This document shows positions 1 through 64,000 of a stretch of DNA of 64,000 nucleotides, in pieces. The DNA lies in assembly GCA_902801625.1 (NCBI GenBank), contig CADCJI010000007.1, forward strand, positions 40,800 through 104,799, given 5' to 3'. The notes beneath the pieces were generated by a model. It was not told the origin of the DNA and searched no databases. It saw only the letters and a list, made by a program, of their open reading frames with translations. This DNA is from an uncultured Bacteroidia bacterium (GTDB taxonomy: Bacteria; Bacteroidota; Bacteroidia; Bacteroidales; F082). The position numbers and the translations under genes are program-made. Position 1 is the first letter of the stretch. Each line of letters begins with the position of its first letter.

Positions 1-936
1 ACTAAACTTGGTCGAGATATCTTTTCCTCCACCACGAGCAGCATACTCCCATTCTGCTTCTGTGGGCAAGCGAAAATGGCGACCAGTCATCCGACTTAAT
101 TCGATGCAAAACTCCTGACAATCATTCCAATTGACATTCTCAACAGGTTGGTCAAATGATTTCCAATTGCTCGGATTGACACCCATCACGGCTTCATACA
201 ATTCCTGCGTTACCTCAAATTTTCCAATATAATAATCGTTACTAATAACCACGCGATGGTATGGGTTTTCATCACTATCGCAGTTGCCTTGCTCCGATGT
301 GCAACCCATAATAAAGCTACCCGCCTCTACTTTCACCATCTCGAAACTCACGTTGCCGACATTGATGGTGATTGTTGAAGTACCCTGATGACTATATGCA
401 TTGTTTCCTCCGCCAGGTTGTGGTATATAAGAATTTGATTTACCAATAGATACATCAACATAGCCAATTAATTCCTGCGACAAATTTTGACAAAGCTGAA
501 ACAAGTTGGCATAAGTATCATCTTTCAACATTCCGAACTGCGTTGCAGGATTGGAGATTTCACCTGTTTCAACATCAATCAAATAAGCTTCCAAATAGAA
601 CTGAGTATCGCTCTTAGTCAATGTGGAAACACAGATATAGTCGGCTCCAGACATCTCTCCCAACCGTTTTCGTTGCGAATCAGATACCATTCCTGAATTT
701 TGGAAGCCGTGTTCCTTCATCAACTGGTCAATATCAGTGCGAGTAAAAGCCTGAAAGCCATCCTGATTGCTTATCGCCTTTCTCAACTCACCACGCACCA
801 TATTCATTTCTATTCCTTTAACTTGTACAGACTTGTCCCCATTAAGAGTCTCAAGCAAAGCCACTTTCATCGTCTGTGCAGAGAGCGAAAATGCTGTTAC
901 AAGAAGGATTACAATTGCTGCAAAAATTTTCCTCAT
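1..936 (-). CDS. CsgG-like/FGE-sulfatase domain exported protein, 3' end cut by window
   Basis: This is the N-terminal 312 residues of a minus-strand gene that runs off the left edge with no stop in the window. A signal peptide (MRKIFAAIVILLVTAFSLSA) is followed by a roughly 130-residue CsgG-like region with the cluster's hallmark pattern (KVALLET, TRTDIDQLMKEHGFQNSG, RLGEMSGADYICVS, LIDVETGEI). The formylglycine-generating-enzyme-like (SUMF1) fold then starts at about residue 200 (FEMVKVEAGSFIMGCTSEQG, YYIGKFEVTQELYEAVMG, RLPTEAEWEYAARGG). It is the last gene seen of a nine-gene same-strand run. The SUMF1 fold in such proteins is often a binding rather than a catalytic module; the part that would carry active-site cysteines is outside the window. 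Confidence 0.85.
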   Translation of the reverse strand, partial: MRKIFAAIVILLVTAFSLSAQTMKVALLETLNGDKSVQVKGIEMNMVRGELRKAISNQDGFQAFTRTDIDQLMKEHGFQNSGMVSDSQRKRLGEMSGADYICVSTLTKSDTQFYLEAYLIDVETGEISNPATQFGMLKDDTYANLFQLCQNLSQELIGYVDVSIGKSNSYIPQPGGGNNAYSHQGTSTITINVGNVSFEMVKVEAGSFIMGCTSEQGNCDSDENPYHRVVISNDYYIGKFEVTQELYEAVMGVNPSNWKSFDQPVENVNWNDCQEFCIELSRMTGRHFRLPTEAEWEYAARGGGKDISTKFS

Positions 937-964
937 TCCATTTTACTCTTAATCTATACCTAAA

Positions 965-1534
965 TTAATTCCCCTTCGAAGCATCAATGATGGCCTGATT
1001 GGCATCAATGAATTGCTGCAAATCGTTACCGCTGAGGTCGGCAGGTTTGAAGTTGGAGGCTCCGTCTAAGAGTTTCACATAGCGGTCGCCACGGATGCCT
1101 ACCTTGGCGATGACATGATAAAGGCCAGTACTTTCATCAAAAGTGGATTCGGCTTCGCCGAAAGGCTCGCTGGCGTGCTGGATGCTCATGCTTATCTGTT
1201 GCCAATGCGACTTCAAGGCCTTCTGCACCTTGCCATCCACTGATAGAGCAGCGCGTTCCGATTCGGCTAACACCGCATTTTCGATAACGCGCGAAATGGC
1301 GGCGTATGCCTCCAATTGTGCCATCTCCACGGCCAACGATTCCACATCTGCCTCGGCCATGCCCGCAAACCAGCGGTAAGGCCGACGGGTGAGGTCGGTG
1401 CCGTCTTCGTTTAAGGTTTCCACCATCTCGATACCTTGCGTCTTGATGGTTTTGGTTGTTGTGTTTTGTGCGCACAGGGCACTGGCGGTTGCCATGAGTG
1501 CTACTACGAGCAGAATTCTAATACTAATCTTCAT
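965..1534 (-). CDS. LPP20-like exported protein
   Basis: A 189-residue protein with a Sec signal peptide ending near ALCAQ. The mature part resembles the LPP20 lipoprotein fold: RPYRWFAGMAEADVESLAVE followed by an Ala/Glu-rich helix and ISRVIENAV. It has no lipobox. It is a clear paralogue of the lipoprotein at 7218-7841: both share a GTEMVESL/GIEMVETL opening, an AKVGIRGDRY segment and a C-terminal LQQF(I/T)xxNQxIxxAxKGN ending. LPP20-like and CsgG-like proteins are partners in other outer-membrane systems such as FlgP/FlgO, so a role beside the CsgG-like proteins encoded on both sides is a reasonable inference, not a demonstrated one. Confidence 0.75.
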   Translation of the reverse strand: MKISIRILLVVALMATASALCAQNTTTKTIKTQGIEMVETLNEDGTDLTRRPYRWFAGMAEADVESLAVEMAQLEAYAAISRVIENAVLAESERAALSVDGKVQKALKSHWQQISMSIQHASEPFGEAESTFDESTGLYHVIAKVGIRGDRYVKLLDGASNFKPADLSGNDLQQFIDANQAIIDASKGN

Positions 1535-1546
1535 ATTATTAAGGTA

Positions 1547-2761
1547 TTAATCACACGGAAGTACAATACGAAAACCAACTGTTTCAGAATGAAATACATC
1601 TATATGGTATTTTTTCCTTGCTGAAACGCGATAGTTTTCTTCAAGGGGAATTGGCATCCCATCTCGATTATAAAACATCATCCATTCGCCTCCACGAATA
1701 ACTCGAGTTGATCCTGTTGAGGGTCCATTAGGATTTGTTTGAGAAGAACTATCGTATGGACCGTACCAATCAAGACATAACTCGCAAACATTACCACTCA
1801 TATCAAATAAGCCCAATTCATTAGGGATGCTCTGTTTTATCTTTCCAAACTTAATAACATCATCAGATCTATTACTTCCTGAATACTTGTATCCTCTACT
1901 TTTGTTACCACCACGAGCAGCAAACTCCCATTCGGCCTCTGTTGGCAATCGAAAACTCTTATGAGTAATAGCATTCAGTTTAAGAATAAACTCCCTAACA
2001 CCATCCCAATCGAAGTCTGATACAGGATATTCATTCCCAACTCCATAACGACTTTCCCATTTTTCTCTCGACATATTATCTCTTCCCATCACTGCTTTCC
2101 ACAATGATTGCGTTACTTCAGTCTCTCCTATGTAATAACTATCCAAAGTGACTCTATGAACTGGTTTCTCATCATCTTCGCCATTGTCATCACCCATAAG
2201 AAAAGTTCCACCCTCCACGTATTTCATAACTAAATTCACCCCATTTACTGATATTGTTTTCGTTTCTTCAATACGGTTATTAACTATGACATTACCTGAG
2301 CCACCTATTTTCCCAAATAAATTTTCACCAAGTATCGTGCAAGCATTTCTGATTTCCGAAGGGTTTGCTTCACATAATTGATCAGAGGACTTCAAAAATC
2401 GGCCTGTTTCAACATCAAGTAGTTTGGCAAGAATATAGAAATAGCCATCTTCCGTTGATGCCTCCGTTACAAGTACATATTGAACACCCGCCATCTCTCC
2501 CAACCTCCTTATTTGCGACTCACTAACCGCACCAGAGCGTTGAAAATTCTGTTCGCGCATAATCATGTCAAATGAAGCGCGGTCATATGCTTCATAACCT
2601 TTGGCATTAGCCACAGCTGTTTCCATACCTCCTCTTACCATGTTACTTTGGAAACTCGTAACCCCTTCATTGGATTTTGTTTCCATAATCGCCACTTTCT
2701 TGTTCTGTGCAGAAAGTAATATAGGAACTGAAAATAACAAAATGAAAAGAATTTTCTTCAT
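1547..2761 (-). CDS. CsgG-like domain fused to SUMF1/FGE-like domain
   Basis: 404 residues, starting at the Met that opens the signal peptide MKKILFILLFSVPILLSAQ; the longer reading upstream adds only an 11-residue hydrophilic stretch. Residues about 20-150 form the CsgG-like domain (KKVAIMETKSNEG, YEAYDRASFDMIMREQNF, RLGEMAGVQYVLVTEAS, KLLDVETGRFLK). Residues about 185-400 form a SUMF1-type domain (GGTFLMGDDNGEDDEKPVHR, YYIGETEVTQSLW, RLPTEAEWEFAARGG, DMSGNVCELCLDWYGPY, GFRIVLP). The CxxxxC copper/cysteine pair of true formylglycine-generating enzymes is not seen, so a catalytic FGE role is unlikely. It is most similar to the next gene upstream (2795-4024), suggesting tandem duplication. Confidence 0.85.
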   Translation of the reverse strand: MKKILFILLFSVPILLSAQNKKVAIMETKSNEGVTSFQSNMVRGGMETAVANAKGYEAYDRASFDMIMREQNFQRSGAVSESQIRRLGEMAGVQYVLVTEASTEDGYFYILAKLLDVETGRFLKSSDQLCEANPSEIRNACTILGENLFGKIGGSGNVIVNNRIEETKTISVNGVNLVMKYVEGGTFLMGDDNGEDDEKPVHRVTLDSYYIGETEVTQSLWKAVMGRDNMSREKWESRYGVGNEYPVSDFDWDGVREFILKLNAITHKSFRLPTEAEWEFAARGGNKSRGYKYSGSNRSDDVIKFGKIKQSIPNELGLFDMSGNVCELCLDWYGPYDSSSQTNPNGPSTGSTRVIRGGEWMMFYNRDGMPIPLEENYRVSARKKYHIDVFHSETVGFRIVLPCD

Positions 2762-2794
2762 GATAATAACCATTATATCAACATTATATTTCAC

Positions 2795-4024
2795 TCAATA
2801 AGGGACAAGCACTATACGGAAGCCTACTAGAAGATTGTCTCCGACACCTTCATCATCAGAACGACCCTGAAAGCGACAAGTTACCCTACAAGACCATTCG
2901 TCGTTACAATCACTTCCTCCTCTAGCCACATGGCATTGAGGATTCCACATAGGGTCTTTTGTATTCTCCATTGAATAAAAATCATACCAATCATAACACC
3001 ATTCAAGGACATTCCCACTCATATCGAAAATACCTAATCCATTAGGTTGTTTCATTCCACATTTATGAATGTCACAATAGTTATTGTTCTCGTCATCGGT
3101 ATAATACCATGCGACTTCATCTATCAAATTGCTTCCACTATATTTTGTTTCGTCTTTTTTATTACCTCCTTTTGCTGCATATTCCCATTCTGCTTCCGTA
3201 GGTAACCTGTATGTTTTTCCCGACTGCCGACTCAATCGATCACAAAACTCTCGACATCCACTCCAAGAAACAGACCACACTGGATAATCATCACCTTCGT
3301 AATCAAAAAAATCACTTATATAATCATCTGTTTTTTTTGTTCCCATTACTTTTTCCCATTGTCCTTGAGTAACTTCAAATACTCCAATATAATACGAATT
3401 AACTCTTCTACGTAAAACTGGGAATTCATCATCGCCACAATCACCACCTTGTTCAGAAGTACAACCCATCTCAAATTCTCCCCCTTCAACATAAACAAGT
3501 TCTAAGTTTACACCATATGCCGTTTCTGTATACCTATCGCCGAAACGAGCATTCGCAATACCTGAACCACCATTAAAAAGTTGAATGCCTAATTGAGCAC
3601 AAGCCTCTTTTATGCCTGTAGGAGTTGCATCACAAAGCTTATCTGCTGATTTGAGAAAACGTCCTGTTTCGACATCTAATAGTTTTACAAGAATATAAAA
3701 ATACTCGTTCTCTTTTGAGGCTTCTGAAACCAACACATATTGCACGCCTGCCATTTGGCCAAGTTTGGCAATCTGAGTTTCGTTGACCGCACCCGAACGT
3801 TGAAAATTCTGTTCTTTCATTATAACATCAAAGGATGCGCGGTCGTAGCCTTCAAATCCAGCCGCATTGGCTACAGCGGTTTCCATACCACCGCGTACCA
3901 TATTACTCTGAAAACTTGAGACGCCTTCGTTCGTCTTGGTTTCCATAATAGCCACTTTCTTGGTTTGAGCCATTAGTGAAAGCACTGAAGCCAACAACAT
4001 TAATAATACAAAAGCTTTTTTCAT
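2795..4024 (-). CDS. CsgG-like domain fused to SUMF1/FGE-like domain
   Basis: 409 residues with signal peptide MKKAFVLLMLLASVLSLMAQ. The CsgG-like head (KKVAIMETKTNEG, GFEGYDRASFDVIMKEQNF, KLGQMAGVQYVLVSEAS) is nearly the same as that of 1547-2761, whereas the SUMF1-like tail (GGEFEMGCTSEQGGDCGDDE, YYIGVFEVTQGQWEKVMG, RLPTEAEWEYAAKGG, FDMSGNVLEWCYDWYDFY) is more diverged. The C-terminal region contains RGGSDCNDEWSCRVTCR; its cysteines are spaced CxxxxxC, one residue wider than the CxxxxC of authentic FGE. It is probably an exported, outer-membrane-associated or periplasmic protein; the substrate or ligand is unknown. Confidence 0.85.
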   Translation of the reverse strand: MKKAFVLLMLLASVLSLMAQTKKVAIMETKTNEGVSSFQSNMVRGGMETAVANAAGFEGYDRASFDVIMKEQNFQRSGAVNETQIAKLGQMAGVQYVLVSEASKENEYFYILVKLLDVETGRFLKSADKLCDATPTGIKEACAQLGIQLFNGGSGIANARFGDRYTETAYGVNLELVYVEGGEFEMGCTSEQGGDCGDDEFPVLRRRVNSYYIGVFEVTQGQWEKVMGTKKTDDYISDFFDYEGDDYPVWSVSWSGCREFCDRLSRQSGKTYRLPTEAEWEYAAKGGNKKDETKYSGSNLIDEVAWYYTDDENNNYCDIHKCGMKQPNGLGIFDMSGNVLEWCYDWYDFYSMENTKDPMWNPQCHVARGGSDCNDEWSCRVTCRFQGRSDDEGVGDNLLVGFRIVLVPY

Positions 4025-4113
4025 CTGATAGCGCGTTGATTACTTCTCATTCAAGACATTATAATAAATTGGATGGTATTAATAAATTGTCGCCATTAAT
4101 GATTGTAGTTTAA

Positions 4114-5004
4114 TTAATCATGAACTAGAATCACATATCCATTATATTTTTTATATCTCGAGTCTCCAATTTTTATAGTGTCCCAAAAACCTCTATAAGA
4201 ATAATCATTATAACTGTGATCAGAGCTCCATGTTCTCGGCAAATCAAGTCCAATACGAGCTTTGTACCAATTCTCTAATGCATATTTAACCGTTATTAAC
4301 TCAGATAACGTAGGAATTCTCCAGCCAGATATGCCCCCAAATTTTGCAGATTGTACTACCTCCAACGCTTCCTGTTTATCACAATAAGGATGAGATGTGG
4401 TTACCCATAAATCTCCAATTCTGACATAACCGTTTATTAACGCAGTTTCTAACATCTCTTTTGTTTCTTTGTTTTCTTTAGCCCTTTTAGCTTGCTCTTC
4501 AGCCGCTTTTCTTTGTCTTTCCGCTTCTTTCGCCGCTTTTTCTTGAACTGTTTCTTGGGTTAAGTCTTTAGCCAGTTTTGAACAAACAGATTTCATCTCA
4601 CTCATATTGCTTAAAGCACTATTTATATTTGATGTATTAAGGATCTCTGCCGTCTCTACATCAATTAATCTAGCAGAAACATAGTTTTCACCAAACACTT
4701 CTATTATTTCAGCAACGCATACTAATTGCACACCGAATTGTTTTCCCAAACGGGATAACTCATTATCATCAACGGCACCCGTCCTTTGATAACCTTGTTC
4801 TTTACTAAGTTCTGAGAGGAAACTTGCGGTTCTTTCTATAGCAATATATTTACCATCATTTGCGAAAGATGATACCAATTGGTCTCCTAGCACTTTGGTG
4901 ATTCCAGATTGTTGTCCTGTGACATAAACAGCGACTTTCTTTTGTTGTGCTATAGCAGTCATTGACAATGCTAAAAGCATAAGGATAAATATACTATTTT
5001 TCAT
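4114..5004 (-). CDS. CsgG-like domain with coiled coil and DUF1566-like C-terminus
   Basis: 296 residues with signal peptide MKNSIFILMLLALSMTAIAQ. The CsgG-like head (KKVAVYVTGQQSG, YIAIERTASFLSELSKEQGY, RLGKQFGVQLVCVAEII, ARLIDVETAEIL) is followed by a charged Ala/Glu/Lys/Arg-rich helix at about residues 155-185, probably a coiled coil. A compact C-terminal module follows (NGYVRIGDLWVTT, GISGWRIPTLSEL, TWSSDHSYND) of the Lcl/DUF1566 type found on many exported Bacteroidota proteins. It shares its head with its neighbours but carries a different tail, the clearest sign of module exchange in this cluster. Function is unknown. Confidence 0.75.
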   Translation of the reverse strand: MKNSIFILMLLALSMTAIAQQKKVAVYVTGQQSGITKVLGDQLVSSFANDGKYIAIERTASFLSELSKEQGYQRTGAVDDNELSRLGKQFGVQLVCVAEIIEVFGENYVSARLIDVETAEILNTSNINSALSNMSEMKSVCSKLAKDLTQETVQEKAAKEAERQRKAAEEQAKRAKENKETKEMLETALINGYVRIGDLWVTTSHPYCDKQEALEVVQSAKFGGISGWRIPTLSELITVKYALENWYKARIGLDLPRTWSSDHSYNDYSYRGFWDTIKIGDSRYKKYNGYVILVHD

Positions 5005-5101
5005 TTTTACAAATTGTTTGATTTGTTATAGTTTTATTATTTTTCGATTAATAAGGTGTTATGTTTTCCACTGTTAATTAACAACTAGCACTTCACATGT
5101 T

Positions 5102-6187
5102 TTAATGTTTAAAAGCCCTAACAGCCCTCACCTTGACATTGCTCTTCTTATGTTCCGCTGACACCCATCCTCCCGAACTTACATTCCAAGCTTCCTTATT
5201 GTCCTTCTCGGAACTTGACCAATACCATCCACTAATTTCACCACCACCAGCCTTTTTCAACTGGACAACAGCCATTATTTCATTCCTAAATGCCTTGACC
5301 ATAGTAAACAACTCACCGCAGCTGGGGAGATACCAACCATCTCCTTGCAATTTACACCAATATGCCGCACGACCATCATCGCCCAATGCATTGACGATAG
5401 TTTCTGTATTGTTGAAACCTGCCCCATAGGCTATTAAGGTATCTCCGTCTTGACTGTTCAAAAGACCTTCGATGTCGGAGCCACGCCTGCCCTTTTGCCA
5501 ACATTCCTCTCCTTCGTTCAACGAAACAGCCAATCCATTGCCTCCTTCATCCAAATAGAAAACAACACCGCGCGAACCGTCAGGAAACTCTATCAACTCA
5601 CCAAGGTTGGAATTACTGGTAACAGGTTCTAATGTTGTTGTATTCATCGAAGGTTTGGAAGCGTCTTGTTTTTCTGTAATCGGATTTACTTGTGAGGGTT
5701 TTTTCTTGTCTTGGTATGGATCAGGTATACCAAGCAGACGGTTAGCCAACGACTCGCAACCATGTTGAATGTCCTGAGCAGTCATACCCATTAAGGCATT
5801 TTCCGAACTTTCAGTTTTTGCAGATTCCACATTCAGGATTTTAGCCGTAATAAAAACGTTAGACTCATCGAATTTCACAGCTTCTGAAACAAGAATGAAA
5901 TCAGCACCAGAAATCTCACCCAAATGACGTATTTGTTCTTCGTTCACAAGACCAGTACGCTCAAAATCATGCTCATCCATAATTTCCGAGATGTTTACTC
6001 TGTCGTAGCCCTCATAACCTGGCGTATTCGAAATGACCTTGGTAAGGTTACTTCTAACCATCACCTCAATAGCGTAGGGCACCTTGCCTTCTTTATCTAT
6101 AGTTTCAAGAATGGCTATTCTTTTGACTTGCCCTATAGCCGACCATCCTACCATCAGAAATGAAATTATCAATAATATTTTTTTCAT
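5102..6187 (-). CDS. CsgG-like domain with DUF1566-like C-terminus
   Basis: 361 residues; the signal peptide ends near GWSAIGQ. The CsgG-like head (KRIAILETIDKEGKVPYAIE, GYEGYDRVNISEIMDEHDF, HLGEISGADFILVSEAV, AKILNVESAKTE) belongs to the same subtype as 7887-8843, with LE(T/P)IDxEGxVPY. A Pro/Ser/Thr linker at about residues 160-195 leads to a module with GVVFYLDEGGNGLAVSLNE, DGWYLPSCGELFTM and GWYWSSSEKDNKEAWNVSSG, typical of DUF1566-like C-terminal domains. Its start overlaps the stop of 6184-7215 by 4 bp (ATGA), which implies translational coupling. No enzymatic motif was recognised. Confidence 0.8.
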   Translation of the reverse strand: MKKILLIISFLMVGWSAIGQVKRIAILETIDKEGKVPYAIEVMVRSNLTKVISNTPGYEGYDRVNISEIMDEHDFERTGLVNEEQIRHLGEISGADFILVSEAVKFDESNVFITAKILNVESAKTESSENALMGMTAQDIQHGCESLANRLLGIPDPYQDKKKPSQVNPITEKQDASKPSMNTTTLEPVTSNSNLGELIEFPDGSRGVVFYLDEGGNGLAVSLNEGEECWQKGRRGSDIEGLLNSQDGDTLIAYGAGFNNTETIVNALGDDGRAAYWCKLQGDGWYLPSCGELFTMVKAFRNEIMAVVQLKKAGGGEISGWYWSSSEKDNKEAWNVSSGGWVSAEHKKSNVKVRAVRAFKH

Positions 6188-7215
6188 TGCTCTAAATTCT
6201 CTTTCAATAGATTACTGATTTCCTTACTAACTTTTTTGTAGCCATCTCGAGCAGCTTCTTCAAAACCGAGGGTGTGTGAACCTTTCACAGAAAGCTCATC
6301 CTCAAAGATGCGCTGTCCCGTGGCATTTTTATCTATAGCTACCGCAGCATCTACGTAAATGAAATAGGCCGAACCGCCGCCCGTGTTCATCTTGTTATAC
6401 TCACGAGCTGTAGCATTAATGCGAATGACGTAATCAGCCGATGCTGGATCATCCACAAAGTTGCAACCCGTAGCTGAAAGTTCACCTTTCACCTCGTTTT
6501 GCAGTTTGGTGTACTTTTTCCCGAAATTGTCGGCATCACACACCACACAATAGGTAACACCATGTTCCAATCCGGCCAATTTCGCCTTCACCATCCGTTC
6601 CAACTCGTGAACTTGGTCAAGATATTGCTGCAACTGGTATTCGGGCATTCCAAACACATTGAGCCAGAAGAACGACTTAGCGACACCATCAAACTGAGGC
6701 AATGTCTTCTGAAGTTCATCCTTTGCCTTAGCCTTAAAGCCTGTGCTAATATAGTCATCGGCAATGCGCAAAGTGTTGTTCACACTGCTGATGAGCATTT
6801 GGATATCATTCTTATAGTAGTTGCAGGCTTCCTCCTTATTTATATAAACTATGACAAATTGCTTTTGCGAAGCTGGTTCAAAATGGCTCTTGGACTCAGC
6901 CAGCTGCATGTCCACATCGGTGGAGAAACTACTAGACGAATTATAGAGAATGCTGGAGCGTCCGTCAACAACATTTTTATCGATGCGACTCACCTCCTCC
7001 ACACGCACTTGAATCTGCTTCGAGAGGTTGGAGCGAGCCAAGTCCAAGAGGTTGTTCTTGAACTTTGACTCGCTGAGGTTCTGGCTGTTTCGTCCACTCT
7101 CGATGTCATGGAAATATCCGTCGGTAGTATATTTCACCCACTCTGACGGATAATTCTGAGCTTGTAACGAAAAGGACGCTAAAAGCAGGAAGGCCAAAAC
7201 TGTGATTTTGTTCAT
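6184..7215 (-). CDS. LPP20-like/FlgT-like exported protein
   Basis: 343 residues with signal peptide MNKITVLAFLLLASFSLQAQ. The first half begins YPSEWVKYTTDGYFHDIESG and continues with a helix (LLDLARSNLSKQIQVRVEEV) and a beta strand pattern (QFVIVYINKEEA) like LPP20-type proteins. The second half (YVIRINATAREYN, AYFIYVDAAVAIDKNATGQR, GSHTLGFEEAARDGYKKVSK) resembles the beta-alpha domain often found in CsgG partners such as FlgT. It lies 2 bp downstream of the lipoprotein gene and overlaps the following CsgG-like gene by 4 bp. I infer that the three products act in one envelope complex. Confidence 0.65.
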   Translation of the reverse strand: MNKITVLAFLLLASFSLQAQNYPSEWVKYTTDGYFHDIESGRNSQNLSESKFKNNLLDLARSNLSKQIQVRVEEVSRIDKNVVDGRSSILYNSSSSFSTDVDMQLAESKSHFEPASQKQFVIVYINKEEACNYYKNDIQMLISSVNNTLRIADDYISTGFKAKAKDELQKTLPQFDGVAKSFFWLNVFGMPEYQLQQYLDQVHELERMVKAKLAGLEHGVTYCVVCDADNFGKKYTKLQNEVKGELSATGCNFVDDPASADYVIRINATAREYNKMNTGGGSAYFIYVDAAVAIDKNATGQRIFEDELSVKGSHTLGFEEAARDGYKKVSKEISNLLKENLEQ

Positions 7216-7217
7216 AA

Positions 7218-7841
7218 TCAGTTGCCTTTAGCCGCATTCATTATGGATTGGTTAGTTTCGGTGAACTGCTGCAAATCCTTTCCGCTGAGATTGGAAGGTT
7301 TGAAGCTGCCAGCAGAATTCAACATTTGCTGGTATTTGTCGCCACGGATGCCCACCTTGGCGGTTACGGTATACATCTTGGTTGCAGGATTAAACTCAAT
7401 TCTGGTGTCACCAATCGGTTCGCAGGCATTTTGTATGCTGGCACTCACCTGTTTCCAATGCGAAGTCAAAGCTTTTTGCACTTCACCATTGTTGGCCACA
7501 GTTCCACGCTCCATAGTCGCCATTACCATATTTTCGATTACCCTTGAAATAGTGGCACGAGCCTCAGCTTCAGCAAGTTCAACAGCAGTTTGTTTGTCAT
7601 CTGCTTTGCCGATGCCAGCATACCACTTGTAAGGTACTTTTATCATTTTGGTACCATCTTCACTGAGACTTTCTACCATTTCTGTGCCATATAGTTTGGT
7701 GGTTTCCACCATTACGCTCTCACCTTCAAGGCTTTTACCTTTTTCAGTTTTCGATTCAACTACTGCGCTTTTTTGGCTACCGCAGGAAGCCAACATGAGG
7801 ACGATAACAACCGTCATTCCAATTTTGAATAATTTATTCAT
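7218..7841 (-). CDS. LPP20-family lipoprotein
   Basis: 207 residues. The N-terminus is a lipoprotein signal peptide with lipobox LASC (MNKLFKIGMTVVIVLMLASC), so the mature protein starts at Cys20 and should be lipid-anchored. The LPP20-like core reads VPYKWYAGIGKADDKQTAVE, then an Ala-rich helix and ISRVIENMV. It is about as long as typical LPP20 proteins and is a paralogue of 965-1534, which lacks the lipobox. The close spacing (45 bp to the gene upstream, 2 bp to the gene downstream) places it in the CsgG-like operon. Confidence 0.8.
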   Translation of the reverse strand: MNKLFKIGMTVVIVLMLASCGSQKSAVVESKTEKGKSLEGESVMVETTKLYGTEMVESLSEDGTKMIKVPYKWYAGIGKADDKQTAVELAEAEARATISRVIENMVMATMERGTVANNGEVQKALTSHWKQVSASIQNACEPIGDTRIEFNPATKMYTVTAKVGIRGDKYQQMLNSAGSFKPSNLSGKDLQQFTETNQSIMNAAKGN

Positions 7842-7886
7842 GATAATTAAATTATTAGTGTATTACAATTGATTTAAAAGTTCATA

Positions 7887-8843
7887 TTAAAAGTTCAAGC
7901 AAACGCCAACACCATTAGCCGTAAAACCGAAATTAAGCGATGCCGTTGACCAGGCACAATTTTCATTATAATTTATAATGGCTTTGTTTTTTTTGTGGTT
8001 GCCAATGATAAAGAATGGAGTGGAACTGACAGCTGTTAATGTGGCACCTAATAAAGCTGGTTTTATGGCATATCCAAGTAAACCATCATCTATAATTAAA
8101 AAACCAAGTTCTGTGAGTCCACCTGCAATGATAAAGCCCCCGCTAATCATTAATAGAGTTTTTCCTGTTTTAGTCTTTTTACATCCCTTCATATGATAAG
8201 TGTAGGCCTCTAGACAATTTGATTGAAGGAAATCAGCATATTCTTCTTTATTCATCTTAACGTTGCCTAAATAATAAAAATCTCCCTCTTTAGTCATGAT
8301 CATATTATTACTGCTGGGAACATTATAATCGGTTTCCTGAGGTTCAGTAATAATGGTGTTTTCTCCTGTCGTATTATTGCCCAAAAGCATACGCGCAAGT
8401 CTTACACAAGCACGTTGCAGTTCATCGGGTTTGGTACTGGTGATTTGGGCAGGTGTTGAGTTTTCCACATTGGCGGTTTCCACATTCAGAATCTTAGCTG
8501 TAAGAATAATTTGACCTTGGTCATAAACGGCAGCTTCGGTTACAAGAATGGAGGTACACCCTGTCATTTCGCCCAATTTGCGGATTTGGGCATCGCTCAC
8601 CAAACCCGTACGCTGGAAATCGTGCTCGCCCATAATCTGCGCCATATCCACACGGTCATAGCCAACATACCCAGGCGTATTGGAAATGGCATAGGTCAAG
8701 TTACTTCGCAGTTGCAACTTGACCCCGTATGGCACATTGCCTTCACGGTCAATAGGTTCCAAGATGGCGATTTTCTTGTTTTGTGCGGTGGCTATCATTG
8801 AGAAAGCTAGCAACATAAAAATGAAAAGAATGTGTTTCTTCAT
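7887..8843 (-). CDS. CsgG-like domain with C-terminal membrane hairpin, first gene of the operon
   Basis: 318 residues. I start at MKKHILFIFMLLAFSMIATA because it gives a clean signal peptide and because the longer reading (to 8906) would begin upstream of the predicted transcription start. The head (KKIAILEPIDREGNVPYG, YVGYDRVDMAQIMGEHDF, LGEMTGCTSILVTEAAV, AKILNVETANVE) is CsgG-like. A spacer with TKEGDFYYLGNVKMNKEEYA is followed by two hydrophobic segments at about residues 237-280 (TLLMISGGFIIAGGL, GYAIKPALLGATLTAVSSTP) and a short beta-rich tail ending in GVCLNF. The tail is a third kind of module on the same head. Function is unknown. Confidence 0.75.
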   Translation of the reverse strand: MKKHILFIFMLLAFSMIATAQNKKIAILEPIDREGNVPYGVKLQLRSNLTYAISNTPGYVGYDRVDMAQIMGEHDFQRTGLVSDAQIRKLGEMTGCTSILVTEAAVYDQGQIILTAKILNVETANVENSTPAQITSTKPDELQRACVRLARMLLGNNTTGENTIITEPQETDYNVPSSNNMIMTKEGDFYYLGNVKMNKEEYADFLQSNCLEAYTYHMKGCKKTKTGKTLLMISGGFIIAGGLTELGFLIIDDGLLGYAIKPALLGATLTAVSSTPFFIIGNHKKNKAIINYNENCAWSTASLNFGFTANGVGVCLNF

Positions 8844-8885
8844 ATTTTGATGATTTATTTTATTTACCATTTTGTTAATTGTCTG

Positions 8886-8915
8886 CAAAAGTAGGCATAA
8901 TTCCAAAGGGAAGCA
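8886..8915 (-). promoter_or_regulatory. Predicted promoter of the CsgG/LPP20-like operon
   Basis: On the minus strand TACTTTTG (8886-8893) matches the Bacteroidota -7 box TAnnTTTG, with a TTG at the -33 position (8913-8915) about 19 bp upstream. Transcription would start near 8879, giving a leader of about 35 nt before the ATG at 8843. Confidence 0.5.
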
Positions 8916-8959
8916 AGTTTTGAGAGAAATTTGTATTGCTCTCGGTTTGTGTTATTACT

Positions 8960-8999
8960 AAAAAAGCCAAGAAGCGCTTTCGCACTCCCTGGCTTTTCG
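8960..8999 (-). terminator. Rho-independent terminator after clpB
   Basis: Read on the minus strand, a long stem begins GAAAAGCCA and closes with TGGCTTTTTT. The inner AGTGCG/CGCTTC pairs surround a GAAAG loop, and a T run follows. It sits 18 bp after the clpB stop and separates clpB from the next operon. Confidence 0.75.
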
Positions 9000-9016
9000 A
9001 TGGAATTGTTCAATGT

Positions 9017-11605
9017 TTAATTCCTAAACACTATTTCGTCGCCCTGCACATCCACAATGATGGTCTTCGTCTTGTCGACCGATTCGGCCAAGATCATCTT
9101 CGAGAGCGAGTTGAGCAACTCACGCTGCATCATACGCTTCACAGGACGCGCACCGTACTGCGGGTTGTAGCTCTGCTTTGCGATGAAGTCGACGGCGGCA
9201 TCGGTGATGTCGATATGGATGTCGTTGGCAGCCAGCATCTTTTGCACGCTGCGGAACTGCATCCTCACGATGTCGGCAATCTGATTCTCGTCCAACGGCT
9301 TGAACATGATGATGTCGTCGACACGGTTCAAGAACTCAGGCCGCATGAACTGCTTCAGCTGCTCCATCACCTCGTTACGGGTCTTCTCAAAGACTTCCTC
9401 GTCATTGCTGCCATTCAGCAAGGCGAAGTTGTCCTGGATGACATTGGCGCCGATGTTGGAGGTCATGATGACGATGGTGTTCTTGAAGTCGACGGTACGA
9501 CCCTTGTTGTCGGTCAGACGGCCGTCGTCCAAGACCTGCAACAGGATGTTGAACACGTCGGGGTGCGCCTTCTCGATTTCATCCAACAGGATGACGGAAT
9601 ACGGCTTACGACGCACAGCCTCAGTGAGTTGGCCGCTCTCTTCGTAGCCCACATATCCTGGAGGCGCTCCGATAAGCCTTGAAACCGTGTGACGCTCCTG
9701 ATACTCCGACATGTCGATACGTACCATGGCGTTCTCATCATCGAACAGGAACTCAGCCAAGGCCTTGGCCAGTTCAGTCTTACCCACACCCGTGGTACCC
9801 ATGAAGATGAAGGAACCGATAGGACGTTTGGCATCCTGCAAGCCCGCACGGCTACGACGGATGGCATCGCTCACGGCAGTGATGGCCTCATCTTGGCCCA
9901 CCACACGCTTGTGCAATTCATCTTCGAGGTGCAACAGCTTCTCACGCTCGCTCTGCATCATCTTGTTGACCGGGATGCCCGTCCAACGCGACACGATTTC
10001 AGCCACGTCATCGGCACCGACTTCCTCATCCACCAGCGGGTGGTCGCCTTGTGCCGCTCTCAAGTCAGCCTTGGCCTTCTCGATGGCAGCTTCGGCCTCG
10101 CGGATCTTACCGTAACGCAGCTCTGCCACACGGCCATAGTCGCCATCACGCTCAGCCACCTCGGCTTGATGCTTGTAGGTCTCTATGTTGCTCTTCTCCT
10201 TCTGGATGAGTTCCACGTAGTTGCGTTCGGTCTCCCATTTTGCCTTGATGGCGGAGCGTTTGTCGTTGAGTTCGGCCAGCTCCTTCCCTATCTCCTCCAC
10301 CTTCTTGGTGTCGTTCTCACGCTTGATAGCCTCGCGCTCGATTTCCAATTGACGAATGGCACGCTCCACGTCTTCAAGTTCCTCAGGCATCGAGTCGATT
10401 TGCAGCCTCAGACGCGAGGCGGCTTCGTCGATCAGGTCGATGGCCTTGTCGGGCAGGAAACGGTCACTAATATATCGCACCGACAGCTGCACGGCCGAGA
10501 TGATGGCCTCGTCCAAGATACGGATGTGGTGGTGGGTCTCGTAACGCTCCTTCAAGCCACGCAGGATGCTGATGGCCGAAGCCTCGTCAGGCTCATCGAT
10601 CATGACCTTCTGGAAACGACGCTCCAAGGCTTTATCCTTCTCGAAATACTGTTGGTATTCCTTCAAGGTGGTGGCACCGATGGCACGGAGCTCGCCACGC
10701 GACAGGGCCGGCTTCAGGATGTTGGCCGCGTCCATGGCGCCTTCGCCGCCGCCCGCGCCGACCAAGGTGTGGATCTCATCGATGAACAGGATGACCTCGC
10801 CATCGCTGTCGACGACTTCCTTGACGACGTTCTTCAAACGTTCCTCAAACTCGCCCTTGTATTTGGCGCCGGCGAGCAAAGCACCCATGTCCAAGCTGAA
10901 CACGGTCTTGCTCTTCAGGTTCTCCGGCACGTCGCGGTTGACGATACGCTGGGCCAGACCCTCCACGATGGCGGTCTTACCTACACCCGGCTCACCTATT
11001 AATATAGGGTTGTTCTTGGTGCGTCGGCTCAAGATCTGCAGCACACGACGGATTTCCTCGTCACGGCCGATGACCGGGTCGAGCTTGCCTTGTTGGGCGA
11101 GTTCGTTCAGGTTCTTGGCGAAACGGTTCAGCGAGTCGTAGTTTTGTTCGGCGTCCTGCGAGTCGACTTTCTTGCCCTTACGGAACTGCTTGATGGCGGT
11201 TTCAAGGTCGCCTTTATTAACGCCTTGTTCCTTCAACATTTGTGCAGCGAGGCTATTGCTGTCAAAGACGGCCAACAACAAATGCTCGATGGAGACATAC
11301 TCATCGCCCATTTTCTTGGCCTGCGCCAAGGCATCATTAAAGATTTTGCTGACCTCAGAAGAGTAATACAATTCGGTACCGCTACTGCGCGGTTGTGAGT
11401 TAATGGCCTGGTCGAGGGCTTCGTTGAGTCGCGTCACGTTGACGCCCAGCTTCTTCATCAAGTTGGGCACCAAGTAATCGTCGCTCAGCAGCATACCCTT
11501 CAGCAGGTGGATGGCTTCCACGGTTTGGCTCTGGTGACTCTGTGCAATCTCCTGAGCCTTTCCGATGGCTTCCTGTGATTTGATTGTGAATTGGTTGATG
11601 TTCAT
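9017..11605 (-). CDS. clpB: ATP-dependent disaggregase ClpB
   Basis: 862 residues, the normal length for ClpB. It is a cytosolic hexameric AAA+ unfoldase that rescues aggregated proteins with DnaK. In order it has a Clp N-terminal repeat domain ([19 protein letters not shown]), AAA1 with Walker A GEPGVGKT at about residue 203 and Walker [16 protein letters not shown], the ClpB-specific coiled-coil middle domain at about 400-520 (rich in Glu, Lys and Arg), AAA2 with Walker A GTTGVGKT at about residue 601 and [16 protein letters not shown], and the D2-small domain. The middle domain and lack of a ClpP-docking loop separate it from ClpA/ClpC. A single-gene unit with its own terminator. A large antisense reading frame over it is a coding shadow. 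Confidence 0.97.
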
Positions 11606-11754
11606 GGTTTGTTTTCCTTTCTGTTTTTCGGCCTATTTCCCATCAAATTCCCAACCAAATACAAAGTTTTGAAAAAAAGGCAGAGATTGTGTCAAATTGT
11701 CACTAAATCAAGGATTTAGAATTCTTTTTATGACAATTTGGCATTTTTATACCG

Positions 11755-12234
11755 GTGTCCAATGCACTATCAGCAATAGCTAAAACCAAACTGAAGAGCA
11801 TGATTGGTTCGGTACTCACGTTTTATCATGATCACTACACCACCGTTTTCATGCTGACCATTCCCATATTCCTTTTTGCCGCGAGAGTTGTGTACAGCAA
11901 ACACAACAGAAAGCAATTTTACAGGGCAGAATACGTTGTAGCCATCGCCTACTCAATGGTTATGGTAGTCCTTTACCAATGCTTGATCAGCTTGATGTAT
12001 CTAATTTCAGAAAGCACTTCTGAACTTATGAGCAATCTGATACCCATTGCCATCATTGCGGCATTAACCGCTTGCTTCCGAAAGATGTTGGGGTTCGGCG
12101 TCGCCAAAATCACTTGGCGAAGTCTGCTAGCAGTAGTGTTGTATTACATGATTTTGGGGGTAGCCCTAATCATAGGCTTATTCATGATTGTCTTTATAGT
12201 CATTATCATACTCGGCAGGCAACTGCGTGGATGA
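11755..12234 (+). CDS. Membrane protein resembling the C-terminal part of DUF3667 proteins, possibly truncated
   Basis: 159 residues from a GTG; no ATG lies between the upstream in-frame stop at 11731 and this point. There are four or five hydrophobic segments (VFMLTIPIFLFAARVVYS, YVVAIAYSMVMVVLYQCLIS, LIPIAIIAALTACF, LAVVLYYMILGVALIIGLFM). The pattern of a hydrophobic helix, then a short basic loop, then YRAEYVVAIAYSMV is like the membrane region of DUF3667 proteins. Those normally carry an N-terminal zinc-ribbon pair, absent here. With a decayed copy of the last 74 bp at 12883-12956, this looks like a gene remnant or minimal family member; its expression is doubtful. Confidence 0.45.
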   Translation: MSNALSAIAKTKLKSMIGSVLTFYHDHYTTVFMLTIPIFLFAARVVYSKHNRKQFYRAEYVVAIAYSMVMVVLYQCLISLMYLISESTSELMSNLIPIAIIAALTACFRKMLGFGVAKITWRSLLAVVLYYMILGVALIIGLFMIVFIVIIILGRQLRG

Positions 12235-12280
12235 ACAGTATCCTATCAATTCGCCCAAATTATTGTTTTTTCGACAAACT

Positions 12281-12311
12281 GTTTTACATATACAATAATT
12301 GCCTAAATTTG
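12281..12311 (+). promoter_or_regulatory. Predicted promoter for the small lipoprotein
   Basis: TAAATTTG at 12304-12311 followed by C matches the -7 box TAnnTTTG; a TTTT sits at about -33 (12282-12285). The leader to the ATG at 12408 would be about 90 nt. Confidence 0.4.
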
Positions 12312-12407
12312 CACCCAACCGACAAAGCTGTTTCCACAGATTTCGATATCCTATCGGTTCAATAACAGACAATTAATATCAAAAATTCACCCTTAAATCT
12401 CAACACT

Positions 12408-12749
12408 ATGAAAAAAATAATCATAATGGTACTGTCAGGAATCATGCTCACGAGCCTTATCTCGTGTGGCAGCGCTGGCTCAAAAGAATTCAAGGAAACA
12501 AAAGCCATCCTCGACAAATATGAAAAAGCCATCGACAAAGCCAAGAGTTGCGAGGAACTCAAAGCAGCTTACAACGCTTACAAAGATAACATTGAAACAT
12601 TCCAAAAAACACCCAAGTATTCTGGCAAGGACCAGTTAACCTTTGACGAAAAAGACATGATGACCGAAGAGGAGCGCGACAATTACACGAACCTTTGGGA
12701 ACAGGTCGACAAAAAGCATTCTGAAAGAAAGAAAGTATTGTGCAACTAA
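12408..12749 (+). CDS. Small lipoprotein of unknown function
   Basis: 113 residues. The lipoprotein signal peptide MKKIIIMVLSGIMLTSLISC has lipobox LISC, so the mature protein starts at Cys20. The mature part is helical and strongly charged (FKETKAILDKYEKAIDKAKS, then ELKAAYNAYKDNIETF), resembling small Bacteroidota periplasmic helical lipoproteins. It has its own promoter and terminator, so it is a single-gene unit. It lies between the DUF3667-like gene and that gene's decayed partial copy. No family was recognised with certainty. Confidence 0.75.
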   Translation: MKKIIIMVLSGIMLTSLISCGSAGSKEFKETKAILDKYEKAIDKAKSCEELKAAYNAYKDNIETFQKTPKYSGKDQLTFDEKDMMTEEERDNYTNLWEQVDKKHSERKKVLCN

Positions 12750-12782
12750 CACCCATACTTTCGTCTGATCGTCTGAGGAAAC

Positions 12783-12828
12783 AAATGCTCTCTATTGACA
12801 ATTGCCATATAGGGAGCATTTCCTTTTT
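12783..12828 (+). terminator. Rho-independent terminator after the small lipoprotein
   Basis: Stem AAATGCTCTCTA / TAGGGAGCATTT (12783-12794 with 12810-12821, one mismatch), followed by CCTTTTT. Confidence 0.7.
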
Positions 12829-12882
12829 ACAAGACATGTCAAAAACTGCACGAGAATAGCGAGAAAAAAGCGAGCCCTAGCT

Positions 12883-12956
12883 TAGCCCTAATCATAGGCT
12901 TATTCCTAATTGGCTTTATAGTCATCATCATACTCGCCAGGCAACTGGGTGGATAA
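12883..12956 (+). pseudogene. Decayed duplicate of the 3' end of the gene at 11755-12234
   Basis: The 74 bp starting TAGCCCTAATCATAGGCTTA repeat positions 12161-12234 with only a few changes, including the last codons and stop (GGCAGGCAACTGCGTGGATGA against GCCAGGCAACTGGGTGGATAA, each shown apart from its flanks). No start codon or upstream coding part remains. Confidence 0.7.
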
Positions 12957-13413
12957 GCATTATTCTATCTTTGCCATCTTTTTTCCTTTCACTCGAAAAA
13001 AGTAAAATAACAATACCGAAAAAAAATTCATCCATGTGGTTGAAAAACCAAGGAATCTTGTCTATATCCTATTAAGAAACGAATTGTTGTATTTTTAATT
13101 ACTACTAAAATGAAAAGTAATAAGGCTAGACATTAGGTACTTTAATCATCGTCTAAAAGATTGATAATTAGTACAATGCACTATGGAAAACTATATGCCA
13201 GAGGGTGTATAGTGCCCTTATTACAGTGTAAAGCGTTCTTTGACATCTTGAAAATTGACTTGTGCCAATACTCCACTGTATTGCATTCCCACCTTGAAGC
13301 AACTTCGACACAGTATTACTTATAAAAATAAGTATTTCAATTTATTACATTATTACAACAAAAGAATAACGCTTTATAAACAGCATTTAGTAGTAACTTA
13401 AACACAACATATC
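12957..13413. other. Gene-free stretch with an rRNA-leader-like motif
   Basis: AT-rich, with no reading frame or tRNA. The one recognisable element is GTTCTTTGACATCTTGAAAA at about 13234-13253, very like the sequence that precedes 16S rRNA genes in Bacteroidota, but no rRNA follows. A direct AATAAGTATTT segment near 13325-13340 precedes the start of the next gene; no clear TAnnTTTG promoter was found. Confidence 0.35.
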
Positions 13414-14706
13414 ATGAAAATTAAAGTCAATGTTAGAGACAAACAAAAAGTTCTCGACGCACTCAAAGCAGAGGGATATTCTGAAACCAAGTTAAACTCA
13501 TTTACTAATACCACAAAACTGGAGTTCATGGCCTACGCCAATTTGGTGTATTGGGAAATTCTCAAAAAAGATCCTCCCCAATTAATTACTGTAAATTTGG
13601 TTAAGAAAGATGACAACGCGGATCAGTTCATGGCCGTCTCCTTTCTTTCCCGAAAAAGTGACAGTGACCATCTCCTATTCGAAATCCACCAGCCGCTCAT
13701 CAAACAGGTTTTGAATGACCCAACCGACAGAACGTTTGCAACAGCTATGATCCACGAAATGATGCACGCTGCCGACCACCCCATAATAGAACGTATCGAC
13801 AAGGTATTGGACCGATTTGAAAGCAAGTTGAAACGCGACAATAACGCTTCCAATTCTTCCCTGCTTCATACGTTGCAAATGTTGAAGCACCTCAGAGCAG
13901 ATAGCATTGCAAACCTTGGAAGGTTTTTGCTGGCACAAATGAAAATGGGAGTATCCGTTTATGACCTTTTCGAACCTTTTCGCCAAAGTTTCGACATCGC
14001 CATGAAAAACGCCATTTCTTGCATTACGTCATCCGAGAGTTCCAGATACGACAACATTTCCATCGATGACAGTTGCCATCCTGAATATGCAGGCCCTTGC
14101 ATTCTACTCGTGATTATATCCAAATTGGGGCTGGTCAAAAACGAACTGGTCAAAGAAGCCCTTCAAGGCTTCCAAACAGGTCATTATTTGGAGAAGCGAG
14201 ACGCGATGACCCTACTTCATGCAGCGCTGTCGCTCAGTTTCGCTGATTTCATAAAAGGGTTGTTGCTTTTAGGTGAAGAATACATACCTGTCAGAACAAT
14301 ATTGGAATACTGCAATCTATTGCAACAGGACGGCAAAGAGGAAAACATGGAGGCTTTGTTGCTTCTCTTGGAACGGCCACAACCTGTATCCACTTTCTAT
14401 CATGTGGTCGAACAAATCATCGGAAAGGAAGCTCTAACCATGAACTTGGTCTCCCCTTATCAAGACTTTTGCATGGATTCACCTAATCCAATCGATTATC
14501 CCTCGTTAAAAAACAAGATTAACTACCTATACCAAGTAATGAAAAGAGGCAATAACACAACAGAGTGTCAAATAGCCAGAAATGCTTTAGCTTATTACTT
14601 CACCAACGAGAAAGCCATAAACGATAGGATCATAGGATTCGGAAGAGTAGACGATCTGATAGTGATTGACCACGCAATCCATCTTTTGAAAAACTGCGAA
14701 TCGTAG
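13414..14706 (+). CDS. Uncharacterised protein with HEXXH metallopeptidase motif
   Basis: 430 residues, no signal peptide or membrane segment, so probably cytosolic. The zinc-metallopeptidase signature HEMMH is at residues 114-118 within FATAMIHEMMHAADHP, the expected helix context, preceded by a beta-strand-like stretch. The C-terminal two thirds is helical (LLHAALSLSFADFIKGLLLL, YLYQVMKRGNN, NALAYYFTNEKAINDR) and may be a repeat-like helical scaffold. I cannot assign the family; SprT-like or anti-restriction ArdC-type enzymes carry a similar motif but little else agrees. It is monocistronic and has no obvious partner gene. Confidence 0.6.
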   Translation: MKIKVNVRDKQKVLDALKAEGYSETKLNSFTNTTKLEFMAYANLVYWEILKKDPPQLITVNLVKKDDNADQFMAVSFLSRKSDSDHLLFEIHQPLIKQVLNDPTDRTFATAMIHEMMHAADHPIIERIDKVLDRFESKLKRDNNASNSSLLHTLQMLKHLRADSIANLGRFLLAQMKMGVSVYDLFEPFRQSFDIAMKNAISCITSSESSRYDNISIDDSCHPEYAGPCILLVIISKLGLVKNELVKEALQGFQTGHYLEKRDAMTLLHAALSLSFADFIKGLLLLGEEYIPVRTILEYCNLLQQDGKEENMEALLLLLERPQPVSTFYHVVEQIIGKEALTMNLVSPYQDFCMDSPNPIDYPSLKNKINYLYQVMKRGNNTTECQIARNALAYYFTNEKAINDRIIGFGRVDDLIVIDHAIHLLKNCES

Positions 14707-14710
14707 AATC

Positions 14711-14773
14711 ATCTGCCTCCTGAAAGTGCGTCAGCCAGTGCCGCTAAACAATGGTTAAAGTGCTTTTGGGAGG
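14711..14773. terminator. Possible bidirectional terminator hairpin
   Basis: TGCCTCCTGAAAGTGC (14711-14726) can pair with GTGCTTTTGGGAGGCA (about 14759-14774), allowing G-U pairs. It lies between the convergent genes ending at 14706 and 14792. There is no long T run, so the call is tentative. Confidence 0.35.
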
Positions 14774-14791
14774 CAAGCTGTCCCTTTATGA

Positions 14792-16294
14792 TCACTCTGC
14801 CCGCCAGAAACTCCGCGTGAACAGCAGCAAAATCGTGAAGATTTCCAAACGGCCCACCAACATGTCGAACGAGAGTAACCATTTGGCGGCATTGGGAATG
14901 GCATCGAAGTTACCACTAGGTCCTGTGATGCCCGAACCTGGGCCGTAATTGCTGAAACAGGTCAAGAAAGAGATGGCACCTTCCTCAAGGCTCATGCCTG
15001 CTGCTGAAAGCCCCACCACATTGACCATGAAAACGATGATGAACAACGAGAAGAACGACAGCACACGCTTCAGGCTGAGGTCTTCCACAATCTGCCCCGA
15101 AATTTTCACGGTATACATACTGGATGAATGAATCAACTCGTTGACCGTCTTTTTGATATACTTGAACAACACGATGACACGCACCATCTTGATGCCGCCG
15201 CTAGTGGAGCCTGCACAGCCACCCACAATCATCAAGACAACCGTAGGAATAAGGAAAAGACGACCCCAAAGGTCGTAATCGTAATTGCTGCCTTGGAAAC
15301 CTGTGTTCGACAGCAACGCCACCACATGGAACATCGAAGTGCGGATGCGCTCCCACCAAGTATGGGGATGTGAGACCAACTGCTCATCCGTGATGGTATC
15401 GAAACGTGGGGCAAAATAGAAGCGTCCCACAAACAACAGGGTAAAAGCAAGGACGGCTACCAAATACCAACGCAACTCCTCGTTACGACGAATCACATCG
15501 AAACGACGGTTGAACAGGAAATGATACATTGCGAAGTTGATGCCCGACATGAGCATAAACACGATGCAGACGCACTCGATATAGTTGGAATGGAAATAGC
15601 CGATGCTGGCCTGATGCGTACTGAAGCCACCCGTGGCAATGGTAGTAAAAGCATGGCACACAGCATCGAACTTGTTCATGGGACCAAGGTGATAGAAGAA
15701 GGCGCAAAGCAGGGTCAGTGCAATGTAAATAAACCAGAGCAGGCGCGAAGTAGCCCCCATAGTCGGAGCAAGCTTCTCAACACTCAAGCCAGGTGCTTCT
15801 GCAGCAAAAAGCGAAGCCTTCTTTGAGCCTTTGGCCACCGAAGGGAGAAAAGCCAGAGTGAACACCACCACACCCAATCCGCCCATCCATTGCATGATAC
15901 TACGCCAAAACAGGATGCCATGGGGCTGTTGGTCGATGTTGTTGAGAATAGTGGCCCCCGTAGTCGAGAAGCCTGACATGGTCTCAAAGAAAGCATCTGT
16001 CACATTGTCGACAGTGCCATTCATCAGGAAAGGCAACATGCCGAACAAAGAAAACAGCACCCACGACAAGGCCACTACCATGAACGAATCACGGATTTGC
16101 AAGCTACTCTTTTTCATCGAGTTGCCAATATTATAGAGTAATAGGCCAACAGCTCCAGTCAGACCGGCAGTGAGCAAAAAACAACGGGCATCGGTCTCTC
16201 CCGTCACGCGCTGATAGTGCAAGGCTACCGCTGCCGTCAGCAACAAGGCTGCGGCCTCAATCAGCAACAACACACCAAACAGCTTGCTTTTCAT
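14792..16294 (-). CDS. trkH: Potassium uptake protein TrkH family
   Basis: 500 residues with about ten hydrophobic helices. It is the ion-conducting inner-membrane subunit of Trk/Ktr-type potassium uptake. The four pore loops of the family are visible: TMSGFSTTGATIL at about residue 110, FTTIATGGFSTH at about 217, LLSNTGFQGSNYD at about 325 and FLTCFSNYGPGSG at about 440, each with the filter glycine. SGGIKMVRVIVLFKYIKK is the usual cytosolic segment. No trkA/ktrA regulatory gene lies next to it, so the NAD-binding partner must be encoded elsewhere. Confidence 0.92.
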   Translation of the reverse strand: MKSKLFGVLLLIEAAALLLTAAVALHYQRVTGETDARCFLLTAGLTGAVGLLLYNIGNSMKKSSLQIRDSFMVVALSWVLFSLFGMLPFLMNGTVDNVTDAFFETMSGFSTTGATILNNIDQQPHGILFWRSIMQWMGGLGVVVFTLAFLPSVAKGSKKASLFAAEAPGLSVEKLAPTMGATSRLLWFIYIALTLLCAFFYHLGPMNKFDAVCHAFTTIATGGFSTHQASIGYFHSNYIECVCIVFMLMSGINFAMYHFLFNRRFDVIRRNEELRWYLVAVLAFTLLFVGRFYFAPRFDTITDEQLVSHPHTWWERIRTSMFHVVALLSNTGFQGSNYDYDLWGRLFLIPTVVLMIVGGCAGSTSGGIKMVRVIVLFKYIKKTVNELIHSSSMYTVKISGQIVEDLSLKRVLSFFSLFIIVFMVNVVGLSAAGMSLEEGAISFLTCFSNYGPGSGITGPSGNFDAIPNAAKWLLSFDMLVGRLEIFTILLLFTRSFWRAE

Positions 16295-16360
16295 GTTTTA
16301 ACTATTTCGGACGCAAACATTTCGTCCCTACAACGGGCAGACACACGGGCCTACCCTCTA

Positions 16361-16398
16361 CTCTAAACTCTAAACTCTAAACACTAAACTCTAAACTA
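16361..16398. repeat. CTCTAAA tandem array
   Basis: About five copies of the heptamer CTCTAAA (one degenerate, ACACTAAA) fill the gap between trkH and the DUF2750 gene and run up to the stop codon of the latter. It is one of several low-complexity intergenic word arrays in this window. Confidence 0.8.
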
Positions 16399-16803
16399 AC
16401 TCCACGGTTGCGCCCAGCCCTCGCCATAATCAAAATCGTCGTCATCTTCATCGTCCTTTTCCTTGTAGGAATGGTCGTCGTAAGGCTTCAGCCAGTTCCT
16501 GAACTTGTAGGAAGGTATTGCCGTAATCTCGCCGTCAGCTTCTGGCGAAACGGCAATGTCAATCTCGTCGGCAGCCAGCTCCTTGAGCCAATGTCCCAAT
16601 TCCGAAAAGCACATGTCAGTGACCGTGTAGCCCTCCCAGTCGCCTTGCGCGGCCTTAGCTGCCAAAGCCTCTGACTCCCAAAGCGGTATGTAAGGCTCAC
16701 CGTCATTATCTTCCAGCATGGCAAAGAAGCCTTCCTTGGCCTCAAGAAGCCAAACCTTGCGCGTCTCCAGAATGGACGCTATGAATTGTTCCAGTTTATC
16801 CAT
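16396..16803 (-). CDS. DUF2750 family protein
   Basis: 135 residues from the Met at MDKLEQFIASILETRKVW; the longer reading would run back through the spacer towards the S4 gene. DUF2750 features are WLLEAKEGFFAMLED, the PLWESEALAAKAAQGDWEGY stretch, then LGHWLKELAADEIDIAVSPE. The end is very acidic (KEKDDEDDDDFDYGEGW). It is a cytosolic protein of unknown function. It sits 16 bp after the S4-domain gene and probably shares its transcript. Confidence 0.75.
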   Translation of the reverse strand: MDKLEQFIASILETRKVWLLEAKEGFFAMLEDNDGEPYIPLWESEALAAKAAQGDWEGYTVTDMCFSELGHWLKELAADEIDIAVSPEADGEITAIPSYKFRNWLKPYDDHSYKEKDDEDDDDFDYGEGWAQPWS

Positions 16804-16819
16804 GATAATCAGTATATTT

Positions 16820-17059
16820 TCAGTCGCACCCTTCGACGAAGATTTCAAAGTTCTCAAAGACAATCACTTCGCCAGCGGTAATCTTGGCGCGTTTGCGGGT
16901 TTCGACCTCACCGTTGCGCAATACCATGCCTGCGGAGACCACCTCTTGTGCCTCGCTCCCCGACTCCACCACACCAGTAGCCTTCAGCAAGCCGATGAGG
17001 GGGATAAAGGTCTCGTTCTCACGAAGGGCGAAATCAATTCTTCTTAGTTTTCCTGACAT
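16820..17059 (-). CDS. S4-domain RNA-binding protein (YbcJ-like)
   Basis: 79 residues forming a single S4 fold: RRIDFALRENETFIPLIGLL, then VVESGSEAQEVVSAGMVLRN and TRKRAKITAGEVIVFENFEI. Stand-alone S4 proteins bind structured RNA, often rRNA or stalled-ribosome products. The gene overlaps the 3' end of the DUF368 gene by 26 bp and should be co-transcribed with it. Confidence 0.85.
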   Translation of the reverse strand: MSGKLRRIDFALRENETFIPLIGLLKATGVVESGSEAQEVVSAGMVLRNGEVETRKRAKITAGEVIVFENFEIFVEGCD

Positions 17060-18026
17060 ATTTTCTGTGTTTCCTATGTTTTTTTTGTCTCTTTGGTTTA
17101 GGATTCAGCAACCTCTCCTGTTGTTTCTTCTCAGTGTGACGCGCCATGAGCTCCAAGATGAAGACCGCAGCGAAGCCCAAGCCTGCCATGAGAACAGCCA
17201 AAAGCAGTTCGGTGTTCCAACTTGGCAGCGAAAAGAGGTAGGTCGACTCGCCCGGTACCTTCCAAGGATATACCACAGGAAGACTACCCAACATAAAGCC
17301 CGCCAGCACCGAGAGTGTTGAGTCGCGGTACTCCCGCATCAACCAGGCGAGCAAATGGGAAAACATCACGATGCTGACCAAGGCGCCCAGCACGAACGGA
17401 AGGAGAATACTGGCGCCATCGACAAAGGTCGAGGCTTTGGTCATCGCAGGAATGCCTTTGGTGACTATCAACTCATAATTGCCCATGAGCAGCATGAGAT
17501 GCGAGCCCGAGACGCCAGGCACCACCATACCCGTGGCCCCAATGATGCCACACAAAAAGAGGTATAAAAAGCTATCGTTGGGATAAGGATTCGATTTGAT
17601 GGAAAGGAAGAATGAGACCGCCATACCCGCAACAACAAGCAATATGTTCTTGATGTTGACCTTATCGATGCTCTTCATCACATAAACCACCGAGGCAATG
17701 ATGAGGCCAATGAAAAACGACCAAGTATAGACCTTATACAAATTGAGCGTCTGCTTCAAGAAAATGGACGTCAATACCATACCGGCAAGAAGACCCAGCA
17801 CGATGGTGATCAAGAACCTGAAATCGGTGCGTTTACCAAATTGGGTGAACTCGCCCTTGAAGAGCAATTTGAAATTCTTGATTCTGAGCGAATTGATTGC
17901 ATTGATAAAGCGTTCAAACACTCCCAACACCAACGAAACCGTCCCACTGGAGATAGGAAAGACATTGGCAGCGCCCATAATCATGCCTTTCACAAAAGTT
18001 TTTATCGAATCCCAAATAGCAAACAT
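17034..18026 (-). CDS. popT: DUF368 membrane protein, undecaprenyl-phosphate translocase family
   Basis: 330 residues with about eight to nine membrane helices. DUF368 proteins have been shown in other bacteria to flip undecaprenyl phosphate back across the inner membrane for recycling in cell-wall and polysaccharide synthesis. The family's conserved loop is seen as GIIGATGMVVPGVSGSHLML and the N-terminal GMIMGAANVFPISSGTVSLV. A basic C-terminal tail (PKPKRQKKHRKHRKYVRKTK) is cytosolic. The symbol follows the family name; the function is by homology only. It is the first gene of a three-gene minus-strand run with the S4 and DUF2750 genes. Confidence 0.85.
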   Translation of the reverse strand: MFAIWDSIKTFVKGMIMGAANVFPISSGTVSLVLGVFERFINAINSLRIKNFKLLFKGEFTQFGKRTDFRFLITIVLGLLAGMVLTSIFLKQTLNLYKVYTWSFFIGLIIASVVYVMKSIDKVNIKNILLVVAGMAVSFFLSIKSNPYPNDSFLYLFLCGIIGATGMVVPGVSGSHLMLLMGNYELIVTKGIPAMTKASTFVDGASILLPFVLGALVSIVMFSHLLAWLMREYRDSTLSVLAGFMLGSLPVVYPWKVPGESTYLFSLPSWNTELLLAVLMAGLGFAAVFILELMARHTEKKQQERLLNPKPKRQKKHRKHRKYVRKTKKN

Positions 18027-18130
18027 TCCGCGATGTTTTTATCAGAACTACAAAAATACAACAAATATTATTCCCAATGGCTTTTTCATGACAAAAAAGA
18101 AAAAATAGGCCATTTTCGGCATAAGATTGC

Positions 18131-18138
18131 TATCTTTG
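18131..18138 (+). promoter_or_regulatory. Predicted -7 promoter box for the DUF493/acyP operon
   Basis: TATCTTTG followed by CA matches TAnnTTTG; it is 20 bp upstream of the ATG at 18158, so the leader is very short. Confidence 0.5.
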
Positions 18139-18157
18139 CAAATCAATTGATCCACTC

Positions 18158-18421
18158 ATGAGTGACAAAAAAGTAATCTACCCACAAAACTTTGACATCA
18201 AGCTGATCATCGCTGCCGAGATTGCCACGGAAGAAGCCAAACGCAACATCAGCAAAGCCCTAAGCGAAAGCCAGACGGTACACAGTTTTGTCAACGTAAG
18301 AAGCAGTGGCAAAGGCAATTACCTCAGCTATTGCTACAACATCGATATCGAAAGCAAGGAGCATCTGGAACGTACATACGCCTTGCTCAGAACCATACCC
18401 GGATTAAAGTTTGCCCTATGA
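18158..18421 (+). CDS. DUF493 (YbeD-like) family protein
   Basis: 87 residues with the ferredoxin-like fold of the DUF493/YbeD family: FDIKLIIAAEIATEEAKRNI, VRSSGKGNYLSYCYNIDIES and a C-terminal LLRTIPGLKFAL. YbeD-like proteins are small cytosolic proteins, possibly allosteric regulators, with no agreed function. It overlaps the acylphosphatase start by 4 bp (ATGA). Confidence 0.8.
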   Translation: MSDKKVIYPQNFDIKLIIAAEIATEEAKRNISKALSESQTVHSFVNVRSSGKGNYLSYCYNIDIESKEHLERTYALLRTIPGLKFAL

Positions 18422-18696
18422 CAAAAGCCTATTCCATAAGGATTTACGGTCGCGTGTTCAATGTCGGGTTCCGCCGTTATGTGCACCGATACGGTCTTCA
18501 ATGCAACCTGACAGGTTATGTGGAAAACGACTATGCCGACGACTGCGTCCACATCGAGGCCGAAGGCGAGGAAGCCGACCTCGATCACTTCACTCTGCTT
18601 TGCGGCGAAGGCACACCTTATTCATTTATTACTGACATGAAGATTGAGGCGGTGGCACCGACAGGGAAATATGATGATTTTCAAGAAATTAGATAG
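18418..18696 (+). CDS. acyP: Acylphosphatase
   Basis: 92 residues, starting at the ATG that overlaps the upstream stop. The reaction is hydrolysis of acyl phosphates. The signature YSIRIYGRVFNVGFRRYVHR contains the catalytic Arg of the GxVQGVxFR motif (here GRVFNVGFR, with Gln replaced by Phe), followed by GYVENDYADDCVHIEAEGEE, which holds the catalytic Asn in the family's NxxDG/GxVxN segment. The Q-to-F change at GRVFNVGF is a mild departure from the consensus. Confidence 0.85.
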   Translation: MTKAYSIRIYGRVFNVGFRRYVHRYGLQCNLTGYVENDYADDCVHIEAEGEEADLDHFTLLCGEGTPYSFITDMKIEAVAPTGKYDDFQEIR

Positions 18697-18707
18697 TATT
18701 ATAAAAC

Positions 18708-18806
18708 TATGGCTTATGGCCAATGGCTCATGGCCCGCTTCAACAATAAACTCTGAATTTGACACCTTGGGTGAAACGAGCCATAGGCCATGAGCCATAA
18801 GCCATT
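18708..18806. repeat. Palindromic ATGGCC-word element
   Basis: CTATGGCTTATGGCCAATGG (18708-18727) and its continuation pair with AGCCATAGGCCATGAGCC and ATAAGCCATTG (about 18779-18806), forming a long imperfect stem around a spacer of about 45 bp. It fills the gap after acyP and may end its transcript. Confidence 0.7.
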
Positions 18807-18837
18807 GTAACTGAACAACTATAAACTGACAACTGAT

Positions 18838-19542
18838 ATGATAGACTTCTCCAAAATCCTCTTCCTCGACATCGAGACCGTCTCCCAAGAGAAATCCTAC
18901 GACCAACTCTCGGAGCGGATGCAGAAGCTTTGGTCGCACAAGGCTGAACAGCTGAACCGCGACAATCCTGAACTCGGCCCTGCCGACATCTACGACCGTG
19001 CAGGCATCTATGCGGAATTCGGCAAAATCGTCTGTATTTCGGTCGGGTTCTTCAATGGCAACCGTTTCCGCTTGAAGTCATTCTACAGCCACGACGAGAG
19101 AACGCTGCTCACCGAGTTTGCCGAGATGTTGAATCGCCACTATAATGCACCCGAAGCCCAACTCTGCGCCCACAACGGCAAAGAATTCGACTTTCCCTAC
19201 ATCGCTCGCAGGATGCTTGTCAACGGTATACAAATCCCTAGAATCCTGCAAGTTGCAGGCAAAAAGCCATGGGAAACCAACTTCATTGACACCATGGAAC
19301 TTTGGAAGTTCGGAGACTATAAGACCTTCACTTCCTTGGATTTACTTTGCGCCATCTTGGATATCCCTACCCCGAAAAACGACATCAACGGCAGCGAAGT
19401 GGGTCGCGTGTATTGGCAGGAAAACGACCTGGAACGCATCAAGACCTATTGCCAGAAGGATGTGCTCGCCATCGCACAACTCATGCGTCGCTACCACTAC
19501 CTGCCGCTCATCCCCGATGATTGCGTGGACTACACCAACTGA
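18838..19542 (+). CDS. DEDDy-type 3'-5' exonuclease (PolB exonuclease-like)
   Basis: 234 residues with an RNase H-fold exonuclease of the DNA polymerase B-like exonuclease group. Metal-ligand motifs are Exo I FLDIETVS at residues 9-16 (Asp and Glu), Exo II AHNGKEFDFPYIARR at about 111, and Exo III YCQKDVLAIAQL at about 204, where YxxxD marks the DEDDy subtype. There is no polymerase domain. A nuclease gene of the Cas4/RecB type begins 3 bp downstream, so the two may act together in DNA repair; that pairing is inference. Confidence 0.85.
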   Translation: MIDFSKILFLDIETVSQEKSYDQLSERMQKLWSHKAEQLNRDNPELGPADIYDRAGIYAEFGKIVCISVGFFNGNRFRLKSFYSHDERTLLTEFAEMLNRHYNAPEAQLCAHNGKEFDFPYIARRMLVNGIQIPRILQVAGKKPWETNFIDTMELWKFGDYKTFTSLDLLCAILDIPTPKNDINGSEVGRVYWQENDLERIKTYCQKDVLAIAQLMRRYHYLPLIPDDCVDYTN

Positions 19543-19544
19543 AC

Positions 19545-21068
19545 ATGCACATTCTTTCCAAATCGACATATATCAAAGGGTTGCAATGCGAGAAGGCATT
19601 GTATATGCAAAAGAAGCACCCTTATCTGCGCGACAAGCTCAGCATCGAGCAAAGAGCCAAGTTCCAGCGCGGCACCGATGTGGGTGTGCTGGCACACGAG
19701 GTCTTCCCCGGCGGCATCGACATGTCGCCCAACTCGCCGTCACAGTTCCCTAAGAAAGTGCAGGAAACCTGGGACAACCTTAGCAAGCCTGAAGTTAAAG
19801 TAATGTACGAGGCTGTCTTTCAGCACAATGACACGCTCATTATGCTGGATATGCTAGTCAGGGACGGCGACAAATGGTTGGCCGTGGAGGTGAAAAGCTC
19901 GATGCGACTCAGCGACACCTATTATAATGATGCCGCCCTTCAATACTATGTGCTGCATGGCTGTGGAGTGCCACTCAGCGACTTCCGCCTCATGTACCTC
20001 AACAGCGACTATATGAAGGAGGGCCCCATCGATGTGAAGCAACTGTTCAAGATGGAGTCGGTGATGGATTATGTTGTTGAAAGAGAAGCTTTTGTAGCTA
20101 ATAATGTGGAAAAACTGAAAGCCGTGGTCGCCTTACCACATTCGCCTCTGGTCAACATCGGGACGCAATGCAACAATCCTTATCCTTGTGATTTTCAAGG
20201 CCATTGCTGGAAGCTTATTCCGAAAAACAGCTTCCTTTTCACCACCGCGATGGACGACGAGAGTTTGTTCCAAAACTATTTCAATGGCGTGAATACCAAT
20301 GCCAAGATGCTCCAACAAATCGAGCCTGATTCCGAAGAAGCCCATCAGATTGAGGCCTTGGAGACCAACTCGTATTACATTGATTACAAGACACTTTACT
20401 CGTTAGCTCCACTACCCAAGCCCAAATCCATAGCCTACTTGAACCTTTTGCTCCACCGTCCCGCAGTGCCTGAAATAGATGGAACAAGGCCCTACGAAGA
20501 GATGATTTTGGCTTTTGCATTGCAAGGTGAGTACGAGCGGGACGCAGCCATAGATCCCTTACCACCCACAAGTCAGCGCGGGGATGACATGGCTGCTGCA
20601 GTAGCCATGGATCCCATACATCCCACAAGCCAACACAGGGATGACATGGCTGCTGCCGATGGTTGTTTCGTTTGGGACTGCTTTGAAGACCACAGCCGGT
20701 GGAAAGAATCCATCGATTTGCTCATCGAAAAACTTTCTCATTATGAGCAGATTGTATGCTTTACGCCGCAAAACCTCAGTACCACCCTACTCCGCCATGA
20801 GATCATTCAAAACCAAACCATTGGTTACAAGGTCTTCAACCTTTTCGAGGTGCTGCAAGAGGCCCATTTTTACCATCCAGCCATCAAACGGGGACTCACC
20901 TTACAACGCCTTGAAACGGCACTTTTTTCCGAGTCTAAACTGTTCGAACACAGCCGAATTATCCTCGAAGCCACCAGCAACGACCTCTTAGGTTATCAAC
21001 AGGCACGAGAAGATTTAATCGCTGAAAATGAAATTGTTGCAAAAACTTATCAACTCCTTTTCAAGTAG
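19545..21068 (+). CDS. Cas4/RecB-like PD-(D/E)XK nuclease, DUF2779-like
   Basis: 507 residues from MHILSKSTYIKGLQCEKALY; the upstream Met would overlap the exonuclease gene. The nuclease core shows AHEVFPGG, then MLVRDGDKWLAVEVKSSMRL with the Asp and the ExK pair. Cysteines at QCEKALY (near residue 15) and GTQCNNPYPCDFQGHCW (about 205-221) are spaced like the four ligands of a Cas4/AddB-type [4Fe-4S] cluster. The C-terminal half resembles the DUF2779 RNase H-like region (FVWDCFEDHSRWKESIDLLI). Residues about 333-370 are an in-frame repeat insertion. There are no CRISPR genes nearby, so a general repair role is likelier. Confidence 0.75.
   Translation: MHILSKSTYIKGLQCEKALYMQKKHPYLRDKLSIEQRAKFQRGTDVGVLAHEVFPGGIDMSPNSPSQFPKKVQETWDNLSKPEVKVMYEAVFQHNDTLIMLDMLVRDGDKWLAVEVKSSMRLSDTYYNDAALQYYVLHGCGVPLSDFRLMYLNSDYMKEGPIDVKQLFKMESVMDYVVEREAFVANNVEKLKAVVALPHSPLVNIGTQCNNPYPCDFQGHCWKLIPKNSFLFTTAMDDESLFQNYFNGVNTNAKMLQQIEPDSEEAHQIEALETNSYYIDYKTLYSLAPLPKPKSIAYLNLLLHRPAVPEIDGTRPYEEMILAFALQGEYERDAAIDPLPPTSQRGDDMAAAVAMDPIHPTSQHRDDMAAADGCFVWDCFEDHSRWKESIDLLIEKLSHYEQIVCFTPQNLSTTLLRHEIIQNQTIGYKVFNLFEVLQEAHFYHPAIKRGLTLQRLETALFSESKLFEHSRIILEATSNDLLGYQQAREDLIAENEIVAKTYQLLFK
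20541..20654. repeat. Two 57-bp direct repeats inserted in frame in the nuclease gene
   Basis: Unit 1 (about 20541-20597) and unit 2 (20598-20654) share CCCACAAG, GGGATGACATGGCTGCTG and ATGGATCCC/ATAGATCCC blocks. They encode the low-complexity segment DPLPPTSQRGDDMAAA / DPIHPTSQHRDDMAAA, which lies in a linker and is probably a dispersed-repeat insertion. Confidence 0.75.
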
Positions 21069-21114
21069 TTGATAACTTCCCGAAAAGAACTTCATCGGGG
21101 CAGACTTTAATTTG

Positions 21115-21122
21115 TACTTTTG
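21115..21122 (+). promoter_or_regulatory. Predicted -7 promoter box for dnaB
   Basis: TACTTTTG followed by CCC matches TAnnTTTG, 53 bp before the dnaB ATG. No strong -33 TTG was seen at the usual distance. Confidence 0.4.
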
Positions 21123-21175
21123 CCCTTCGAAAACGAAGATTCAACAGAGTTAAAACGAGCTAAGAATTTCATTTT

Positions 21176-22735
21176 ATGCCTAACGATACTATCACCCGCC
21201 GTCCTTTCGGCGACACTGCGAAACGCAATTTAATGACCCCCGAACAAGTCTTTGCCAACCAGGGGCGCATCCCACCTCAAGCCACCGACCTCGAGGAAGT
21301 GGTACTTGGCGCCCTCATGTTGGAGAAGGAAGCCGTCAACGAGGTCATTGACATCTTGTCACCCGAAGCCTTCTATTTGGACAAGCACCAGAAGATTTTT
21401 GCCGCCATCAAAGCCCTATTTGGAAAATCCGAACCCATTGATATCCTGACCGTTACCAACGAGCTCAAGCAGCGTGGCGAGTTGGAGATGGTGGGCGGCG
21501 CCTATTATATATCGAAACTCACCAATCGAGTCGTCTCAGCGGCCAACATCGAGTACCACGCCCGTATCATCATGCAGAAACACATTCAGCGTCAGCTGAT
21601 TCTGCTTTCGTCAGACATGATTCATGAGGCTTTTGAAGACACTACCGATGTATTCGACCTGTTGGACAAGGCAGAGAACAACCTCTTCCAAATCAGCGAG
21701 AACAACCTGCGCCGCAGCTACGACTCGATGCAAGACTTGGTGAGCAAAGCCATCAAGGAGATCCAAAATGCCAAAAACGCCGATGACAAGCTGCGCGGCG
21801 TGCCTTCGGGCTATACCGAGCTTGACCGCATCACGCAAGGCTGGCAGAAATCCGACCTCATCATCCTGGCCGCCCGTCCCAGTATGGGTAAGACCGCTTT
21901 CGCGTTGAATTTGGCGCGCAATGCGGCTGTCAACTTCAACCGTCCGATTGCCTTCTTCTCTTTGGAAATGTCATCTGTCCAACTGGTTACCCGTCTGATT
22001 TCGACCGAGACCTCACTCACTGCCGACAAGCTGCGCAGCGGCGACTTGGCCGAATACGAATGGCAACAGCTGAACACCAAAGTCACCCCATTGACCGATG
22101 CACCCATCTTCATCGATGACACGCCACAGCTCTCCATTTTTGAGTTGCGCGCCAAATGCCGCAGACTGAAGCAACAGCATGACATCCAGATGGTTTTCAT
22201 TGACTACCTGCAACTTATGACTGCCAAAGGCGATAAAGGCCTAAACCGCGAACAGGAAATCAGCACCATTTCACGCTCACTGAAGAGTTTGGCCAAGGAA
22301 TTGGAGATTCCCGTTTTGGCGCTATCACAGTTGAGCCGTAGCGTAGAGCAACGCCCTGGTTCCAAGAAGCCCATCCTCTCAGACTTGCGTGAGTCGGGCG
22401 CCATCGAGCAGGATGCCGATATGGTGATGTTCATCTATCGTCCTGAATATTACAAAGATGGTGTGGATGCCGAGGATAAGCCTAAGGGCTATACCATCAT
22501 CGACATTGCAAAACATCGTAATGGTAAGCTTGGCGAGGTGGAATTGAGGTTTGTCGGACAATATGCCCGTTTTGAAGAACTGGAACAAGGTTTCGACAAC
22601 AGCAGCTTCACCTCCATCGGTCCCAACAACCAGTTTGACAGCCCATCACAAGTCTTCAGTTCTAAGATGAACGACGACGACAGTATGGAGTCCTATAACC
22701 CTTCTATCACTACAGATGAACCCACCCCCTTCTAA
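21176..22735 (+). CDS. dnaB: Replicative DNA helicase DnaB
   Basis: 519 residues. It is the hexameric 5'-3' helicase of the replication fork. The N-terminal primase-interacting domain (PQATDLEEVVLGALMLEKEA) is followed by a linker and the RecA-like ATPase with Walker A AARPSMGKTAFALNLARN at about residue 230, FFSLEMSSVQLVTRLIS, Walker B VFIDYLQLM, and ALSQLSRSVEQRPGSKKPIL with the downstream LRESGAIEQDADMVMFIYRP arginine-finger region. The length is normal and no intein is present. The C-terminal tail is Asp/Ser-rich. It is followed 12 bp later by the pseudouridine synthase gene. Confidence 0.97.
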   Translation: MPNDTITRRPFGDTAKRNLMTPEQVFANQGRIPPQATDLEEVVLGALMLEKEAVNEVIDILSPEAFYLDKHQKIFAAIKALFGKSEPIDILTVTNELKQRGELEMVGGAYYISKLTNRVVSAANIEYHARIIMQKHIQRQLILLSSDMIHEAFEDTTDVFDLLDKAENNLFQISENNLRRSYDSMQDLVSKAIKEIQNAKNADDKLRGVPSGYTELDRITQGWQKSDLIILAARPSMGKTAFALNLARNAAVNFNRPIAFFSLEMSSVQLVTRLISTETSLTADKLRSGDLAEYEWQQLNTKVTPLTDAPIFIDDTPQLSIFELRAKCRRLKQQHDIQMVFIDYLQLMTAKGDKGLNREQEISTISRSLKSLAKELEIPVLALSQLSRSVEQRPGSKKPILSDLRESGAIEQDADMVMFIYRPEYYKDGVDAEDKPKGYTIIDIAKHRNGKLGEVELRFVGQYARFEELEQGFDNSSFTSIGPNNQFDSPSQVFSSKMNDDDSMESYNPSITTDEPTPF

Positions 22736-22746
22736 ATGATTGAGCT

Positions 22747-23685
22747 ATGAAGAATGACAACAAGAAAGCCCCACATTCCAAAAGCAATCCATTGAAATTC
22801 AATGTATCCGAACCGGCACAGCTGATGGATTTCCTCATGAAGAAACTAGACGGCATCAGCCGCAACAAAGCCAAGCGCATGTTGGCTAACAAAGTCGTTT
22901 CGGTCGACGGAAAGCGCACCACCCAGTTCGATTTCGCCCTTGAGCCTGGCATGGTGGTCGAAATCGGCAAGCCTACTTCCAAAGAGCGCTTCCGCAGCCC
23001 TTGGCTGAACATCGTCTATGAGGACAAATATCTCTTGGTCATCGACAAAAAGGAAGGTCTGTTGACCAACAGCCCTACCAAAGAGAAAGACACGGCACAA
23101 GGCATTCTGAACAACTATTTCATCTACACCCAGCAACGCTGCCGTGCCCACACCATCCACCGCCTCGACCGCGACACTAGCGGACTGATGCTCTTCGCCA
23201 AGAGCAAGGAAGTAGCCTTGGCGTTTGAGGAAGACTGGAAAAACACCGTCTACGACCGCCGTTATGTGGCCGTAGTGTGTGGCTGCATGGAGAAAAAGGA
23301 AGGCGTGGTGAAGTCGTGGCTGAAGGACAACAAGGCCTTCATCACCTACTCCAGCCCAACCGACAACGGAGGCAAATATGCGGAAACTTATTACGAGACC
23401 CTTTATTCCAATCCGAGGTACTCCTTGGTCGAATTGCAATTGGAAACGGGCCGCAAGAACCAGATCCGCGTCCACATGGCCGACATTGGGCATCCCGTGG
23501 TAGGCGACCCGAAATATGGCCTTTCGACAAGCTCAGGGACCTATGACAACTCACTGGGAAGGTTATGCCTGCATGCTTACAAACTCTGCTTCCATCATCC
23601 CTACAAGAAAACGGATATGGAGTTTGAAACGCCTTTCCCAAAGGTGTTTGCCAGGCCGTTCCCCGGGATGATGGACAAGTTGTAA
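22747..23685 (+). CDS. RluA-family pseudouridine synthase
   Basis: 312 residues. The enzyme converts uridine to pseudouridine in rRNA or tRNA. An S4-like N-terminal domain (GISRNKAKRMLANKVVSVDG) precedes the catalytic domain with HRLDRDTSGLMLFAKSKEVA, where the Asp of RLDRDTSG is the catalytic residue, and ELQLETGRKNQIRVHMADIG. Between GDPKYG and LGRLCLHA the protein carries an extra LSTSSGTYDNS, encoded by a copy of the dispersed palindrome at 23518-23541. The target base cannot be told from sequence. It converges with the electron-transfer cluster with a 5-bp gap. Confidence 0.9.
   Translation: MKNDNKKAPHSKSNPLKFNVSEPAQLMDFLMKKLDGISRNKAKRMLANKVVSVDGKRTTQFDFALEPGMVVEIGKPTSKERFRSPWLNIVYEDKYLLVIDKKEGLLTNSPTKEKDTAQGILNNYFIYTQQRCRAHTIHRLDRDTSGLMLFAKSKEVALAFEEDWKNTVYDRRYVAVVCGCMEKKEGVVKSWLKDNKAFITYSSPTDNGGKYAETYYETLYSNPRYSLVELQLETGRKNQIRVHMADIGHPVVGDPKYGLSTSSGTYDNSLGRLCLHAYKLCFHHPYKKTDMEFETPFPKVFARPFPGMMDKL
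23518..23541. repeat. Dispersed palindrome inside the pseudouridine synthase gene
   Basis: GGCCTTTCGACAAGCTCAGG followed by GACC is a copy of the short palindromic repeat also found at 38418, 41630, 41669 and 49002. Here it is in frame and codes for LSTSSGT. Confidence 0.85.
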
Positions 23686-23690
23686 AACAC

Positions 23691-25418
23691 TTACTTCAAT
23701 TGGTCGGCAACAACCTCCGCAATATCCTTAACCGCAACAGGCGATTTCCTTGCGAAGGTCTTCAAACACAACGGACAAGCTGTAACAATCTCATCCGGAT
23801 TGTTGAACATCAAATCGTTAACCGAGTTAGTCGTTATTTCATCGCGCTCCTGCTGAGTCAGATTAAAGCTACCTAGGCTACCGCCGCAGCAAATGCTCAG
23901 CTCTTTCTCTGATTTCGCCTTGCGCAAATGACCGATGTTTTCAATCACCTCACGAGGTTCGTCATAGACGCCAAAGGCTCTTCCGAGTTCGCACGGGTCG
24001 TGGTAGACGTAGTTGACGTCGTTTTTGTCGACCTTCAGCTTACCCTTCTTGACCAGTTCACCGATATACTGCGTATGATGCAGAATCTCAATGCCTTCGA
24101 GGTGATACTCTTCCTTGAAAACCTTATAGCAAATCGGGCAGGATAGTACGAGTCGCTTGGCCCCTGATTGCTTGATCAACTCGGTGTTTTTGGCCATCAT
24201 GGCTTGGGCTTCGGCCGTCTTTCCGCTCAACAGCATCGGCCTGCCGCAACAGACGCCTCCGTCTTTGTCCAAAAACGCATACTTCTCGCCCGCAGCCTCC
24301 ATGATTTGCTTCATGGCACGCATGATTTTGGGCGTCAGTTGGGTCATGCAGCCGGCGAAATAGAGGACTTTAGCGTTTCCCTTCGTTTTTGGCTCCACGT
24401 TGTCAAGATACGAGTGGTCGCTGTTGATAGTATAAGGCACCGCCTCGCGTTGGCTCATCTTGATGTCGCACGACTCGATGCTCACAGGGCAAACCGCGAC
24501 GCATTTGCCACACTGCATGCAGGTCTCGGCAATGCGTTGGGCCTCTTCCCTATCTCCGTTCCTCAAGCGTTTCATGAAATAAGCCGAAGTGTTGCCACTG
24601 TTCTTGTCGTTGACGCTCATCGGGCAGGCGTCGATGCACAGACCGCAACTCGGGCAAGAATAAATCTGGGCCAAGGCATAACCCTTGCGTGGCTCACGCG
24701 GCTTCAAGTCAGCATGACGCAATAGGATAAACAAGGCCTCAGTCGGGATGTGCATATACCTCGTGAACGGCAACATGAACATGAACACCATCAGGTCGAT
24801 GGAATAGAGCCACCAAAAGGCCATGATGTTGGTCTTCTCAGCGATGAGACGGAAGGGGAAGATGGTCCACAAAGCGAATCGGATCAAATTGTCGGCAAAA
24901 CCGAAGTGCATGATACGCTTCACCCCTACTATCTTCGAATGGATCTTCTTCACAACAGCAATCAAAATGCCGCTGATGATCATCAAAAGGAAGAAATCCA
25001 TGAGGATGGCGAAAACAGGTGTTTCTACAGCGAAATACTTGAAGAAAATCGGATAATAGAAGTTGGGAAGTGTCCGCTCAACGCCTTGGAGCTCAATACC
25101 TTCAAGCGGTTTCAACGTAAACAGCATCACATGGCCGATGACGATAATCATAAACCAGCCAAAGGCAATGGCTGTGTGCATGTAACCAAGCACAGGATTG
25201 CGTTTCCAAATCTTCACGTGGAAGAGGCAGTCGCCAACCAGGTCACGGATGTTGGCCCATGCTGTCTTAGGCGTCACCAAGGAACGCCAAAACTTCTTTC
25301 TGTCGTCTTTCGGCAGCTGGCCGATGACGCGTAAAAGCCCCACCACACAATACGTCAGCACGAAAGCCATGCCGAGCACGAAGGGGAGCACAAAAGGATG
25401 GAATATCTGTGAATTCAT
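23691..25418 (-). CDS. Membrane-bound heterodisulfide-reductase-like subunit: cytochrome b-like domain fused to Fe-S/CCG domains
   Basis: 575 residues, last gene of the Hdr-like cluster. Residues 1-240 carry about five to six membrane helices of the NarI/DsrM cytochrome b type (PVLGYMHTAIAFGWFMIIVI, FFLLMIISGILIAVV). Two ferredoxin clusters follow (CPSCGLCIDACPMSV and CMQCGKCVAVCPVSI). The C-terminal half has two CCG domains (FAGCMTQLTPKIM with CCGRPMLLSG, and YHDPCELGR with CCGGSLGSFN plus CPLC). This is an HdrD/DsrK-like electron module anchored to a quinone-facing membrane domain, as in Hme/Qmo complexes. The start overlaps 25415-25726 by 4 bp. Confidence 0.85.
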   Translation of the reverse strand: MNSQIFHPFVLPFVLGMAFVLTYCVVGLLRVIGQLPKDDRKKFWRSLVTPKTAWANIRDLVGDCLFHVKIWKRNPVLGYMHTAIAFGWFMIIVIGHVMLFTLKPLEGIELQGVERTLPNFYYPIFFKYFAVETPVFAILMDFFLLMIISGILIAVVKKIHSKIVGVKRIMHFGFADNLIRFALWTIFPFRLIAEKTNIMAFWWLYSIDLMVFMFMLPFTRYMHIPTEALFILLRHADLKPREPRKGYALAQIYSCPSCGLCIDACPMSVNDKNSGNTSAYFMKRLRNGDREEAQRIAETCMQCGKCVAVCPVSIESCDIKMSQREAVPYTINSDHSYLDNVEPKTKGNAKVLYFAGCMTQLTPKIMRAMKQIMEAAGEKYAFLDKDGGVCCGRPMLLSGKTAEAQAMMAKNTELIKQSGAKRLVLSCPICYKVFKEEYHLEGIEILHHTQYIGELVKKGKLKVDKNDVNYVYHDPCELGRAFGVYDEPREVIENIGHLRKAKSEKELSICCGGSLGSFNLTQQERDEITTNSVNDLMFNNPDEIVTACPLCLKTFARKSPVAVKDIAEVVADQLK

Positions 25419-25726
25419 CGTGTAATGTCTAACAAAATCTTACGGATGTTGATGCCGCGCAGACAAACCAAAGTGCATTTGCCGCAGAGCATGCAATGTT
25501 GAATCATTTTTTTGGCCTCGTCTTCCTTGCCTCGCTGAAGCATCAGAAGTATGCGGCGGAAACTCATCTCGGTGAAGTGACCTGCAGTGCAAGTCGCAGT
25601 GCATGAGCCACAAGCAATGCAGGTATTGATGTCAGGATTGGTTTCCTTCAGACGGTTGAACGTCGCCAGGTCGACGCTGTCCATCTTGACATGTGAGCTG
25701 GGTGACAAACAAAAACCGAAATCCAT
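25415..25726 (-). CDS. HdrC-like 4Fe-4S ferredoxin subunit
   Basis: 103 residues with two [4Fe-4S] motifs, CIACGSCTATCTAGHF (about residue 36) and CMLCGKCTLVCLRGIN (about 78), each with a final lone-Cys change: the fourth ligand normally followed by Pro is followed here by Thr or Leu. HdrC-type proteins carry electrons between the flavin subunit and the CCG subunit. It is coupled to its neighbours, 3 bp after the HdrA-like gene and 4-bp overlap with the membrane subunit. Confidence 0.85.
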   Translation of the reverse strand: MDFGFCLSPSSHVKMDSVDLATFNRLKETNPDINTCIACGSCTATCTAGHFTEMSFRRILLMLQRGKEDEAKKMIQHCMLCGKCTLVCLRGINIRKILLDITR

Positions 25727-25729
25727 GGC

Positions 25730-26737
25730 TTACCTTTTAAGATAGTTATACACTTGTGTCGCCACGGAACGCGCCTCACCAATGGTGTCGGGCAGCGACT
25801 TCGGAGCGGTGCAGGCACCAGCCACGAACACGCCATCTTGCGCAGTGTCGTTCATGCCCAAATACATGTCCTTGTTCTGCATGAAACCATCGCTGTTATT
25901 GCTAACACCGAGCTTCTGTTGAATCGCGTCGATGCTCTTGTTTTTCTCCATGCTGCACATCAAAACGAGCAAGTCAAGCGTCATCTTGAGCGGCTTGCCA
26001 AACAACGTGTCCTCCGCTTTGATGACCAATTTGCCGTTCATGTCTTCCGAAACCTCGCAAACACGTCCGCGGACACATTTCACGTCAAAGTCTTTCTGGG
26101 ATTTGAGATAAAGGTCCTCATAACCCAAGCCGAACATGCGCAAATCCATATAGAACGTGTACACCTCGGCATCTGGGAAAACTTCCTTGATCTCGCAGGC
26201 CTGCTTCAACGCCGTGGTGCAGCACACTTTCGAGCAATAGGTGTTGCATACCTTCACGTCGCGGGCACCCACGCAATGTACGAATCCGATTTTCTTAGGA
26301 TGGTTGATGCGCTCGTCTTTGCCTGTCTTGAAGAATTTCTCAAGCTCAACGCTGGTCATCACATTGTTATAGATGCCATAGCCGTATTCCTGTTTCCGTT
26401 CCGCTTTGAAAATATCGAAACCCGTAGCAAGAATCACAGCTTGGGCGTCAATCTTTTCGTTATTGCTCAAAATAGCATGGAAGCCGTTACCATCTCTTTG
26501 GATATCGGTGACTTCGGTATTCAAATAGGTCTTAATATCTTTCACGTTGTCGAGCATCTGCTCCACCACGTCCTTGGCTGGATGAAATGTCGGGAACAGT
26601 CTGTCCCATTGTGCGATATGGCCGCCTAAAGCCTCGCTTTTTTCAACAATGACAGGATTCAGTCCCATCTTATGCAATTGTGTGGCTGCTTCCATTCCGG
26701 CGGCTCCACCGCCAATGATTAAAATATTCTCTTTCAT
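25730..26737 (-). CDS. HdrA-like FAD subunit, short form
   Basis: 335 residues, about half the length of methanogen HdrA. The Rossmann FAD motif is ILIIGGGAAGMEAATQL at residues 5-21, with a second dinucleotide-fold stretch VILATGFDIFKAE. The HdrA cluster region reads FVHCVGARDVKVCNTYCSKVCC, shown here only in part (GARDVKVCNTYCSKVCC). The C-terminal GVFVAGACTAPKSLPDTIGE closes the FAD domain. Extra ferredoxin domains of full HdrA are missing. It probably passes electrons between a soluble donor and the Fe-S subunits encoded beside it. Confidence 0.85.
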   Translation of the reverse strand: MKENILIIGGGAAGMEAATQLHKMGLNPVIVEKSEALGGHIAQWDRLFPTFHPAKDVVEQMLDNVKDIKTYLNTEVTDIQRDGNGFHAILSNNEKIDAQAVILATGFDIFKAERKQEYGYGIYNNVMTSVELEKFFKTGKDERINHPKKIGFVHCVGARDVKVCNTYCSKVCCTTALKQACEIKEVFPDAEVYTFYMDLRMFGLGYEDLYLKSQKDFDVKCVRGRVCEVSEDMNGKLVIKAEDTLFGKPLKMTLDLLVLMCSMEKNKSIDAIQQKLGVSNNSDGFMQNKDMYLGMNDTAQDGVFVAGACTAPKSLPDTIGEARSVATQVYNYLKR

Positions 26738-26770
26738 AAGTAAGTGTTCAGAATTAAACCATGATTTCTT

Positions 26771-26842
26771 GGCTGTCAGCTATCAGCCGTCAGCTATCAG
26801 CATCGTTGGAACCAAGCTGACTGCTGATGGCTGAAAGCTGAA
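26771..26842. repeat. TATCAGC-word palindromic element
   Basis: GGCTGTCAGCTATCAGCCG and GTCAGCTATCAGC are answered downstream by GCTGACTGCTGATGGCTGA and AAGCTGA, so the region can fold into a branched hairpin. It separates the HdrA-like and HdrB-like genes. The same words recur at 27993-28058 and 50626-50640. Confidence 0.7.
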
Positions 26843-26883
26843 TGCCAAAACGTCAATTATATAAACTCTATTTACTCATTTTC

Positions 26884-27954
26884 TCAAACTGATTTCATAC
26901 ACGACGGGCACTGCGGCTGACCGAGGTCCTTGCCGTTCAAGCCCTGATATTTCTTTTTCGGGTCATAAGGGATTCCCATCTTTTCGAGCAGCGGCTCAAT
27001 GGCGACCTGATGCATCTGAAGGCCAAGATCCCATGGGTCGTAGCCCATCACCAAGCCGGCCACTTCCTCGTAAGTCAGCGCGGGGATGCCGTAACCATTC
27101 TTGCCGTAGGTCTTGCCTGTCTGCTCCGCAATGACATATTGCCACCTGTCGAGAAAATAAGGGCAGCCCGGACAGTTGGTGATAATCAGATCCGGCTCGT
27201 AAGGCTCCATCGACTCAAATTTCTTGTACGTGTTCGACTCGGAATAGCCCCTGTTGGCCTGCACAAAATACTGACGGAAACCAAATCCGCAGCAATGGCG
27301 GCGTTCGGGATAGTCGACGACCTCGCCGCCCCATGCCTCGACCATTCCGACCAAAACATGCGGATACTCAGCTCCACCGAATCCCTTCGACGGGAACATC
27401 TTCGAATAATGGCATCCGATATGCTCGACCACCTTCAAAGGCTTGCCGGTCTTGACATTGACCAGCGGAAACTTCATCTGTTTGGCGATGTCGAACCTAA
27501 ATTTATAGATAAGGTCGCTGGCATGAGCGAGATATTTGGGCTTGGCGAACTCTTTCTTGCACGAATCCCAGAGATACTGCCGAATCTTGGCCTCCAGTTC
27601 AGGGTACTCGTGCCAGGTCTCCAACGTCTCGGTGTAGCATCCGAACGAGGTGATGCAGGAGCACACATAATTCTCGTAGCCACTCTCGTGCATCAACGCG
27701 AATTGGCGCGCAATGATGGTCATTGCCGTCTCCTGCGGGATGGTGTCGCTGTGATAGGCGATGCCGCCACAAGTGGTATGATAGGGGTTTTCGTAAAAGT
27801 CTTTGCCCAACTTATTCCTCGTGATATCCAGAAAAGTCACCTCCGAGCCTGGCCAAAACGCCTGACGAATGCAGCTCCTCACGTAAAAATAATGGTCATC
27901 GGGAATGTCTTTCTGGTAGTCGGACCAAATCTTCTGTTTGCCTTCAATAATCAT
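26884..27954 (-). CDS. HdrB-like CCG-domain subunit
   Basis: 356 residues. Cysteine-rich CCG-type segments are seen: CGGIAYHSDTIP with NYVCSCITSFGCY in the first half, and HIGCHYSKMFPSKG, RRHCCGFGFRQYF and TNCPGCPYFLDRW in the second. CCG domains of HdrB bind unusual noncubane [4Fe-4S] clusters that reduce disulfides. CoM/CoB heterodisulfide cannot be the substrate in this organism type, so the physiological acceptor is unknown. A final QPQCPSCMKSV adds another cysteine pair. Confidence 0.8.
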   Translation of the reverse strand: MIIEGKQKIWSDYQKDIPDDHYFYVRSCIRQAFWPGSEVTFLDITRNKLGKDFYENPYHTTCGGIAYHSDTIPQETAMTIIARQFALMHESGYENYVCSCITSFGCYTETLETWHEYPELEAKIRQYLWDSCKKEFAKPKYLAHASDLIYKFRFDIAKQMKFPLVNVKTGKPLKVVEHIGCHYSKMFPSKGFGGAEYPHVLVGMVEAWGGEVVDYPERRHCCGFGFRQYFVQANRGYSESNTYKKFESMEPYEPDLIITNCPGCPYFLDRWQYVIAEQTGKTYGKNGYGIPALTYEEVAGLVMGYDPWDLGLQMHQVAIEPLLEKMGIPYDPKKKYQGLNGKDLGQPQCPSCMKSV

Positions 27955-27958
27955 CTAG

Positions 27959-28058
27959 TATTCAAAGATTTAAAATTCAAGATTTAAAATTTGGCTCTCA
28001 GCTATCAGCAATCAGCTTTCAGCTCGTTGACAACACAGCTGATAGCTTATAGCTTTAT
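27959..28058. repeat. Low-complexity word array between the HdrB-like and HdrC-like genes
   Basis: Left part: TTCAAAGATTTAAAATTCAA and AGATTTAAAATT repeats, the same words as the array at 50402-50625. Right part: CAGCTATCAGCAATCAGCTT paired with AGCTGATAGCTTATAGCT, as at 26771-26842. The right end overlaps the final codon and stop of the HdrC-like gene by 4 bp. Confidence 0.7.
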
Positions 28059-28768
28059 AGATTCAAATGTTTTTCCCCATCGTTTTGGGTATAGACCTTC
28101 ATGAAATACTCCTCATCGGTGAGGTGCTCATTCTCTGCCTCCTGATGAGCGTCGTTCAAGACCTGTTCCATCAACTCGGTGGCACCCGTGACGTCGAAGA
28201 TCTTTTTCAATTGGTCGAGACTCTCCTTGGGAATCTTACGCAATCCGCCAGGACCGTCGCCGTCGAGATTCGAGCCCATGCGGGCATGCAAATCATCTAG
28301 GTTTTCGTTGATCCATTTGCCAACGGGACCGAATTCTTTATGTGTCTCATAATCGAAAGTGCGAGGATACACGCAATAGCCGTAGTTCAAGATATTGGAG
28401 CACAAATCCTTAACCACGATATATTGCTGGCGGCCTTTCTCCGATTCCATGTAGAGACCACTCCGCATCGAGAGTTTGCGCAAGGCCATGATAACCAAGC
28501 CGGGAGCATTGGCACGAGGGCATCTCGTCACGCACGACATGCACTCGCCGCAATACCAAATCGTGTCGCTTCTCAGAAGCTCCTCCAAATCGGCCTCATT
28601 CTTGCGCGCGACGATGTTCACGATGTTTTTGGGATTGTATTTGTAGAACTCCGCAGCCGGACAAACCGCAGTGCACACGCCGCAGTTCATGCAGGCCTTC
28701 ATCCCCTCTTTTATCCTGTAATCCTTATATAGTTCATCAACAAGATGATCTTTAAACCTAGGTTCCAT
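28055..28768 (-). CDS. HdrC-like 4Fe-4S subunit, first gene of the Hdr-like cluster
   Basis: 237 residues from the Met of MEPRFKDHLVDELYKD; the longer frame adds sequence with no family character. Two [4Fe-4S] motifs are CMNCGVCTAVCPAAEF (about residue 26) and CGECMSCVTRCPRANAPG (about 80), followed by an HdrC-type helical C-terminus (MEQVLNDAHQEAENEHL). Together with the genes downstream it gives an HdrC-HdrB-HdrA-HdrC-membrane HdrD order, a plausible route from a soluble donor to the quinone pool or the reverse. Confidence 0.85.
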   Translation of the reverse strand: MEPRFKDHLVDELYKDYRIKEGMKACMNCGVCTAVCPAAEFYKYNPKNIVNIVARKNEADLEELLRSDTIWYCGECMSCVTRCPRANAPGLVIMALRKLSMRSGLYMESEKGRQQYIVVKDLCSNILNYGYCVYPRTFDYETHKEFGPVGKWINENLDDLHARMGSNLDGDGPGGLRKIPKESLDQLKKIFDVTGATELMEQVLNDAHQEAENEHLTDEEYFMKVYTQNDGEKHLNL

Positions 28769-28813
28769 AAAATAGTAAATTGGTTTACTGTAAATATACT
28801 TACTAATGGCGGG

Positions 28814-28821
28814 CAAAAATA
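28814..28821 (-). promoter_or_regulatory. Predicted -7 promoter box of the Hdr-like cluster
   Basis: On the minus strand TATTTTTG followed by CCC matches TAnnTTTG, 45 bp upstream of the HdrC-like start at 28768. Confidence 0.5.
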
Positions 28822-28930
28822 CAGTTTTTTTGATTCCATTTTTGAAGTTGGTGAAAAATTATCTAAAGGGAAAGAAGTGATTTGAAATCCGTGACACGTG
28901 GTTGACACGGCAGGGGGACTTTTGGACAAG

Positions 28931-28966
28931 AAAAAACCCTAACTCGTTGATTTTCAGAGTTAGGGA
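28931..28966 (-). terminator. Rho-independent terminator of the tRNA-Leu pair
   Basis: Perfect 9-bp stem CCCTAACTC / GAGTTAGGG with an 11-nt loop; on the minus strand it is followed by TTTTTT. It lies 14 bp after the tRNA-Leu(CAG) 3' end. Confidence 0.85.
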
Positions 28967-28979
28967 TTTTTGTTTGGCG

Positions 28980-29061
28980 TGCCCCGAACAGGAGTCGAAC
29001 CTGCACACCTCTCGATATACGCACCTGAAACGTACGCGTCTACCAATTCCGCCATCGGGGC
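28980..29061 (-). tRNA. tRNA-Leu (anticodon CAG)
   Basis: On the minus strand the gene begins GCCCCGATGGCGGAATTGG and ends GTTCGGGGCA. The acceptor stem GCCCCGA/TTCGGGGC pairs fully, the T-arm GGTTCGACTCC is intact, and a long variable arm marks a class II tRNA. The anticodon stem TACGT/GCGTA encloses loop TTCAGGT, anticodon CAG. CCA is not encoded. Confidence 0.93.
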
Positions 29062-29071
29062 TTGGAATCAG

Positions 29072-29155
29072 TGCCCAGGACAAGAGTCGAACTTGCATGC
29101 CGTAATCGGCACCACCCCCTCAAAGTGGCGTGTCTACCAATTTCACCACCTGGGC
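29072..29155 (-). tRNA. tRNA-Leu (anticodon GAG)
   Basis: On the minus strand it begins GCCCAGGTGGTGAAATTGG and ends TGTCCTGGGCA. The acceptor stem pairs, T-arm AGTTCGACTCT, class II variable arm GCCGATTACGGC. The anticodon stem CCACT/GGTGG encloses TTGAGGG, anticodon GAG. It precedes the CAG gene by 10 bp in the same transcript. Confidence 0.93.
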
Positions 29156-29168
29156 TTGAAATCGGCTG

Positions 29169-29176
29169 CAAAGATA
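29169..29176 (-). promoter_or_regulatory. Predicted -7 promoter box of the tRNA-Leu pair
   Basis: Minus-strand TATCTTTG followed by C, 13 bp upstream of the tRNA-Leu(GAG) 5' end, with a TTG about 20 bp further upstream. Confidence 0.55.
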
Positions 29177-29248
29177 CAACTTTTTTCAATGCTACAACCG
29201 ATTGAAGAAATTTTTTATAGTTTTTTTTCTTCGCATTACTTAATTTCT

Positions 29249-29256
29249 TATTTTTG
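29249..29256 (+). promoter_or_regulatory. Predicted -7 promoter box for the DUF4301 gene
   Basis: TATTTTTG, matching TAnnTTTG, 22 bp before the ATG at 29279, in an AT-rich stretch. Confidence 0.45.
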
Positions 29257-29278
29257 AAGCGTTTAAAAACCTATCATT

Positions 29279-30790
29279 ATGCTTACAGAAAAAGACCTTC
29301 AACAGCTTTCGGAAAGAAACATCAACGAAAATCAAGTAATACAACAAGTTGCACAGCTCAAACGCGGCACACAATATGTTCAACTGATGCGCCCTGCCAC
29401 CCTTGGCGACGGCATCCTGCGTCTTGACGAAGAACAAGTTAGACAAATGACCGCCAGCTTTGAGGCCGACAAGGAATTCTACCAGTTCACGAAGTTCGTG
29501 CCCGCCTCGGGTGCCGCCTCGCGCATGTTCAAAGACCTCTTTGCCTTCATCGAGACCGCCGAAGAGACCAAGTTTACCGACATTTTCTTCGCCCACATAC
29601 ATAGCTTCGCTTTCTTTGATGACCTCAACGCTGCAGTCAAACGCCTCTACAGCAACGACATTGACACCTTATTAAAAGAAGGCCGTAAAGTTGATATTGT
29701 AAAAGCCCTTCTTTTGGAAGACGGCCTGAACTACGGCAAACTGCCTAAGGCACTGCTGAAATTCCATCATTATGATGGATTCAACCGTCTGGCATTGGAA
29801 GAGCACCTGGTGGAAGCAGCCCGTTATGCCACCGACAATGAAGGTGTGGCCAAATTGCACTTCACCGTTTCTCCCGAACACGAGGAGCCTTTCAAGAAAA
29901 CTGTCGGTGCACTGAAAGCCGACTACGAAAAGAAATACGGTGTGCGCTACGACATCACCTATTCCTGCCAAAAACCATCCACCGACACTGTGGCTATCGA
30001 CGCTAATGGAGAACTGTTCCGAGAGGCCAACGGCAAGATCTTGTTCCGTCCGGGAGGTCACGGCGCCCTCATCGAAAACTTGAACGACCTCGGCGAGGAA
30101 ATCGTCTTCATCAAGAACATCGACAATATTGTGCCCGAGACCAAGGCGCAAACCACCATCGTATATAAGAAGGTGCTGGCGGGTCTCCTCCTCCACTTGC
30201 AGCAGCGCACCTTCGAATACCTTGAGATGCTTGACCAGGGTGCCGTCTCCACCGATGAACTGAACGAGGCTATCCGTTTCGCCAAAGAGCAACTGATGAT
30301 GGACATCCCCGACTTCGTGAACGAATACAACGACATTGAGAAGATCGACTACCTGTACAACAAGCTCAACCGCCCGATGCGCATTTGCGGTATGGTGAAG
30401 AACGAAGGCGAACCTGGAGGCGGTCCCTTCTGGGTGAAGAACCTGGACGATGAGGTGTCGCTGCAAATCATCGAGTCCTCACAAATCGACCACAAGAATG
30501 AGCAACAGGAAGCTATCTTCCAAGGCTCGACGCACTTCAACCCCGTCGATCTAGTTTGCGGCTGCTGGAACTACAAGGGCGAGGCCTTCTGCCTGACCGA
30601 CTATGTGGATGCCAACACGGGCTTCATCTCCAACAAGTCGAAGGACGGCCGTGAGTTGAAAGCCTTGGAGCTGCCCGGTCTCTGGAACGGCGCCATGGCC
30701 GACTGGATCACCATCTTCGTCGAAGTGCCCATCGAGACCTTCAATCCCGTGAAAACGGTGAATGACCTTTTGAAGCCGATGCACAGTTAA
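29279..30790 (+). CDS. DUF4301 family protein
   Basis: 503 residues, cytosolic. It matches the Bacteroidota DUF4301 family in length and in conserved segments: FVPASGAASRMFKDLFAF near residue 76, LFRPGGHGALIENLNDLGEE near residue 250, and GGPFWVKNLDDEVSLQIIES near 380. The PASGAASRM and RPGGHGAL blocks look like the nucleotide- or phosphate-binding loops of sugar nucleotidyltransferase-like folds, which is only a suggestion. Monocistronic with its own promoter; a palindromic element follows. Confidence 0.85.
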   Translation: MLTEKDLQQLSERNINENQVIQQVAQLKRGTQYVQLMRPATLGDGILRLDEEQVRQMTASFEADKEFYQFTKFVPASGAASRMFKDLFAFIETAEETKFTDIFFAHIHSFAFFDDLNAAVKRLYSNDIDTLLKEGRKVDIVKALLLEDGLNYGKLPKALLKFHHYDGFNRLALEEHLVEAARYATDNEGVAKLHFTVSPEHEEPFKKTVGALKADYEKKYGVRYDITYSCQKPSTDTVAIDANGELFREANGKILFRPGGHGALIENLNDLGEEIVFIKNIDNIVPETKAQTTIVYKKVLAGLLLHLQQRTFEYLEMLDQGAVSTDELNEAIRFAKEQLMMDIPDFVNEYNDIEKIDYLYNKLNRPMRICGMVKNEGEPGGGPFWVKNLDDEVSLQIIESSQIDHKNEQQEAIFQGSTHFNPVDLVCGCWNYKGEAFCLTDYVDANTGFISNKSKDGRELKALELPGLWNGAMADWITIFVEVPIETFNPVKTVNDLLKPMHS

Positions 30791-30796
30791 TTCTTT

Positions 30797-30867
30797 GTTG
30801 AATTGTTGACTGTTGAACTGTTTAACTGTTTGACCGCCAACAATTCAACAATTAAACAGTTAAACAA
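30797..30867. repeat. AACAATT/AACTGTT-word palindrome
   Basis: GTTGAATTGTTG (30797-30808) pairs exactly with CAACAATTCAAC (about 30838-30849), and AACTGTTTAACTGTTT pairs with AAACAGTTAAACAA. The stem-loop follows the DUF4301 stop and may act as a terminator. Confidence 0.75.
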
Positions 30868-30906
30868 ATCTCAGATTCAACGTAGTTAATTCAACAATAT
30901 AAAACC

Positions 30907-31230
30907 ATGACACTCAATAAAGAAGAATTCAAGACGATGGTGATGCTTTATGCCGCCAACATCGATGGCAACATCAAATCGGAAGAGGTGAAAGTAATGC
31001 TCGAAAGGAGCGGTTTCGATGCCGTTGAAAAGATGGAAAAGCTCTTCTCCAAGATGAGCGATGCCGAAGTCATCGCCTGCATCCGCGAGAACAAGCCCTT
31101 ATACGCCGCCACCGAAGGCGACCGCATCGACCTCTTGGCCGACCTCTGTGCCGTCATCGAAGCTGATGAGAAGTGCACTATGATGGAAGAAAATATGGTG
31201 AGTGCGATGAGGAGGGTGTTGGGGGCCTGA
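30907..31230 (+). CDS. TerB-like helical protein
   Basis: 107 residues, all-helical with acidic loops: ANIDGNIKSEEVKVMLER and LLADLCAVIEADEKCTMMEE resemble the metal-binding acidic turns of TerB/DjlA-type tellurite-resistance domains. Cytosolic. The C10 protease gene starts 23 bp downstream, but a functional link is unlikely since the two products are in different compartments. Confidence 0.6.
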   Translation: MTLNKEEFKTMVMLYAANIDGNIKSEEVKVMLERSGFDAVEKMEKLFSKMSDAEVIACIRENKPLYAATEGDRIDLLADLCAVIEADEKCTMMEENMVSAMRRVLGA

Positions 31231-31253
31231 AAAAAGACCGAAATAGACTAACT

Positions 31254-34200
31254 ATGGCAAGAAAAACCATCCTTCTTTTGACCCTTCTTTTAGCCATGGT
31301 CTTATCAGCCTTCGCTGAGAATGTGACTGTGCAAACAGCACAGAAGGCAGCCAACACCTTTTTGAATTCAAAGCGGCTCAATAACGCGGATATCCATCTC
31401 GTTGACTTTGCTGAAAAGGAATCCTTTCCTAACATATACATTTTTGGCAACGAGCACTGTTTCGTCATCATTGCTGCCGACAACGCTGTGCATCCCGTTT
31501 TGGGCTATTCAACCGAGGGAGGATTTGGAACTGAGACAATGCCCGAAAGCACTTACGAATGGTTGAAGGCATACAATGATGAAATCGCTTTTGTGTCGGA
31601 TAGCAGGTGGGAAGCTGACGATGAAATCTCATTGGAATGGGATAATCTGTTGAACGGCATCGGTTTAACTCCAAAATCAAGAAGTAGTGTGAATCCGCTC
31701 CTTAAAACCAAGTGGAATCAAAATGCGCCTTTCAACGATTTATGTCCGGCTGACTCAACTGGGCCCAATGGTCATTGCTATACGGGTTGTGTTGCCACAG
31801 CGATGGCCCAAGTTATGAACTATTGGGAACATCCTGTCAACGGTTCTGGATCTTATACATATACGCCTATCAACCATCCAGAATACGGAAGCCAATATGC
31901 CAATTTCGGTGCTACCAATTACGATTGGGACAACATGAAAGACTATTATTCAAGAGGTTACACTGACGAGGAAGCTTTGTCTGTAGCCACTTTGATGTAT
32001 CATTGTGGCGTGGCGTTAGGATCTGAGTACGGGCCTAATGGTACAGGAGCCAGATTAATAAATGTTCCACAAGTCTTTTCCTATCGCTTCAAATTCTCTT
32101 CAAGCATGGTATATAGAACCAAGTCTGCACAGAATAGCGATTCTCTTTGGATTGACATGTTAAAACAAGAGTTGGCTCTTGGCCGTCCGGTCCCCTATAG
32201 AGGTACTAGGGATGAAGGAAATGCCGCACATACCTTTGTATGCGACGGATATGATGAAAACGATTTCTTTCATTTCAATTGGGGGTGGTCAGGAAGATAT
32301 GACGGCTTTTTTATGATCGGATCTTTGAATCCACAAAGAAACGACACGGAGAACTCAAACAATAGAGGTTACAACATTGATAATGCTGCGGTTTTCAACT
32401 GCTATCCCGGTAATCCAAATATCGCACCTCCTTCCAATATTAATTCTACTGTAAACGGCAGAAATGTAACCATTACATGGAATAGCGTCAGTAGCGCTGC
32501 CCATTATCGGGTCTATCGAGACGACACAATGATTGCCAACAATTTGCAAACCACAAGCTACACTGACAGTAATGTCACTTACGGGACCCATTTCTATTAT
32601 GTGAAAAGCGTGAAATCGGACGGCACTATGTCATTGAAATCCAACACTGCGGTCGCTGATATTCATTTCCCAGGCCCAATACCCACCAATCTTCAGGCCA
32701 CTGTAAGTGGAAACAATGTCAACTTGTCGTGGCAAGCCCCAGCCTCTGAAGAATTGATAATGCAATATGGTACTGGAAGTGTGACAAACAACTTTGGATA
32801 TGATGGTGGAACCTATTGGGCACATCGCTATCCCGTTTCAACATTAAGTGAATATGCAGGAATGGCTATTGAGAAAGTAGCTTTCTACTCCCACAATGCA
32901 GGTAGTTATACCGTATCCATCTATAAAGGAGATATCGCGTATCCTACTGAGTTATTGTATCAGCAAAGCTATAATGCCACAGCAGAAAGCTGGCAAGATA
33001 TTGTTTTTTCCACGCCCATAGTCATCGACTACACTAAAGACTTATGGATAGTATTCTATTCCGAGACAAGCAATCCCGCTTCTTATTGTCCCTATTCAAG
33101 CACTGGAGTTGAGGACGCCTCTTTATATTCTCAAACGGGTCAACGATGGGAAATCATGACAGATCGGTCATGGCTAATCAAGACATACATCACCAACGAT
33201 ACCTACACCTACAAACTCTATCGCGACAATAATGTAGTAGCCAATAACATAAACAACAGCTCCTATACGGACAGCAACGTTCCTATTGGCTTCTTCAATT
33301 ACCACGTTACTACCAACTACTATTCCTTTGAATCTGATCCTTCGAACATAATCCGCGTACGAGTCGGGAATCCCCCATGCACGGTATCTGCAACCGCCAA
33401 CCCATCCTATGGTGGCACCGTTGCCGGTGATGGAACATACAACTACGGCAGCATTTGCACCTTGTCAGCGACCCCTTCGACTGGTTATGACTTTATTAAT
33501 TGGACCAAAAACGGAAGTCTGGTTTCGACTAGTCCCAACTATTCCTTTACAGTAGCGGAAGAAGCTTCCTACTATGTGGGGAATTTCCAGTTACAAAGTT
33601 TTAACATCAACCCATCGGCAAACCCAAGCAACGGCGGAACAATTACTGGCGGAGGAACATACAACTATGGTCAGACTTGCACATTGACAGCAACACCTGC
33701 TACGGGCTACGATTTCATCAAATGGACAAAAAACGGGACACAGGTATCAACTAGTACCAGCTATTCCTTCACAGTGACGGAAGCAGCAGATTATGTGGCA
33801 CATTTTCAACTGCAAAGCTTCATTATCAACACCTCAATCAACCCAAGCAACAGCGGTTCGGTTAGCGGCGAAGGAACATACAATTACGGCAGCACTTGCA
33901 CCTTGACGGCAACACCAACCACGGGTTATGATTTCGTCAAATGGACCAAAGATGAAGCCCAAGTATCAACCAACACTAGCTATTCCTTTATTGTGACAGA
34001 AGCTGCGACCTATGTAGCTCATTTCCAATTACAAAGCTTTACCATCTCTGCTTATTCCAACCCAGACAGTGGTGGAACAATTAGTGGAGACGGAACATAT
34101 TATTACGGGCAGACCTGCACGTTGACAGCAGTACCAGCCACAGGCTACGATTTTATCAAATGGACTAAAAATGGAACGCAGGTTTCGACCAATACCAGCT

Positions 34201-36038
34201 ATTCTTTTACTGTAACGGAAGCGGCAAGCTTTGAAGCACATTTCCAACTGCAAAGTTTTACCATCAACGCCTCGACAAATCCAAGTAATGGTGGCTCAGT
34301 GAACGGTAGTGGAACATACAACTATGGACAAACTTGTGTCCTAACGGCGACTCCAGCCATAGGCTACGACTTCATTAGCTGGACCAAAAATGGCACACAA
34401 GTATCGACCAACAGCAGTTATTCCTTTACCGTGACGGAAGCAGCGAACTTCGTAGCACATTTCCAATTACAAAGCTTCGCCATCAATACATCTTCCGACC
34501 CATACAATGGAGGCACAATCAATGGAGGTGGGACATACTATTATGGTCAGACATGCACTTTGACAGCTACGCCCTCAACAGGCTTTGATTTCGTCAATTG
34601 GACGAAAAACGGATCCCTGATTTCGACTAATAGCATTTATTCCTTCACCGTGACGGAAGAAGCAAATTTCGTGGCACATTTCCAGCTACAGAGTTTCACC
34701 ATCAACGCCTCATCCAATCCTAATAACAGCGGAACAATCTCTGGAAGCGGTACATACAATTATGGACAAACTTGTACTTTGACTGCAACGCCAAATCCCG
34801 GGTATACTTTCCTACGCTGGACGAAGGACGGAACACAAGTATCAACTAACGCCAGTTATTCTTTCAACGTGATGGAATCGGCTAGTTTTGTGGCACATTT
34901 CCAGTTGAACAACTATGTCATCAGCATCTCCTCCAACCCCTCCAATGGCGGCACGGTCTCAGGCGGTGGTGCCTACCATTATGGGGACAACTGTACGGTA
35001 ACAGCAACAACTAACTACGGTTTCAATTTCATCAATTGGACGGAAAATGGAAACCCTGTTTCCAACCAGCCATCCTATACCTTTACCATCACTTCAGATA
35101 GAAATCTAGTGGCCAATTTCACCACTCAGAACTACATCATCACTGTGATGGCCAATCCCACTGAAGGTGGAACCGTTTCGGGATCAGGAGGTTACAATTA
35201 TGGAGACAATTGTACCCTTTCAGCTACAGCCAATGCAGGGTATGTCTTCCATAGGTGGACTAAGGACGGGTCACAGGTTTCCACCAACCCCTCCTACTCC
35301 TTCACCGTCACCGAATCGGCCACCTTTGTTGCACACTTCACCATGGTTGACTACACCATAAATGTTGCCGCCAGTCCCACAGAAGGCGGAAATGTAAATG
35401 GCGGTGGAACTTTCAACTATGGTCAGATATGCACGGTTCAAGCTTCAGCCAATATAGGCTTTGCCTTCGTGAATTGGATGGAAAATGGTGCGCAAGTGTC
35501 AGATCAGCCTACCTATAGTTTCACTGTTACCGGTAACCGCAACCTCGTCGCCCATTTCATTCCAATGTCTTACGAAATAACTGCCGAGGCTGACCCTGAA
35601 ATTGGTGGTATCATCATTGGAGCGGGTACATATCCTTCTAGCGGAACAGCAACACTTAGTGCAGTTCCCAATGACAGCTACCTCTTCCAAAATTGGACCG
35701 AAGGTAATACGATTGTTTCTGAATCAGCTACTTATACATTTACCGTTGACCACTCACGCCATCTCATTGCCCACTTCTTACATGTTGATGGCATTGACGA
35801 AAAAAGTGAAGTGGTTAAGCTTTTCCCCAATCCAACAAGCGACAACCTCTGCATCATAGGCAATGATATCAAGCATATCATTATTTACAACTCGCTTGGA
35901 CAATTGGTGGAAAACCGTGAAGTGGGACAACAAGACATATTCATGTTGAATGTGAGTAACTATAATGCTGGAGCCTACATCATCCGAATTGAATCAAGTC
36001 AAGGCTTTGTTTCAAAAGTATTTGTAAAGAAAAACTAA
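31254..36038 (+). CDS. C10 (streptopain-type) cysteine protease with InlB-like repeats and T9SS sorting domain
   Basis: 1594 residues; the start at MARKTILLLTLLLAMVLSAF gives a signal peptide, and the longer frame overlaps the upstream gene. A Spi-like propeptide covers about 22-140. The C10 catalytic domain has the nucleophile Cys179 in GHCYTGCVATAMAQVMNYW and His326 in AHTFVCDGYDENDFFHFNWG. Fibronectin-III-like modules (about 390-700, SYTDSNVTYGTHFYYVKS) precede 11 InlB-like repeats of about 73 residues (about 708-1509). The C-terminus (KLFPNPTSDNLCIIG, GAYIIRIESSQGFVSKVFVK) is a type IX secretion sorting domain, so the enzyme is expected on the cell surface or released. Confidence 0.92.
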   Translation: MARKTILLLTLLLAMVLSAFAENVTVQTAQKAANTFLNSKRLNNADIHLVDFAEKESFPNIYIFGNEHCFVIIAADNAVHPVLGYSTEGGFGTETMPESTYEWLKAYNDEIAFVSDSRWEADDEISLEWDNLLNGIGLTPKSRSSVNPLLKTKWNQNAPFNDLCPADSTGPNGHCYTGCVATAMAQVMNYWEHPVNGSGSYTYTPINHPEYGSQYANFGATNYDWDNMKDYYSRGYTDEEALSVATLMYHCGVALGSEYGPNGTGARLINVPQVFSYRFKFSSSMVYRTKSAQNSDSLWIDMLKQELALGRPVPYRGTRDEGNAAHTFVCDGYDENDFFHFNWGWSGRYDGFFMIGSLNPQRNDTENSNNRGYNIDNAAVFNCYPGNPNIAPPSNINSTVNGRNVTITWNSVSSAAHYRVYRDDTMIANNLQTTSYTDSNVTYGTHFYYVKSVKSDGTMSLKSNTAVADIHFPGPIPTNLQATVSGNNVNLSWQAPASEELIMQYGTGSVTNNFGYDGGTYWAHRYPVSTLSEYAGMAIEKVAFYSHNAGSYTVSIYKGDIAYPTELLYQQSYNATAESWQDIVFSTPIVIDYTKDLWIVFYSETSNPASYCPYSSTGVEDASLYSQTGQRWEIMTDRSWLIKTYITNDTYTYKLYRDNNVVANNINNSSYTDSNVPIGFFNYHVTTNYYSFESDPSNIIRVRVGNPPCTVSATANPSYGGTVAGDGTYNYGSICTLSATPSTGYDFINWTKNGSLVSTSPNYSFTVAEEASYYVGNFQLQSFNINPSANPSNGGTITGGGTYNYGQTCTLTATPATGYDFIKWTKNGTQVSTSTSYSFTVTEAADYVAHFQLQSFIINTSINPSNSGSVSGEGTYNYGSTCTLTATPTTGYDFVKWTKDEAQVSTNTSYSFIVTEAATYVAHFQLQSFTISAYSNPDSGGTISGDGTYYYGQTCTLTAVPATGYDFIKWTKNGTQVSTNTSYSFTVTEAASFEAHFQLQSFTINASTNPSNGGSVNGSGTYNYGQTCVLTATPAIGYDFISWTKNGTQVSTNSSYSFTVTEAANFVAHFQLQSFAINTSSDPYNGGTINGGGTYYYGQTCTLTATPSTGFDFVNWTKNGSLISTNSIYSFTVTEEANFVAHFQLQSFTINASSNPNNSGTISGSGTYNYGQTCTLTATPNPGYTFLRWTKDGTQVSTNASYSFNVMESASFVAHFQLNNYVISISSNPSNGGTVSGGGAYHYGDNCTVTATTNYGFNFINWTENGNPVSNQPSYTFTITSDRNLVANFTTQNYIITVMANPTEGGTVSGSGGYNYGDNCTLSATANAGYVFHRWTKDGSQVSTNPSYSFTVTESATFVAHFTMVDYTINVAASPTEGGNVNGGGTFNYGQICTVQASANIGFAFVNWMENGAQVSDQPTYSFTVTGNRNLVAHFIPMSYEITAEADPEIGGIIIGAGTYPSSGTATLSAVPNDSYLFQNWTEGNTIVSESATYTFTVDHSRHLIAHFLHVDGIDEKSEVVKLFPNPTSDNLCIIGNDIKHIIIYNSLGQLVENREVGQQDIFMLNVSNYNAGAYIIRIESSQGFVSKVFVKKN
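33378..35781 (+). repeat. Eleven tandem InlB-like repeat units within the C10 protease gene
   Basis: The period is about 219 bp (73 residues). Each unit reads like INxSxNPSNGGTxxG, then GTYNYGQTCTLTATPATGYD and FxxWTKNGTQVST, with TVTEAAxxVAHFQLQSF at its end. Units 2-7 are closest to each other at the DNA level and units 8-11 more diverged, as expected for expansion in the middle of the array. Confidence 0.9.
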
Positions 36039-36056
36039 GAACCACTAAAACGCAAC

Positions 36057-37937
36057 TCACTTCCCCTCCCTAAACCTCACTATCGCCTCGATAATCTCAT
36101 CGTTATCATCGGAAATGGTGAGTAGCATATTCTTAAACAAGCCTCTGTCGCTCAGGTCTTTCAGCAGCGAATAGGCGGGCATGCAATTCGTGTAGTAGTC
36201 CTTGCCCATGAAGATCATCGGGCTGGCATAGCCTTCGCTCTCATAATGGTTTTGGCCTGCGTCTTGGAAGATTTCCTGCATGGTACCTGCACTGCCAGGC
36301 GTATAGATGATGCCTCCCTTGGCGATGGTAACGATGCCGTCCTCACGAACGCTGTTGTCGAAGTATTTGGCGATGTCGGTGGCAAAAGGTGCCGTCGGCT
36401 CGTGACCATAATAATAGGTCGGGATGGCAAGGCTACGATAGTCCGTTTGCAGAGGGAAACGTTCCATCACTTCGAAAGAACGGCAAAGCCAGCCTTCATC
36501 CTTGTAGGTCGGCGAAGGCATTAGCATGTCAACTGCTTCGTTGGTCTCGGCCTCGCTCCTACCCGCCATCCAAGCGCCGAGATGTGTGGCTTCCATGGCA
36601 CCTGGACCACCACCCGTGACCATCAAGCGACCCATTTCGGTCAGTTTCTTGCTCAAAAACACGATTTGGCGGTATTGTGGGTCGTCACGCCTTTTGGCAT
36701 GACCTCCCATTATGCCGATGACATCTTTTTCGTCGTAAAGGTCGAGCATTTTGTACAGTTCACGCGTGATGAAATGGTCGTGTAGAGCTCGGGCTAAGGT
36801 CTCGCGCACCGCGTGTCCCCGTTTGCCTTGGTCAATATAATGCTTATAGACTTGTGTATCATGACAGGTCGCAAAAGTCGACTCATCATGATAGTCGTAG
36901 CCTTCATATAGCATCTTGCTATTATACAGCTTCTTGGGATAAGTATTGAAAGGCATGCCCATCTTGCGAATATAAATGCTGAGGTCATCATTGGCGACCA
37001 TTTCTAGCACCCGATTAACGATGCCTGCAGCATCAAGGCCATACTTATGCATCAAGGCTGAAGCCTGTCCCGACTCACCGAAACGGTCGCTCATGCCAAT
37101 ACGAACAACACGGATAGGATGGTTTTCGGCCAAAAACTCTGTTACGGCACCACCCAAACCGCCTGCAACCTGATGCTCTTCAATGGTGAAGATCATACGG
37201 GTCTCATCAGCAGCTTTGTTGAGCATCTCGCCATCCAACGGCTTGATGGTGTGCATATTGATGACGCGAGCTGAGATACCAACTTGTTGAAGCATGTGAG
37301 CGGCTTCCAAGGCTTCCCACACCTCATGTCCCGTGGCAACAAGCGTGACATCACTACCATCCTGCATCAGCTGAGCTTTTCCGATTTCAAATTCCTGATC
37401 TTCAGCAGTAAAGTCAGGCACTGCCTCGCGCCCAAAACGCACATAGACCGGTCCTTTACATTCAAGGATGGCTTTCTCGGTGGCGATTTTGGCTTGGGTG
37501 GCATCGCAAGGCGAGATGACGGTCATGTTGGGCAACACACGCATAGCCGCGATGTCCTCCAAAGCCTGATGCGTGGCGCCATCGGGACCTACGGAAACAC
37601 CAGCATGGGCGCCACCTATGACAACATGCACATTGTTGTAACACACCGAGATACGAATCTGGTCGTTGGCACGGTGCGCCGCAAACACACCGTAGGTGCT
37701 AAAGACGGGAATCTTACCACCTAGAGCCAATCCAGCAGCCGTAGCCACGGCATCTTGCTCAGCGATACCCATGGAGAGAAACCTCTCGGGAAAGGCCTCT
37801 GCAAAAAGGTTCATCCCGACAGAATTGGTAATGTCGGCTCCCAATCCGACCACCCTTTTATCTTGTTGCGCAGCAGCAAGGACACCCTCGCCGAAACCGG
37901 TCTTTGTGGCCTTGTTGCCTTTGTTTTTGTAATACAT
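36057..37937 (-). CDS. Transketolase C-terminal half fused to a LOG-family protein
   Basis: 626 residues, start at MYYKNKGNKATKTGFGEG after the hairpin repeat. Residues 1 to about 312 are a transketolase C-half: pyrimidine-binding domain with the catalytic Glu in MGIAEQDAVATAAGLALGGK, FAAHRANDQIRISVCY, and the TK C-terminal domain. From about Met313 the protein is a long-form LOG family member: IRKMGMPFNTYPKKLYNSKM, VIGIMGGHAKRRDDPQYRQI, VTGGGPGAMEATHLGAWMAG and TPGSAGTMQEIFQDAGQNHY. LOG enzymes release a base from nucleoside 5'-monophosphates. No stop separates the two parts. The N-terminal transketolase half is the next gene upstream. Confidence 0.85.
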   Translation of the reverse strand: MYYKNKGNKATKTGFGEGVLAAAQQDKRVVGLGADITNSVGMNLFAEAFPERFLSMGIAEQDAVATAAGLALGGKIPVFSTYGVFAAHRANDQIRISVCYNNVHVVIGGAHAGVSVGPDGATHQALEDIAAMRVLPNMTVISPCDATQAKIATEKAILECKGPVYVRFGREAVPDFTAEDQEFEIGKAQLMQDGSDVTLVATGHEVWEALEAAHMLQQVGISARVINMHTIKPLDGEMLNKAADETRMIFTIEEHQVAGGLGGAVTEFLAENHPIRVVRIGMSDRFGESGQASALMHKYGLDAAGIVNRVLEMVANDDLSIYIRKMGMPFNTYPKKLYNSKMLYEGYDYHDESTFATCHDTQVYKHYIDQGKRGHAVRETLARALHDHFITRELYKMLDLYDEKDVIGIMGGHAKRRDDPQYRQIVFLSKKLTEMGRLMVTGGGPGAMEATHLGAWMAGRSEAETNEAVDMLMPSPTYKDEGWLCRSFEVMERFPLQTDYRSLAIPTYYYGHEPTAPFATDIAKYFDNSVREDGIVTIAKGGIIYTPGSAGTMQEIFQDAGQNHYESEGYASPMIFMGKDYYTNCMPAYSLLKDLSDRGLFKNMLLTISDDNDEIIEAIVRFREGK

Positions 37938-37950
37938 GACGTTTCGTTTT

Positions 37951-38018
37951 GTAGAGACGCAATGATTGCGTCTCAAATTAATTCCGTTTTTCAGGAGACG
38001 CAATCATTGCGTCTCTAC
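37951..38018. repeat. Paired GAGACGCAAT hairpin repeats between the transketolase halves
   Basis: GTAGAGACGCAATGATTGCG plus TCTC (37951-37974) and an inverted copy GAGACGCAATCATTGCGTCT plus CTAC (37995-38018). Each is itself a palindrome, and the two can pair with each other. The right copy contains the stop codon of the transketolase N-half (minus-strand TAG at 38017-38015). Confidence 0.9.
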
Positions 38019-38854
38019 GACAATTCGTTTATAAAACCAGGTAATTGTTCCTTGCTCGGCACCTTGCCGTGCCATTGGTTGTTGTCCTCGATGCTCTTCA
38101 CGCCCTTGCCCATGATGGTATCAGCGATGATGACAGTCGGCCTGCCTTTCTCTTGGTCAGCCAAGTCCAACGCCATCTTGATTTGGCTCATGTCGTGCCC
38201 GTCAATCTCAATGGTATGCCATCCGAAAGCTGCCCATTTGTCGCGCAAAGGGTCGATGGCCATCACCTTCTCCGTGCCGCCATCGATTTGCAAACGGTTG
38301 CGATCGATGATGGCGCAGAGGTTGTCCACTTGATGATGCGCCGCAGCCATGGCCGACTCCCAAACGCTTCCCTCTTGCTGCTCTCCGTCGCCCATAATGC
38401 AGAACACACGGTTCACGGCCCCTGAGCCCTGAGCCCGTCGAAGGGCCGAAGGGCCGTCCATCTTAGCCGCCAGAGCCATACCCAATGCCACACCCAGACC
38501 TTGTCCCAACGAGCCAGAGCAGGTCTCCAAGCCAGGCAAGCGGAACTCGTAGCTCGGATGCCCTTGCAGACGACTACCTAACTTGCGCAATGTAAGCATC
38601 TCTTCTTCAGGAAAATAGCCCGCAGCCGCCAAGGTCGCGTAAAACACAGGAGCCGTATGCCCGATGGAAAGCACCACCTTATCGCGATCTTCCCATTCGG
38701 GATGTTGCGGGTCGTGACGCAAATGGTTGAAATACAATACAGTGAAAATATCGACCAAATCGAGAGAGCCGCCCGTATGTCCAGAGCCAGCTTCAGCCAA
38801 AGCGGTCAAGATAAGCTGACGAATATGTTTCGCTTTCTCTTCCAATGAAGTCAT
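38015..38854 (-). CDS. Transketolase N-terminal half
   Basis: 279 residues from the ATG that overlaps the DUF456 stop (ATGA). Thiamine-diphosphate-binding half of a two-subunit transketolase: SGHTGGSLDLVDIFTVLYFN, VLSIGHTAPVFYATLAAAG, ETCSGSLGQGLGVALGMALA, the GDGEQQEGSVWESAMAAAHH motif that holds Mg and the diphosphate, and ADTIMGKGVKSIEDNNQWHG. It should pair with the C-half encoded downstream to move two-carbon units in the non-oxidative pentose phosphate pathway. Residues GPSALRRAQGSGAVN come from a copy of the dispersed palindrome at 38418-38457. The stop codon lies inside another repeat. Confidence 0.88.
   Translation of the reverse strand: MTSLEEKAKHIRQLILTALAEAGSGHTGGSLDLVDIFTVLYFNHLRHDPQHPEWEDRDKVVLSIGHTAPVFYATLAAAGYFPEEEMLTLRKLGSRLQGHPSYEFRLPGLETCSGSLGQGLGVALGMALAAKMDGPSALRRAQGSGAVNRVFCIMGDGEQQEGSVWESAMAAAHHQVDNLCAIIDRNRLQIDGGTEKVMAIDPLRDKWAAFGWHTIEIDGHDMSQIKMALDLADQEKGRPTVIIADTIMGKGVKSIEDNNQWHGKVPSKEQLPGFINELS
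38418..38457. repeat. Dispersed palindrome inside the transketolase N-half gene
   Basis: GGCCCCTGAGCCCTGAGCCC and GTCGAAGGGCCGAAGGGCC are the expanded form of the repeat with core CCCTGAGCCCGTCGAAGGG, with partial internal duplications at both ends. On the coding strand it reads in frame as PSALRRAQGSGA. Confidence 0.85.
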
Positions 38855-39354
38855 ACCAATAAACCAATTAAGTCCTTGACAATGAATACTAAACAAACGA
38901 ATGCGTAAATCAGTTTCAGCAGCGTGCCCACCAAAAAACCGACAAAGGAACCAAAAGCCGCTTTCCAAGCTTGTTTATTAGGTGTTTTCGCGATCCTTTC
39001 ACCGAAATATGCGCCAAAAAACGGGCCCGCCAAGATGACGGGAAAGGCTGCATTGAAGAATAAGGTGAGCGTCAAACCCACCAAAAGTCCAATGGTGCTC
39101 CCCCACATGCCTGCCTTGGAACCACCAAATTTCTTGGTACCCCAAACGGGCACGATATAATCCAGAGTAAAAATCACCGCTGCGATGACGCCCATGACGA
39201 CAAGGAAAGTGACCGAGTGCTCGACCCCTTCGACAAACGAAACGGCCAACACACTCAAATAACTGAAAGGCGGTCCGGCAATGCCCGGTACAATAGCACC
39301 CACGATGCCGACAATGGCCAGACAGATGGCCGCCGCAATGAGAACGACATTCAT
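38851..39354 (-). CDS. DUF456 family membrane protein
   Basis: 167 residues from MNVVLIAAAICLAIVGIVGA. It has about four or five hydrophobic segments rich in Gly, a DUF456 hallmark: VPGIAGPPFSYLSVLAVSFV, FTLDYIVPVWGTKKFGGSKA and LAGPFFGAYFGERIA. Inner membrane, function unknown. It is the first gene of a transcript with the two transketolase genes. Confidence 0.85.
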   Translation of the reverse strand: MNVVLIAAAICLAIVGIVGAIVPGIAGPPFSYLSVLAVSFVEGVEHSVTFLVVMGVIAAVIFTLDYIVPVWGTKKFGGSKAGMWGSTIGLLVGLTLTLFFNAAFPVILAGPFFGAYFGERIAKTPNKQAWKAAFGSFVGFLVGTLLKLIYAFVCLVFIVKDLIGLLV

Positions 39355-39438
39355 TTGATCATGTTTTAGAAGGCGAAAATACGAAAAAAACATGAATAAG
39401 CCACTACTCTAGGCAAAATGTGCATTTTCACTCAATTA

Positions 39439-39470
39439 TTTTGATTTTTGTGAAATCAGCCTTACATTTG
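39439..39470 (+). promoter_or_regulatory. Predicted promoter of the outer-membrane protein operon
   Basis: TTTTG at 39439-39443 and TACATTTG at 39463-39470 give a -33/-7 pair with 19-bp spacing, followed by CGG. The leader to the ATG at 39491 is short. Confidence 0.6.
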
Positions 39471-39490
39471 CGGCATAAAACTCCAATTGC

Positions 39491-40315
39491 ATGAAAAAGC
39501 TTCTACTTCTAATATCGCTAATCATCACAGCATCAAACATTTTCGCCTACGACATCATCCATCCTATCGGGGGTCGCGCTGCTGCCATGGGAGGCTCGTC
39601 GGTGGCCTCACAAGGTCTTTGGGCCATGCAAAACAACCCTGCCGGTATGGCCAACCTGGACAAAATCAGCCTAGGCCTTTACTACGAAAACCGCTGGATG
39701 CTGTCTGAGACGGCTTACAAATGCGGAGCCTTCGCCCTGCCCACCAAGTTTGGTACATTGGGACTGAGTTTCAACCAATTCGGTTCATCAAAATACAATG
39801 AGAACAAGTTTGGCCTTGCCTATGCCAAAGACTTCGGACGCTACCTTCAAATCGGCCTACAACTCGACTATCTCCTGCTCAAAATCGGCAACGACTACGG
39901 CAAATTTAACGCGGTCACCTTTGAATTGGGCATACAGTCGCATGTCACCAATAAACTGACCTTAGGTACCTACATCTTCAATCCCGTCAATTTCAGCTTC
40001 GAGCAGATCTTGAACCACGAGAAACTGCCCATCGTGATGCGATTTGGCCTAGCCTACCAGTTCACCAAGGACTTCATCGGCCAATGCGAAATCGAGAAAA
40101 ACACCGAACGCAATGGCATCAGCTTGCGCGGTGGACTAGAGTATGAAACTGTTAAGAATCTATATATCCGCACAGGTGTGCAGACCAACCCTGGCATCCT
40201 GAGTTTCGGACTGGGCTATGCCATTCGTTTCGCACAAATCAATGTGGCGGCACAATTGCACAACGAATTAGGGGCATCGATTCAAATCGGTATGATATTC
40301 AGCATTGGAAAATGA
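39491..40315 (+). CDS. PorV/UPF0164-like outer-membrane beta-barrel protein
   Basis: 274 residues with signal peptide MKKLLLLISLIITASNIFAY. The mature start IIHPIGGRAAAMGGSSVASQ and WAMQNNPAGMANLDKISLGL is the FadL/PorV-type signature of an N-terminal plug and first strands, followed by alternating beta strands to a final aromatic-containing strand (ASIQIGMIFSIGK). PorV/PorQ-like proteins act as shuttles or docking sites in type IX secretion, but this one is not clearly PorV or PorQ, and a general porin-like role is possible. The next gene starts 1 bp after its stop. Confidence 0.7.
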   Translation: MKKLLLLISLIITASNIFAYDIIHPIGGRAAAMGGSSVASQGLWAMQNNPAGMANLDKISLGLYYENRWMLSETAYKCGAFALPTKFGTLGLSFNQFGSSKYNENKFGLAYAKDFGRYLQIGLQLDYLLLKIGNDYGKFNAVTFELGIQSHVTNKLTLGTYIFNPVNFSFEQILNHEKLPIVMRFGLAYQFTKDFIGQCEIEKNTERNGISLRGGLEYETVKNLYIRTGVQTNPGILSFGLGYAIRFAQINVAAQLHNELGASIQIGMIFSIGK

Positions 40316-40316
40316 C

Positions 40317-42524
40317 ATGAAACAACTGGTTTTCATCATATTATCTCTAACATTCACCTTGTTTGCTAAGGCGCAGATTACCATCGACACGCTCAGCACC
40401 GAGGCTTTGAACCAGCTACTCATCGAACAAGTGGAACGGTTGGCCGAAGACAGCGACGATGATATTGATTATGAAGACCTTTTGGAAAACTACATCTTCT
40501 TCAGCGAGAATCCAGTCAACCTCAATAGCGAGGAGACCATCCGTTTGGTCGAGTTACGCCTGCTCAGCGTGTTCCAATTTGAGGAATTGCAGCAATACCG
40601 ACGCTATTATGGTGACTTTCTCTTTTTGGAAGAGTTGGAGATGGTGGAGGGCTTCGATGAGCGGACTTTGGCTATCATCAAGCCTATAATCTACATCGGG
40701 CAGGAACATAACAAGGACAAAATCACACTCAACAAGATGGCGCGTTATGGCAAGCATCAACTGGTGGGCCGTTATGAGCAAATCCTTGAACGACAACAAG
40801 GTTACATGCCCATCGATGACTCCGCACTTTTGGTCAAGCCCAACTCACGCTATCTCGGCAGTCCACAGAAGCTCCAATTCAAATACACCTATAACTATAG
40901 GAACAAAATCCGCGCAGGCTTTGTTTTGGAGAAAGACGCTGGCGAGATGTTCTACACCGACAAGGTCAGCGACACCCTCCAGAAACTCTTGGGAAACCAA
41001 TACCATCGCGGTTTCGACTTCACTGGCTTCCACCTCTACGCCAAGGACTTGGGCATCGTGAAAGCCGCTGTTTTGGGCGACTACCAACTGGCCTTTGGCC
41101 AAGGCTTGACCCTGTGGTCGGGCATGAGCTTTGGCAAGGCGGGCGCAGGCAGCAGTGTGATGAAACAAGGACGCGGCATTACACCCAAAGGATCGGCCAG
41201 CGAGTATGCCTTCATGCGAGGCACTGCCGTCACTCTTGGTGCCGGGCCTTTCAGTGGCACCGTTTTCTACTCCAACCGTTTGGTCGATGCCAATGTCAGC
41301 ATGGCTGACACTTTGGAAAGCGAAGCCGAGTTTGTCAGCAGCTTGCAAGAGACAGGATATCACCGCACTATTGGCGAGCTGCAAGACCGTCATGCCATAC
41401 GGCAACAAGTCGTCGGCGGACATCTGGCCTTTGCCATTGCTCATTTCGAGGTCGGTTACACCGCCCACCATACATGGCTCAGCGTGCCACTCGAACTCAA
41501 GCCCAGCCATTACAACCAGTTTTATTTCCAAGGGCAAAAGCTCACCAACCAAGGTATTGACTTCAAGTATGTTAAAGGGAAATATGCGGTTTTTGGAGAA
41601 ATGGCGATGAGTTATAATCATGGAGCTAAGGTCCCTGAGCCCGTCGAAGGGCCGACCTCAATACAATCGGGCGTTTCGACTAGCTCAACAACCCTTGGCT
41701 TTGCTGGTTTGGTCGGCCTAACCGTAAAACCTGCCGGTTATTTAAACTTCACTATCCTCTATCGCGACTATGGCAAGGCCTACCAAAACCTCATGAGCAA
41801 CGCCTTCGGTGAAGGCAGCCGCAACCAAGGGCAGCGAGGTATCTATCTTGGCGTGGAAGCCGCTCCCGCACCTTATTGGAACATCCTTGCCTATGTCGAC
41901 CAGTTCCAATACACCTGGCTGACCTCACAAGTCAACGCACCCAGTCGTGGACATGACTACTATTTGCGCATCAGCCACAGCTTCAACCGTCGCACGCAAG
42001 CCTACCTGCAGTTCCGCTCAAAGACCAAGATGAAGAATTCCACCGATGCATTTGTCTTCAGTCACTACCCCATTTTCTACACCAAGAATGCCGTGCGTTT
42101 CAACATCAACTATCAGATTGGTTGGGATTTGCATTGCAGCAACAAGGCCGAATATGCACACTACCGCAATGATGATGGCAGCAACGAACACGGTTATTTC
42201 CTCTGCCAAGACATCGCATACAAGCCCGAAGGCAAGCCCTATAGTCTTGCTTTCCGTTACGCCATCTTCGACGCCCAGGACTACAACACGCGTATCTACG
42301 CCTACGAGAATGATGTGCTCTATTCCTTCAGCGTTCCCGCCCTTTACGGCAAAGGCATGAGGGTGTATCTTTTAGGAAAGGTTAAGCTATTCAACGCCTT
42401 GACGCTATATGCCCGCATCGGGCGCACCATCTACAGCGACCGTGAGGAAATCGGCAGCGGATTGACCTTGATTCAAGGGAATCACAAGACGGATTTGAAG
42501 GTGGAGGCGATTTGGAAACTGTAA
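40317..42524 (+). CDS. Helix-hairpin-helix plus outer-membrane beta-barrel protein
   Basis: 735 residues from MKQLVFIILSLTFTLFAKAQ, a signal peptide. Residues about 22-120 contain a helical region of paired hairpins (NLNSEETIRLVELRLLSVFQ, FLFLEELEMVEGFDERTLAI) like the HhH/ComEA-type N-domain of Bacteroidota barrel proteins. The remainder is a large beta barrel with alternating strands and aromatic girdles up to the final strand HKTDLKVEAIWKL. Residues about 438-460 (VPEPVEGPTS followed by VSTSSTTLG) come from two inverted copies of the dispersed palindrome. Probably an outer-membrane protein of unknown cargo, translationally linked to the preceding PorV-like gene. Confidence 0.7.
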   Translation: MKQLVFIILSLTFTLFAKAQITIDTLSTEALNQLLIEQVERLAEDSDDDIDYEDLLENYIFFSENPVNLNSEETIRLVELRLLSVFQFEELQQYRRYYGDFLFLEELEMVEGFDERTLAIIKPIIYIGQEHNKDKITLNKMARYGKHQLVGRYEQILERQQGYMPIDDSALLVKPNSRYLGSPQKLQFKYTYNYRNKIRAGFVLEKDAGEMFYTDKVSDTLQKLLGNQYHRGFDFTGFHLYAKDLGIVKAAVLGDYQLAFGQGLTLWSGMSFGKAGAGSSVMKQGRGITPKGSASEYAFMRGTAVTLGAGPFSGTVFYSNRLVDANVSMADTLESEAEFVSSLQETGYHRTIGELQDRHAIRQQVVGGHLAFAIAHFEVGYTAHHTWLSVPLELKPSHYNQFYFQGQKLTNQGIDFKYVKGKYAVFGEMAMSYNHGAKVPEPVEGPTSIQSGVSTSSTTLGFAGLVGLTVKPAGYLNFTILYRDYGKAYQNLMSNAFGEGSRNQGQRGIYLGVEAAPAPYWNILAYVDQFQYTWLTSQVNAPSRGHDYYLRISHSFNRRTQAYLQFRSKTKMKNSTDAFVFSHYPIFYTKNAVRFNINYQIGWDLHCSNKAEYAHYRNDDGSNEHGYFLCQDIAYKPEGKPYSLAFRYAIFDAQDYNTRIYAYENDVLYSFSVPALYGKGMRVYLLGKVKLFNALTLYARIGRTIYSDREEIGSGLTLIQGNHKTDLKVEAIWKL
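41630..41693. repeat. Two inverted copies of the dispersed palindrome in the barrel gene
   Basis: GGTCCCTGAGCCCGTCGAAG plus GGCC at 41630-41653, and a more diverged, opposite copy GGGCGTTTCGACTAGCTCAA plus CAACC at 41669-41693. Both keep the reading frame (PEPVEGP and VSTSSTT). Confidence 0.8.
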
Positions 42525-42771
42525 ATGTGTAGGATTACGCGTCTCAATTTCATTTGGTGTTTCTCTGCTCGCATCCGCCGTTTAGTGGGAATACTTTATC
42601 TATTTTTTCAGTCTCGGCTTCGGCTAAGACATGGTTACCATGACCATCACGAATGGATGTGATAATCCAGAGTTCAGACATTTAATAATTCCACTCTTTT
42701 ATAGCACCTGATTTGTCGAAACACTCTAATTAAAGTAAATAATTATGACAAAAGCGTAAATAAATACGACC
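42525..42771. other. Gene-free spacer upstream of the RiPP operon regulator
   Basis: No supported reading frame, tRNA or clear terminator. It is AT-rich towards the right. A near palindrome CATGGTTACCATG lies at about 42629. I see nothing else in it. Confidence 0.4.
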
Positions 42772-42810
42772 ATACCTAATAGTAAGAACAAACTATGATA
42801 GGTATTTTTG
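42772..42810 (+). promoter_or_regulatory. Promoter and inverted-repeat operator candidate of the XRE regulator
   Basis: TATTTTTG at 42803-42810 fits the -7 box. It overlaps the right arm of an inverted repeat, ATACCTAATAGT (42772-42783) with ACTATGATAGGTAT (42792-42805), which would allow repression by the dimeric HTH protein encoded directly downstream. Confidence 0.45.
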
Positions 42811-42833
42811 CATACTCAATTAAAACATCACAA

Positions 42834-42843
42834 CCCCCCCCCC
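42834..42843 (+). repeat. Ten-C homopolymer tract at the start of the XRE regulator gene
   Basis: Exactly ten C residues end one base before the ATG at 42845, in an otherwise AT-rich leader. Such a tract is prone to slippage, and its position would change spacing in the translation initiation region rather than the reading frame. Confidence 0.85.
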
Positions 42844-42844
42844 T

Positions 42845-43183
42845 ATGGCCAAACCACATAGAATACATATTGGACATCTTATTAAAGATGTTTTTGATAA
42901 AAAGGGAATGAGCGTGGCCGAATTTGCACGTCGTATCAATTGTGCAAGACCCAACGTTTATTCCATTTTTGAGCGTTACGACATTGGTGTAGAACAACTT
43001 ATTAACATTTCCGAAGCTTTGGATCACAATTTTTTTGATGATATCCAATTGAAAAGCGGCTTAACTTCATCATTACAAACGCGGCAAATGAACGTTCGTT
43101 TCAACCTCGAGTCGTTTTCTGTGGAAAAAGCGGAAAGAATTGGAATTTTGCTGAAAGAATTGAAAGAATTGGTTGAAGAATAG
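42845..43183 (+). CDS. XRE-type helix-turn-helix regulator
   Basis: 112 residues. The HTH is at about residues 10-70: IGHLIKDVFDKKGMSVAEFA, RRINCARPNVYSIFERYDIG and VEQLINISEALDHNFF, the usual five-helix XRE plan. The C-terminal third is a basic/acidic helix (ESFSVEKAERIGILLKELKE) that may dimerise. Its position upstream of, and in line with, the RiPP genes and the inverted repeat over its own promoter suggest that it controls this operon and itself. That is inference from position. Confidence 0.7.
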   Translation: MAKPHRIHIGHLIKDVFDKKGMSVAEFARRINCARPNVYSIFERYDIGVEQLINISEALDHNFFDDIQLKSGLTSSLQTRQMNVRFNLESFSVEKAERIGILLKELKELVEE

Positions 43184-43263
43184 TTTTTCACATTTGTAAA
43201 ACATTCCGACAAAATAGTAAATTCTTTTGACATCTACACCATCAAGTAAAACAAAGTATAGTA

Positions 43264-43271
43264 TAATTTTG
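43264..43271 (+). promoter_or_regulatory. Predicted -7 promoter box for the RiPP gene set
   Basis: TAATTTTG followed by C matches TAnnTTTG. It lies 84 bp upstream of the decayed precursor start (43348) and 248 bp upstream of the exported-protein gene. No firm -33 box was seen. Confidence 0.4.
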
Positions 43272-43302
43272 CTGATTGAAATAATTTCAAGTCATCAACT
43301 TT

Positions 43303-43377
43303 CCCCGATGAGCCAAAATGGGTATAACTTTGGCAGAACGAAAAAAAATGGAAAACAACAAAAAGGAGACCCAAAAT
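43303..43377 (+). repeat. Direct repeat, copy 1 (matches 44325-44397)
   Basis: About 75 bp starting CCCCGATGAGCCAAAATGGG and covering the leader and first codons of a precursor gene; it recurs at 44325-44397 with clear similarity throughout, including ATGGAAAAC and GAGACCCAAA. Confidence 0.8.
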
Positions 43378-43476
43378 AGAAAGAACTCTTTAAGAATGCG
43401 ACAAATAATTAGGACTTTGAGCATGATTAATATTTCACGTTTCCCTTCTCGTGTTTAATTTTTCATATGAACTAAA
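43348..43476 (+). pseudogene. Decayed CXXX-repeat peptide precursor remnant
   Basis: The reading frame from the ATG at 43348 codes for MENNKKETQNRKNSLRMRQI and a further 22 residues. The first 11 or so match the start of the intact precursor at 44367 (MENDKNNETQSRRQ), and the DNA upstream is a direct repeat of that gene's leader. The twin-arginine motif, hydrophobic segment and cysteine repeats are lost. It is best read as a dead third precursor copy, although a short peptide could still be made. Confidence 0.7.
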
Positions 43477-43511
43477 TCAGAACCTATGTTTAATATTAAA
43501 TTTACAACAAA

Positions 43512-44231
43512 ATGAAAAAAATTCTTATCCTTTTTGCTTTCGTCGTCATTTCGATAGGAGCATACGCGCAGAACAACATGAGAGATGTGGTGTACTTGAA
43601 AAATGGAGGCATCACAAAAGGTATTATCATCGAGCAAGTGCCCAATCAATCCCTGAAAATCCAGACAGCAGACGGCAGCGTATTCGTTTACAAATTCTCT
43701 GAGATTGAAAAAATCAGCAAGGAAGGTATTCAACCTAATGCAAGCATTGGCACAACAGTTACTCCAAACTACAGCGTTCAAAGTGATCCCATTGAACGCA
43801 AAGGAGGTAGCATCTGTTATGTCAATGGCCGCTCATTGACCGACAATGAAGTCCAAGCATTAGTGGGACAAGATCGTTTTGAAACTTATATCGGAGGCCG
43901 AGCCCAAAGGGCAATGGGTAGATCCCTTACCACATGGGGATGGATTGATTTTGGTGTAGGCACTGGCCTGTGGATTACAGGCTTAGCCTTAGATTCTTAT
44001 GCCTTGTACTATTCAGGTCTTTTATGTCTCACCACGGCTGACATTCTTCTGCCTGTGGGTTATGTTTTCAGAGGCATTGGCTCCAGCCGTATTAATTGGG
44101 TGTGCAACGACTTCAACGAACACAAGAACCATACTTCCTTGTACGTTTCGCCCTCTCTTATGCGCTTAAGCGCCGCGTCTGGAACAAACAGTCAAATCGC
44201 TGTTGGCGCAACGGTGTCACTGATGTTTTAA
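43512..44231 (+). CDS. Exported protein of the RiPP locus, function unknown
   Basis: 239 residues with signal peptide MKKILILFAFVVISIGAYAQ. The N-terminal module VVYLKNGGITKGIIIEQVPN, then LKIQTADGSVFVYKFSEIEK, is common at the start of Bacteroidota envelope proteins. Two hydrophobic stretches (WGWIDFGVGTGLWITGLALD, YYSGLLCLTTADILLPVGYV) and a beta-like end SQIAVGATVSLMF follow, a layout like the last part of the CsgG-like protein at 7887-8843. It lies between the decayed and intact precursors, so it may be an immunity, receptor or anchoring protein; nothing in the sequence decides. Confidence 0.6.
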   Translation: MKKILILFAFVVISIGAYAQNNMRDVVYLKNGGITKGIIIEQVPNQSLKIQTADGSVFVYKFSEIEKISKEGIQPNASIGTTVTPNYSVQSDPIERKGGSICYVNGRSLTDNEVQALVGQDRFETYIGGRAQRAMGRSLTTWGWIDFGVGTGLWITGLALDSYALYYSGLLCLTTADILLPVGYVFRGIGSSRINWVCNDFNEHKNHTSLYVSPSLMRLSAASGTNSQIAVGATVSLMF

Positions 44232-44324
44232 TCTTCAAATCGTTTTACCGAAATTCCGAACTCTTTTTTGAACCTTTGTCACTAAATAGAGTATCGGTAT
44301 TCTTCCCACGTAAAACCAGCCTAA

Positions 44325-44397
44325 CCCCGATGAGCCAAAATGGGTAATAACCTTGGTAAAAATGCAATGGAAAACGATAAAAACAACGAGACCCAAA
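44325..44397 (+). repeat. Direct repeat, copy 2 (matches 43303-43377)
   Basis: The second copy of the leader plus 5' coding segment, here in front of the intact first precursor. Its presence on both sides of the exported-protein gene suggests duplication of a precursor gene around that gene. Confidence 0.8.
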
Positions 44398-44744
44398 GCA
44401 GAAGACAATTTTTCAAAGAAGCGGCAAAAAAGACTTTGCCCATTTTAGAAATAGCCGTAATGGCCATGGCCGTTCCAAGCACATTACAATCGTGTAAAAA
44501 AATCTCCTTAGGGTGTGATGATGTTTGTACTAATGCTTGTAAAACCACTTGCAGGACTACTTGTGTAGGTAATTGTTCAAATTCTTGTTCTGGCTCATGT
44601 AAGTCCGCTTGTACAGTAACTTGTTCTACTGCATGCACTACTACCTGCAAAAATTCCTGCAAAACTTCCTGCAAAACAACTTGTAATACAACTTGTAAAA
44701 CAACTTGTAGAAATAGTTGTAGGACTGCAACAAGGTTTTATTAA
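44367..44744 (+). CDS. CXXX-repeat RiPP precursor peptide 1 with Tat signal
   Basis: 125 residues from MENDKNNETQSRRQFFKEAA; the upstream ATG at 44340 lies within the duplicated leader and I reject it because the second precursor aligns from this Met. The twin-arginine motif SRRQFFK is followed by a basic stretch and a hydrophobic run (TLPILEIAVMAMAVPSTLQS), with LQSC as a possible lipobox. The core has 18 cysteines at strict four-residue spacing (CDDVCTNACKTTC, CSNSCSGSCKSAC, CKNSCKTSCKTTC) and ends TATRFY. This is the CXXX-repeat target of radical SAM maturases. The leader is a Tat signal rather than a GG-type leader. Confidence 0.88.
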   Translation: MENDKNNETQSRRQFFKEAAKKTLPILEIAVMAMAVPSTLQSCKKISLGCDDVCTNACKTTCRTTCVGNCSNSCSGSCKSACTVTCSTACTTTCKNSCKTSCKTTCNTTCKTTCRNSCRTATRFY

Positions 44745-44821
44745 ATAAGATCCACAATTTTCTGACATCATGAAAAAACATATTCATCGTTATTATTTGA
44801 GTATCAGCTAAGTTAATTATA

Positions 44822-45115
44822 ATGAAAAACGAACTTAAAAACAGAAGAGAATTCTTCAAAGAAGCGGCAAAAAAGACTTTACCCATTTTAGGAATGGCCG
44901 TAATAGCCATGGCTGTTCCAAGCACATTACAATCGTGTAAAAAGATTTCCTTAGGTTGTGATGATGTTTGTACTAATGCATGTAAAACCACTTGCAAAAC
45001 CACTTGTGTAGGAGGTGCTAAATGCAGTTGCGGTTCAGGTTGTACTACTTCCTGTTATAATAGAGGTTGTAGTAGTACATGCTACAGTAAATGTAATGCA
45101 AATACAAGGTTTTAA
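44822..45115 (+). CDS. CXXX-repeat RiPP precursor peptide 2 with Tat signal
   Basis: 97 residues. The N-terminus (NRREFFKEAAKKTLPILGMA, then AVPSTLQSCKKISLGCDDVC) is nearly the same as precursor 1 through the first four core cysteines, but the core then differs: CVGGAKCSCGSGCTTSC and CYSKCNANTRF, with CX5C, CXC and CX4C spacings in place of strict CX3C, and 12 core cysteines. The shared TRF ending suggests a common recognition feature. The stop codon overlaps the start of the radical SAM gene by one base (TAATG), so translation is coupled. Confidence 0.88.
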   Translation: MKNELKNRREFFKEAAKKTLPILGMAVIAMAVPSTLQSCKKISLGCDDVCTNACKTTCKTTCVGGAKCSCGSGCTTSCYNRGCSSTCYSKCNANTRF

Positions 45116-46335
45116 TGACAATTATAAAAGCCCAACAAGAATCCTGGCAGTCCGGCATGGCGAAGAACATCACCTTCATCGTCACGAAGGACTGCCAATT
45201 GGCTTGCAAATACTGCTACCTCGTCGGAAAGAACGTGAAGGAACGCATGCCTTGGGATGTGGCCAAGACTTTTATCGACTATGTGCTTGACCATGAGACC
45301 GACCCAGAATTTGCTGAAGAATCTGTAGTGTGGGACTTCATCGGCGGCGAGCCATTCTTAGAGATAGAGCTTATCGACAAGATTTGCGACTACATCAAAA
45401 CCGAACTATTCCGCCGTAACCACCATTGGTTCAACAGTTACCGTTTCTCCTTCTCCACCAACGGCATCAACTATCACGAGAAGGCCGTGCAAGACTTCAT
45501 CCAAAAGAACCTTGACCACCTTTCCATCGGCATCACCATCGACGGAACGGAGAAGAAGCACGACTTGAACCGAGTGTATAAGATTACTGAAAAAGGCTCG
45601 TACCAAGATGTAGTGAAGAACATTCCTCTTTGGTTGGAGCAGTTTCCGGGCAGCGGCACCAAGGTCACTATCTCCTCAGTGGACATACCCTATATCACTG
45701 AAAGCGTGCTACATCTCTACAGCCTCGGCATCCACGAGGTGAACATCAACGTGGTGTTTGAGGATGTGTGGCAAGAAGGTGATGACTTGAAGTTTGAGGA
45801 ACAACTTATGCAACTGGCCGATGCCATCATCGATGGTGGCTACTACCAAGACTACGCCTGCTCGTTCTTCTCGGAACACATCGGCAAGCCCATGAACCTC
45901 GAGCGAGACAACCATAACTGGTGCGGCGCTGGCAAGATGCTCAGTGTGGACGCGGCAGGAAACCTTTATCCCTGTACCCGCTTCGCACAATACTCGCTCC
46001 GCGACAAGGATGCTTGGATTATCGGCAACATCCACGACGGTATCGATAAGAACAAGCTCCGTCCCTTCCTAACTTTGGACCTTACAACTCAAAGTCCGCA
46101 GAAATGCATAGAATGTGAGGTAGCGAGCGGCTGTGCCTGGTGCCAAGGCGAGAACTACGATGCTGCGAAGACTCATACCGTGTTCCAACGCGCCACGGCC
46201 ATCTGCCTCATGCACAAGGCAAGGGTGAGAGCCAATAACTACTACTGGAACAAGCTCTACCGCAAGCTCGAACTGGAAGACCTGCGAGAACAGTATGAAG
46301 CCAAAAAACGCGAAGTGAAACCCAAAATCTGCTAA
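45115..46335 (+). CDS. Radical SAM/SPASM peptide maturase, CXXX-repeat target family
   Basis: 406 residues. The radical SAM cluster motif CQLACKYCY has Cys27, Cys31 and Cys34 (CxxxCxxC) in TFIVTKDCQLACKYC, followed by the GGEP motif (WDFIGGEPFLEIELIDKICD). The C-terminal SPASM-like region has WCGAGKMLSVDAAGNLYPCT, KCIECEVASGCAWCQGENYD and a final ATAICLMH, enough cysteines for auxiliary [4Fe-4S] clusters. Members of this family act on CXXX-repeat peptides, probably making thioether or related cross-links to Cys. Being coupled to the precursor gene supports that pairing; the bond type cannot be read from sequence. Confidence 0.88.
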   Translation: MTIIKAQQESWQSGMAKNITFIVTKDCQLACKYCYLVGKNVKERMPWDVAKTFIDYVLDHETDPEFAEESVVWDFIGGEPFLEIELIDKICDYIKTELFRRNHHWFNSYRFSFSTNGINYHEKAVQDFIQKNLDHLSIGITIDGTEKKHDLNRVYKITEKGSYQDVVKNIPLWLEQFPGSGTKVTISSVDIPYITESVLHLYSLGIHEVNINVVFEDVWQEGDDLKFEEQLMQLADAIIDGGYYQDYACSFFSEHIGKPMNLERDNHNWCGAGKMLSVDAAGNLYPCTRFAQYSLRDKDAWIIGNIHDGIDKNKLRPFLTLDLTTQSPQKCIECEVASGCAWCQGENYDAAKTHTVFQRATAICLMHKARVRANNYYWNKLYRKLELEDLREQYEAKKREVKPKIC

Positions 46336-46338
46336 GCC

Positions 46339-47331
46339 ATGCTGCAATACCTTGTTATATTATTGGATGACACCAGTGTGGCCTACTGCCATGCCGACAA
46401 CCCGCTGAAAGAGCACAACCTCACGCCGCTCGAAACCTTGAAAAAAGGTATCCTCTTTGGGATGAAGCAAAACCTAATGATTCAGTATGTTTTCCCCAAC
46501 TATGAACTTCCGACAGCATATGCCGAAGTCATCGAGAGCATCGACAATGTGAAGATTTATCCCATTGGTTGCAAGCCCGTTACTAGCATTGAGGATGGCA
46601 ATGATATCGATGTGGAAGTGGCAAATGATGTTCCCGAAAAAGTGGAAGCCAAAAATTTGGTGCTGCGCCTTACTTTCAGCGAAATGCTGAAACAGAAGAA
46701 CGAAATTGCCAAGCTTTTTGTCTTGGGAGCAAGAGTCAACCTTTGCATTATTGATGTGGAACAATTCGCGGAAGAGCAAATTGAAACCTACAAGCAAGTC
46801 TTGAACGAGTGGAACACCACTTTGCTTAACCTATACAAACAAGGCAAATCGCCACAATTCAACCTCTTGACCGACAGGATCATGTTGGAGAAGATGCACA
46901 ACTGCGAGGCAGGTGTTAACAACATCACACTTGCGCCGAACGGGAAGTTCTATCTCTGCCCTGCATTCTACTATGACGAGCAAATGAAGGTCTTCAATCA
47001 ACTGAACCACCACAATCCCTCCTCGGACAATTCTGTTGGCGACTTGGAGAAAGGTTTGGATATCCCCAATCCGCAACTGCTCCACCTCGACCACGCGCCC
47101 TTGTGCCGCAATTGCGATGCCTACCAGTGTCGCCGCTGCATATGGCTTAACCGCCGCCTGACTTGGGACCTTAACACGCCCTCGCGCCAGCAATGTGTGA
47201 TGGCTCACATTGAGCGAAATGCTTCACGAGCCTTGCTGAACGACATCCGCAAGGTCAGCAAGTTCATGCCAGAGATTGACATCAAGGAAATCAACTACTT
47301 GGACCCATTTGAGGTCAGGAAGGAATTTTAG
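46339..47331 (+). CDS. CXXX repeat peptide maturase (SPASM-bearing, no radical SAM motif)
   Basis: 330 residues, 3 bp after the radical SAM gene. The N-terminal half lacks CxxxCxxC, but the second half keeps a SPASM-like cysteine series: HNCEAGVNNITLAPNGKFYL with the next Cys, APLCRNCDAYQCRRCIWLNR and RQQCVMAHIERNAS. It matches the family named CXXX repeat peptide maturase, found beside the radical SAM member in Bacteroidota. It is probably a substrate-binding or cluster-carrying partner of the active enzyme. It could also have a separate catalytic role, which sequence does not show. Confidence 0.75.
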   Translation: MLQYLVILLDDTSVAYCHADNPLKEHNLTPLETLKKGILFGMKQNLMIQYVFPNYELPTAYAEVIESIDNVKIYPIGCKPVTSIEDGNDIDVEVANDVPEKVEAKNLVLRLTFSEMLKQKNEIAKLFVLGARVNLCIIDVEQFAEEQIETYKQVLNEWNTTLLNLYKQGKSPQFNLLTDRIMLEKMHNCEAGVNNITLAPNGKFYLCPAFYYDEQMKVFNQLNHHNPSSDNSVGDLEKGLDIPNPQLLHLDHAPLCRNCDAYQCRRCIWLNRRLTWDLNTPSRQQCVMAHIERNASRALLNDIRKVSKFMPEIDIKEINYLDPFEVRKEF

Positions 47332-47335
47332 GACA

Positions 47336-47438
47336 CGCTTCGCGTCACTGCGAGGCACGAAGCAGTCCAGAACATCACCTTGATGGGAACTGGCAGCCTG
47401 GATTGCTTCGTTGTTCCTCCTCGCAATGACGCGAAGCG
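47336..47438. repeat. About 100-bp palindromic element inside the RiPP operon
   Basis: The left arm CGCTTCGCGTCACTGCGAGG continues with CACGAAGCAGTCCAG; the right arm is CTGGATTGCTTCGTTGTTCC, then TCCTCGCAATGACGCGAAGCG. The arms pair over about 38 bp with few bulges around a 25-bp middle. This matches the widespread CTGGATTGCTTCG...CAATGACG dispersed element of bacterial genomes. It sits between the second maturase and the modification-system gene. Confidence 0.85.
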
Positions 47439-47485
47439 ACGACAAGGCAGCAACAATTAAACGATAAACAATTCAACAATTAACA

Positions 47486-47755
47486 ATGAAAAAGAAAGTA
47501 GGTCAGGTCACCCCTGAAGAAAAAAACGAAATCCAGCAACTGTTCGAACGTCGCAACGGTCTAAATGAACTGGCAAAAATCCTTAGCGCCGATAATACGG
47601 AACTCTACGAAAAACTCGTCAAAGACATGGGCGAAACCAGCACCAAATTCCAAGGATGGTGGGATCGCATGTCGAAGAAATACCAATGGGAATCGGCAGA
47701 AAACGGCAACTGGGAAATCAACTTTGAAACCAACGAAATCTATCTTGTAGCATGA
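47486..47755 (+). CDS. CXXX repeat peptide modification system protein
   Basis: 89 residues, cytosolic and acidic/basic mixed, no membrane segment: [20 protein letters not shown], then [20 protein letters not shown] and a final [12 protein letters not shown]. It resembles the small partner protein regularly found in CXXX-repeat loci, where a helical fold with a Trp-rich turn is typical. It might deliver the leader or core to the maturase. Its stop overlaps the tatA start by 4 bp (ATGA), which ties the Tat genes to the RiPP operon. Confidence 0.72.
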
Positions 47756-47973
47756 CACTGTTATTCATAGGCACAACAGAACTTCTGCTCATCGCGGGCG
47801 TGGCCTTGCTCATCTTTGGCGGGAAAAAGATACCCGAGTTGATGAAAGGCTTAGGAAAGGGAGTGAAAAGCTACAAAGAAGGCTTGAATGAACCTTTAGA
47901 TGTGGAAGAACCTGAAAAGAAGGCGGATGAAGAAGAAACCCAGCCCGAAACAGGTGAAGGAAAAGGAAAATAA
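47752..47973 (+). CDS. tatA: Twin-arginine translocase subunit TatA
   Basis: 73 residues with the TatA plan: a short N-terminal helix [20 protein letters not shown], a hinge at [20 protein letters not shown], then an amphipathic helix and an acidic tail ([20 protein letters not shown]). It forms the pore-like oligomer that moves folded proteins across the inner membrane. It starts inside the modification-system gene and overlaps tatC by about 47 bp. In this phylum TatA commonly works without a separate TatB. Confidence 0.93.
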
Positions 47974-48766
47974 CCCTTCTTCCGACCCCAATATGCTGAC
48001 TTTCGGCGGACACCTTGAGGTGCTCCGAAAAATGCTGTTTCGCATCATTGCAGTTGTTATGGTGTTAGCGGTAGCTATTTTCTGTTTCAAAGAAAAAACA
48101 TTTGAGTTACTATTGGCACCCAGTCAATGGGATTTCATCACATACCGCTATATAGAAAAATTTCTACATTTGCTTGGATCTGAATTTACTTTCAACCAGT
48201 TCCACATCAATCTGATTGCCACTGAGTTGTCGAGTCAATTTATGACGCATATCACAACGGCAGTGTACCTCGGATTGTTAGGTGCTTCTCCCTACATCTT
48301 GGTCGAATTGTTCCGTTTCATCACACCCGCCTTGTACGAGAATGAGAAGAAATACTCCGTAAGTGTTGCAGCCACAATGTACCTGCTTTTCATCGTTGGT
48401 GTGCTGATGTCATACTTTGTCCTGTTTCCTATATCGTTCAGATTCCTTGGTACTTATAGTGTTTCAGGCATGGTGGAGAGTAACATCACACTGAAATCCT
48501 ATATCAGCACATTCACCACCTTGACTTTGGTTATGGGGTTGGTGTTCCAACTGCCCGTCATTGCCTTTTTCCTTGGCAAATTGGATATGATAAGATCCGA
48601 ATCACTAAAGCATTATCGAAAGCACGCCTTCCTTGTAATTATGGTCGTAGCAGCTATCATTACTCCACCCGACCTGATGACACTGATTTTGGTCACCATC
48701 CCACTTTATTTGCTCTATGAAGTGAGTATTTTAGTATTGAAACGGATGGAGAAAAGGAAGCGATAA
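47927..48766 (+). CDS. tatC: Twin-arginine translocase subunit TatC
   Basis: 279 residues from the ATG at 47927 ([20 protein letters not shown]). Six membrane helices of the TatC fold: [40 protein letters not shown] followed by [50 protein letters not shown] and [20 protein letters not shown]. The signal-binding first loop and the conserved Glu in VELFRF / TPALYENE are visible. TatC recognises the RR motif carried by both precursors upstream. The gene ends where the CotH gene on the other strand ends. Confidence 0.93.
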
Positions 48767-50401
48767 TTATTCCACCACCACCCTATCCACCTGCTGCTTT
48801 CCAGTAGTTAGAGTTACCAATGTGTAAACACCTTGGTTCAAACCTCGTGTGGAAATGACAAAAGCTTGTGTATTTGAAGTATTGGAATACACCAAGCGGC
48901 CCGTCATGTCGTATAATCTGACAGAAGCATCACCAGCTTCCGCAAAGCGGATGTTGATTCTGTCCTTGGCTGGATTGGGGTATATGGCTACACTTGAAAT
49001 CGGCCCTTCGACGGGCTCAGGAGCCTCTGGTTCCTCGATACCCCAAGTTCCACAAGCGGCATTGATTTCACCATCCAAATAACTGAAACGGTCGTCCAAC
49101 CAGTCGCTCAGGTAGGTCAACTGGCTCTCATCTACAGTAAACTCAGGCCATGCCTCATGCTCCCGCTCGTAAACACCGCTTTCAACCAATTCATCGTATT
49201 GGTTCTGAACCAATTCCATGATATGCTCGCGGTTCAAAAGGGTATCACGCAGTTCATTGTAACGGGTTTGCGCAGAGGCCACGAAACCATAATCATTACA
49301 GTCCTGTGTTAGGCGGTCGAAGAAGCCATTGCTCTTTAAACCAGCCGCGTTGTAAGTTTTGTTGCCGTCTGTATCCAAGCCCCAGATGGCATCCAAGTCC
49401 CAAGGCAGATACATATAGGTGCTTGACTTCTTGTAACGCGCCACAAACAAGTTGCGTCCCATGTTGTCCATAGCCATTAAACTATTGATAAACAAGTAGT
49501 AATCGATGGCATTATCCTTGTCAAACTGTGCGGCATACTGTGAATAGAACACATTGTCAGAGGCGTTCATCACGAAGTTGGTGAAACTGTAAAGATGGTT
49601 CCAGTTGATGGCGGTGTCACTCTCGTTGGGATAGACCCACTCATAGTTGTCCCAAGTGTCAAGCGTGTTGTCATACATTGGCAAGCTGTCAAAGGTCGGC
49701 GCGCCAGGGCCATTGCCCTTGTAGAGCACGCCACGGATGTCACCGTTGTATTTGCGCAGGCCGAGTTGCTTCCGGTCCATGCGCTCAGTCAAGGTGTAAA
49801 CGCCCAAGTATTCATCATTGATGAACAAGTCGGCATAGACCATACGGATGCCTGGCAAGGCAGCGGGTTCGCTTTCGGCATAAGGCAACTTGTACATCTC
49901 CATCCACAGTTCATTGGCCACCTTGTCGCGCAAGCGGAGCGGTTGAGCCCACATCGCCTCAAGGTTCCAGTCATCATCGCTGCGAAGCCCAAGGAAGGTG
50001 GTATCAGCCATCTCGGCGCCCGTCTCATCGGCCCAGAGCTCCACACGATACGATTTCTTGTCATACTGCTGCGAGGAGGTGCCCCTAATCTTGAATCCAG
50101 CGTGCATCGTGATGACATTGCCATCGGCATCAGCCACATTGATGAGGCCATGCACAGCAGGCGAGTTGACAATCGGGCCATCGGTGATGATGGTGACGAG
50201 CGGCATTTCGCTTCGATAATAGGTATAGGTTTCACCCTTCACCTCTATCGTTTCCTTATACGGCTTCATGCCCTCAAGCAGTCGTCCCGTGGCTACTATG
50301 ATTTTCTTCTCATGGTCGATGCCAAACGACTTCCCTACTTCCTGAGCTTTTATACTGCATGTCACTAATACTAGACTTATTATCAAAAAGAACTTCTTCA
50401 T
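48767..50401 (-). CDS. CotH-like kinase-fold exported protein with T9SS sorting domain
   Basis: 544 residues from MKKFFLIISLVLVTCSIKAQ, a signal peptide. The CotH core runs from about residue 90 to 400: GFKIRGTSSQQYDKKSYRVE, LGLRSDDDWNLEAMWAQPLR, then LGVYTLTERMDRKQLGLRKY and YMYLPWDLDAIWGLDTDG. CotH proteins are atypical protein kinases found in spore coats and on cell surfaces. The C-terminus is a type IX sorting domain (VAIYPNPAKDRINIRFAEAG, VRLYDMTGRLVYSN, GVYTLVTLTTGKQQVDRVVV). The linker contains PEAPEPVEGPIS, produced by a copy of the dispersed palindrome at 49002-49025. The longer start at 50422 would add a few residues from the repeat array. Confidence 0.85.
   Translation of the reverse strand: MKKFFLIISLVLVTCSIKAQEVGKSFGIDHEKKIIVATGRLLEGMKPYKETIEVKGETYTYYRSEMPLVTIITDGPIVNSPAVHGLINVADADGNVITMHAGFKIRGTSSQQYDKKSYRVELWADETGAEMADTTFLGLRSDDDWNLEAMWAQPLRLRDKVANELWMEMYKLPYAESEPAALPGIRMVYADLFINDEYLGVYTLTERMDRKQLGLRKYNGDIRGVLYKGNGPGAPTFDSLPMYDNTLDTWDNYEWVYPNESDTAINWNHLYSFTNFVMNASDNVFYSQYAAQFDKDNAIDYYLFINSLMAMDNMGRNLFVARYKKSSTYMYLPWDLDAIWGLDTDGNKTYNAAGLKSNGFFDRLTQDCNDYGFVASAQTRYNELRDTLLNREHIMELVQNQYDELVESGVYEREHEAWPEFTVDESQLTYLSDWLDDRFSYLDGEINAACGTWGIEEPEAPEPVEGPISSVAIYPNPAKDRINIRFAEAGDASVRLYDMTGRLVYSNTSNTQAFVISTRGLNQGVYTLVTLTTGKQQVDRVVVE
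49002..49025. repeat. Dispersed palindrome inside the CotH-like gene
   Basis: GGCCCTTCGACGGGCTCAGG plus AGCC, in frame, coding on the minus strand for APEPVEGP in the linker before the sorting domain. Confidence 0.88.
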
Positions 50402-50625
50402 ATTCAAAGATTCAAAATACAAGATTCAAAGATTCAAGATTCAAAGATTCAAAGATTCAAAGATTCAAAATTCAAGATTCAAAGATTCAAGATTCAAAGA
50501 TTCAAGATTCAAAGATTCAAAGATTCAAAGATTCAAAATTCAAGATTCAAAGATTCAAAATTCAAGATTCAAAGATTTAAAATTCAAAGATTCAAAGATT
50601 TAAAACTCAAAGATTCAAAGATTGG
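50402..50625. repeat. AAGATTCA word array
   Basis: More than 20 tandem copies of 7-8 bp words (AAGATTCA, AAATTCA, AAGATTTA) run from the signal-peptide codons of the CotH-like gene for about 220 bp. There are no spacers, so it is not a CRISPR array. A TATCAGC-type inverted word pair follows at 50626-50640. Confidence 0.9.
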
Positions 50626-50669
50626 CTGCTGGCTGATAGCTATTGGCAGCATCAACCCTTTATTAGGAG

Positions 50670-50691
50670 ATTGCGGGTCTGCGCCCGCAAT
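50670..50691. repeat. ATTGCGGG palindrome
   Basis: ATTGCGGG TCTGCG CCCGCAAT, a perfect 8-bp stem with a 6-nt loop, followed by GACGCGCAGG, another small dispersed-type element in the spacer downstream of the relA-like gene. Confidence 0.65.
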
Positions 50692-50751
50692 GACGCGCAG
50701 GGGTGGAGCTGCCAAAAGACAGAGGCTAGAAGCCCATTCCACATTCCTCAT

Positions 50752-52968
50752 TCAATCAATTCTATTTACATCAACAATACCATCAATGGCTTTTATCTTA
50801 TTGATCAACTGCTCCAACGCCTCCACATCGGTGATTTGCAGCACAATTCTCCCTTCAAAGAAGCCTTCCTTATCGGAGTTGAACACGATGTTCTTCATAT
50901 TGACCTCCAAATCCTCGGAAATGACCTTGGTGATTTTGCCCAACAAGCCCATGACATCGCGGCCATAGATGCGGATGGTGGCCTGCGAACCGTCTGCTTC
51001 CACACCGTTCCACTTCACCTTGATGATGCGGTAGCCGTAACGCTCCTGCAAGCCCTTGGCATTAGGACAATTGGTGCGATGGATGCTGATGGTGCCTTCG
51101 TTGGTGACGAAACCAAACACACGGTCGCCAGGAATAGGATTGCAGCACTTGGCCAACTTGTAGGTCACATTGCTGATGTCCTCTCCAATGGAGAGCGATT
51201 CCTCCACTTCAGCTCCCTGTTCCTTCTTCGATGTCCCAATCGTCTCAGGGATAGGCTTTTCGCCTTTATCGGTATTCTCACCGAACTTAGCCGTCAGGAA
51301 ACGCTTCACATCGGCGATGTCGATTTTCTCCGTGGAAATCCTGTGATAGAGTTGCAAGGAATTTTCCAATTTAAACTCTTTCACCAACATGTCGACCACG
51401 GTCTCCGAGAACGGCAGTTTCCAGTTTTTCAGCCTGCGCTGCAACATGCCCTTGCCCATCTCCGATTCTTTCAGCTCCTCTTCCTTGAGGTAACGACGGA
51501 TTTTGTTCTTGGCCTTTTCCGTGACTACCACATTGAGCCAGTCAGCGCGCGGCGACTGTTTCTTGCTCGTGATGATTTCCACCTTGTCGCCATTGGTCAA
51601 CTCGTGACGGATAGGCACCATGCGTCCGTTGACGCGCGCCCCATTGCAGGTCTCGCCCACTCGCGTATGCACCTCGTAGGCAAAATCCAACACAGTTGAG
51701 CCTATCGGAAGCTGTTTCAAGTCGCCTTCTGGGGTGAAAATGAATATCTTATCGGATTTGTGAATTTTCTTGTAGGAGTTCTCAAACGACACCATGCTGG
51801 GATTCTCCAACACTTGGCGCACATTGAGCAACCATTCCTCAGAGGTCTCCTTCTCACCTTTATAAAGGTAGTGTGCAGCCTGACCCGTTTCGGCAATCTC
51901 ATCCATGCGGGTAGTACGAATCTGCACCTCAAACCACAACTTGTCATCATATTTCACTGTGGTGTGCAGCGACTCATATCCCGATGCCTTCGGCTTGGTT
52001 ATCCAGTCGCGCAGGCGCTCGGGCATGGGATCGTAGATGTTGGTGATGGCCGAATACACACTCCAACAGCATTCCTGCTCGTCTTTCAAGGCACAATGGA
52101 TGATGACTCGCGCCGCCATCAGGTCGTAAACTTCCTCAAAAGGCACATTCTGTGCCTTCATCTTGGCGTATATCGACGGAATCGACTTCAGTCGCCACTT
52201 GACCGTATAAGTGAATTTGTATTTCCCGTTTTTCTTTGTCCTTTCGAGTTCAGCATCAATGCTTTCCGAAATCTTGGCGACAAACTTCTCCGCCGTCTGC
52301 TTGCGGGCTTCCTGTGAGGCTTGAATCTTGTTTTCAATCTCATGAAACAAGACCGGATTCTCAAACAGCATCAACTTTTCTTCCAACTCGGCCTTCAACT
52401 TGTACAAGCCCAACCTATGGACGATGGGAATGTAGATGTATTTGATTTCATGGAAGTACTTCGACAAGCGGTCGGCATCCACATCGTTTTGGTTACGAAC
52501 ATCATACACACGATGTACCACTTTCAGCAGCACCGAGCGCATGTCATCAATCATGGAGAGGAACAGCACCTGGAAGTTGTCCGAGTTATAGGCCACCTTT
52601 TCCGTGTCCAGCTGTGAAATCTGGCTGAAATCCTCAAGGATGATGGCAACCGTCTTGCCAAACTGTTCCCTCAGTTCCTTGCCGCTCACACCCGTCTTGT
52701 AGTCAATGCCATGGAGAAAAGCGGCCACCACAGAGATGTAGCCTAAGCCCACTTCGAGCACGGCGATGCGTCCCATCTCAATCAAGTGCATCATATAGGC
52801 CTTGCCCGACAAGAGGTAACGGCCGTCATATTCATCCAAACAATAACGGTAAGCCTTGTCGATCAGTTCCAATTGATTGGGTGCATTGATGAAAGGCTGA
52901 ATGTCCTTCAGCATCGATTCGTAGGCCTGCTGAATAGCCAATATTTCCAATGAAGAGTAACCTGCCAT
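50752..52968 (-). CDS. RelA/SpoT homologue with degenerate hydrolase domain
   Basis: 738 residues with the long Rel layout. The HD-domain region is present, but the motif HDxxED is replaced by HGIDYKT at about residue 86, and the later metal Asp is His in KVVHRVYDVRN, so (p)ppGpp hydrolysis should be lost. The synthetase keeps RLKSIPSIYAKMKAQ, EVYDLMAARVIIH and ASGYESLHTTV. TGS (IFIFTPEGDLKQLPIGSTVL), helical, RIS/zinc-finger-like (LAKCCNPIPGDRVFGFV) and ACT (ATIRIYGRDVMGLLGKITKV) domains follow. I read it as a RelA-type synthetase; an active hydrolase should be encoded elsewhere. It ends 11 bp before clpS begins on the same strand order. Confidence 0.88.
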   Translation of the reverse strand: MAGYSSLEILAIQQAYESMLKDIQPFINAPNQLELIDKAYRYCLDEYDGRYLLSGKAYMMHLIEMGRIAVLEVGLGYISVVAAFLHGIDYKTGVSGKELREQFGKTVAIILEDFSQISQLDTEKVAYNSDNFQVLFLSMIDDMRSVLLKVVHRVYDVRNQNDVDADRLSKYFHEIKYIYIPIVHRLGLYKLKAELEEKLMLFENPVLFHEIENKIQASQEARKQTAEKFVAKISESIDAELERTKKNGKYKFTYTVKWRLKSIPSIYAKMKAQNVPFEEVYDLMAARVIIHCALKDEQECCWSVYSAITNIYDPMPERLRDWITKPKASGYESLHTTVKYDDKLWFEVQIRTTRMDEIAETGQAAHYLYKGEKETSEEWLLNVRQVLENPSMVSFENSYKKIHKSDKIFIFTPEGDLKQLPIGSTVLDFAYEVHTRVGETCNGARVNGRMVPIRHELTNGDKVEIITSKKQSPRADWLNVVVTEKAKNKIRRYLKEEELKESEMGKGMLQRRLKNWKLPFSETVVDMLVKEFKLENSLQLYHRISTEKIDIADVKRFLTAKFGENTDKGEKPIPETIGTSKKEQGAEVEESLSIGEDISNVTYKLAKCCNPIPGDRVFGFVTNEGTISIHRTNCPNAKGLQERYGYRIIKVKWNGVEADGSQATIRIYGRDVMGLLGKITKVISEDLEVNMKNIVFNSDKEGFFEGRIVLQITDVEALEQLINKIKAIDGIVDVNRID

Positions 52969-52979
52969 GTGTTTTGCGC

Positions 52980-53252
52980 TTAATCAATCTTGACCGTGAG
53001 CTGGTGAGCAAGCAGGATGTCGTAATACGGCTTCAGTTCGTCGAAACTGCCATGCATGACGGCGCATTTGCCCTTGTAGTGGGTGATCCAGGCGCAGGTC
53101 TCGGCCTGCTCACGCGTATGATGGCACACCTTCATCAAGGTGTCGATGACATATTCAAAAGTATTCACATCGTCGTTGATGAGCAGCAGACTCTTCTCAT
53201 TTTCAATCAGTTCCTCTTCCAGCACATCAACATTTTCCTGTTCCTTGTTCAT
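52980..53252 (-). CDS. clpS: ClpS adaptor of the Clp protease
   Basis: 90 residues. ClpS delivers N-degron substrates to ClpAP/ClpCP. The ClpS signature is LLLINDDVNTFEYVIDTLMK, followed by HTREQAETCAWITHYKGKCA and VMHGSFDELKPYYDILLAHQ. The Asn-Asp-Asp motif that binds the substrate N-terminus is intact, and the length fits bacterial ClpS after a short variable N-terminus. It is divergent from the polysaccharide block and upstream of the relA-like gene. Confidence 0.9.
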   Translation of the reverse strand: MNKEQENVDVLEEELIENEKSLLLINDDVNTFEYVIDTLMKVCHHTREQAETCAWITHYKGKCAVMHGSFDELKPYYDILLAHQLTVKID

Positions 53253-53354
53253 TGCTCATAGTCTTTTCCTCCCGTAAAAACGGAATTCGGGGTGTAAAAT
53301 TACACATATTTTCGAAAATGAAGACCGAAAAAAGCCTCAAAGAACTTTTTTTCC

Positions 53355-53362
53355 TACTTTTG
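53355..53362 (+). promoter_or_regulatory. Predicted -7 promoter box of the polysaccharide block
   Basis: TACTTTTG followed by CCC, 22 bp before the flippase ATG at 53385, which implies a leader of about 15 nt. Confidence 0.5.
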
Positions 53363-53384
53363 CCCTCCGAACAACGACGCATCC

Positions 53385-54875
53385 ATGCAGAACCGCTTCA
53401 TCAAAAATATCATTTTCCTGCTGTTTCTCAACCTGTTGGTGAAGCCTTTCTGGATTCTCGGCATTGACCGCGAGGTGCAAAACCTGCTTGGCGACGCTTC
53501 ATACGGTACTTATCAGGCTCTTTTCAACTTCTCTTACCTTTTCTATATCCTCCTCGACCTCGGTATCACCAACTTCAACAGCCGTGCGGTCGCACAAGAC
53601 CCGAAAAACCTCTCGAAGCACTTTGGCGGCCTCACCGAAATCAAGCTCCTGCTGGGACTGCTCTATGCTGCCGTCATCTTCGTGGTCGGCTACTTCTGTG
53701 GCTACAATGAAGGCCTGAAACTCAAGCTGTTGTGCTGGTGCGGGCTCAACCAAGTGCTGCTCTCCTTCATCCTCTTCCTCAGGTCGAACATACAAGGTCT
53801 GTTGCTGTTCAAGCAGGACAGCATCCTCTCCGTCTTCGACCGCGTGCTGGCCATCATCATCATGTGCCTCATCCTGTGGAGTGGCTGGTTCCCAAAAGAA
53901 AAGTTCAACATCATCTGGTACCTGCAAGCCCAGACCGTGGCCTACATCGCCACCCTCGTGTTTGCTTTGGCCATCGTCCTCCGCCATGCCGAGCACCTCA
54001 GCTTTAAGCTCAACTTGCAGTTTTTCAAAGAGATACTGCGTCAAAGCCTGCCTTTCGCCCTGCTTGTCCTGCTGATGAGCGTCTACAGCCGCATCGAGCC
54101 CGTCCTGCTTGAGCGTCTTTTGGACGACAAGGGCGTACAAGCCGGCATTTACAGCCGCGCCTACCGTCTCTTCGATGCGGGCAACAACATCTCCAACCTG
54201 TTCGCTATCATGCTGTTGCCTATGTTTTCCGCCACGCTGAAAAACAAGCCGGAACTGAACAACTTGGTCAAGACCTCGTTCAATGTCATCGTTGCCATGG
54301 CGGGCATCGTCATGATTATGTGCGTCTTCTACCGCCAGGAAATCATGCATTTGATGTACCGTCCCGAGGAAGCCGAAACCGAAACCGCCTACCTTATGCG
54401 CATCGGGCAATATGCCAATGTGTTTCCATTATTGATGGGTAGTTTCTTCTGTTTGTCAACAACTTATATCTTCGGCACGCTGCTCACGGCCAATGGTAGT
54501 CTCAAGCAGCTCAACCTCGTGGCTGCCGCCGGCGTCATCATCAATATCCTGCTCAACCTCATGGTCATCCCGCGCTTCTACGCAGTGGGTGCCGCCTCCA
54601 CCAGCCTCTGCGTGCAAACTGTCACAGCTTTCCTTCAATACCTCCTTGCCAAACGCATTCTCAAGTTTGAAATGGGTGGTCGCTATTGGTTCCACATCGC
54701 CCTATTCATGACTACCGTTGTCGTGGTCACCTTCCTTGTCAAACATTTGAACCTCAACTGGATGGTTGGTTTCATCATCACTTTTGCCATCAATTGCGGT
54801 GCCATTTTCTTCACCCGATTGCTCAGCCTCAAGGAAATCGTGAGCCTTGTCCTCCCCAAGGAAAAAAAGGCCTAA
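53385..54875 (+). CDS. Oligosaccharide flippase (Wzx/MATE-type polysaccharide transporter)
   Basis: 496 residues with about 12 to 14 membrane helices, typical of Wzx/MviN-like flippases that move lipid-linked glycans across the inner membrane. Family features: GIDREVQNLLGDASYGTYQA at the N-terminus, LGITNFNSRAVAQDPKNLSK in the first loop, and IEPVLLERLLDDKGVQAGIY with YSRAYRLFDAGNNISNLFAI in the middle. The C-terminal helices (WFHIALFMTTVVVVTFLVKH) are ordinary. The genes that follow encode chain-length and polymerase functions, giving a Wzy-dependent export set. Confidence 0.85.
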   Translation: MQNRFIKNIIFLLFLNLLVKPFWILGIDREVQNLLGDASYGTYQALFNFSYLFYILLDLGITNFNSRAVAQDPKNLSKHFGGLTEIKLLLGLLYAAVIFVVGYFCGYNEGLKLKLLCWCGLNQVLLSFILFLRSNIQGLLLFKQDSILSVFDRVLAIIIMCLILWSGWFPKEKFNIIWYLQAQTVAYIATLVFALAIVLRHAEHLSFKLNLQFFKEILRQSLPFALLVLLMSVYSRIEPVLLERLLDDKGVQAGIYSRAYRLFDAGNNISNLFAIMLLPMFSATLKNKPELNNLVKTSFNVIVAMAGIVMIMCVFYRQEIMHLMYRPEEAETETAYLMRIGQYANVFPLLMGSFFCLSTTYIFGTLLTANGSLKQLNLVAAAGVIINILLNLMVIPRFYAVGAASTSLCVQTVTAFLQYLLAKRILKFEMGGRYWFHIALFMTTVVVVTFLVKHLNLNWMVGFIITFAINCGAIFFTRLLSLKEIVSLVLPKEKKA

Positions 54876-54911
54876 AATGTCTTTTTTCATTGCCAATTCA
54901 TGGGAATTCCC

Positions 54912-54919
54912 TATTTTTG
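54912..54919 (+). promoter_or_regulatory. Predicted -7 promoter box for the first Wzz-like gene
   Basis: TATTTTTG followed by GC, 23 bp before the ATG at 54942. It lies after the longer alternative start (54900), which therefore is unlikely to be used. Confidence 0.5.
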
Positions 54920-54941
54920 GCAACTTATTCTACACTTAAAC

Positions 54942-56012
54942 ATGGACGAACAGACACATAACACCTACAGTTCCAAATACTTATGCAGACTATTGGTGGA
55001 ATACAGGAAGCCCATATTCATCATTTTGGCGGTGGCCGCCCTCTGTGCCATCATTTTCAGTGCGCCATTTTTCATCACACCACTGTATAAGTCCACGACG
55101 GTCATCTACCCCACCTCCAGCAATTCCATCTCGAAAGTCTTGATCAGCACGACCTACCAGTCGGAAAAGGACATCATGAACTTCGGCGAGGACGAGCAGA
55201 CCGAACAGATGCTGCAAGTATTGAACTCAAACCGCGTGAGAGACAGGGTGATCAGCCGTTTCAACCTGATGGAACACTACAACATCAAGGCCAACAGCAA
55301 ATACCCCATCACCAAGCTGAACAAGCTCTATGACGCCCGCATCAAGTTCCGCCGGACGGAATACAACGCCGTGAAAATCACTGTTTTGGATTCAGACGCT
55401 GCCCTTTCTGCCCGCATCGCCAACGAGATTGCCGAGATTTTCGACAGCACGATGAACCAAATGCAGAAAGAGGTCGCCATCGAGGCCTTCCGCATCGTGG
55501 AACAAGAGTACAACACCCTCGTGGCCGAGATGAACATGCTCGAAGACTCGTTGAACACCTTGCGCAAGCTCGGCGTGTTCGACTACGAGTCGCAAGTGGA
55601 GATGCTCAGCCAACAGCTGGCAGTCGAATTAGGCAAAGGCAACTCACAGGGTGTCAAGAATATACAAGAAATGCTTGATGTTTTGGCCGAATACGGTGGT
55701 GCCTCCTACGCCATCAACGAGCGTTTGGACAACGACCGCCTGCAACTCTCTTTGGTCAAGTCGAAATACGAAGAAGCCAAGGTGGATGCCACCGAGTTCA
55801 TCCCGCACAAGTTTGTCGTCACCTCAGCCTTCCAAGCCGAGCGCAAGACCTATCCCATCCGCTGGATCATCGTGGTGGTCACTGTGCTGAGCACCTTCCT
55901 GCTGCTCCTCTTCTGCATCGTCTTCTATGACCGCTCGAAGGGCTTTTTTCGTTCCGAGGCCGAAAAAGAGGCGGCCACCAAGGAAAAAAGGCATCATCCC
56001 GGAAAAGAATGA
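54942..56012 (+). CDS. Wzz-like chain-length determinant protein 1
   Basis: 356 residues. A cytosolic N-terminus leads to TM1 (FIILAVAALCAIIFSAPFFI), the Wzz start PLYKSTTVIYPTSS, a long periplasmic coiled-coil region (EIFDSTMNQMQKEVAIEAFR, EQEYNTLVAEMNMLEDSLNT) and TM2 (IRWIIVVVTVLSTFLLLLFC), followed by a basic tail (KEAATKEKRHHPGKE). There is no BY-kinase domain. It is paralogous to the next gene: the region around TM1 is nearly the same. Such proteins set polysaccharide chain length together with the polymerase. Confidence 0.82.
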   Translation: MDEQTHNTYSSKYLCRLLVEYRKPIFIILAVAALCAIIFSAPFFITPLYKSTTVIYPTSSNSISKVLISTTYQSEKDIMNFGEDEQTEQMLQVLNSNRVRDRVISRFNLMEHYNIKANSKYPITKLNKLYDARIKFRRTEYNAVKITVLDSDAALSARIANEIAEIFDSTMNQMQKEVAIEAFRIVEQEYNTLVAEMNMLEDSLNTLRKLGVFDYESQVEMLSQQLAVELGKGNSQGVKNIQEMLDVLAEYGGASYAINERLDNDRLQLSLVKSKYEEAKVDATEFIPHKFVVTSAFQAERKTYPIRWIIVVVTVLSTFLLLLFCIVFYDRSKGFFRSEAEKEAATKEKRHHPGKE

Positions 56013-56067
56013 GCCGAAACCTGCACCTAATATAGTACCTACTACACCGAAAACAACAAATCAAATC

Positions 56068-57003
56068 ATGGATAACAATTTCAACAATCTTTCACTGGTT
56101 CAACTCGTGCTGAAATGGAAATGGCACATCATCATCATCACCGTGGTGGCCGCCCTCTGCGGTGCCATTTTCTCAAGCTCCATGTTCATCACGCCGCTCT
56201 ACAAGTCGGTGGCCGTGGCCTATCCCGCCAACATCAGTCCCTATTCCGACGAAAGTGAGACCGAACAGATGCTCGAAATCATCAATTCGACCTCCATCAT
56301 GGACTCCATCGTCGCGAAGTACGACTTGTGGACGGACTACAAAATCAACAAGGCCGACCAGTTTGCCAAGACCTATATGATCAACGAATACCGCAGCAAG
56401 GTCAAAATTGGAAAGACCCCCAACGAGGCGGTCAGCATCAGCGTGATGGACAAAGACCCCTTTGTGGCCTGCGACATTGCCAAGGATATCCTCAACTTCT
56501 ACGACCAGAAGGTGCACGACCTGCATACCCAGAAAGTGGGTGAAGTGGTGGCCATGTATGATATGCAACTGAAATTGAAGCAGCACGACATAGACTCACT
56601 AAAGCAAAACCTCACAGACCTCGCCACCAACTACGGCGTGCTCAATTATTCGGGCCAACTCCGCGAAGTGACACGTGGTTTCATCAACGGGTCGAACAAG
56701 GCCAACGAGTTGAAACAGAACCTCGAGCAATATGGTGCCGATGCTGTCGACTTGGAGACCAAGATCATCGCCGAGGCCAACACCTATTCCCTCATCAAGA
56801 GAGACTACGAGCAGAACCTGCGTTTCTTCAACTCGCACCTCACCTACTCCAACATCGTCACCGAGCCCTTCCCTGCCGACAAGAAAGCCTTCCCCGTGCG
56901 TTGGGTGGTGGTTGCCCTGAGTGCCTTGGGTGCTATGTTGCTTTCCATCGTGGTCATCTTCATCATCGAGAACCGCAAGCGTTTCGTAGGCGAAAAGAAA
57001 TAA
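56068..57003 (+). CDS. Wzz-like chain-length determinant protein 2
   Basis: 311 residues from MDNNFNNLSLVQLVLKWKWH; the frame extends upstream through the previous gene but without a family resemblance. TM1 (IIIITVVAALCGAIFSSSMF) and ITPLYKSVAVAYPANIS are followed by a periplasmic coiled coil (DMQLKLKQHDIDSLKQNLTD) and TM2 (WVVVALSALGAMLLSIVVIF). A duplicate of the gene upstream, separated by 55 bp. Two Wzz proteins beside one polymerase could give two chain-length classes or a hetero-oligomer; this is inference. Confidence 0.82.
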   Translation: MDNNFNNLSLVQLVLKWKWHIIIITVVAALCGAIFSSSMFITPLYKSVAVAYPANISPYSDESETEQMLEIINSTSIMDSIVAKYDLWTDYKINKADQFAKTYMINEYRSKVKIGKTPNEAVSISVMDKDPFVACDIAKDILNFYDQKVHDLHTQKVGEVVAMYDMQLKLKQHDIDSLKQNLTDLATNYGVLNYSGQLREVTRGFINGSNKANELKQNLEQYGADAVDLETKIIAEANTYSLIKRDYEQNLRFFNSHLTYSNIVTEPFPADKKAFPVRWVVVALSALGAMLLSIVVIFIIENRKRFVGEKK

Positions 57004-57006
57004 ACC

Positions 57007-58443
57007 GTGGAGAAGAAAGCGAAAATAGCCTGGCTCTATGTCATCGCGGCACTTTTCGTGGCCGTGGGGCTGTTTCTTGTGGTGAAGAAGAACACCTATC
57101 TCTTCTTTGCCCTTCCCGTCGTGCTGGGCGTGCTTTTGCTTTACATCTTCTCCTTGGACAAAGTGCTGTTGCTCACGGCCTTCACGGTGCCGCTCTCCGT
57201 CAACCTGAAAGTGCTTGAATCGGGTTTGGCCATCTCGCTGCCCGCCGAGCCGCTGCTGATGGGCATCTTGATTTTGTTCGTGGCCAAAATGCTCTACGAC
57301 GGCAAATTTGACCGACGCATCTCACGACACCCCATAGCCATCGTCATCTATTGCATGTTTGCTTGGATGCTTGTCACCACCATTACGAGCGAGATGCCCG
57401 TGGTGTCCATCAAGTTCATGCTGTCGAGGCTGTGGTTTGTCATCCCGGCCTTCTTCCTATGCGCCATTTTATTCAAGAATCCCAAAAACATCCATAAGTT
57501 CTTTTGGCTCTACATCGCTGCCTTGTGCATCGTGTGCGTCTACACCATCATCCACCATGCCCAGTTCGGCTTCGACGGCGACTCGGCCCACTGGGTGATG
57601 ACGCCTTTCTACAACGACCACACGGCCTACGGTGCAGCCTTGGCCATCTACCTCATCCTCGCCCTCGCCTATGTCTTCCTGCCTGGTGTAAAGAAGAGCC
57701 GCAGGCTCATCATTATCGGCGTGGTTGTGCTGCTCAGCGTCGCATTGATGCTCTCCAACTGCCGTGCGGCATGGCTCAGCATCATTGCCGCCTTGGCCGT
57801 TTTGATTTGCGTGCTGTTGAAGATCAAGTTCCGCTGGATTGCCGCCGCCGTCGTGATTCTGGTCGGCCTGTTTTTCGCCTTCCAAAACCAAATCATCGAC
57901 GCTTTGGAGAAGAACAACCAGGACGCTTCGGGCGACCTTGTGGAAAACATCCAATCCATCACCAACATTTCCACCGATGCCTCCAACCTCGAGCGCATCA
58001 ACCGCTGGCAGTCGGCCTTCCGTCTGTTCAACGAGCGCCCCGTATTTGGTTGGGGGCCAGGCACCTACCAATTCGTGTATGCGCCTTATCAGATGTCGAA
58101 GGAGAAGACCATCATCAGCACCAACGCCGGCGATGGCGGCAATGCCCACTCCGAGTATTTCGGTCCCTTGGCCGAACAGGGCGTGGTGGGTTCGCTCCTC
58201 GTGCTAGTCTTGGTCATCGTGACGGTATATTGCGGCCTGAAAACCTATGACCATTGCAAGAACAAAGAGGCCAAAGTCTTGGTCTTGGGTGCCACCCTCG
58301 CCTTCATCAGCTATTTCATCCACGGATTCCTCAACAACTTCTTGGACACCGACAAACTGGCCATCCCCGTGTGGAGCCTCGCCGCCTTGATTGCCGCCAT
58401 TGACGTATTCTATGCGGACAAGGAAGAATTTGTGGAGGAATAA
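57007..58443 (+). CDS. O-antigen ligase/polymerase family membrane protein (Wzy/WaaL-like)
   Basis: 478 residues from a GTG start 3 bp after the Wzz stop. About 11 to 12 membrane helices with the family's large periplasmic loop (Wzy_C) at residues about 300-390: SNLERINRWQSAFRLFNERP, FGWGPGTYQFVYAPYQMSKE and GGNAHSEYFGPLAEQGVVGS, where the Arg and His residues are thought to be catalytic. Whether it polymerises repeat units or ligates glycan to an acceptor cannot be settled from sequence; next to Wzx and Wzz, a polymerase is likelier. No glycosyltransferase genes lie in this block. Confidence 0.82.
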   Translation: MEKKAKIAWLYVIAALFVAVGLFLVVKKNTYLFFALPVVLGVLLLYIFSLDKVLLLTAFTVPLSVNLKVLESGLAISLPAEPLLMGILILFVAKMLYDGKFDRRISRHPIAIVIYCMFAWMLVTTITSEMPVVSIKFMLSRLWFVIPAFFLCAILFKNPKNIHKFFWLYIAALCIVCVYTIIHHAQFGFDGDSAHWVMTPFYNDHTAYGAALAIYLILALAYVFLPGVKKSRRLIIIGVVVLLSVALMLSNCRAAWLSIIAALAVLICVLLKIKFRWIAAAVVILVGLFFAFQNQIIDALEKNNQDASGDLVENIQSITNISTDASNLERINRWQSAFRLFNERPVFGWGPGTYQFVYAPYQMSKEKTIISTNAGDGGNAHSEYFGPLAEQGVVGSLLVLVLVIVTVYCGLKTYDHCKNKEAKVLVLGATLAFISYFIHGFLNNFLDTDKLAIPVWSLAALIAAIDVFYADKEEFVEE

Positions 58444-58455
58444 TTTGTTTTTTTA

Positions 58456-58463
58456 TAATTTTG
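58456..58463 (+). promoter_or_regulatory. Predicted -7 promoter box for the TPR regulator
   Basis: TAATTTTG followed by CAGCG, 5 bp before the ATG at 58469. This implies a nearly leaderless transcript, or a start site misplaced by a few bases. Confidence 0.4.
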
Positions 58464-58468
58464 CAGCG

Positions 58469-60241
58469 ATGAAAACCCATCAATGCATATTGGTTTGTCT
58501 TCTTGCCGTGATGCTATGTGCTTGCGACGCCACCACGCGCGAGGCGCGGCGCATGGTGAAGCGTGCCGAGCAGTTGGCCGACACCTTGCCCGACAGCACC
58601 GTGCGCCTGATTGATAGCGTGCTGCGCATGCCCGCGAGCTTCAGCGAGCGGGAGCGCATGGACATGGCTTTGCTGCAGGCCGAGGCCTTGTTTGGTGACC
58701 GTGGACAGGAAATCTCGCCCGTGATGGACGACGATTTCTTCGATGAGCATGCCAACCTTTCCACCAGCCCCGAATTGGAGCGTGCCGCCGTCTATTACGC
58801 CGGTAAAAAACAATACCCCAAGGCCGCCCATGCGGCACTCTACAGCGGCTTTGTGCAGCAGCACTACAACGAGAAGGAAGCCGCCATGCGCTCGTTTAAG
58901 GAGGCGGAGAAATATGGCAAACAGGCTGTTGACAGCCTTACTGTGGCGCAAGCAGAATACAGGATTGGTAAAATGCTATACTATGAAGGTTTAGAACTTG
59001 AAGCATTAAATGTGTTAAGATCCGCTTATCTTAATTTTGGGGTACGTTTGGGTGACAAGGCTTTTGTTCAGAATATGATGGCAGTTTGTTACATCTTACA
59101 AAAGGATTATGACAATTCTTATCATTGTCTGGAACAAAGCTTGAAGTTATCTGAAGCAAGCTGTTCTAATAAAGCAAAGAGAAAAACTCTTAACAATTTT
59201 GCCGTCTTTTACCGCGTTCAAGGAAATCACAATCAAGCCATAGATTATCTCAGATTGGTTGCAAATGACCAAAATATGTTAGAAACGGAAAAACCTTTGC
59301 TGTATCTGAATTTAGGTAAAGCATTTATGGCTCAAGGACAAATAGACTCTGCCTTAATATATTATCAGCATTTGGAAGAGCTTTTGCCTCATATTGATGT
59401 TATTAATGAAACTAAAATTTCTGCATATGGTGCTCTTTCACGGTTTTCTGATAGTCAAGGCGATGAAAAAAAAGCACTACACTACCGTGAAATCCATGAA
59501 GATTTGTTATTTGAATTGATGATTCACCGGCAAGAGCAGTCCGTCTATCGTATCCAAAAACAATTTGATTACGAGAGCCTTCAAAATGAGATGAACCGAA
59601 AGCTTATTCGAAAGCAGCGTTTCATTACCATTATTGGTATCTTTGCCATCGTTGGTTTGGTAACATTAACGGTTTCCCAAATTCGTTTGGCACGGATGCG
59701 AAAACAAGAGGCCGAAGCTAAAACAAATTTGTTTCATTTCATGCAACAAAACAAGGAATTGGTGCAGAAAAATGAATCCAGCGAGAAAGCACTGGCAGAC
59801 CTTTCAATAATGCACAAAGCAGACGAAAAAGCTTATCAAGACTTGATACAAAAAAACTCCGAGATTGAATCTGCTTGCAACGCCTATGCACAACAACTTT
59901 CCGATGCCTTGAACAAGGAAGCACTTACCATGCGGAAATTCGACATCTATTTGAAAAACAAGGGAGATTTGGCATATTTAGCAGCTTTGAAAGATGCTGT
60001 TTTCAACAATGAAGACCATTGGGAAGCCTTAATGGGTGTTTTTGACTCGTTGTATCCCAATGTTAGGAGCAATCTTGTACTGCAACATCCAGAATTGACT
60101 GAAATGGAACAAAAGGATTTCATCTTGTCATATTTCAATGTTTCAAGAGATGAAGAAGCACTCTTGTTTCAGAAAAGCGTACATACCGTGGACAAGGTGC
60201 GATACGCAGTTAGGCAAAAAATGAAGAAATCTGGCAATTGA
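58469..60241 (+). CDS. Membrane-anchored TPR lipoprotein with degenerate LuxR-like C-terminus
   Basis: 590 residues from MKTHQCILVCLLAVMLCACD, a lipoprotein signal with LCAC. TPR-like helices cover about 25-370 (SAYLNFGVRLGDKAFVQNMM, YDNSYHCLEQSLKLSEASCS, RVQGNHNQAIDYLRLVAND). A membrane segment follows (FITIIGIFAIVGLVTLTVSQ, about 391-410), then a coiled coil (FMQQNKELVQKNESSEKALA) and a C-terminal domain with HPELTEMEQKDFILSYFNVS and KSVHTVDKVRYAVRQKMKK, the outline of LuxR HTH domains in Bacteroidota sensor-regulators. The first 150 codons are GC-rich and the rest AT-rich, with a sharp change near 58915. It may sense surface assembly and regulate the block upstream. Confidence 0.72.
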   Translation: MKTHQCILVCLLAVMLCACDATTREARRMVKRAEQLADTLPDSTVRLIDSVLRMPASFSERERMDMALLQAEALFGDRGQEISPVMDDDFFDEHANLSTSPELERAAVYYAGKKQYPKAAHAALYSGFVQQHYNEKEAAMRSFKEAEKYGKQAVDSLTVAQAEYRIGKMLYYEGLELEALNVLRSAYLNFGVRLGDKAFVQNMMAVCYILQKDYDNSYHCLEQSLKLSEASCSNKAKRKTLNNFAVFYRVQGNHNQAIDYLRLVANDQNMLETEKPLLYLNLGKAFMAQGQIDSALIYYQHLEELLPHIDVINETKISAYGALSRFSDSQGDEKKALHYREIHEDLLFELMIHRQEQSVYRIQKQFDYESLQNEMNRKLIRKQRFITIIGIFAIVGLVTLTVSQIRLARMRKQEAEAKTNLFHFMQQNKELVQKNESSEKALADLSIMHKADEKAYQDLIQKNSEIESACNAYAQQLSDALNKEALTMRKFDIYLKNKGDLAYLAALKDAVFNNEDHWEALMGVFDSLYPNVRSNLVLQHPELTEMEQKDFILSYFNVSRDEEALLFQKSVHTVDKVRYAVRQKMKKSGN

Positions 60242-60250
60242 ATAAATGCC

Positions 60251-60371
60251 AAAGAGGGTGACCATAAAGGTCTGGAACCCTGTCTGAGAATCGAATATTT
60301 GACAACAGACTCGTATCCCCCCTCCGAATAAAAAGAAGAGGATGACTACTTTTTAGTCACCCTCTTTTTTT
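60251..60371 (+). terminator. Terminator with a distant competing arm
   Basis: Local hairpin GAGGATGACTA (60338-60348), loop CTTTT, TAGTCACCCTC (60354-60364), then TTTTTT. The segment AAAGAGGGTGAC (60251-60262), just after the stop codon of the TPR gene, is an exact complement of GTCACCCTCTTT at 60356-60367 and could replace the terminator's left arm, folding the 95 nt between. Confidence 0.65.
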
Positions 60372-60596
60372 CTCATCAAGAGCCTTCTTATTACGATTAT
60401 AACTCGTAGTATTATGAGAAAAAGTTCGTAATACAAATTTTGTATTTCTCACATTAACAAATTATTATGGACTATTTCCTTAGAAAAATTTCGTAATAGG
60501 GTTTGTATGTCGTATTGAATTATTCACTTTTGCATCGTGAATTCACATATAATTACAAAGTTATCAAACAACAATTAAAATCAAATCAAAAAAACT
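60372..60596. other. AT-rich spacer without genes
   Basis: No supported reading frame. An imperfect repeat of TTCGTAATA/GTTCGTAATACAAATTTT words occurs at about 60426-60445 and 60488-60497. A CACTTTTGC at about 60528 is close to, but not, a TAnnTTTG promoter box. Confidence 0.4.
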
Positions 60597-61004
60597 ATGA
60601 GAAGAAAAACTCTTATTCTTATTGCACTATGCTTCCTTGGCCTTTTGACATGGGAAGCCGGGGCTGTGAATATTGAAACGGCACCAATGCATTATTTTGA
60701 AACAAATATGCCCCATGGATATGATAAAATCGAATTGCAAGGGGATTTAGCAACATCTGCTGGTCCAAATGCCATAGAAGCAGGCACTAGCGATGATGCG
60801 GTCTACATCGGCTTCAACCAAAGCTTCGGCAATGTGAATATCTCTATCTACAATGGTATGGGTGGCCTTGTCTACAGTACTGTGGTGAACACCGACGTGC
60901 AGCAAGTGGTCATCATTCCATTCACCTCTGCAGCAAGCGGCTCTTACATCGTTGAACTCAGCAACGCCAGCGGCTACGCAGATGGCGATTTCGACAAAAA
61001 TTAA
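60597..61004 (+). CDS. DUF3244-like small exported protein
   Basis: 135 residues with a signal peptide (MRRKTLILIALCFLGLLTWE, cleavage near AGAVN). The mature part is one small beta sandwich: AVYIGFNQSFGNVNISIYNG, MGGLVYSTVVNTDVQQVVII and SGSYIVELSNASGYADGD, the pattern of DUF3244 (also like the short C-terminal sorting folds). Secreted or periplasmic; function unknown. A lipoprotein gene follows 43 bp downstream. Confidence 0.65.
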   Translation: MRRKTLILIALCFLGLLTWEAGAVNIETAPMHYFETNMPHGYDKIELQGDLATSAGPNAIEAGTSDDAVYIGFNQSFGNVNISIYNGMGGLVYSTVVNTDVQQVVIIPFTSAASGSYIVELSNASGYADGDFDKN

Positions 61005-61047
61005 TCTTTAATTCACTTAATTACTAACAAATTAAATTCAAATCATC

Positions 61048-62058
61048 ATGAAAAGATTTAATTCAATTATTGCCATCATCGGTTTGGCAATCGTGGCCAC
61101 TGCCGTGGCCTTCGTGTCCTGCAAGAAAGAAACTGAAAAAGCCTTGAGCCAAAAGGACTGCACCATTCAACAAGCTGCCGATGTCCGTCAGATTGAAGAC
61201 ATAAACTTATATCTGAAAGACTTCAAAAAGAAAATGAAGGAAAGCAAGGGCGATGAAGCCTATACCCTTGAAGATGCCGCATGGCATCTTGCCTGTTTGG
61301 CCAATGTTGACCTTTGCAATGCCAATGTGGAATTCAACAATGTCCGCTTCGACACGATAGAGATACAGGTCAAGGTCAATGATGGTGTAGTTGAAATGAG
61401 GGAGCTACGATTGGCATACGAGCAGATGCTCACAGAAATCCAAAGTGTTGAAGAGACCTTGGGGCTCGACAATCAAAACCTCCGTTTTGTTGATGTTTTC
61501 GTCTCTGAAAACGGCATAGCCAGGATTGTCTTGATGAACACATCCAACATTCTTTCACGCAATTTGTATGACAATTATTGGTATTTTCCTGACACTTTCG
61601 GATATCTTGATTCCATATGCTATGTCCAATTCACCAATTATCAATACCAGTGGAATACGACAGCCAAGAGAGAACTGGAAAGAGTTATAAATGTTTTTGA
61701 AGGTAGGGAAACACCATATGCTACATCTTACAACCCAACCAGAATCATTAGTTTCGATTTTCCTCAATGGATAGATCCATACGGTTCACCTTTTGACCTA
61801 GACTCTAGATTATGTGCAGGAACGTTTTATCTTTCTCAAGAGGATATGTGCTATTGCCTTGATTCGTACCTTGGCTTAGGCATAGATTACCTAGCCAATA
61901 ATTATTATGTTGAAAATGAATATCCTATATATTGGACGATTAAACCAATCGATACGGTGCTTCCAAATGATAATCTTCATTCTTATTATCATAGGCTGAA
62001 TGTTCGGTTTGGGACACCTGCCAACTCAGGCATCATTTCTCCACCTTTTCAAGACTAA
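61048..62058 (+). CDS. Lipoprotein of unknown function
   Basis: 336 residues. The N-terminus MKRFNSIIAIIGLAIVATAV ends in a lipobox-like FVSC (Cys26), so it is probably an outer-membrane lipoprotein. A helical region with KDFKKKMKESKGDEAYTLED, then AAWHLACLANVDLCNANVEF, precedes an aromatic-rich C-terminal half (YDNYWYFPDTFGYLDSICYV, DSYLGLGIDYLANNYYVENE). I recognise no family. Translation of neighbouring genes suggests an operon with the DUF3244-like gene. Confidence 0.6.
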   Translation: MKRFNSIIAIIGLAIVATAVAFVSCKKETEKALSQKDCTIQQAADVRQIEDINLYLKDFKKKMKESKGDEAYTLEDAAWHLACLANVDLCNANVEFNNVRFDTIEIQVKVNDGVVEMRELRLAYEQMLTEIQSVEETLGLDNQNLRFVDVFVSENGIARIVLMNTSNILSRNLYDNYWYFPDTFGYLDSICYVQFTNYQYQWNTTAKRELERVINVFEGRETPYATSYNPTRIISFDFPQWIDPYGSPFDLDSRLCAGTFYLSQEDMCYCLDSYLGLGIDYLANNYYVENEYPIYWTIKPIDTVLPNDNLHSYYHRLNVRFGTPANSGIISPPFQD

Positions 62059-62102
62059 AGCATGTAATATAAGGGGAAATCGTAAAAAAGCACCGATTTA
62101 AT

Positions 62103-62132
62103 TTGTTATGTCATAATAATATATATTTTTGC
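62103..62132 (+). promoter_or_regulatory. Predicted promoter of the T9SS cargo gene
   Basis: TTTG at 62103-62106 and TATTTTTG at 62125-62132 with about 18 bp between, followed by CAA; leader of about 40 nt. Confidence 0.55.
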
Positions 62133-62176
62133 AATCAAGCAACAATATTTAACTATAATAATAAACTCAAACCACC

Positions 62177-63703
62177 ATGAAAACGAAAACATTAATTATG
62201 ACACTGTTTTTAGCGTTGGTCTCGTTTGTCGCCCGTGCCCAGGAATCGAATGCACATGTTACATTCAATCCTCTAGAGGGGAACAGATGTAGCGTCGAGA
62301 ATATGATGCTGCAAGGCAACGGGGACATCATCACTCATGTCTTTATTGCTGACAGAGATAATCCTCATAATAATACACAGGTTTTGGGTGTATATGTCCT
62401 CAAGATGTCGCCATCCACGATGCAAGTCATGGATTCGCTCTTTTTGGCCGACACCGTGCCTCCATTCTATCTGTATGCCAGAAACCCTCGTGGAGAGGGT
62501 AACATACGGGCAAACATCGAACCCGACAGCGAAGGCAACACCCAGCTCCGCATTGCACACTTCACTGACGACGACCTTCACATCGACCATGGGTTTGATG
62601 TGATTGTACCCCTGTGCGAAGGCACAGCGTTGGATGACGCATTCAGCTATATGCTTGATTGCCAAGGGAACCTCATCATGAAATACTACAAAGAAAATGA
62701 CGGCGGAACCGAGGGGCATATCGTGCGTTACGACGTCGATGGAAACCTGTTGTGCGATGCTATAATCCCTGAGTCACAGTATTATATCAGGACAATGGAG
62801 GTGTTTAAAGAGTCGCCATTGGAATACTGCCAATGGAGAAAAGGCTCCAACGGACACCTGAACTTCTATGTACTTGACTCGACCTTCCAGTTGAAAAACA
62901 CCTATGTCATCAACAAAATCATCAACGAATCTATAAATCCACACATACAAGAACGCTTTGATTTTTACTCCTCCAATTCCAATTCCACTTTTGTCGTTCC
63001 CGACGGAGACGATGTGCTGGTGGCGGCCTATTATGAAAGGGAGGCACTAGACACATCGCCAGAATTTGGCGTAGCCGCTGCTCGCTACAACTTACGCACC
63101 ATGGAACGTAAGGCCTTGGTTACGTTCAACGACTATCCGGGACTAGAGGCGTCGGCCAAGTGCTTCGGCTTCCAAAAGATGTCCGACGGCACGGTGTATC
63201 TCCTTTATCGGGAAGAGGGTATGCCCGTCAAGTTTTGGATGACTGTGGTTAAGATGGATTCGAACCTCAATGTAGAGTGGAAACGCTATTGCGAAACACC
63301 AGAAGAACTGATGAACGTCGATCCATTTGGGACACAATTGTCAATCACGGTCGAAGACGAAGAAGGGAACGTGAATGGTTTCATATGCTCTGAGACCTAT
63401 CCAGACGGAATTATTCATCTTTTTCTCACTCACGACGGTATCCCTGCCACGGTGGAAGGTGGCATAGAAGTGCGCCCCTACGCCTTCTACCCCAACCCAG
63501 TGAAGGATCAGCTGCTCATGCAGTTCTCTCCCGATGTTCAGCCCAAGCAAATCGAGCTCTACGACCTGCAAGGCCGTCTGGTGCGCACGCAAAGCAAGGC
63601 CTTCGAGAACATCGACATGAGCCAGTTGCCCGCTGGAACCTACACGATGCGCGTCATCATGGAGGATGGGAAGGCTTATTCGGATAAGGTGGTGAAGGAA
63701 TGA
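62177..63703 (+). CDS. Secreted protein with T9SS sorting domain, function unknown
   Basis: 508 residues. The signal peptide MKTKTLIMTLFLALVSFVAR ends at AQ. The body looks like a beta-propeller-type repeat protein with recurring VxxYDxxGNLL-like turns (MLDCQGNLIMKYYKENDGG, GHIVRYDVDGNLLCDAIIPE, LTVEDEEGN-like turn near residue 395). The C-terminus is a type IX sorting domain: YAFYPNPVKDQLLMQFSPDV, QIELYDLQGRLVRTQSKAFE and LPAGTYTMRVIMEDGKAYSD. It is expected on the surface or released. No catalytic motif was identified. Confidence 0.75.
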   Translation: MKTKTLIMTLFLALVSFVARAQESNAHVTFNPLEGNRCSVENMMLQGNGDIITHVFIADRDNPHNNTQVLGVYVLKMSPSTMQVMDSLFLADTVPPFYLYARNPRGEGNIRANIEPDSEGNTQLRIAHFTDDDLHIDHGFDVIVPLCEGTALDDAFSYMLDCQGNLIMKYYKENDGGTEGHIVRYDVDGNLLCDAIIPESQYYIRTMEVFKESPLEYCQWRKGSNGHLNFYVLDSTFQLKNTYVINKIINESINPHIQERFDFYSSNSNSTFVVPDGDDVLVAAYYEREALDTSPEFGVAAARYNLRTMERKALVTFNDYPGLEASAKCFGFQKMSDGTVYLLYREEGMPVKFWMTVVKMDSNLNVEWKRYCETPEELMNVDPFGTQLSITVEDEEGNVNGFICSETYPDGIIHLFLTHDGIPATVEGGIEVRPYAFYPNPVKDQLLMQFSPDVQPKQIELYDLQGRLVRTQSKAFENIDMSQLPAGTYTMRVIMEDGKAYSDKVVKE

Positions 63704-63707
63704 TGAA

Positions 63708-63754
63708 GGGGATTGCAAATCCCCAACTCAAAGCCGGCGGATTACAAATCCGCC
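63708..63754. repeat. Two GGATT...AATCC hairpins
   Basis: GGGGATTGCAAATCCCC (63708-63724) and GGCGGATTACAAATCCGCC (63736-63754), two short perfect palindromes of the same design, 11 bp apart. GGATTACAAATCC is a repeat seen in many Bacteroidota intergenic spaces. They may end the upstream transcript. Confidence 0.85.
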
Positions 63755-63815
63755 GAAATGAAGTGAATATGGTGAAGAAAAATCGAAAAATTCTTGCTTG
63801 AAACGGAATATTTTG

Positions 63816-63823
63816 TATTTTTG
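63816..63823 (+). promoter_or_regulatory. Predicted -7 promoter box for the last gene
   Basis: TATTTTTG followed by CGG, with TTCTTG at 63791-63796, about 19 bp upstream, as the -33 element; 25 bp before the ATG. Confidence 0.55.
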
Positions 63824-63847
63824 CGGAAAAATTAATTCTAAAACACC

Positions 63848-64000
63848 ATGAAAAAACATCTATTCTTACTCATTCTAGCCTTTGCATCACTGGCCTTGCA
63901 TGCCCAAGACAACGCTCAAAAAAACGACTTGTACGAAATCATGTCGCACAACATGGGCGAGTATCAATTCCAAGTAGAGAACTTCATGCGGCAACACGAC
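63848..64000 (+). CDS. Exported protein, 5' part only
   Basis: 51 residues are in the window. The signal peptide MKKHLFLLILAFASLALHAQ is followed by DNAQKNDLYEIMSHNMGEYQ. Too little remains to name a family. It has its own promoter and is not part of the operon upstream. Confidence 0.7.
   Translation, partial: MKKHLFLLILAFASLALHAQDNAQKNDLYEIMSHNMGEYQFQVENFMRQHD

Follow-up and report, generated by a model that had tools for sequence, protein, structure and literature searches.

We find, in gut Bacteroidales, an operon in which genes for the maturation of a CXXX-repeat peptide, with Cys at each fourth position, are combined with tatA and tatC. Its precursors carry leaders of Tat form, the combination recurs among relatives, the genome has a second tatAC, and leader type and exporter type change together across related loci. 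A tie between CXXX-repeat RiPPs and Tat is strongly supported by these sequence comparisons. We consider it likely that the operon makes an enzyme-modified, Cys-repeat peptide with a Tat signal for a leader, and that the operon's own TatAC exports the product, which is then lipidated or released.

Gene content and layout of the operon

The seven genes of the operon and their profile scores are listed in Table 1; the window is the whole 64,000-nucleotide stretch of DNA that was analysed. Families were called by curated cut-offs in NCBIfam (TIGR) and Pfam scans that covered all seven products of the operon plus three neighbours, and the scores bear out an earlier note, made from the letters and reading frames of this DNA, that had placed two precursors, a maturase, a partner, a small protein, tatA and tatC here. 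The note had also described three overlapping junctions. Those between precursor 2 and the maturase gene (1 base, at 45115) and between the TIGR04116 gene and tatA (47752-47755) are indeed present, but the tatA/tatC overlap hinges on the tatC start: the first ATG lies within tatA and further ATGs follow downstream. The partner and TIGR04116 genes are separated by a 154-base gap that contains an inverted repeat, and we therefore describe the seven genes as one run and a single transcript as putative. Promoter and terminator scans gave scores near those of shuffled sequences.

Table 1. Features of the operon, in window positions
Feature	Position	Strand	Evidence
CXXX-repeat precursor 1	44367..44744	+	Tat-type leader SRRQFFK ... 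LQSC; TIGR04117 51.1 bits (cut-off 50)
CXXX-repeat precursor 2	44822..45115	+	Tat-type leader NRREFFK ... LQSC; TIGR04117 39.6 bits, below cut-off
Radical SAM/SPASM maturase	45115..46335	+	TIGR04115 613.2 bits (cut-off 350)
Degenerate partner	46339..47331	+	TIGR04119 222.6 bits (cut-off 150); radical SAM-like fold and SPASM, without CxxxCxxC
Inverted repeat in the gap between partner and TIGR04116 genes	47336..47438	.	two 20-nt arms, 95% complementary
Small CXXX-system protein	47486..47755	+	TIGR04116 100.8 bits (cut-off 50)
tatA	47752..47973	+	TIGR01411 56.8 bits (cut-off 53.9); PF02416 51.7 (cut-off 21)
tatC	47900..48766	+	TIGR00945 160.8 bits (cut-off 132.7); PF00902 203.5 (cut-off 25.1); start unsettled

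The maturase, the partner, the small protein and precursor 1 thus exceed the curated cut-offs of the known CXXX-repeat systems (TIGR04115, TIGR04119, TIGR04116 and TIGR04117, respectively). The names of these models are silent on Tat, whereas tatA-tatC is part of the gene set here, with a Tat-type leader on the precursors. The nearest solved chain to the maturase is 5wgg, which we take to be CteB. After TIGR04115, the nearest enzyme family is that of the PapB/SCIFF ranthipeptide maturases, yet the score against NF047865 (PapB), 186.9 bits, is under the cut-off of 340, as is that against the QhpD model TIGR03906 (99.9 bits, cut-off 453). To our knowledge, PapB/SCIFF precursors carry no Tat signal.

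The structural model of the partner (pLDDT 75.6, with a poor stretch at 250-280) has its best fold match in 4k36 at E 6.6e-4, but the missing CxxxCxxC motif rules out an active radical SAM enzyme despite the radical SAM-like fold. The TIGR04116 protein is predicted to form a helical hairpin with strands (pLDDT 94), and its model had no match in the PDB at E<=0.001; since this is not a winged helix, we ruled out a RiPP recognition element. The scans of the seven proteins and three neighbours found no MNIO (DUF692) enzyme.

Precursors and their leaders

The two precursors, with 19 and 13 Cys, share the LQSC site, and a 188-nt stretch of precursor 2 is 89% like precursor 1; a 12-base repeat is plain in the DNA of the precursors. 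Precursor 1 has an alternative in-frame ATG at 44340. Both precursors pass our own simple rule for a Tat signal (an SRRxFxK-like motif, an uncharged hydrophobic run and a signal peptidase site), which finds Tat-like signals in 137 of 3101 background ORFs. The hydrophobic run of precursor 1 is interrupted by a Glu (LPILEIAVMAMAVPSTLQSC), which counts against the Tat reading. The general Tat-signal model TIGR01409, searched through the whole genome of origin at E up to 10, had no match at either precursor; its two matches both lie beside the other tat locus.

Among 152 unique precursors of relatives, a loose rule found a lipobox-like site at the leader end in 51 and an AxA-like site in 98, a split that fits the earlier suggestion of a product either lipid-anchored or released. 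Tat precursors have from 6 to 74 Cys (median 15), with spacers rich in Ser, Gly and Thr. A further domain is embedded in 5 of the 152. A Pfam scan of five long precursors yielded no family above cut-off. No precursor was made out in the 3.2-kb contig of one locus (L262, genome G701).

Association of tatC with CXXX loci

The earlier note had proposed comparing the adjacency of tatA/tatC with its background frequency, and the pairing proves not to be local: RR leaders with an adjoining tatAC are common in relatives, so the case that the note had set as a refutation does not hold. Among cultured relatives, Xylanibacter rarus has a locus (L156) with tatAC and Bacteroides congonensis one (L200) lacking it. 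In the genus, 29 of 31 loci have a tatC on the same strand as the TIGR04116 gene and at most 2 kb after it, compared to 0 of 46 control matches to other radical SAM proteins with a tatC within 6 kb, although some of the 46 are fragments of one enzyme and genomes G400, G441 and G447 have no tatC at all. This difference rules out chance pairing. Left out of the control as members of CXXX loci were a partner gene (G419:C11:24045) and six pieces in G452. Also left out was G410:C10:11776, a short fragment that lies upstream of the operon in that genome, over 6 kb away from the tatC there. For genomes that contribute no control row, the tatC positions were not entered again, nor were the tatC fragments of G452.

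A downstream tatC is present in 72 of 100 non-redundant CXXX loci, and wherever a precursor was detected in these 72 it was Tat-type (67/67). The set leans to near kin, as its 80 named loci were the top-ranking ones among 405 relatives. Conversely, 12 of 79 Tat-leader loci have no adjoining tatC; TatC is present elsewhere in those 12 genomes, and the operon tatAC is therefore not indispensable. Precursors apart, each neighbour family is confined to 15 or fewer of 105 loci.

A second tatAC in the genome

The earlier note had asked whether the genome holds another tat locus, and a second tatAC was indeed found away from the operon. More than one tatC is present in 21 of the 27 genus genomes with a TIGR04116 gene, but in only 2 of 72 without it. 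The operon tatC is the sole one found in 5 of the 27, which implies that the operon Tat may carry other cargo too.

Operon TatCs fall in few clades, mostly separate from free TatCs: in a tree with 73 TatCs from operons and 57 free ones, 4 label changes are needed, compared to a shuffled mean of 42.7. Different TatC clades fill the same slot in sister loci, for example L180 and L165. For such pairs we used only starred sister pairs of the maturase tree, in which long rows are doubtful (such as L221, L214 and L216) and bootstrap is unsettled. The Glu of YENEKK, presumably the residue that binds RR, is present in all 73 operon and all 57 free TatCs, and solved relatives of the operon TatC are 9e02 and 4b4a.

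Leader type and exporter type change together

ABC exporters are the usual outlet for RiPP precursors. Four CXXX loci encode proteins without RR, and in all four, which represent two lineages, an ABC exporter adjoins the maturase; none does so in the other 96 of the 100 loci (10 of them clipped by contig ends), nor in any of the 79 Tat-leader loci. An Anaerococcus (Bacillota) plasmid has the same pattern, with an ABC exporter, and brings the lineages to three. These loci and the plasmid, our strongest test, indicate that leader and exporter type shift jointly. Loss of RR for want of Tat is ruled out, as each of the four genomes has one TatC. The LP part of the leader is retained in L083-L085, loci with ABC exporters.

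Proposed mechanism and alternatives

In the route that we propose, the leader itself would be a Tat signal peptide, with S/N-R-R-x-F-F-K, K-x-x-L-P-[IV]-[LI]-G and a hydrophobic run, ending at a lipobox or AxA site. The radical SAM/SPASM maturase, the degenerate partner and the TIGR04116 protein would modify the CXXX repeats in the cytosol, most likely with thioether staples, to judge from the enzyme family. The operon's TatA and TatC would then move the finished product, probably folded or stapled, over the inner membrane, after which it may be lipidated or released. If this is correct, a Tat-leader RiPP with a dedicated TatAC in its operon would add a second signal-peptide route for RiPPs, would suggest how export waits until modification is complete and would account for the second tatAC in many genomes of the genus. 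The small, Cys-rich, Gly/Ser-rich cargo also offers a natural test of the range of Tat cargo.

Tat might instead serve as a timing device, in that a Sec leader would exit before modification while a Tat leader waits, with stapling and folding irrelevant. Sec-signal RiPPs need some mechanism against premature export, according to the account of bufferins (PMC12452194), and lanthipeptide engineers proposed Tat to lengthen contact with the enzymes (PMC5686179, as described there). The LP part kept beside ABC exporters likewise suggests that leader and enzyme recognition may overlap. We nevertheless think timing alone rather unlikely, as it leaves the second, operon-borne tatAC unexplained.

It is improbable, in our estimate, that Tat is used to export a metallo-peptide, with the CXXX peptide taking up metal while still in the cytosol and the radical SAM step being secondary or an aid to metal binding. 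Tat carries cofactor proteins, and the precursors have many Cys. MNIO-class signal-peptide RiPPs bind copper, as reported in PMC12452194. However, the peptide is constantly paired with a radical SAM enzyme from a group that forms thioethers, the spacers are of the composition given above, and no metal gene was seen by eye among neighbour families recurring in at least 5 loci. That tatAC is a bystander with no role in peptide export, and the RR of the precursors a matter of chance or a motif for the maturase, is very improbable: the loci that manage without an adjoining tatC agree with it, but the filling of one slot by different TatC clades, the joint shift of RR leader and exporter type and the scarcity of Tat-like signals among background ORFs all speak against it.

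Relation to known systems

Among the papers searched, none was found to join CXXX-repeat RiPPs and Tat in natural systems, and to that extent the earlier claim that the tie is undescribed holds; an engineered Tat-nisin display exists (PMC11048544). In that phage display, as described there, nisin fused to pIII went via Tat and gave mature nisin after leader removal, so that a thioether-bearing RiPP was carried by Tat, but the construct is a man-made coat-protein fusion with no natural operon or dedicated TatAC. Bufferins and other MNIO RiPPs share Cys-rich precursors, some long, with a signal-peptide leader, and about 16% of one MNIO-RiPP family are predicted lipoproteins (PMC12452194); these are, however, MNIO-modified and Sec-exported, Sec signals in RiPPs are called rare there, and 'Tat' and 'twin-arginine' are absent from the main text. 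DAG-RiPPs, lipoprotein-RiPP hybrids, resemble our precursors in having a lipobox and are lipidated on Cys, but use an MNIO enzyme, and the main text again lacks both terms (PMC12636315). In the qhp operon, for the gamma subunit of quinohemoprotein amine dehydrogenase, the radical SAM enzyme QhpD installs thioethers on Cys while the protein is still cytosolic, ahead of its export, but the exporter described is the ABC transporter QhpF, with no Tat (PMC7876137). One CXXX relative (L079) has an ABC exporter and a QhpE-like protease at 111 bits, below the cut-off of 165.

More tentatively, and with the balance somewhat against it, CXXX maturation may be a portable hardening of structural domains, rather than a route to a small peptide drug, with delivery by Tat, by ABC exporter or by none, and RiPP Tat as the export branch of a broader class of stapled proteins. 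The Tat branch would then be a dedicated translocase for surface or periplasmic Bacteroidales proteins (compare the few precursors with an extra domain, 5/152), with ABC exporters in other lineages and phages without an exporter.

Phage tail modules also encode CXXX proteins that lack a signal, accompanied by the same maturase; these lie among baseplate and tail-fibre genes, and one has 160 Cys in 765 residues.

The operon and its precursors

The operon described in the earlier note, with two precursors that carry a twin-arginine pair (RR) and LQSC, a SPASM pair, a small protein, tatA and tatC, is present, and its last five proteins, from the radical SAM/SPASM protein (the maturase, TIGR04115) through TatC, exceed curated cut-offs (NCBIfam and Pfam). 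Against the precursor family TIGR04117 (cut-off 50), precursor 1 scores 51.1, barely above, and precursor 2 scores 39.6, below. In its alignment with precursor 1, the TIGR04117 profile covers the Tat region from profile position 14 on, and thus its makers may have seen Tat-type leaders. The two precursors have in common a 188-nt stretch of 89% identity, and the Cys codons of both follow a 12-base period. The leader motif, SRRQFFK in one and NRREFFK in the other, is followed by a lysine pair, LPIL, a hydrophobic run (interrupted by Glu in precursor 1) and LQSC. A genome-wide search with precursor 2 returned only these two precursors and one doubtful match (E 0.455).

Coordinates of the operon and of related features
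Feature	Location	Strand	Remarks
Operon: two short Cys-rich ORFs, radical SAM/SPASM protein, second SPASM-type protein, 89-aa protein, tatA, tatC	window 44367-48766	+	
Precursor 1	window 44367-44744	+	
Precursor 2	window 44822-45115	+	
Inverted repeat	window 47336-47438		between partner and TIGR04116 genes; 20-nt arms, 95% complementary, 63 nt apart
CotH-kinase protein with type IX secretion tail	window 48767-50422	-	convergent with operon
Tandem array, 8-base unit ATTCAAAG	window 50402-50623		~29 copies; past CotH/T9SS gene
Small Xre-like regulator	window 42845-43183		
Locus of the second tatA-tatC pair	G000:C40:22957-25634; L064:6623-10806		different contig of the window's genome
ABC exporter and QhpE-like protease	L079:6603-11263		between CXXX protein and fused maturase-partner gene
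Long Tat-leader precursors	L170:8696-9964, L197:454-1818, L220:15627-17009, L199:5456-6430, L156:8730-9458		Cys-free stretch between or before CXXX blocks
Viral maturase and signal-less CXXX protein, examples	L271:1509-7209, L278:2421-7902, L266:3303-7437		

Neither arm of the inverted repeat has a further match within the window. Seven loci, the window's among them, have a relative of the CotH-kinase protein downstream in the opposite orientation. For the Xre-like regulator, relatives stand close to the operon in 15 of 105 loci, in most cases upstream of it and in the same orientation.

The earlier note also asked whether the genome (3.58 Mb in 62 contigs, 84% complete) holds another tat locus, and a second tatA-tatC pair is found on another contig. 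Located 3' of it are a NapH/NapG-like polyferredoxin and an MDRREFLK protein with a lipobox-like end and weak likeness to aldo/keto reductases. The general Tat-signal model TIGR01409 (cut-off 16.7) has two matches in the whole genome, both at this pair: one of 17.5 bits inside the polyferredoxin ORF and one of 14.4 bits, under the cut-off, where the reductase-like protein begins. Since Tat-signal candidates adjoin the second pair and the precursors adjoin the operon pair, each tat pair has likely cargo beside it.

Pairing of CXXX loci with tatC

Among 99 genomes of the genus, the gene for the small protein TIGR04116 occurs at 31 loci in 27 genomes, and TatC has 114 matches in 85. When adjacency is compared with background, a same-strand tatC lies within 2 kb of the TIGR04116 gene at 29 of the 31 loci, but within 6 kb of none of 46 other radical SAM matches in these genomes. 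The distance is 253-368 bases, except in the broken copies of genome G452, where the CXXX locus stands in two copies (L080 on G452:C16, and G452:C51) with equal match scores and with maturase and tatC in pieces. The two loci without such a tatC are G510:C56 and G509:C1; G510 has a single tatC, away from the operon. More than one tatC is found in 21 of the 27 genomes with a TIGR04116 gene, compared to 2 of the 72 without, and in 5 of the 27 the operon tatC is the sole one found.

For a wider sample, species genomes were scanned with an 11-row maturase alignment and the best 80 of 405 relatives were used; these are mostly MAGs titled Bacteroidales or broader Bacteroidota, and those named include Xylanibacter rarus, Bacteroides congonensis and Bacteroides sp. 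GM023. TatC was counted in 46 of the 80 genomes, with at least one in 45; it was looked for and not found in G566, the genome of locus L190. The 115 loci annotated, this sample included, were reduced to 100 once duplicates were removed: tatC lies downstream in 72, there is space but no tatC in 18, and a contig end cuts 10. Each of the 67 tatC-linked loci in which a precursor was detected has one of Tat type, as are 115 of their 118 candidate ORFs. Of 3101 background ORFs, 137, perhaps including true Tat proteins, pass a comparable rule that reads no further than residue 70. The three remaining candidates are an unrelated L156 ORF 3.5 kb away, what looks like the rear half of a broken L156 precursor, and an L168 ORF that starts past the RR position. 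No precursor was detected in five tatC-linked loci (L137, L179, L201, L216 and L219), of which L201 and L216 yield RR precursors under a relaxed filter.

The leader was examined in 152 unique precursors gathered by the pattern RR-x-[FLI]-[FLIV]-[KR] plus repeats, which constrains the pattern positions; the residues chosen there are F (152/152), F (148/152) and K (143/152). At unconstrained positions, Ser or Asn precedes RR in 132, the LP has Leu in 137 and Pro in 147, and Gly is third past that Pro in 113. By a loose rule, the leader end is lipobox-like in 51, AxA-like in 98 and neither in 3, although several of the 51 may be an AxA site plus the first repeat Cys. Acidic residues after the lipoprotein Cys are a surface-export signal in Bacteroidetes lipoproteins, according to PMC5080379, and 26 of the 51 resemble this signal, with at least two acidic residues at +2 to +7. 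The window's own precursors (CKKISLGC) do not show this feature.

History of the tat pair and proposed mechanism

In a tree of 130 non-redundant TatCs (73 beside CXXX loci, 57 free; ORFs <200 aa dropped), the operon/free label changes 4 times, compared to a shuffled mean of 42.7, and 0 of 500 shuffles was as low. The clade that holds the window TatC has 49 operon members and 2 free ones; two other clades, of 13 and 10 members, are operon-only, and the L078 TatC stands alone. Sister loci on the rougher maturase tree, such as L180 and L165, hold different TatC clades. As we read these trees, which are unrooted and leave gains and losses undistinguished, the tat pair would have been replaced repeatedly within the same operon slot, which argues against its being a passive hitch-hiker.

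The nearest solved relative of the maturase is 5wgg (E 1.6e-36), a thioether-forming enzyme. After TIGR04115, its next family is that of the ranthipeptide maturase PapB, which forms thioethers (PMC8172795 and PMC11048544). The partner is without the radical SAM cluster motif, and its predicted fold best matches the anaerobic sulfatase maturase 4k36 (E 6.6e-4, structure search); the confident predicted model of the TIGR04116 protein matched none of the solved structures at E ≤ 0.001. The CXXX spacers are enriched in Ser, Gly, Thr and Lys, with SGS and SGG most frequent.

We propose that the leader would act as a Tat signal and that its LP part is probably also an enzyme recognition site, since this part persists where RR is lost. 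The maturase would modify the repeats in the cytosol and the operon TatAC would then export the product, an order that resembles QhpD, the qhp maturase, which modifies its substrate in the cytosol ahead of export (PMC7876137). The need for Tat might arise from the cargo being stapled or from Tat being able to wait. In the literature searched, poor in subscription journals, no paper joins a natural CXXX-repeat RiPP to Tat, so the earlier suggestion that the tie is undescribed holds for natural systems, but nisin display offers an engineered precedent for Tat carrying cargo of this kind (PMC11048544), and PMC5686179 proposes Tat for lanthipeptide display.

Loss of RR and ABC exporters

CXXX proteins in four Bacteroidota loci are RR-less (L083, L084 and L085, one family, which keep the K-T-L-P-G portion of the leader, and L079, another family). 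RR was not lost for want of Tat, because each of the four genomes holds one TatC. An ABC exporter adjoins the maturase in all four; a same-strand search reaching out to 4 kb found relatives of these exporters at none of the 96 other loci (10 cut by contig ends). Within 7 kb on both strands, ABC-family ORFs lie at 2.1 to 6.2 kb in L077, L154, L185, L186 and L205, none adjoining the operon; that of L077, on the same strand 2.6 kb upstream, is under the score limit of the 4-kb search. The layout of L079 is qhp-like, with the exporter and a QhpE-like protease (111 bits, cut-off 165) among the CXXX genes. In a fifth case, the Anaerococcus prevotii plasmid NC_013164.1, maturase and partner are fused (487.0 and 278.8 bits), and the plasmid also encodes an ABC exporter and an RR-less 56-aa ORF whose four Cys keep to the CXXX period. 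The exporter's presence in 4/4 RR-less versus 0/79 Tat-leader loci gives 5e-7 (Fisher test), the four representing two lineages, or three with the plasmid. The same search (same strand, 4 kb) found no such exporter at 12 Tat-leader loci without adjacent tatC, and the genomes of these 12 have TatC elsewhere. L263, from a further family, has a DRRNFL leader; by eye, the portion inspected shows no tat genes and no ABC exporter.

Long precursors and viral CXXX proteins

Five precursors out of the 152 contain a segment devoid of Cys, 65-141 residues in length, and a Pfam scan of these five found no family above cut-off. A scan of viral contigs (IMG/VR) gave 30 relatives (L266-L295), several of them near-copies; all six phage-contig maturases scored (L266, L267, L271, L272, L278, L279) exceed the TIGR04115 cut-off. 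A CXXX ORF was found in 20 of the 30 loci; that of L266 has 160 Cys among its 765 aa. In L271 and L278 the CXXX protein is encoded 3' of genes whose matches are to baseplate wedge, baseplate or structural, and tail-fibre families. The RR pattern was looked for in the first 80 residues and is absent from all 20, and none of the 30 loci has a tatC or ABC match within the stretch examined. The viral proteins are possibly radical SAM-modified virion proteins. Apart from the main conclusion, the Cys-free stretches of the long precursors and the signal-less phage proteins among tail genes suggest that CXXX modification makes a structural domain, with the leader set by destination. In several viral contigs (L283-L293) the maturase reads as several pieces with in-frame stops or small gaps between them, and a reassigned stop codon may be the cause.
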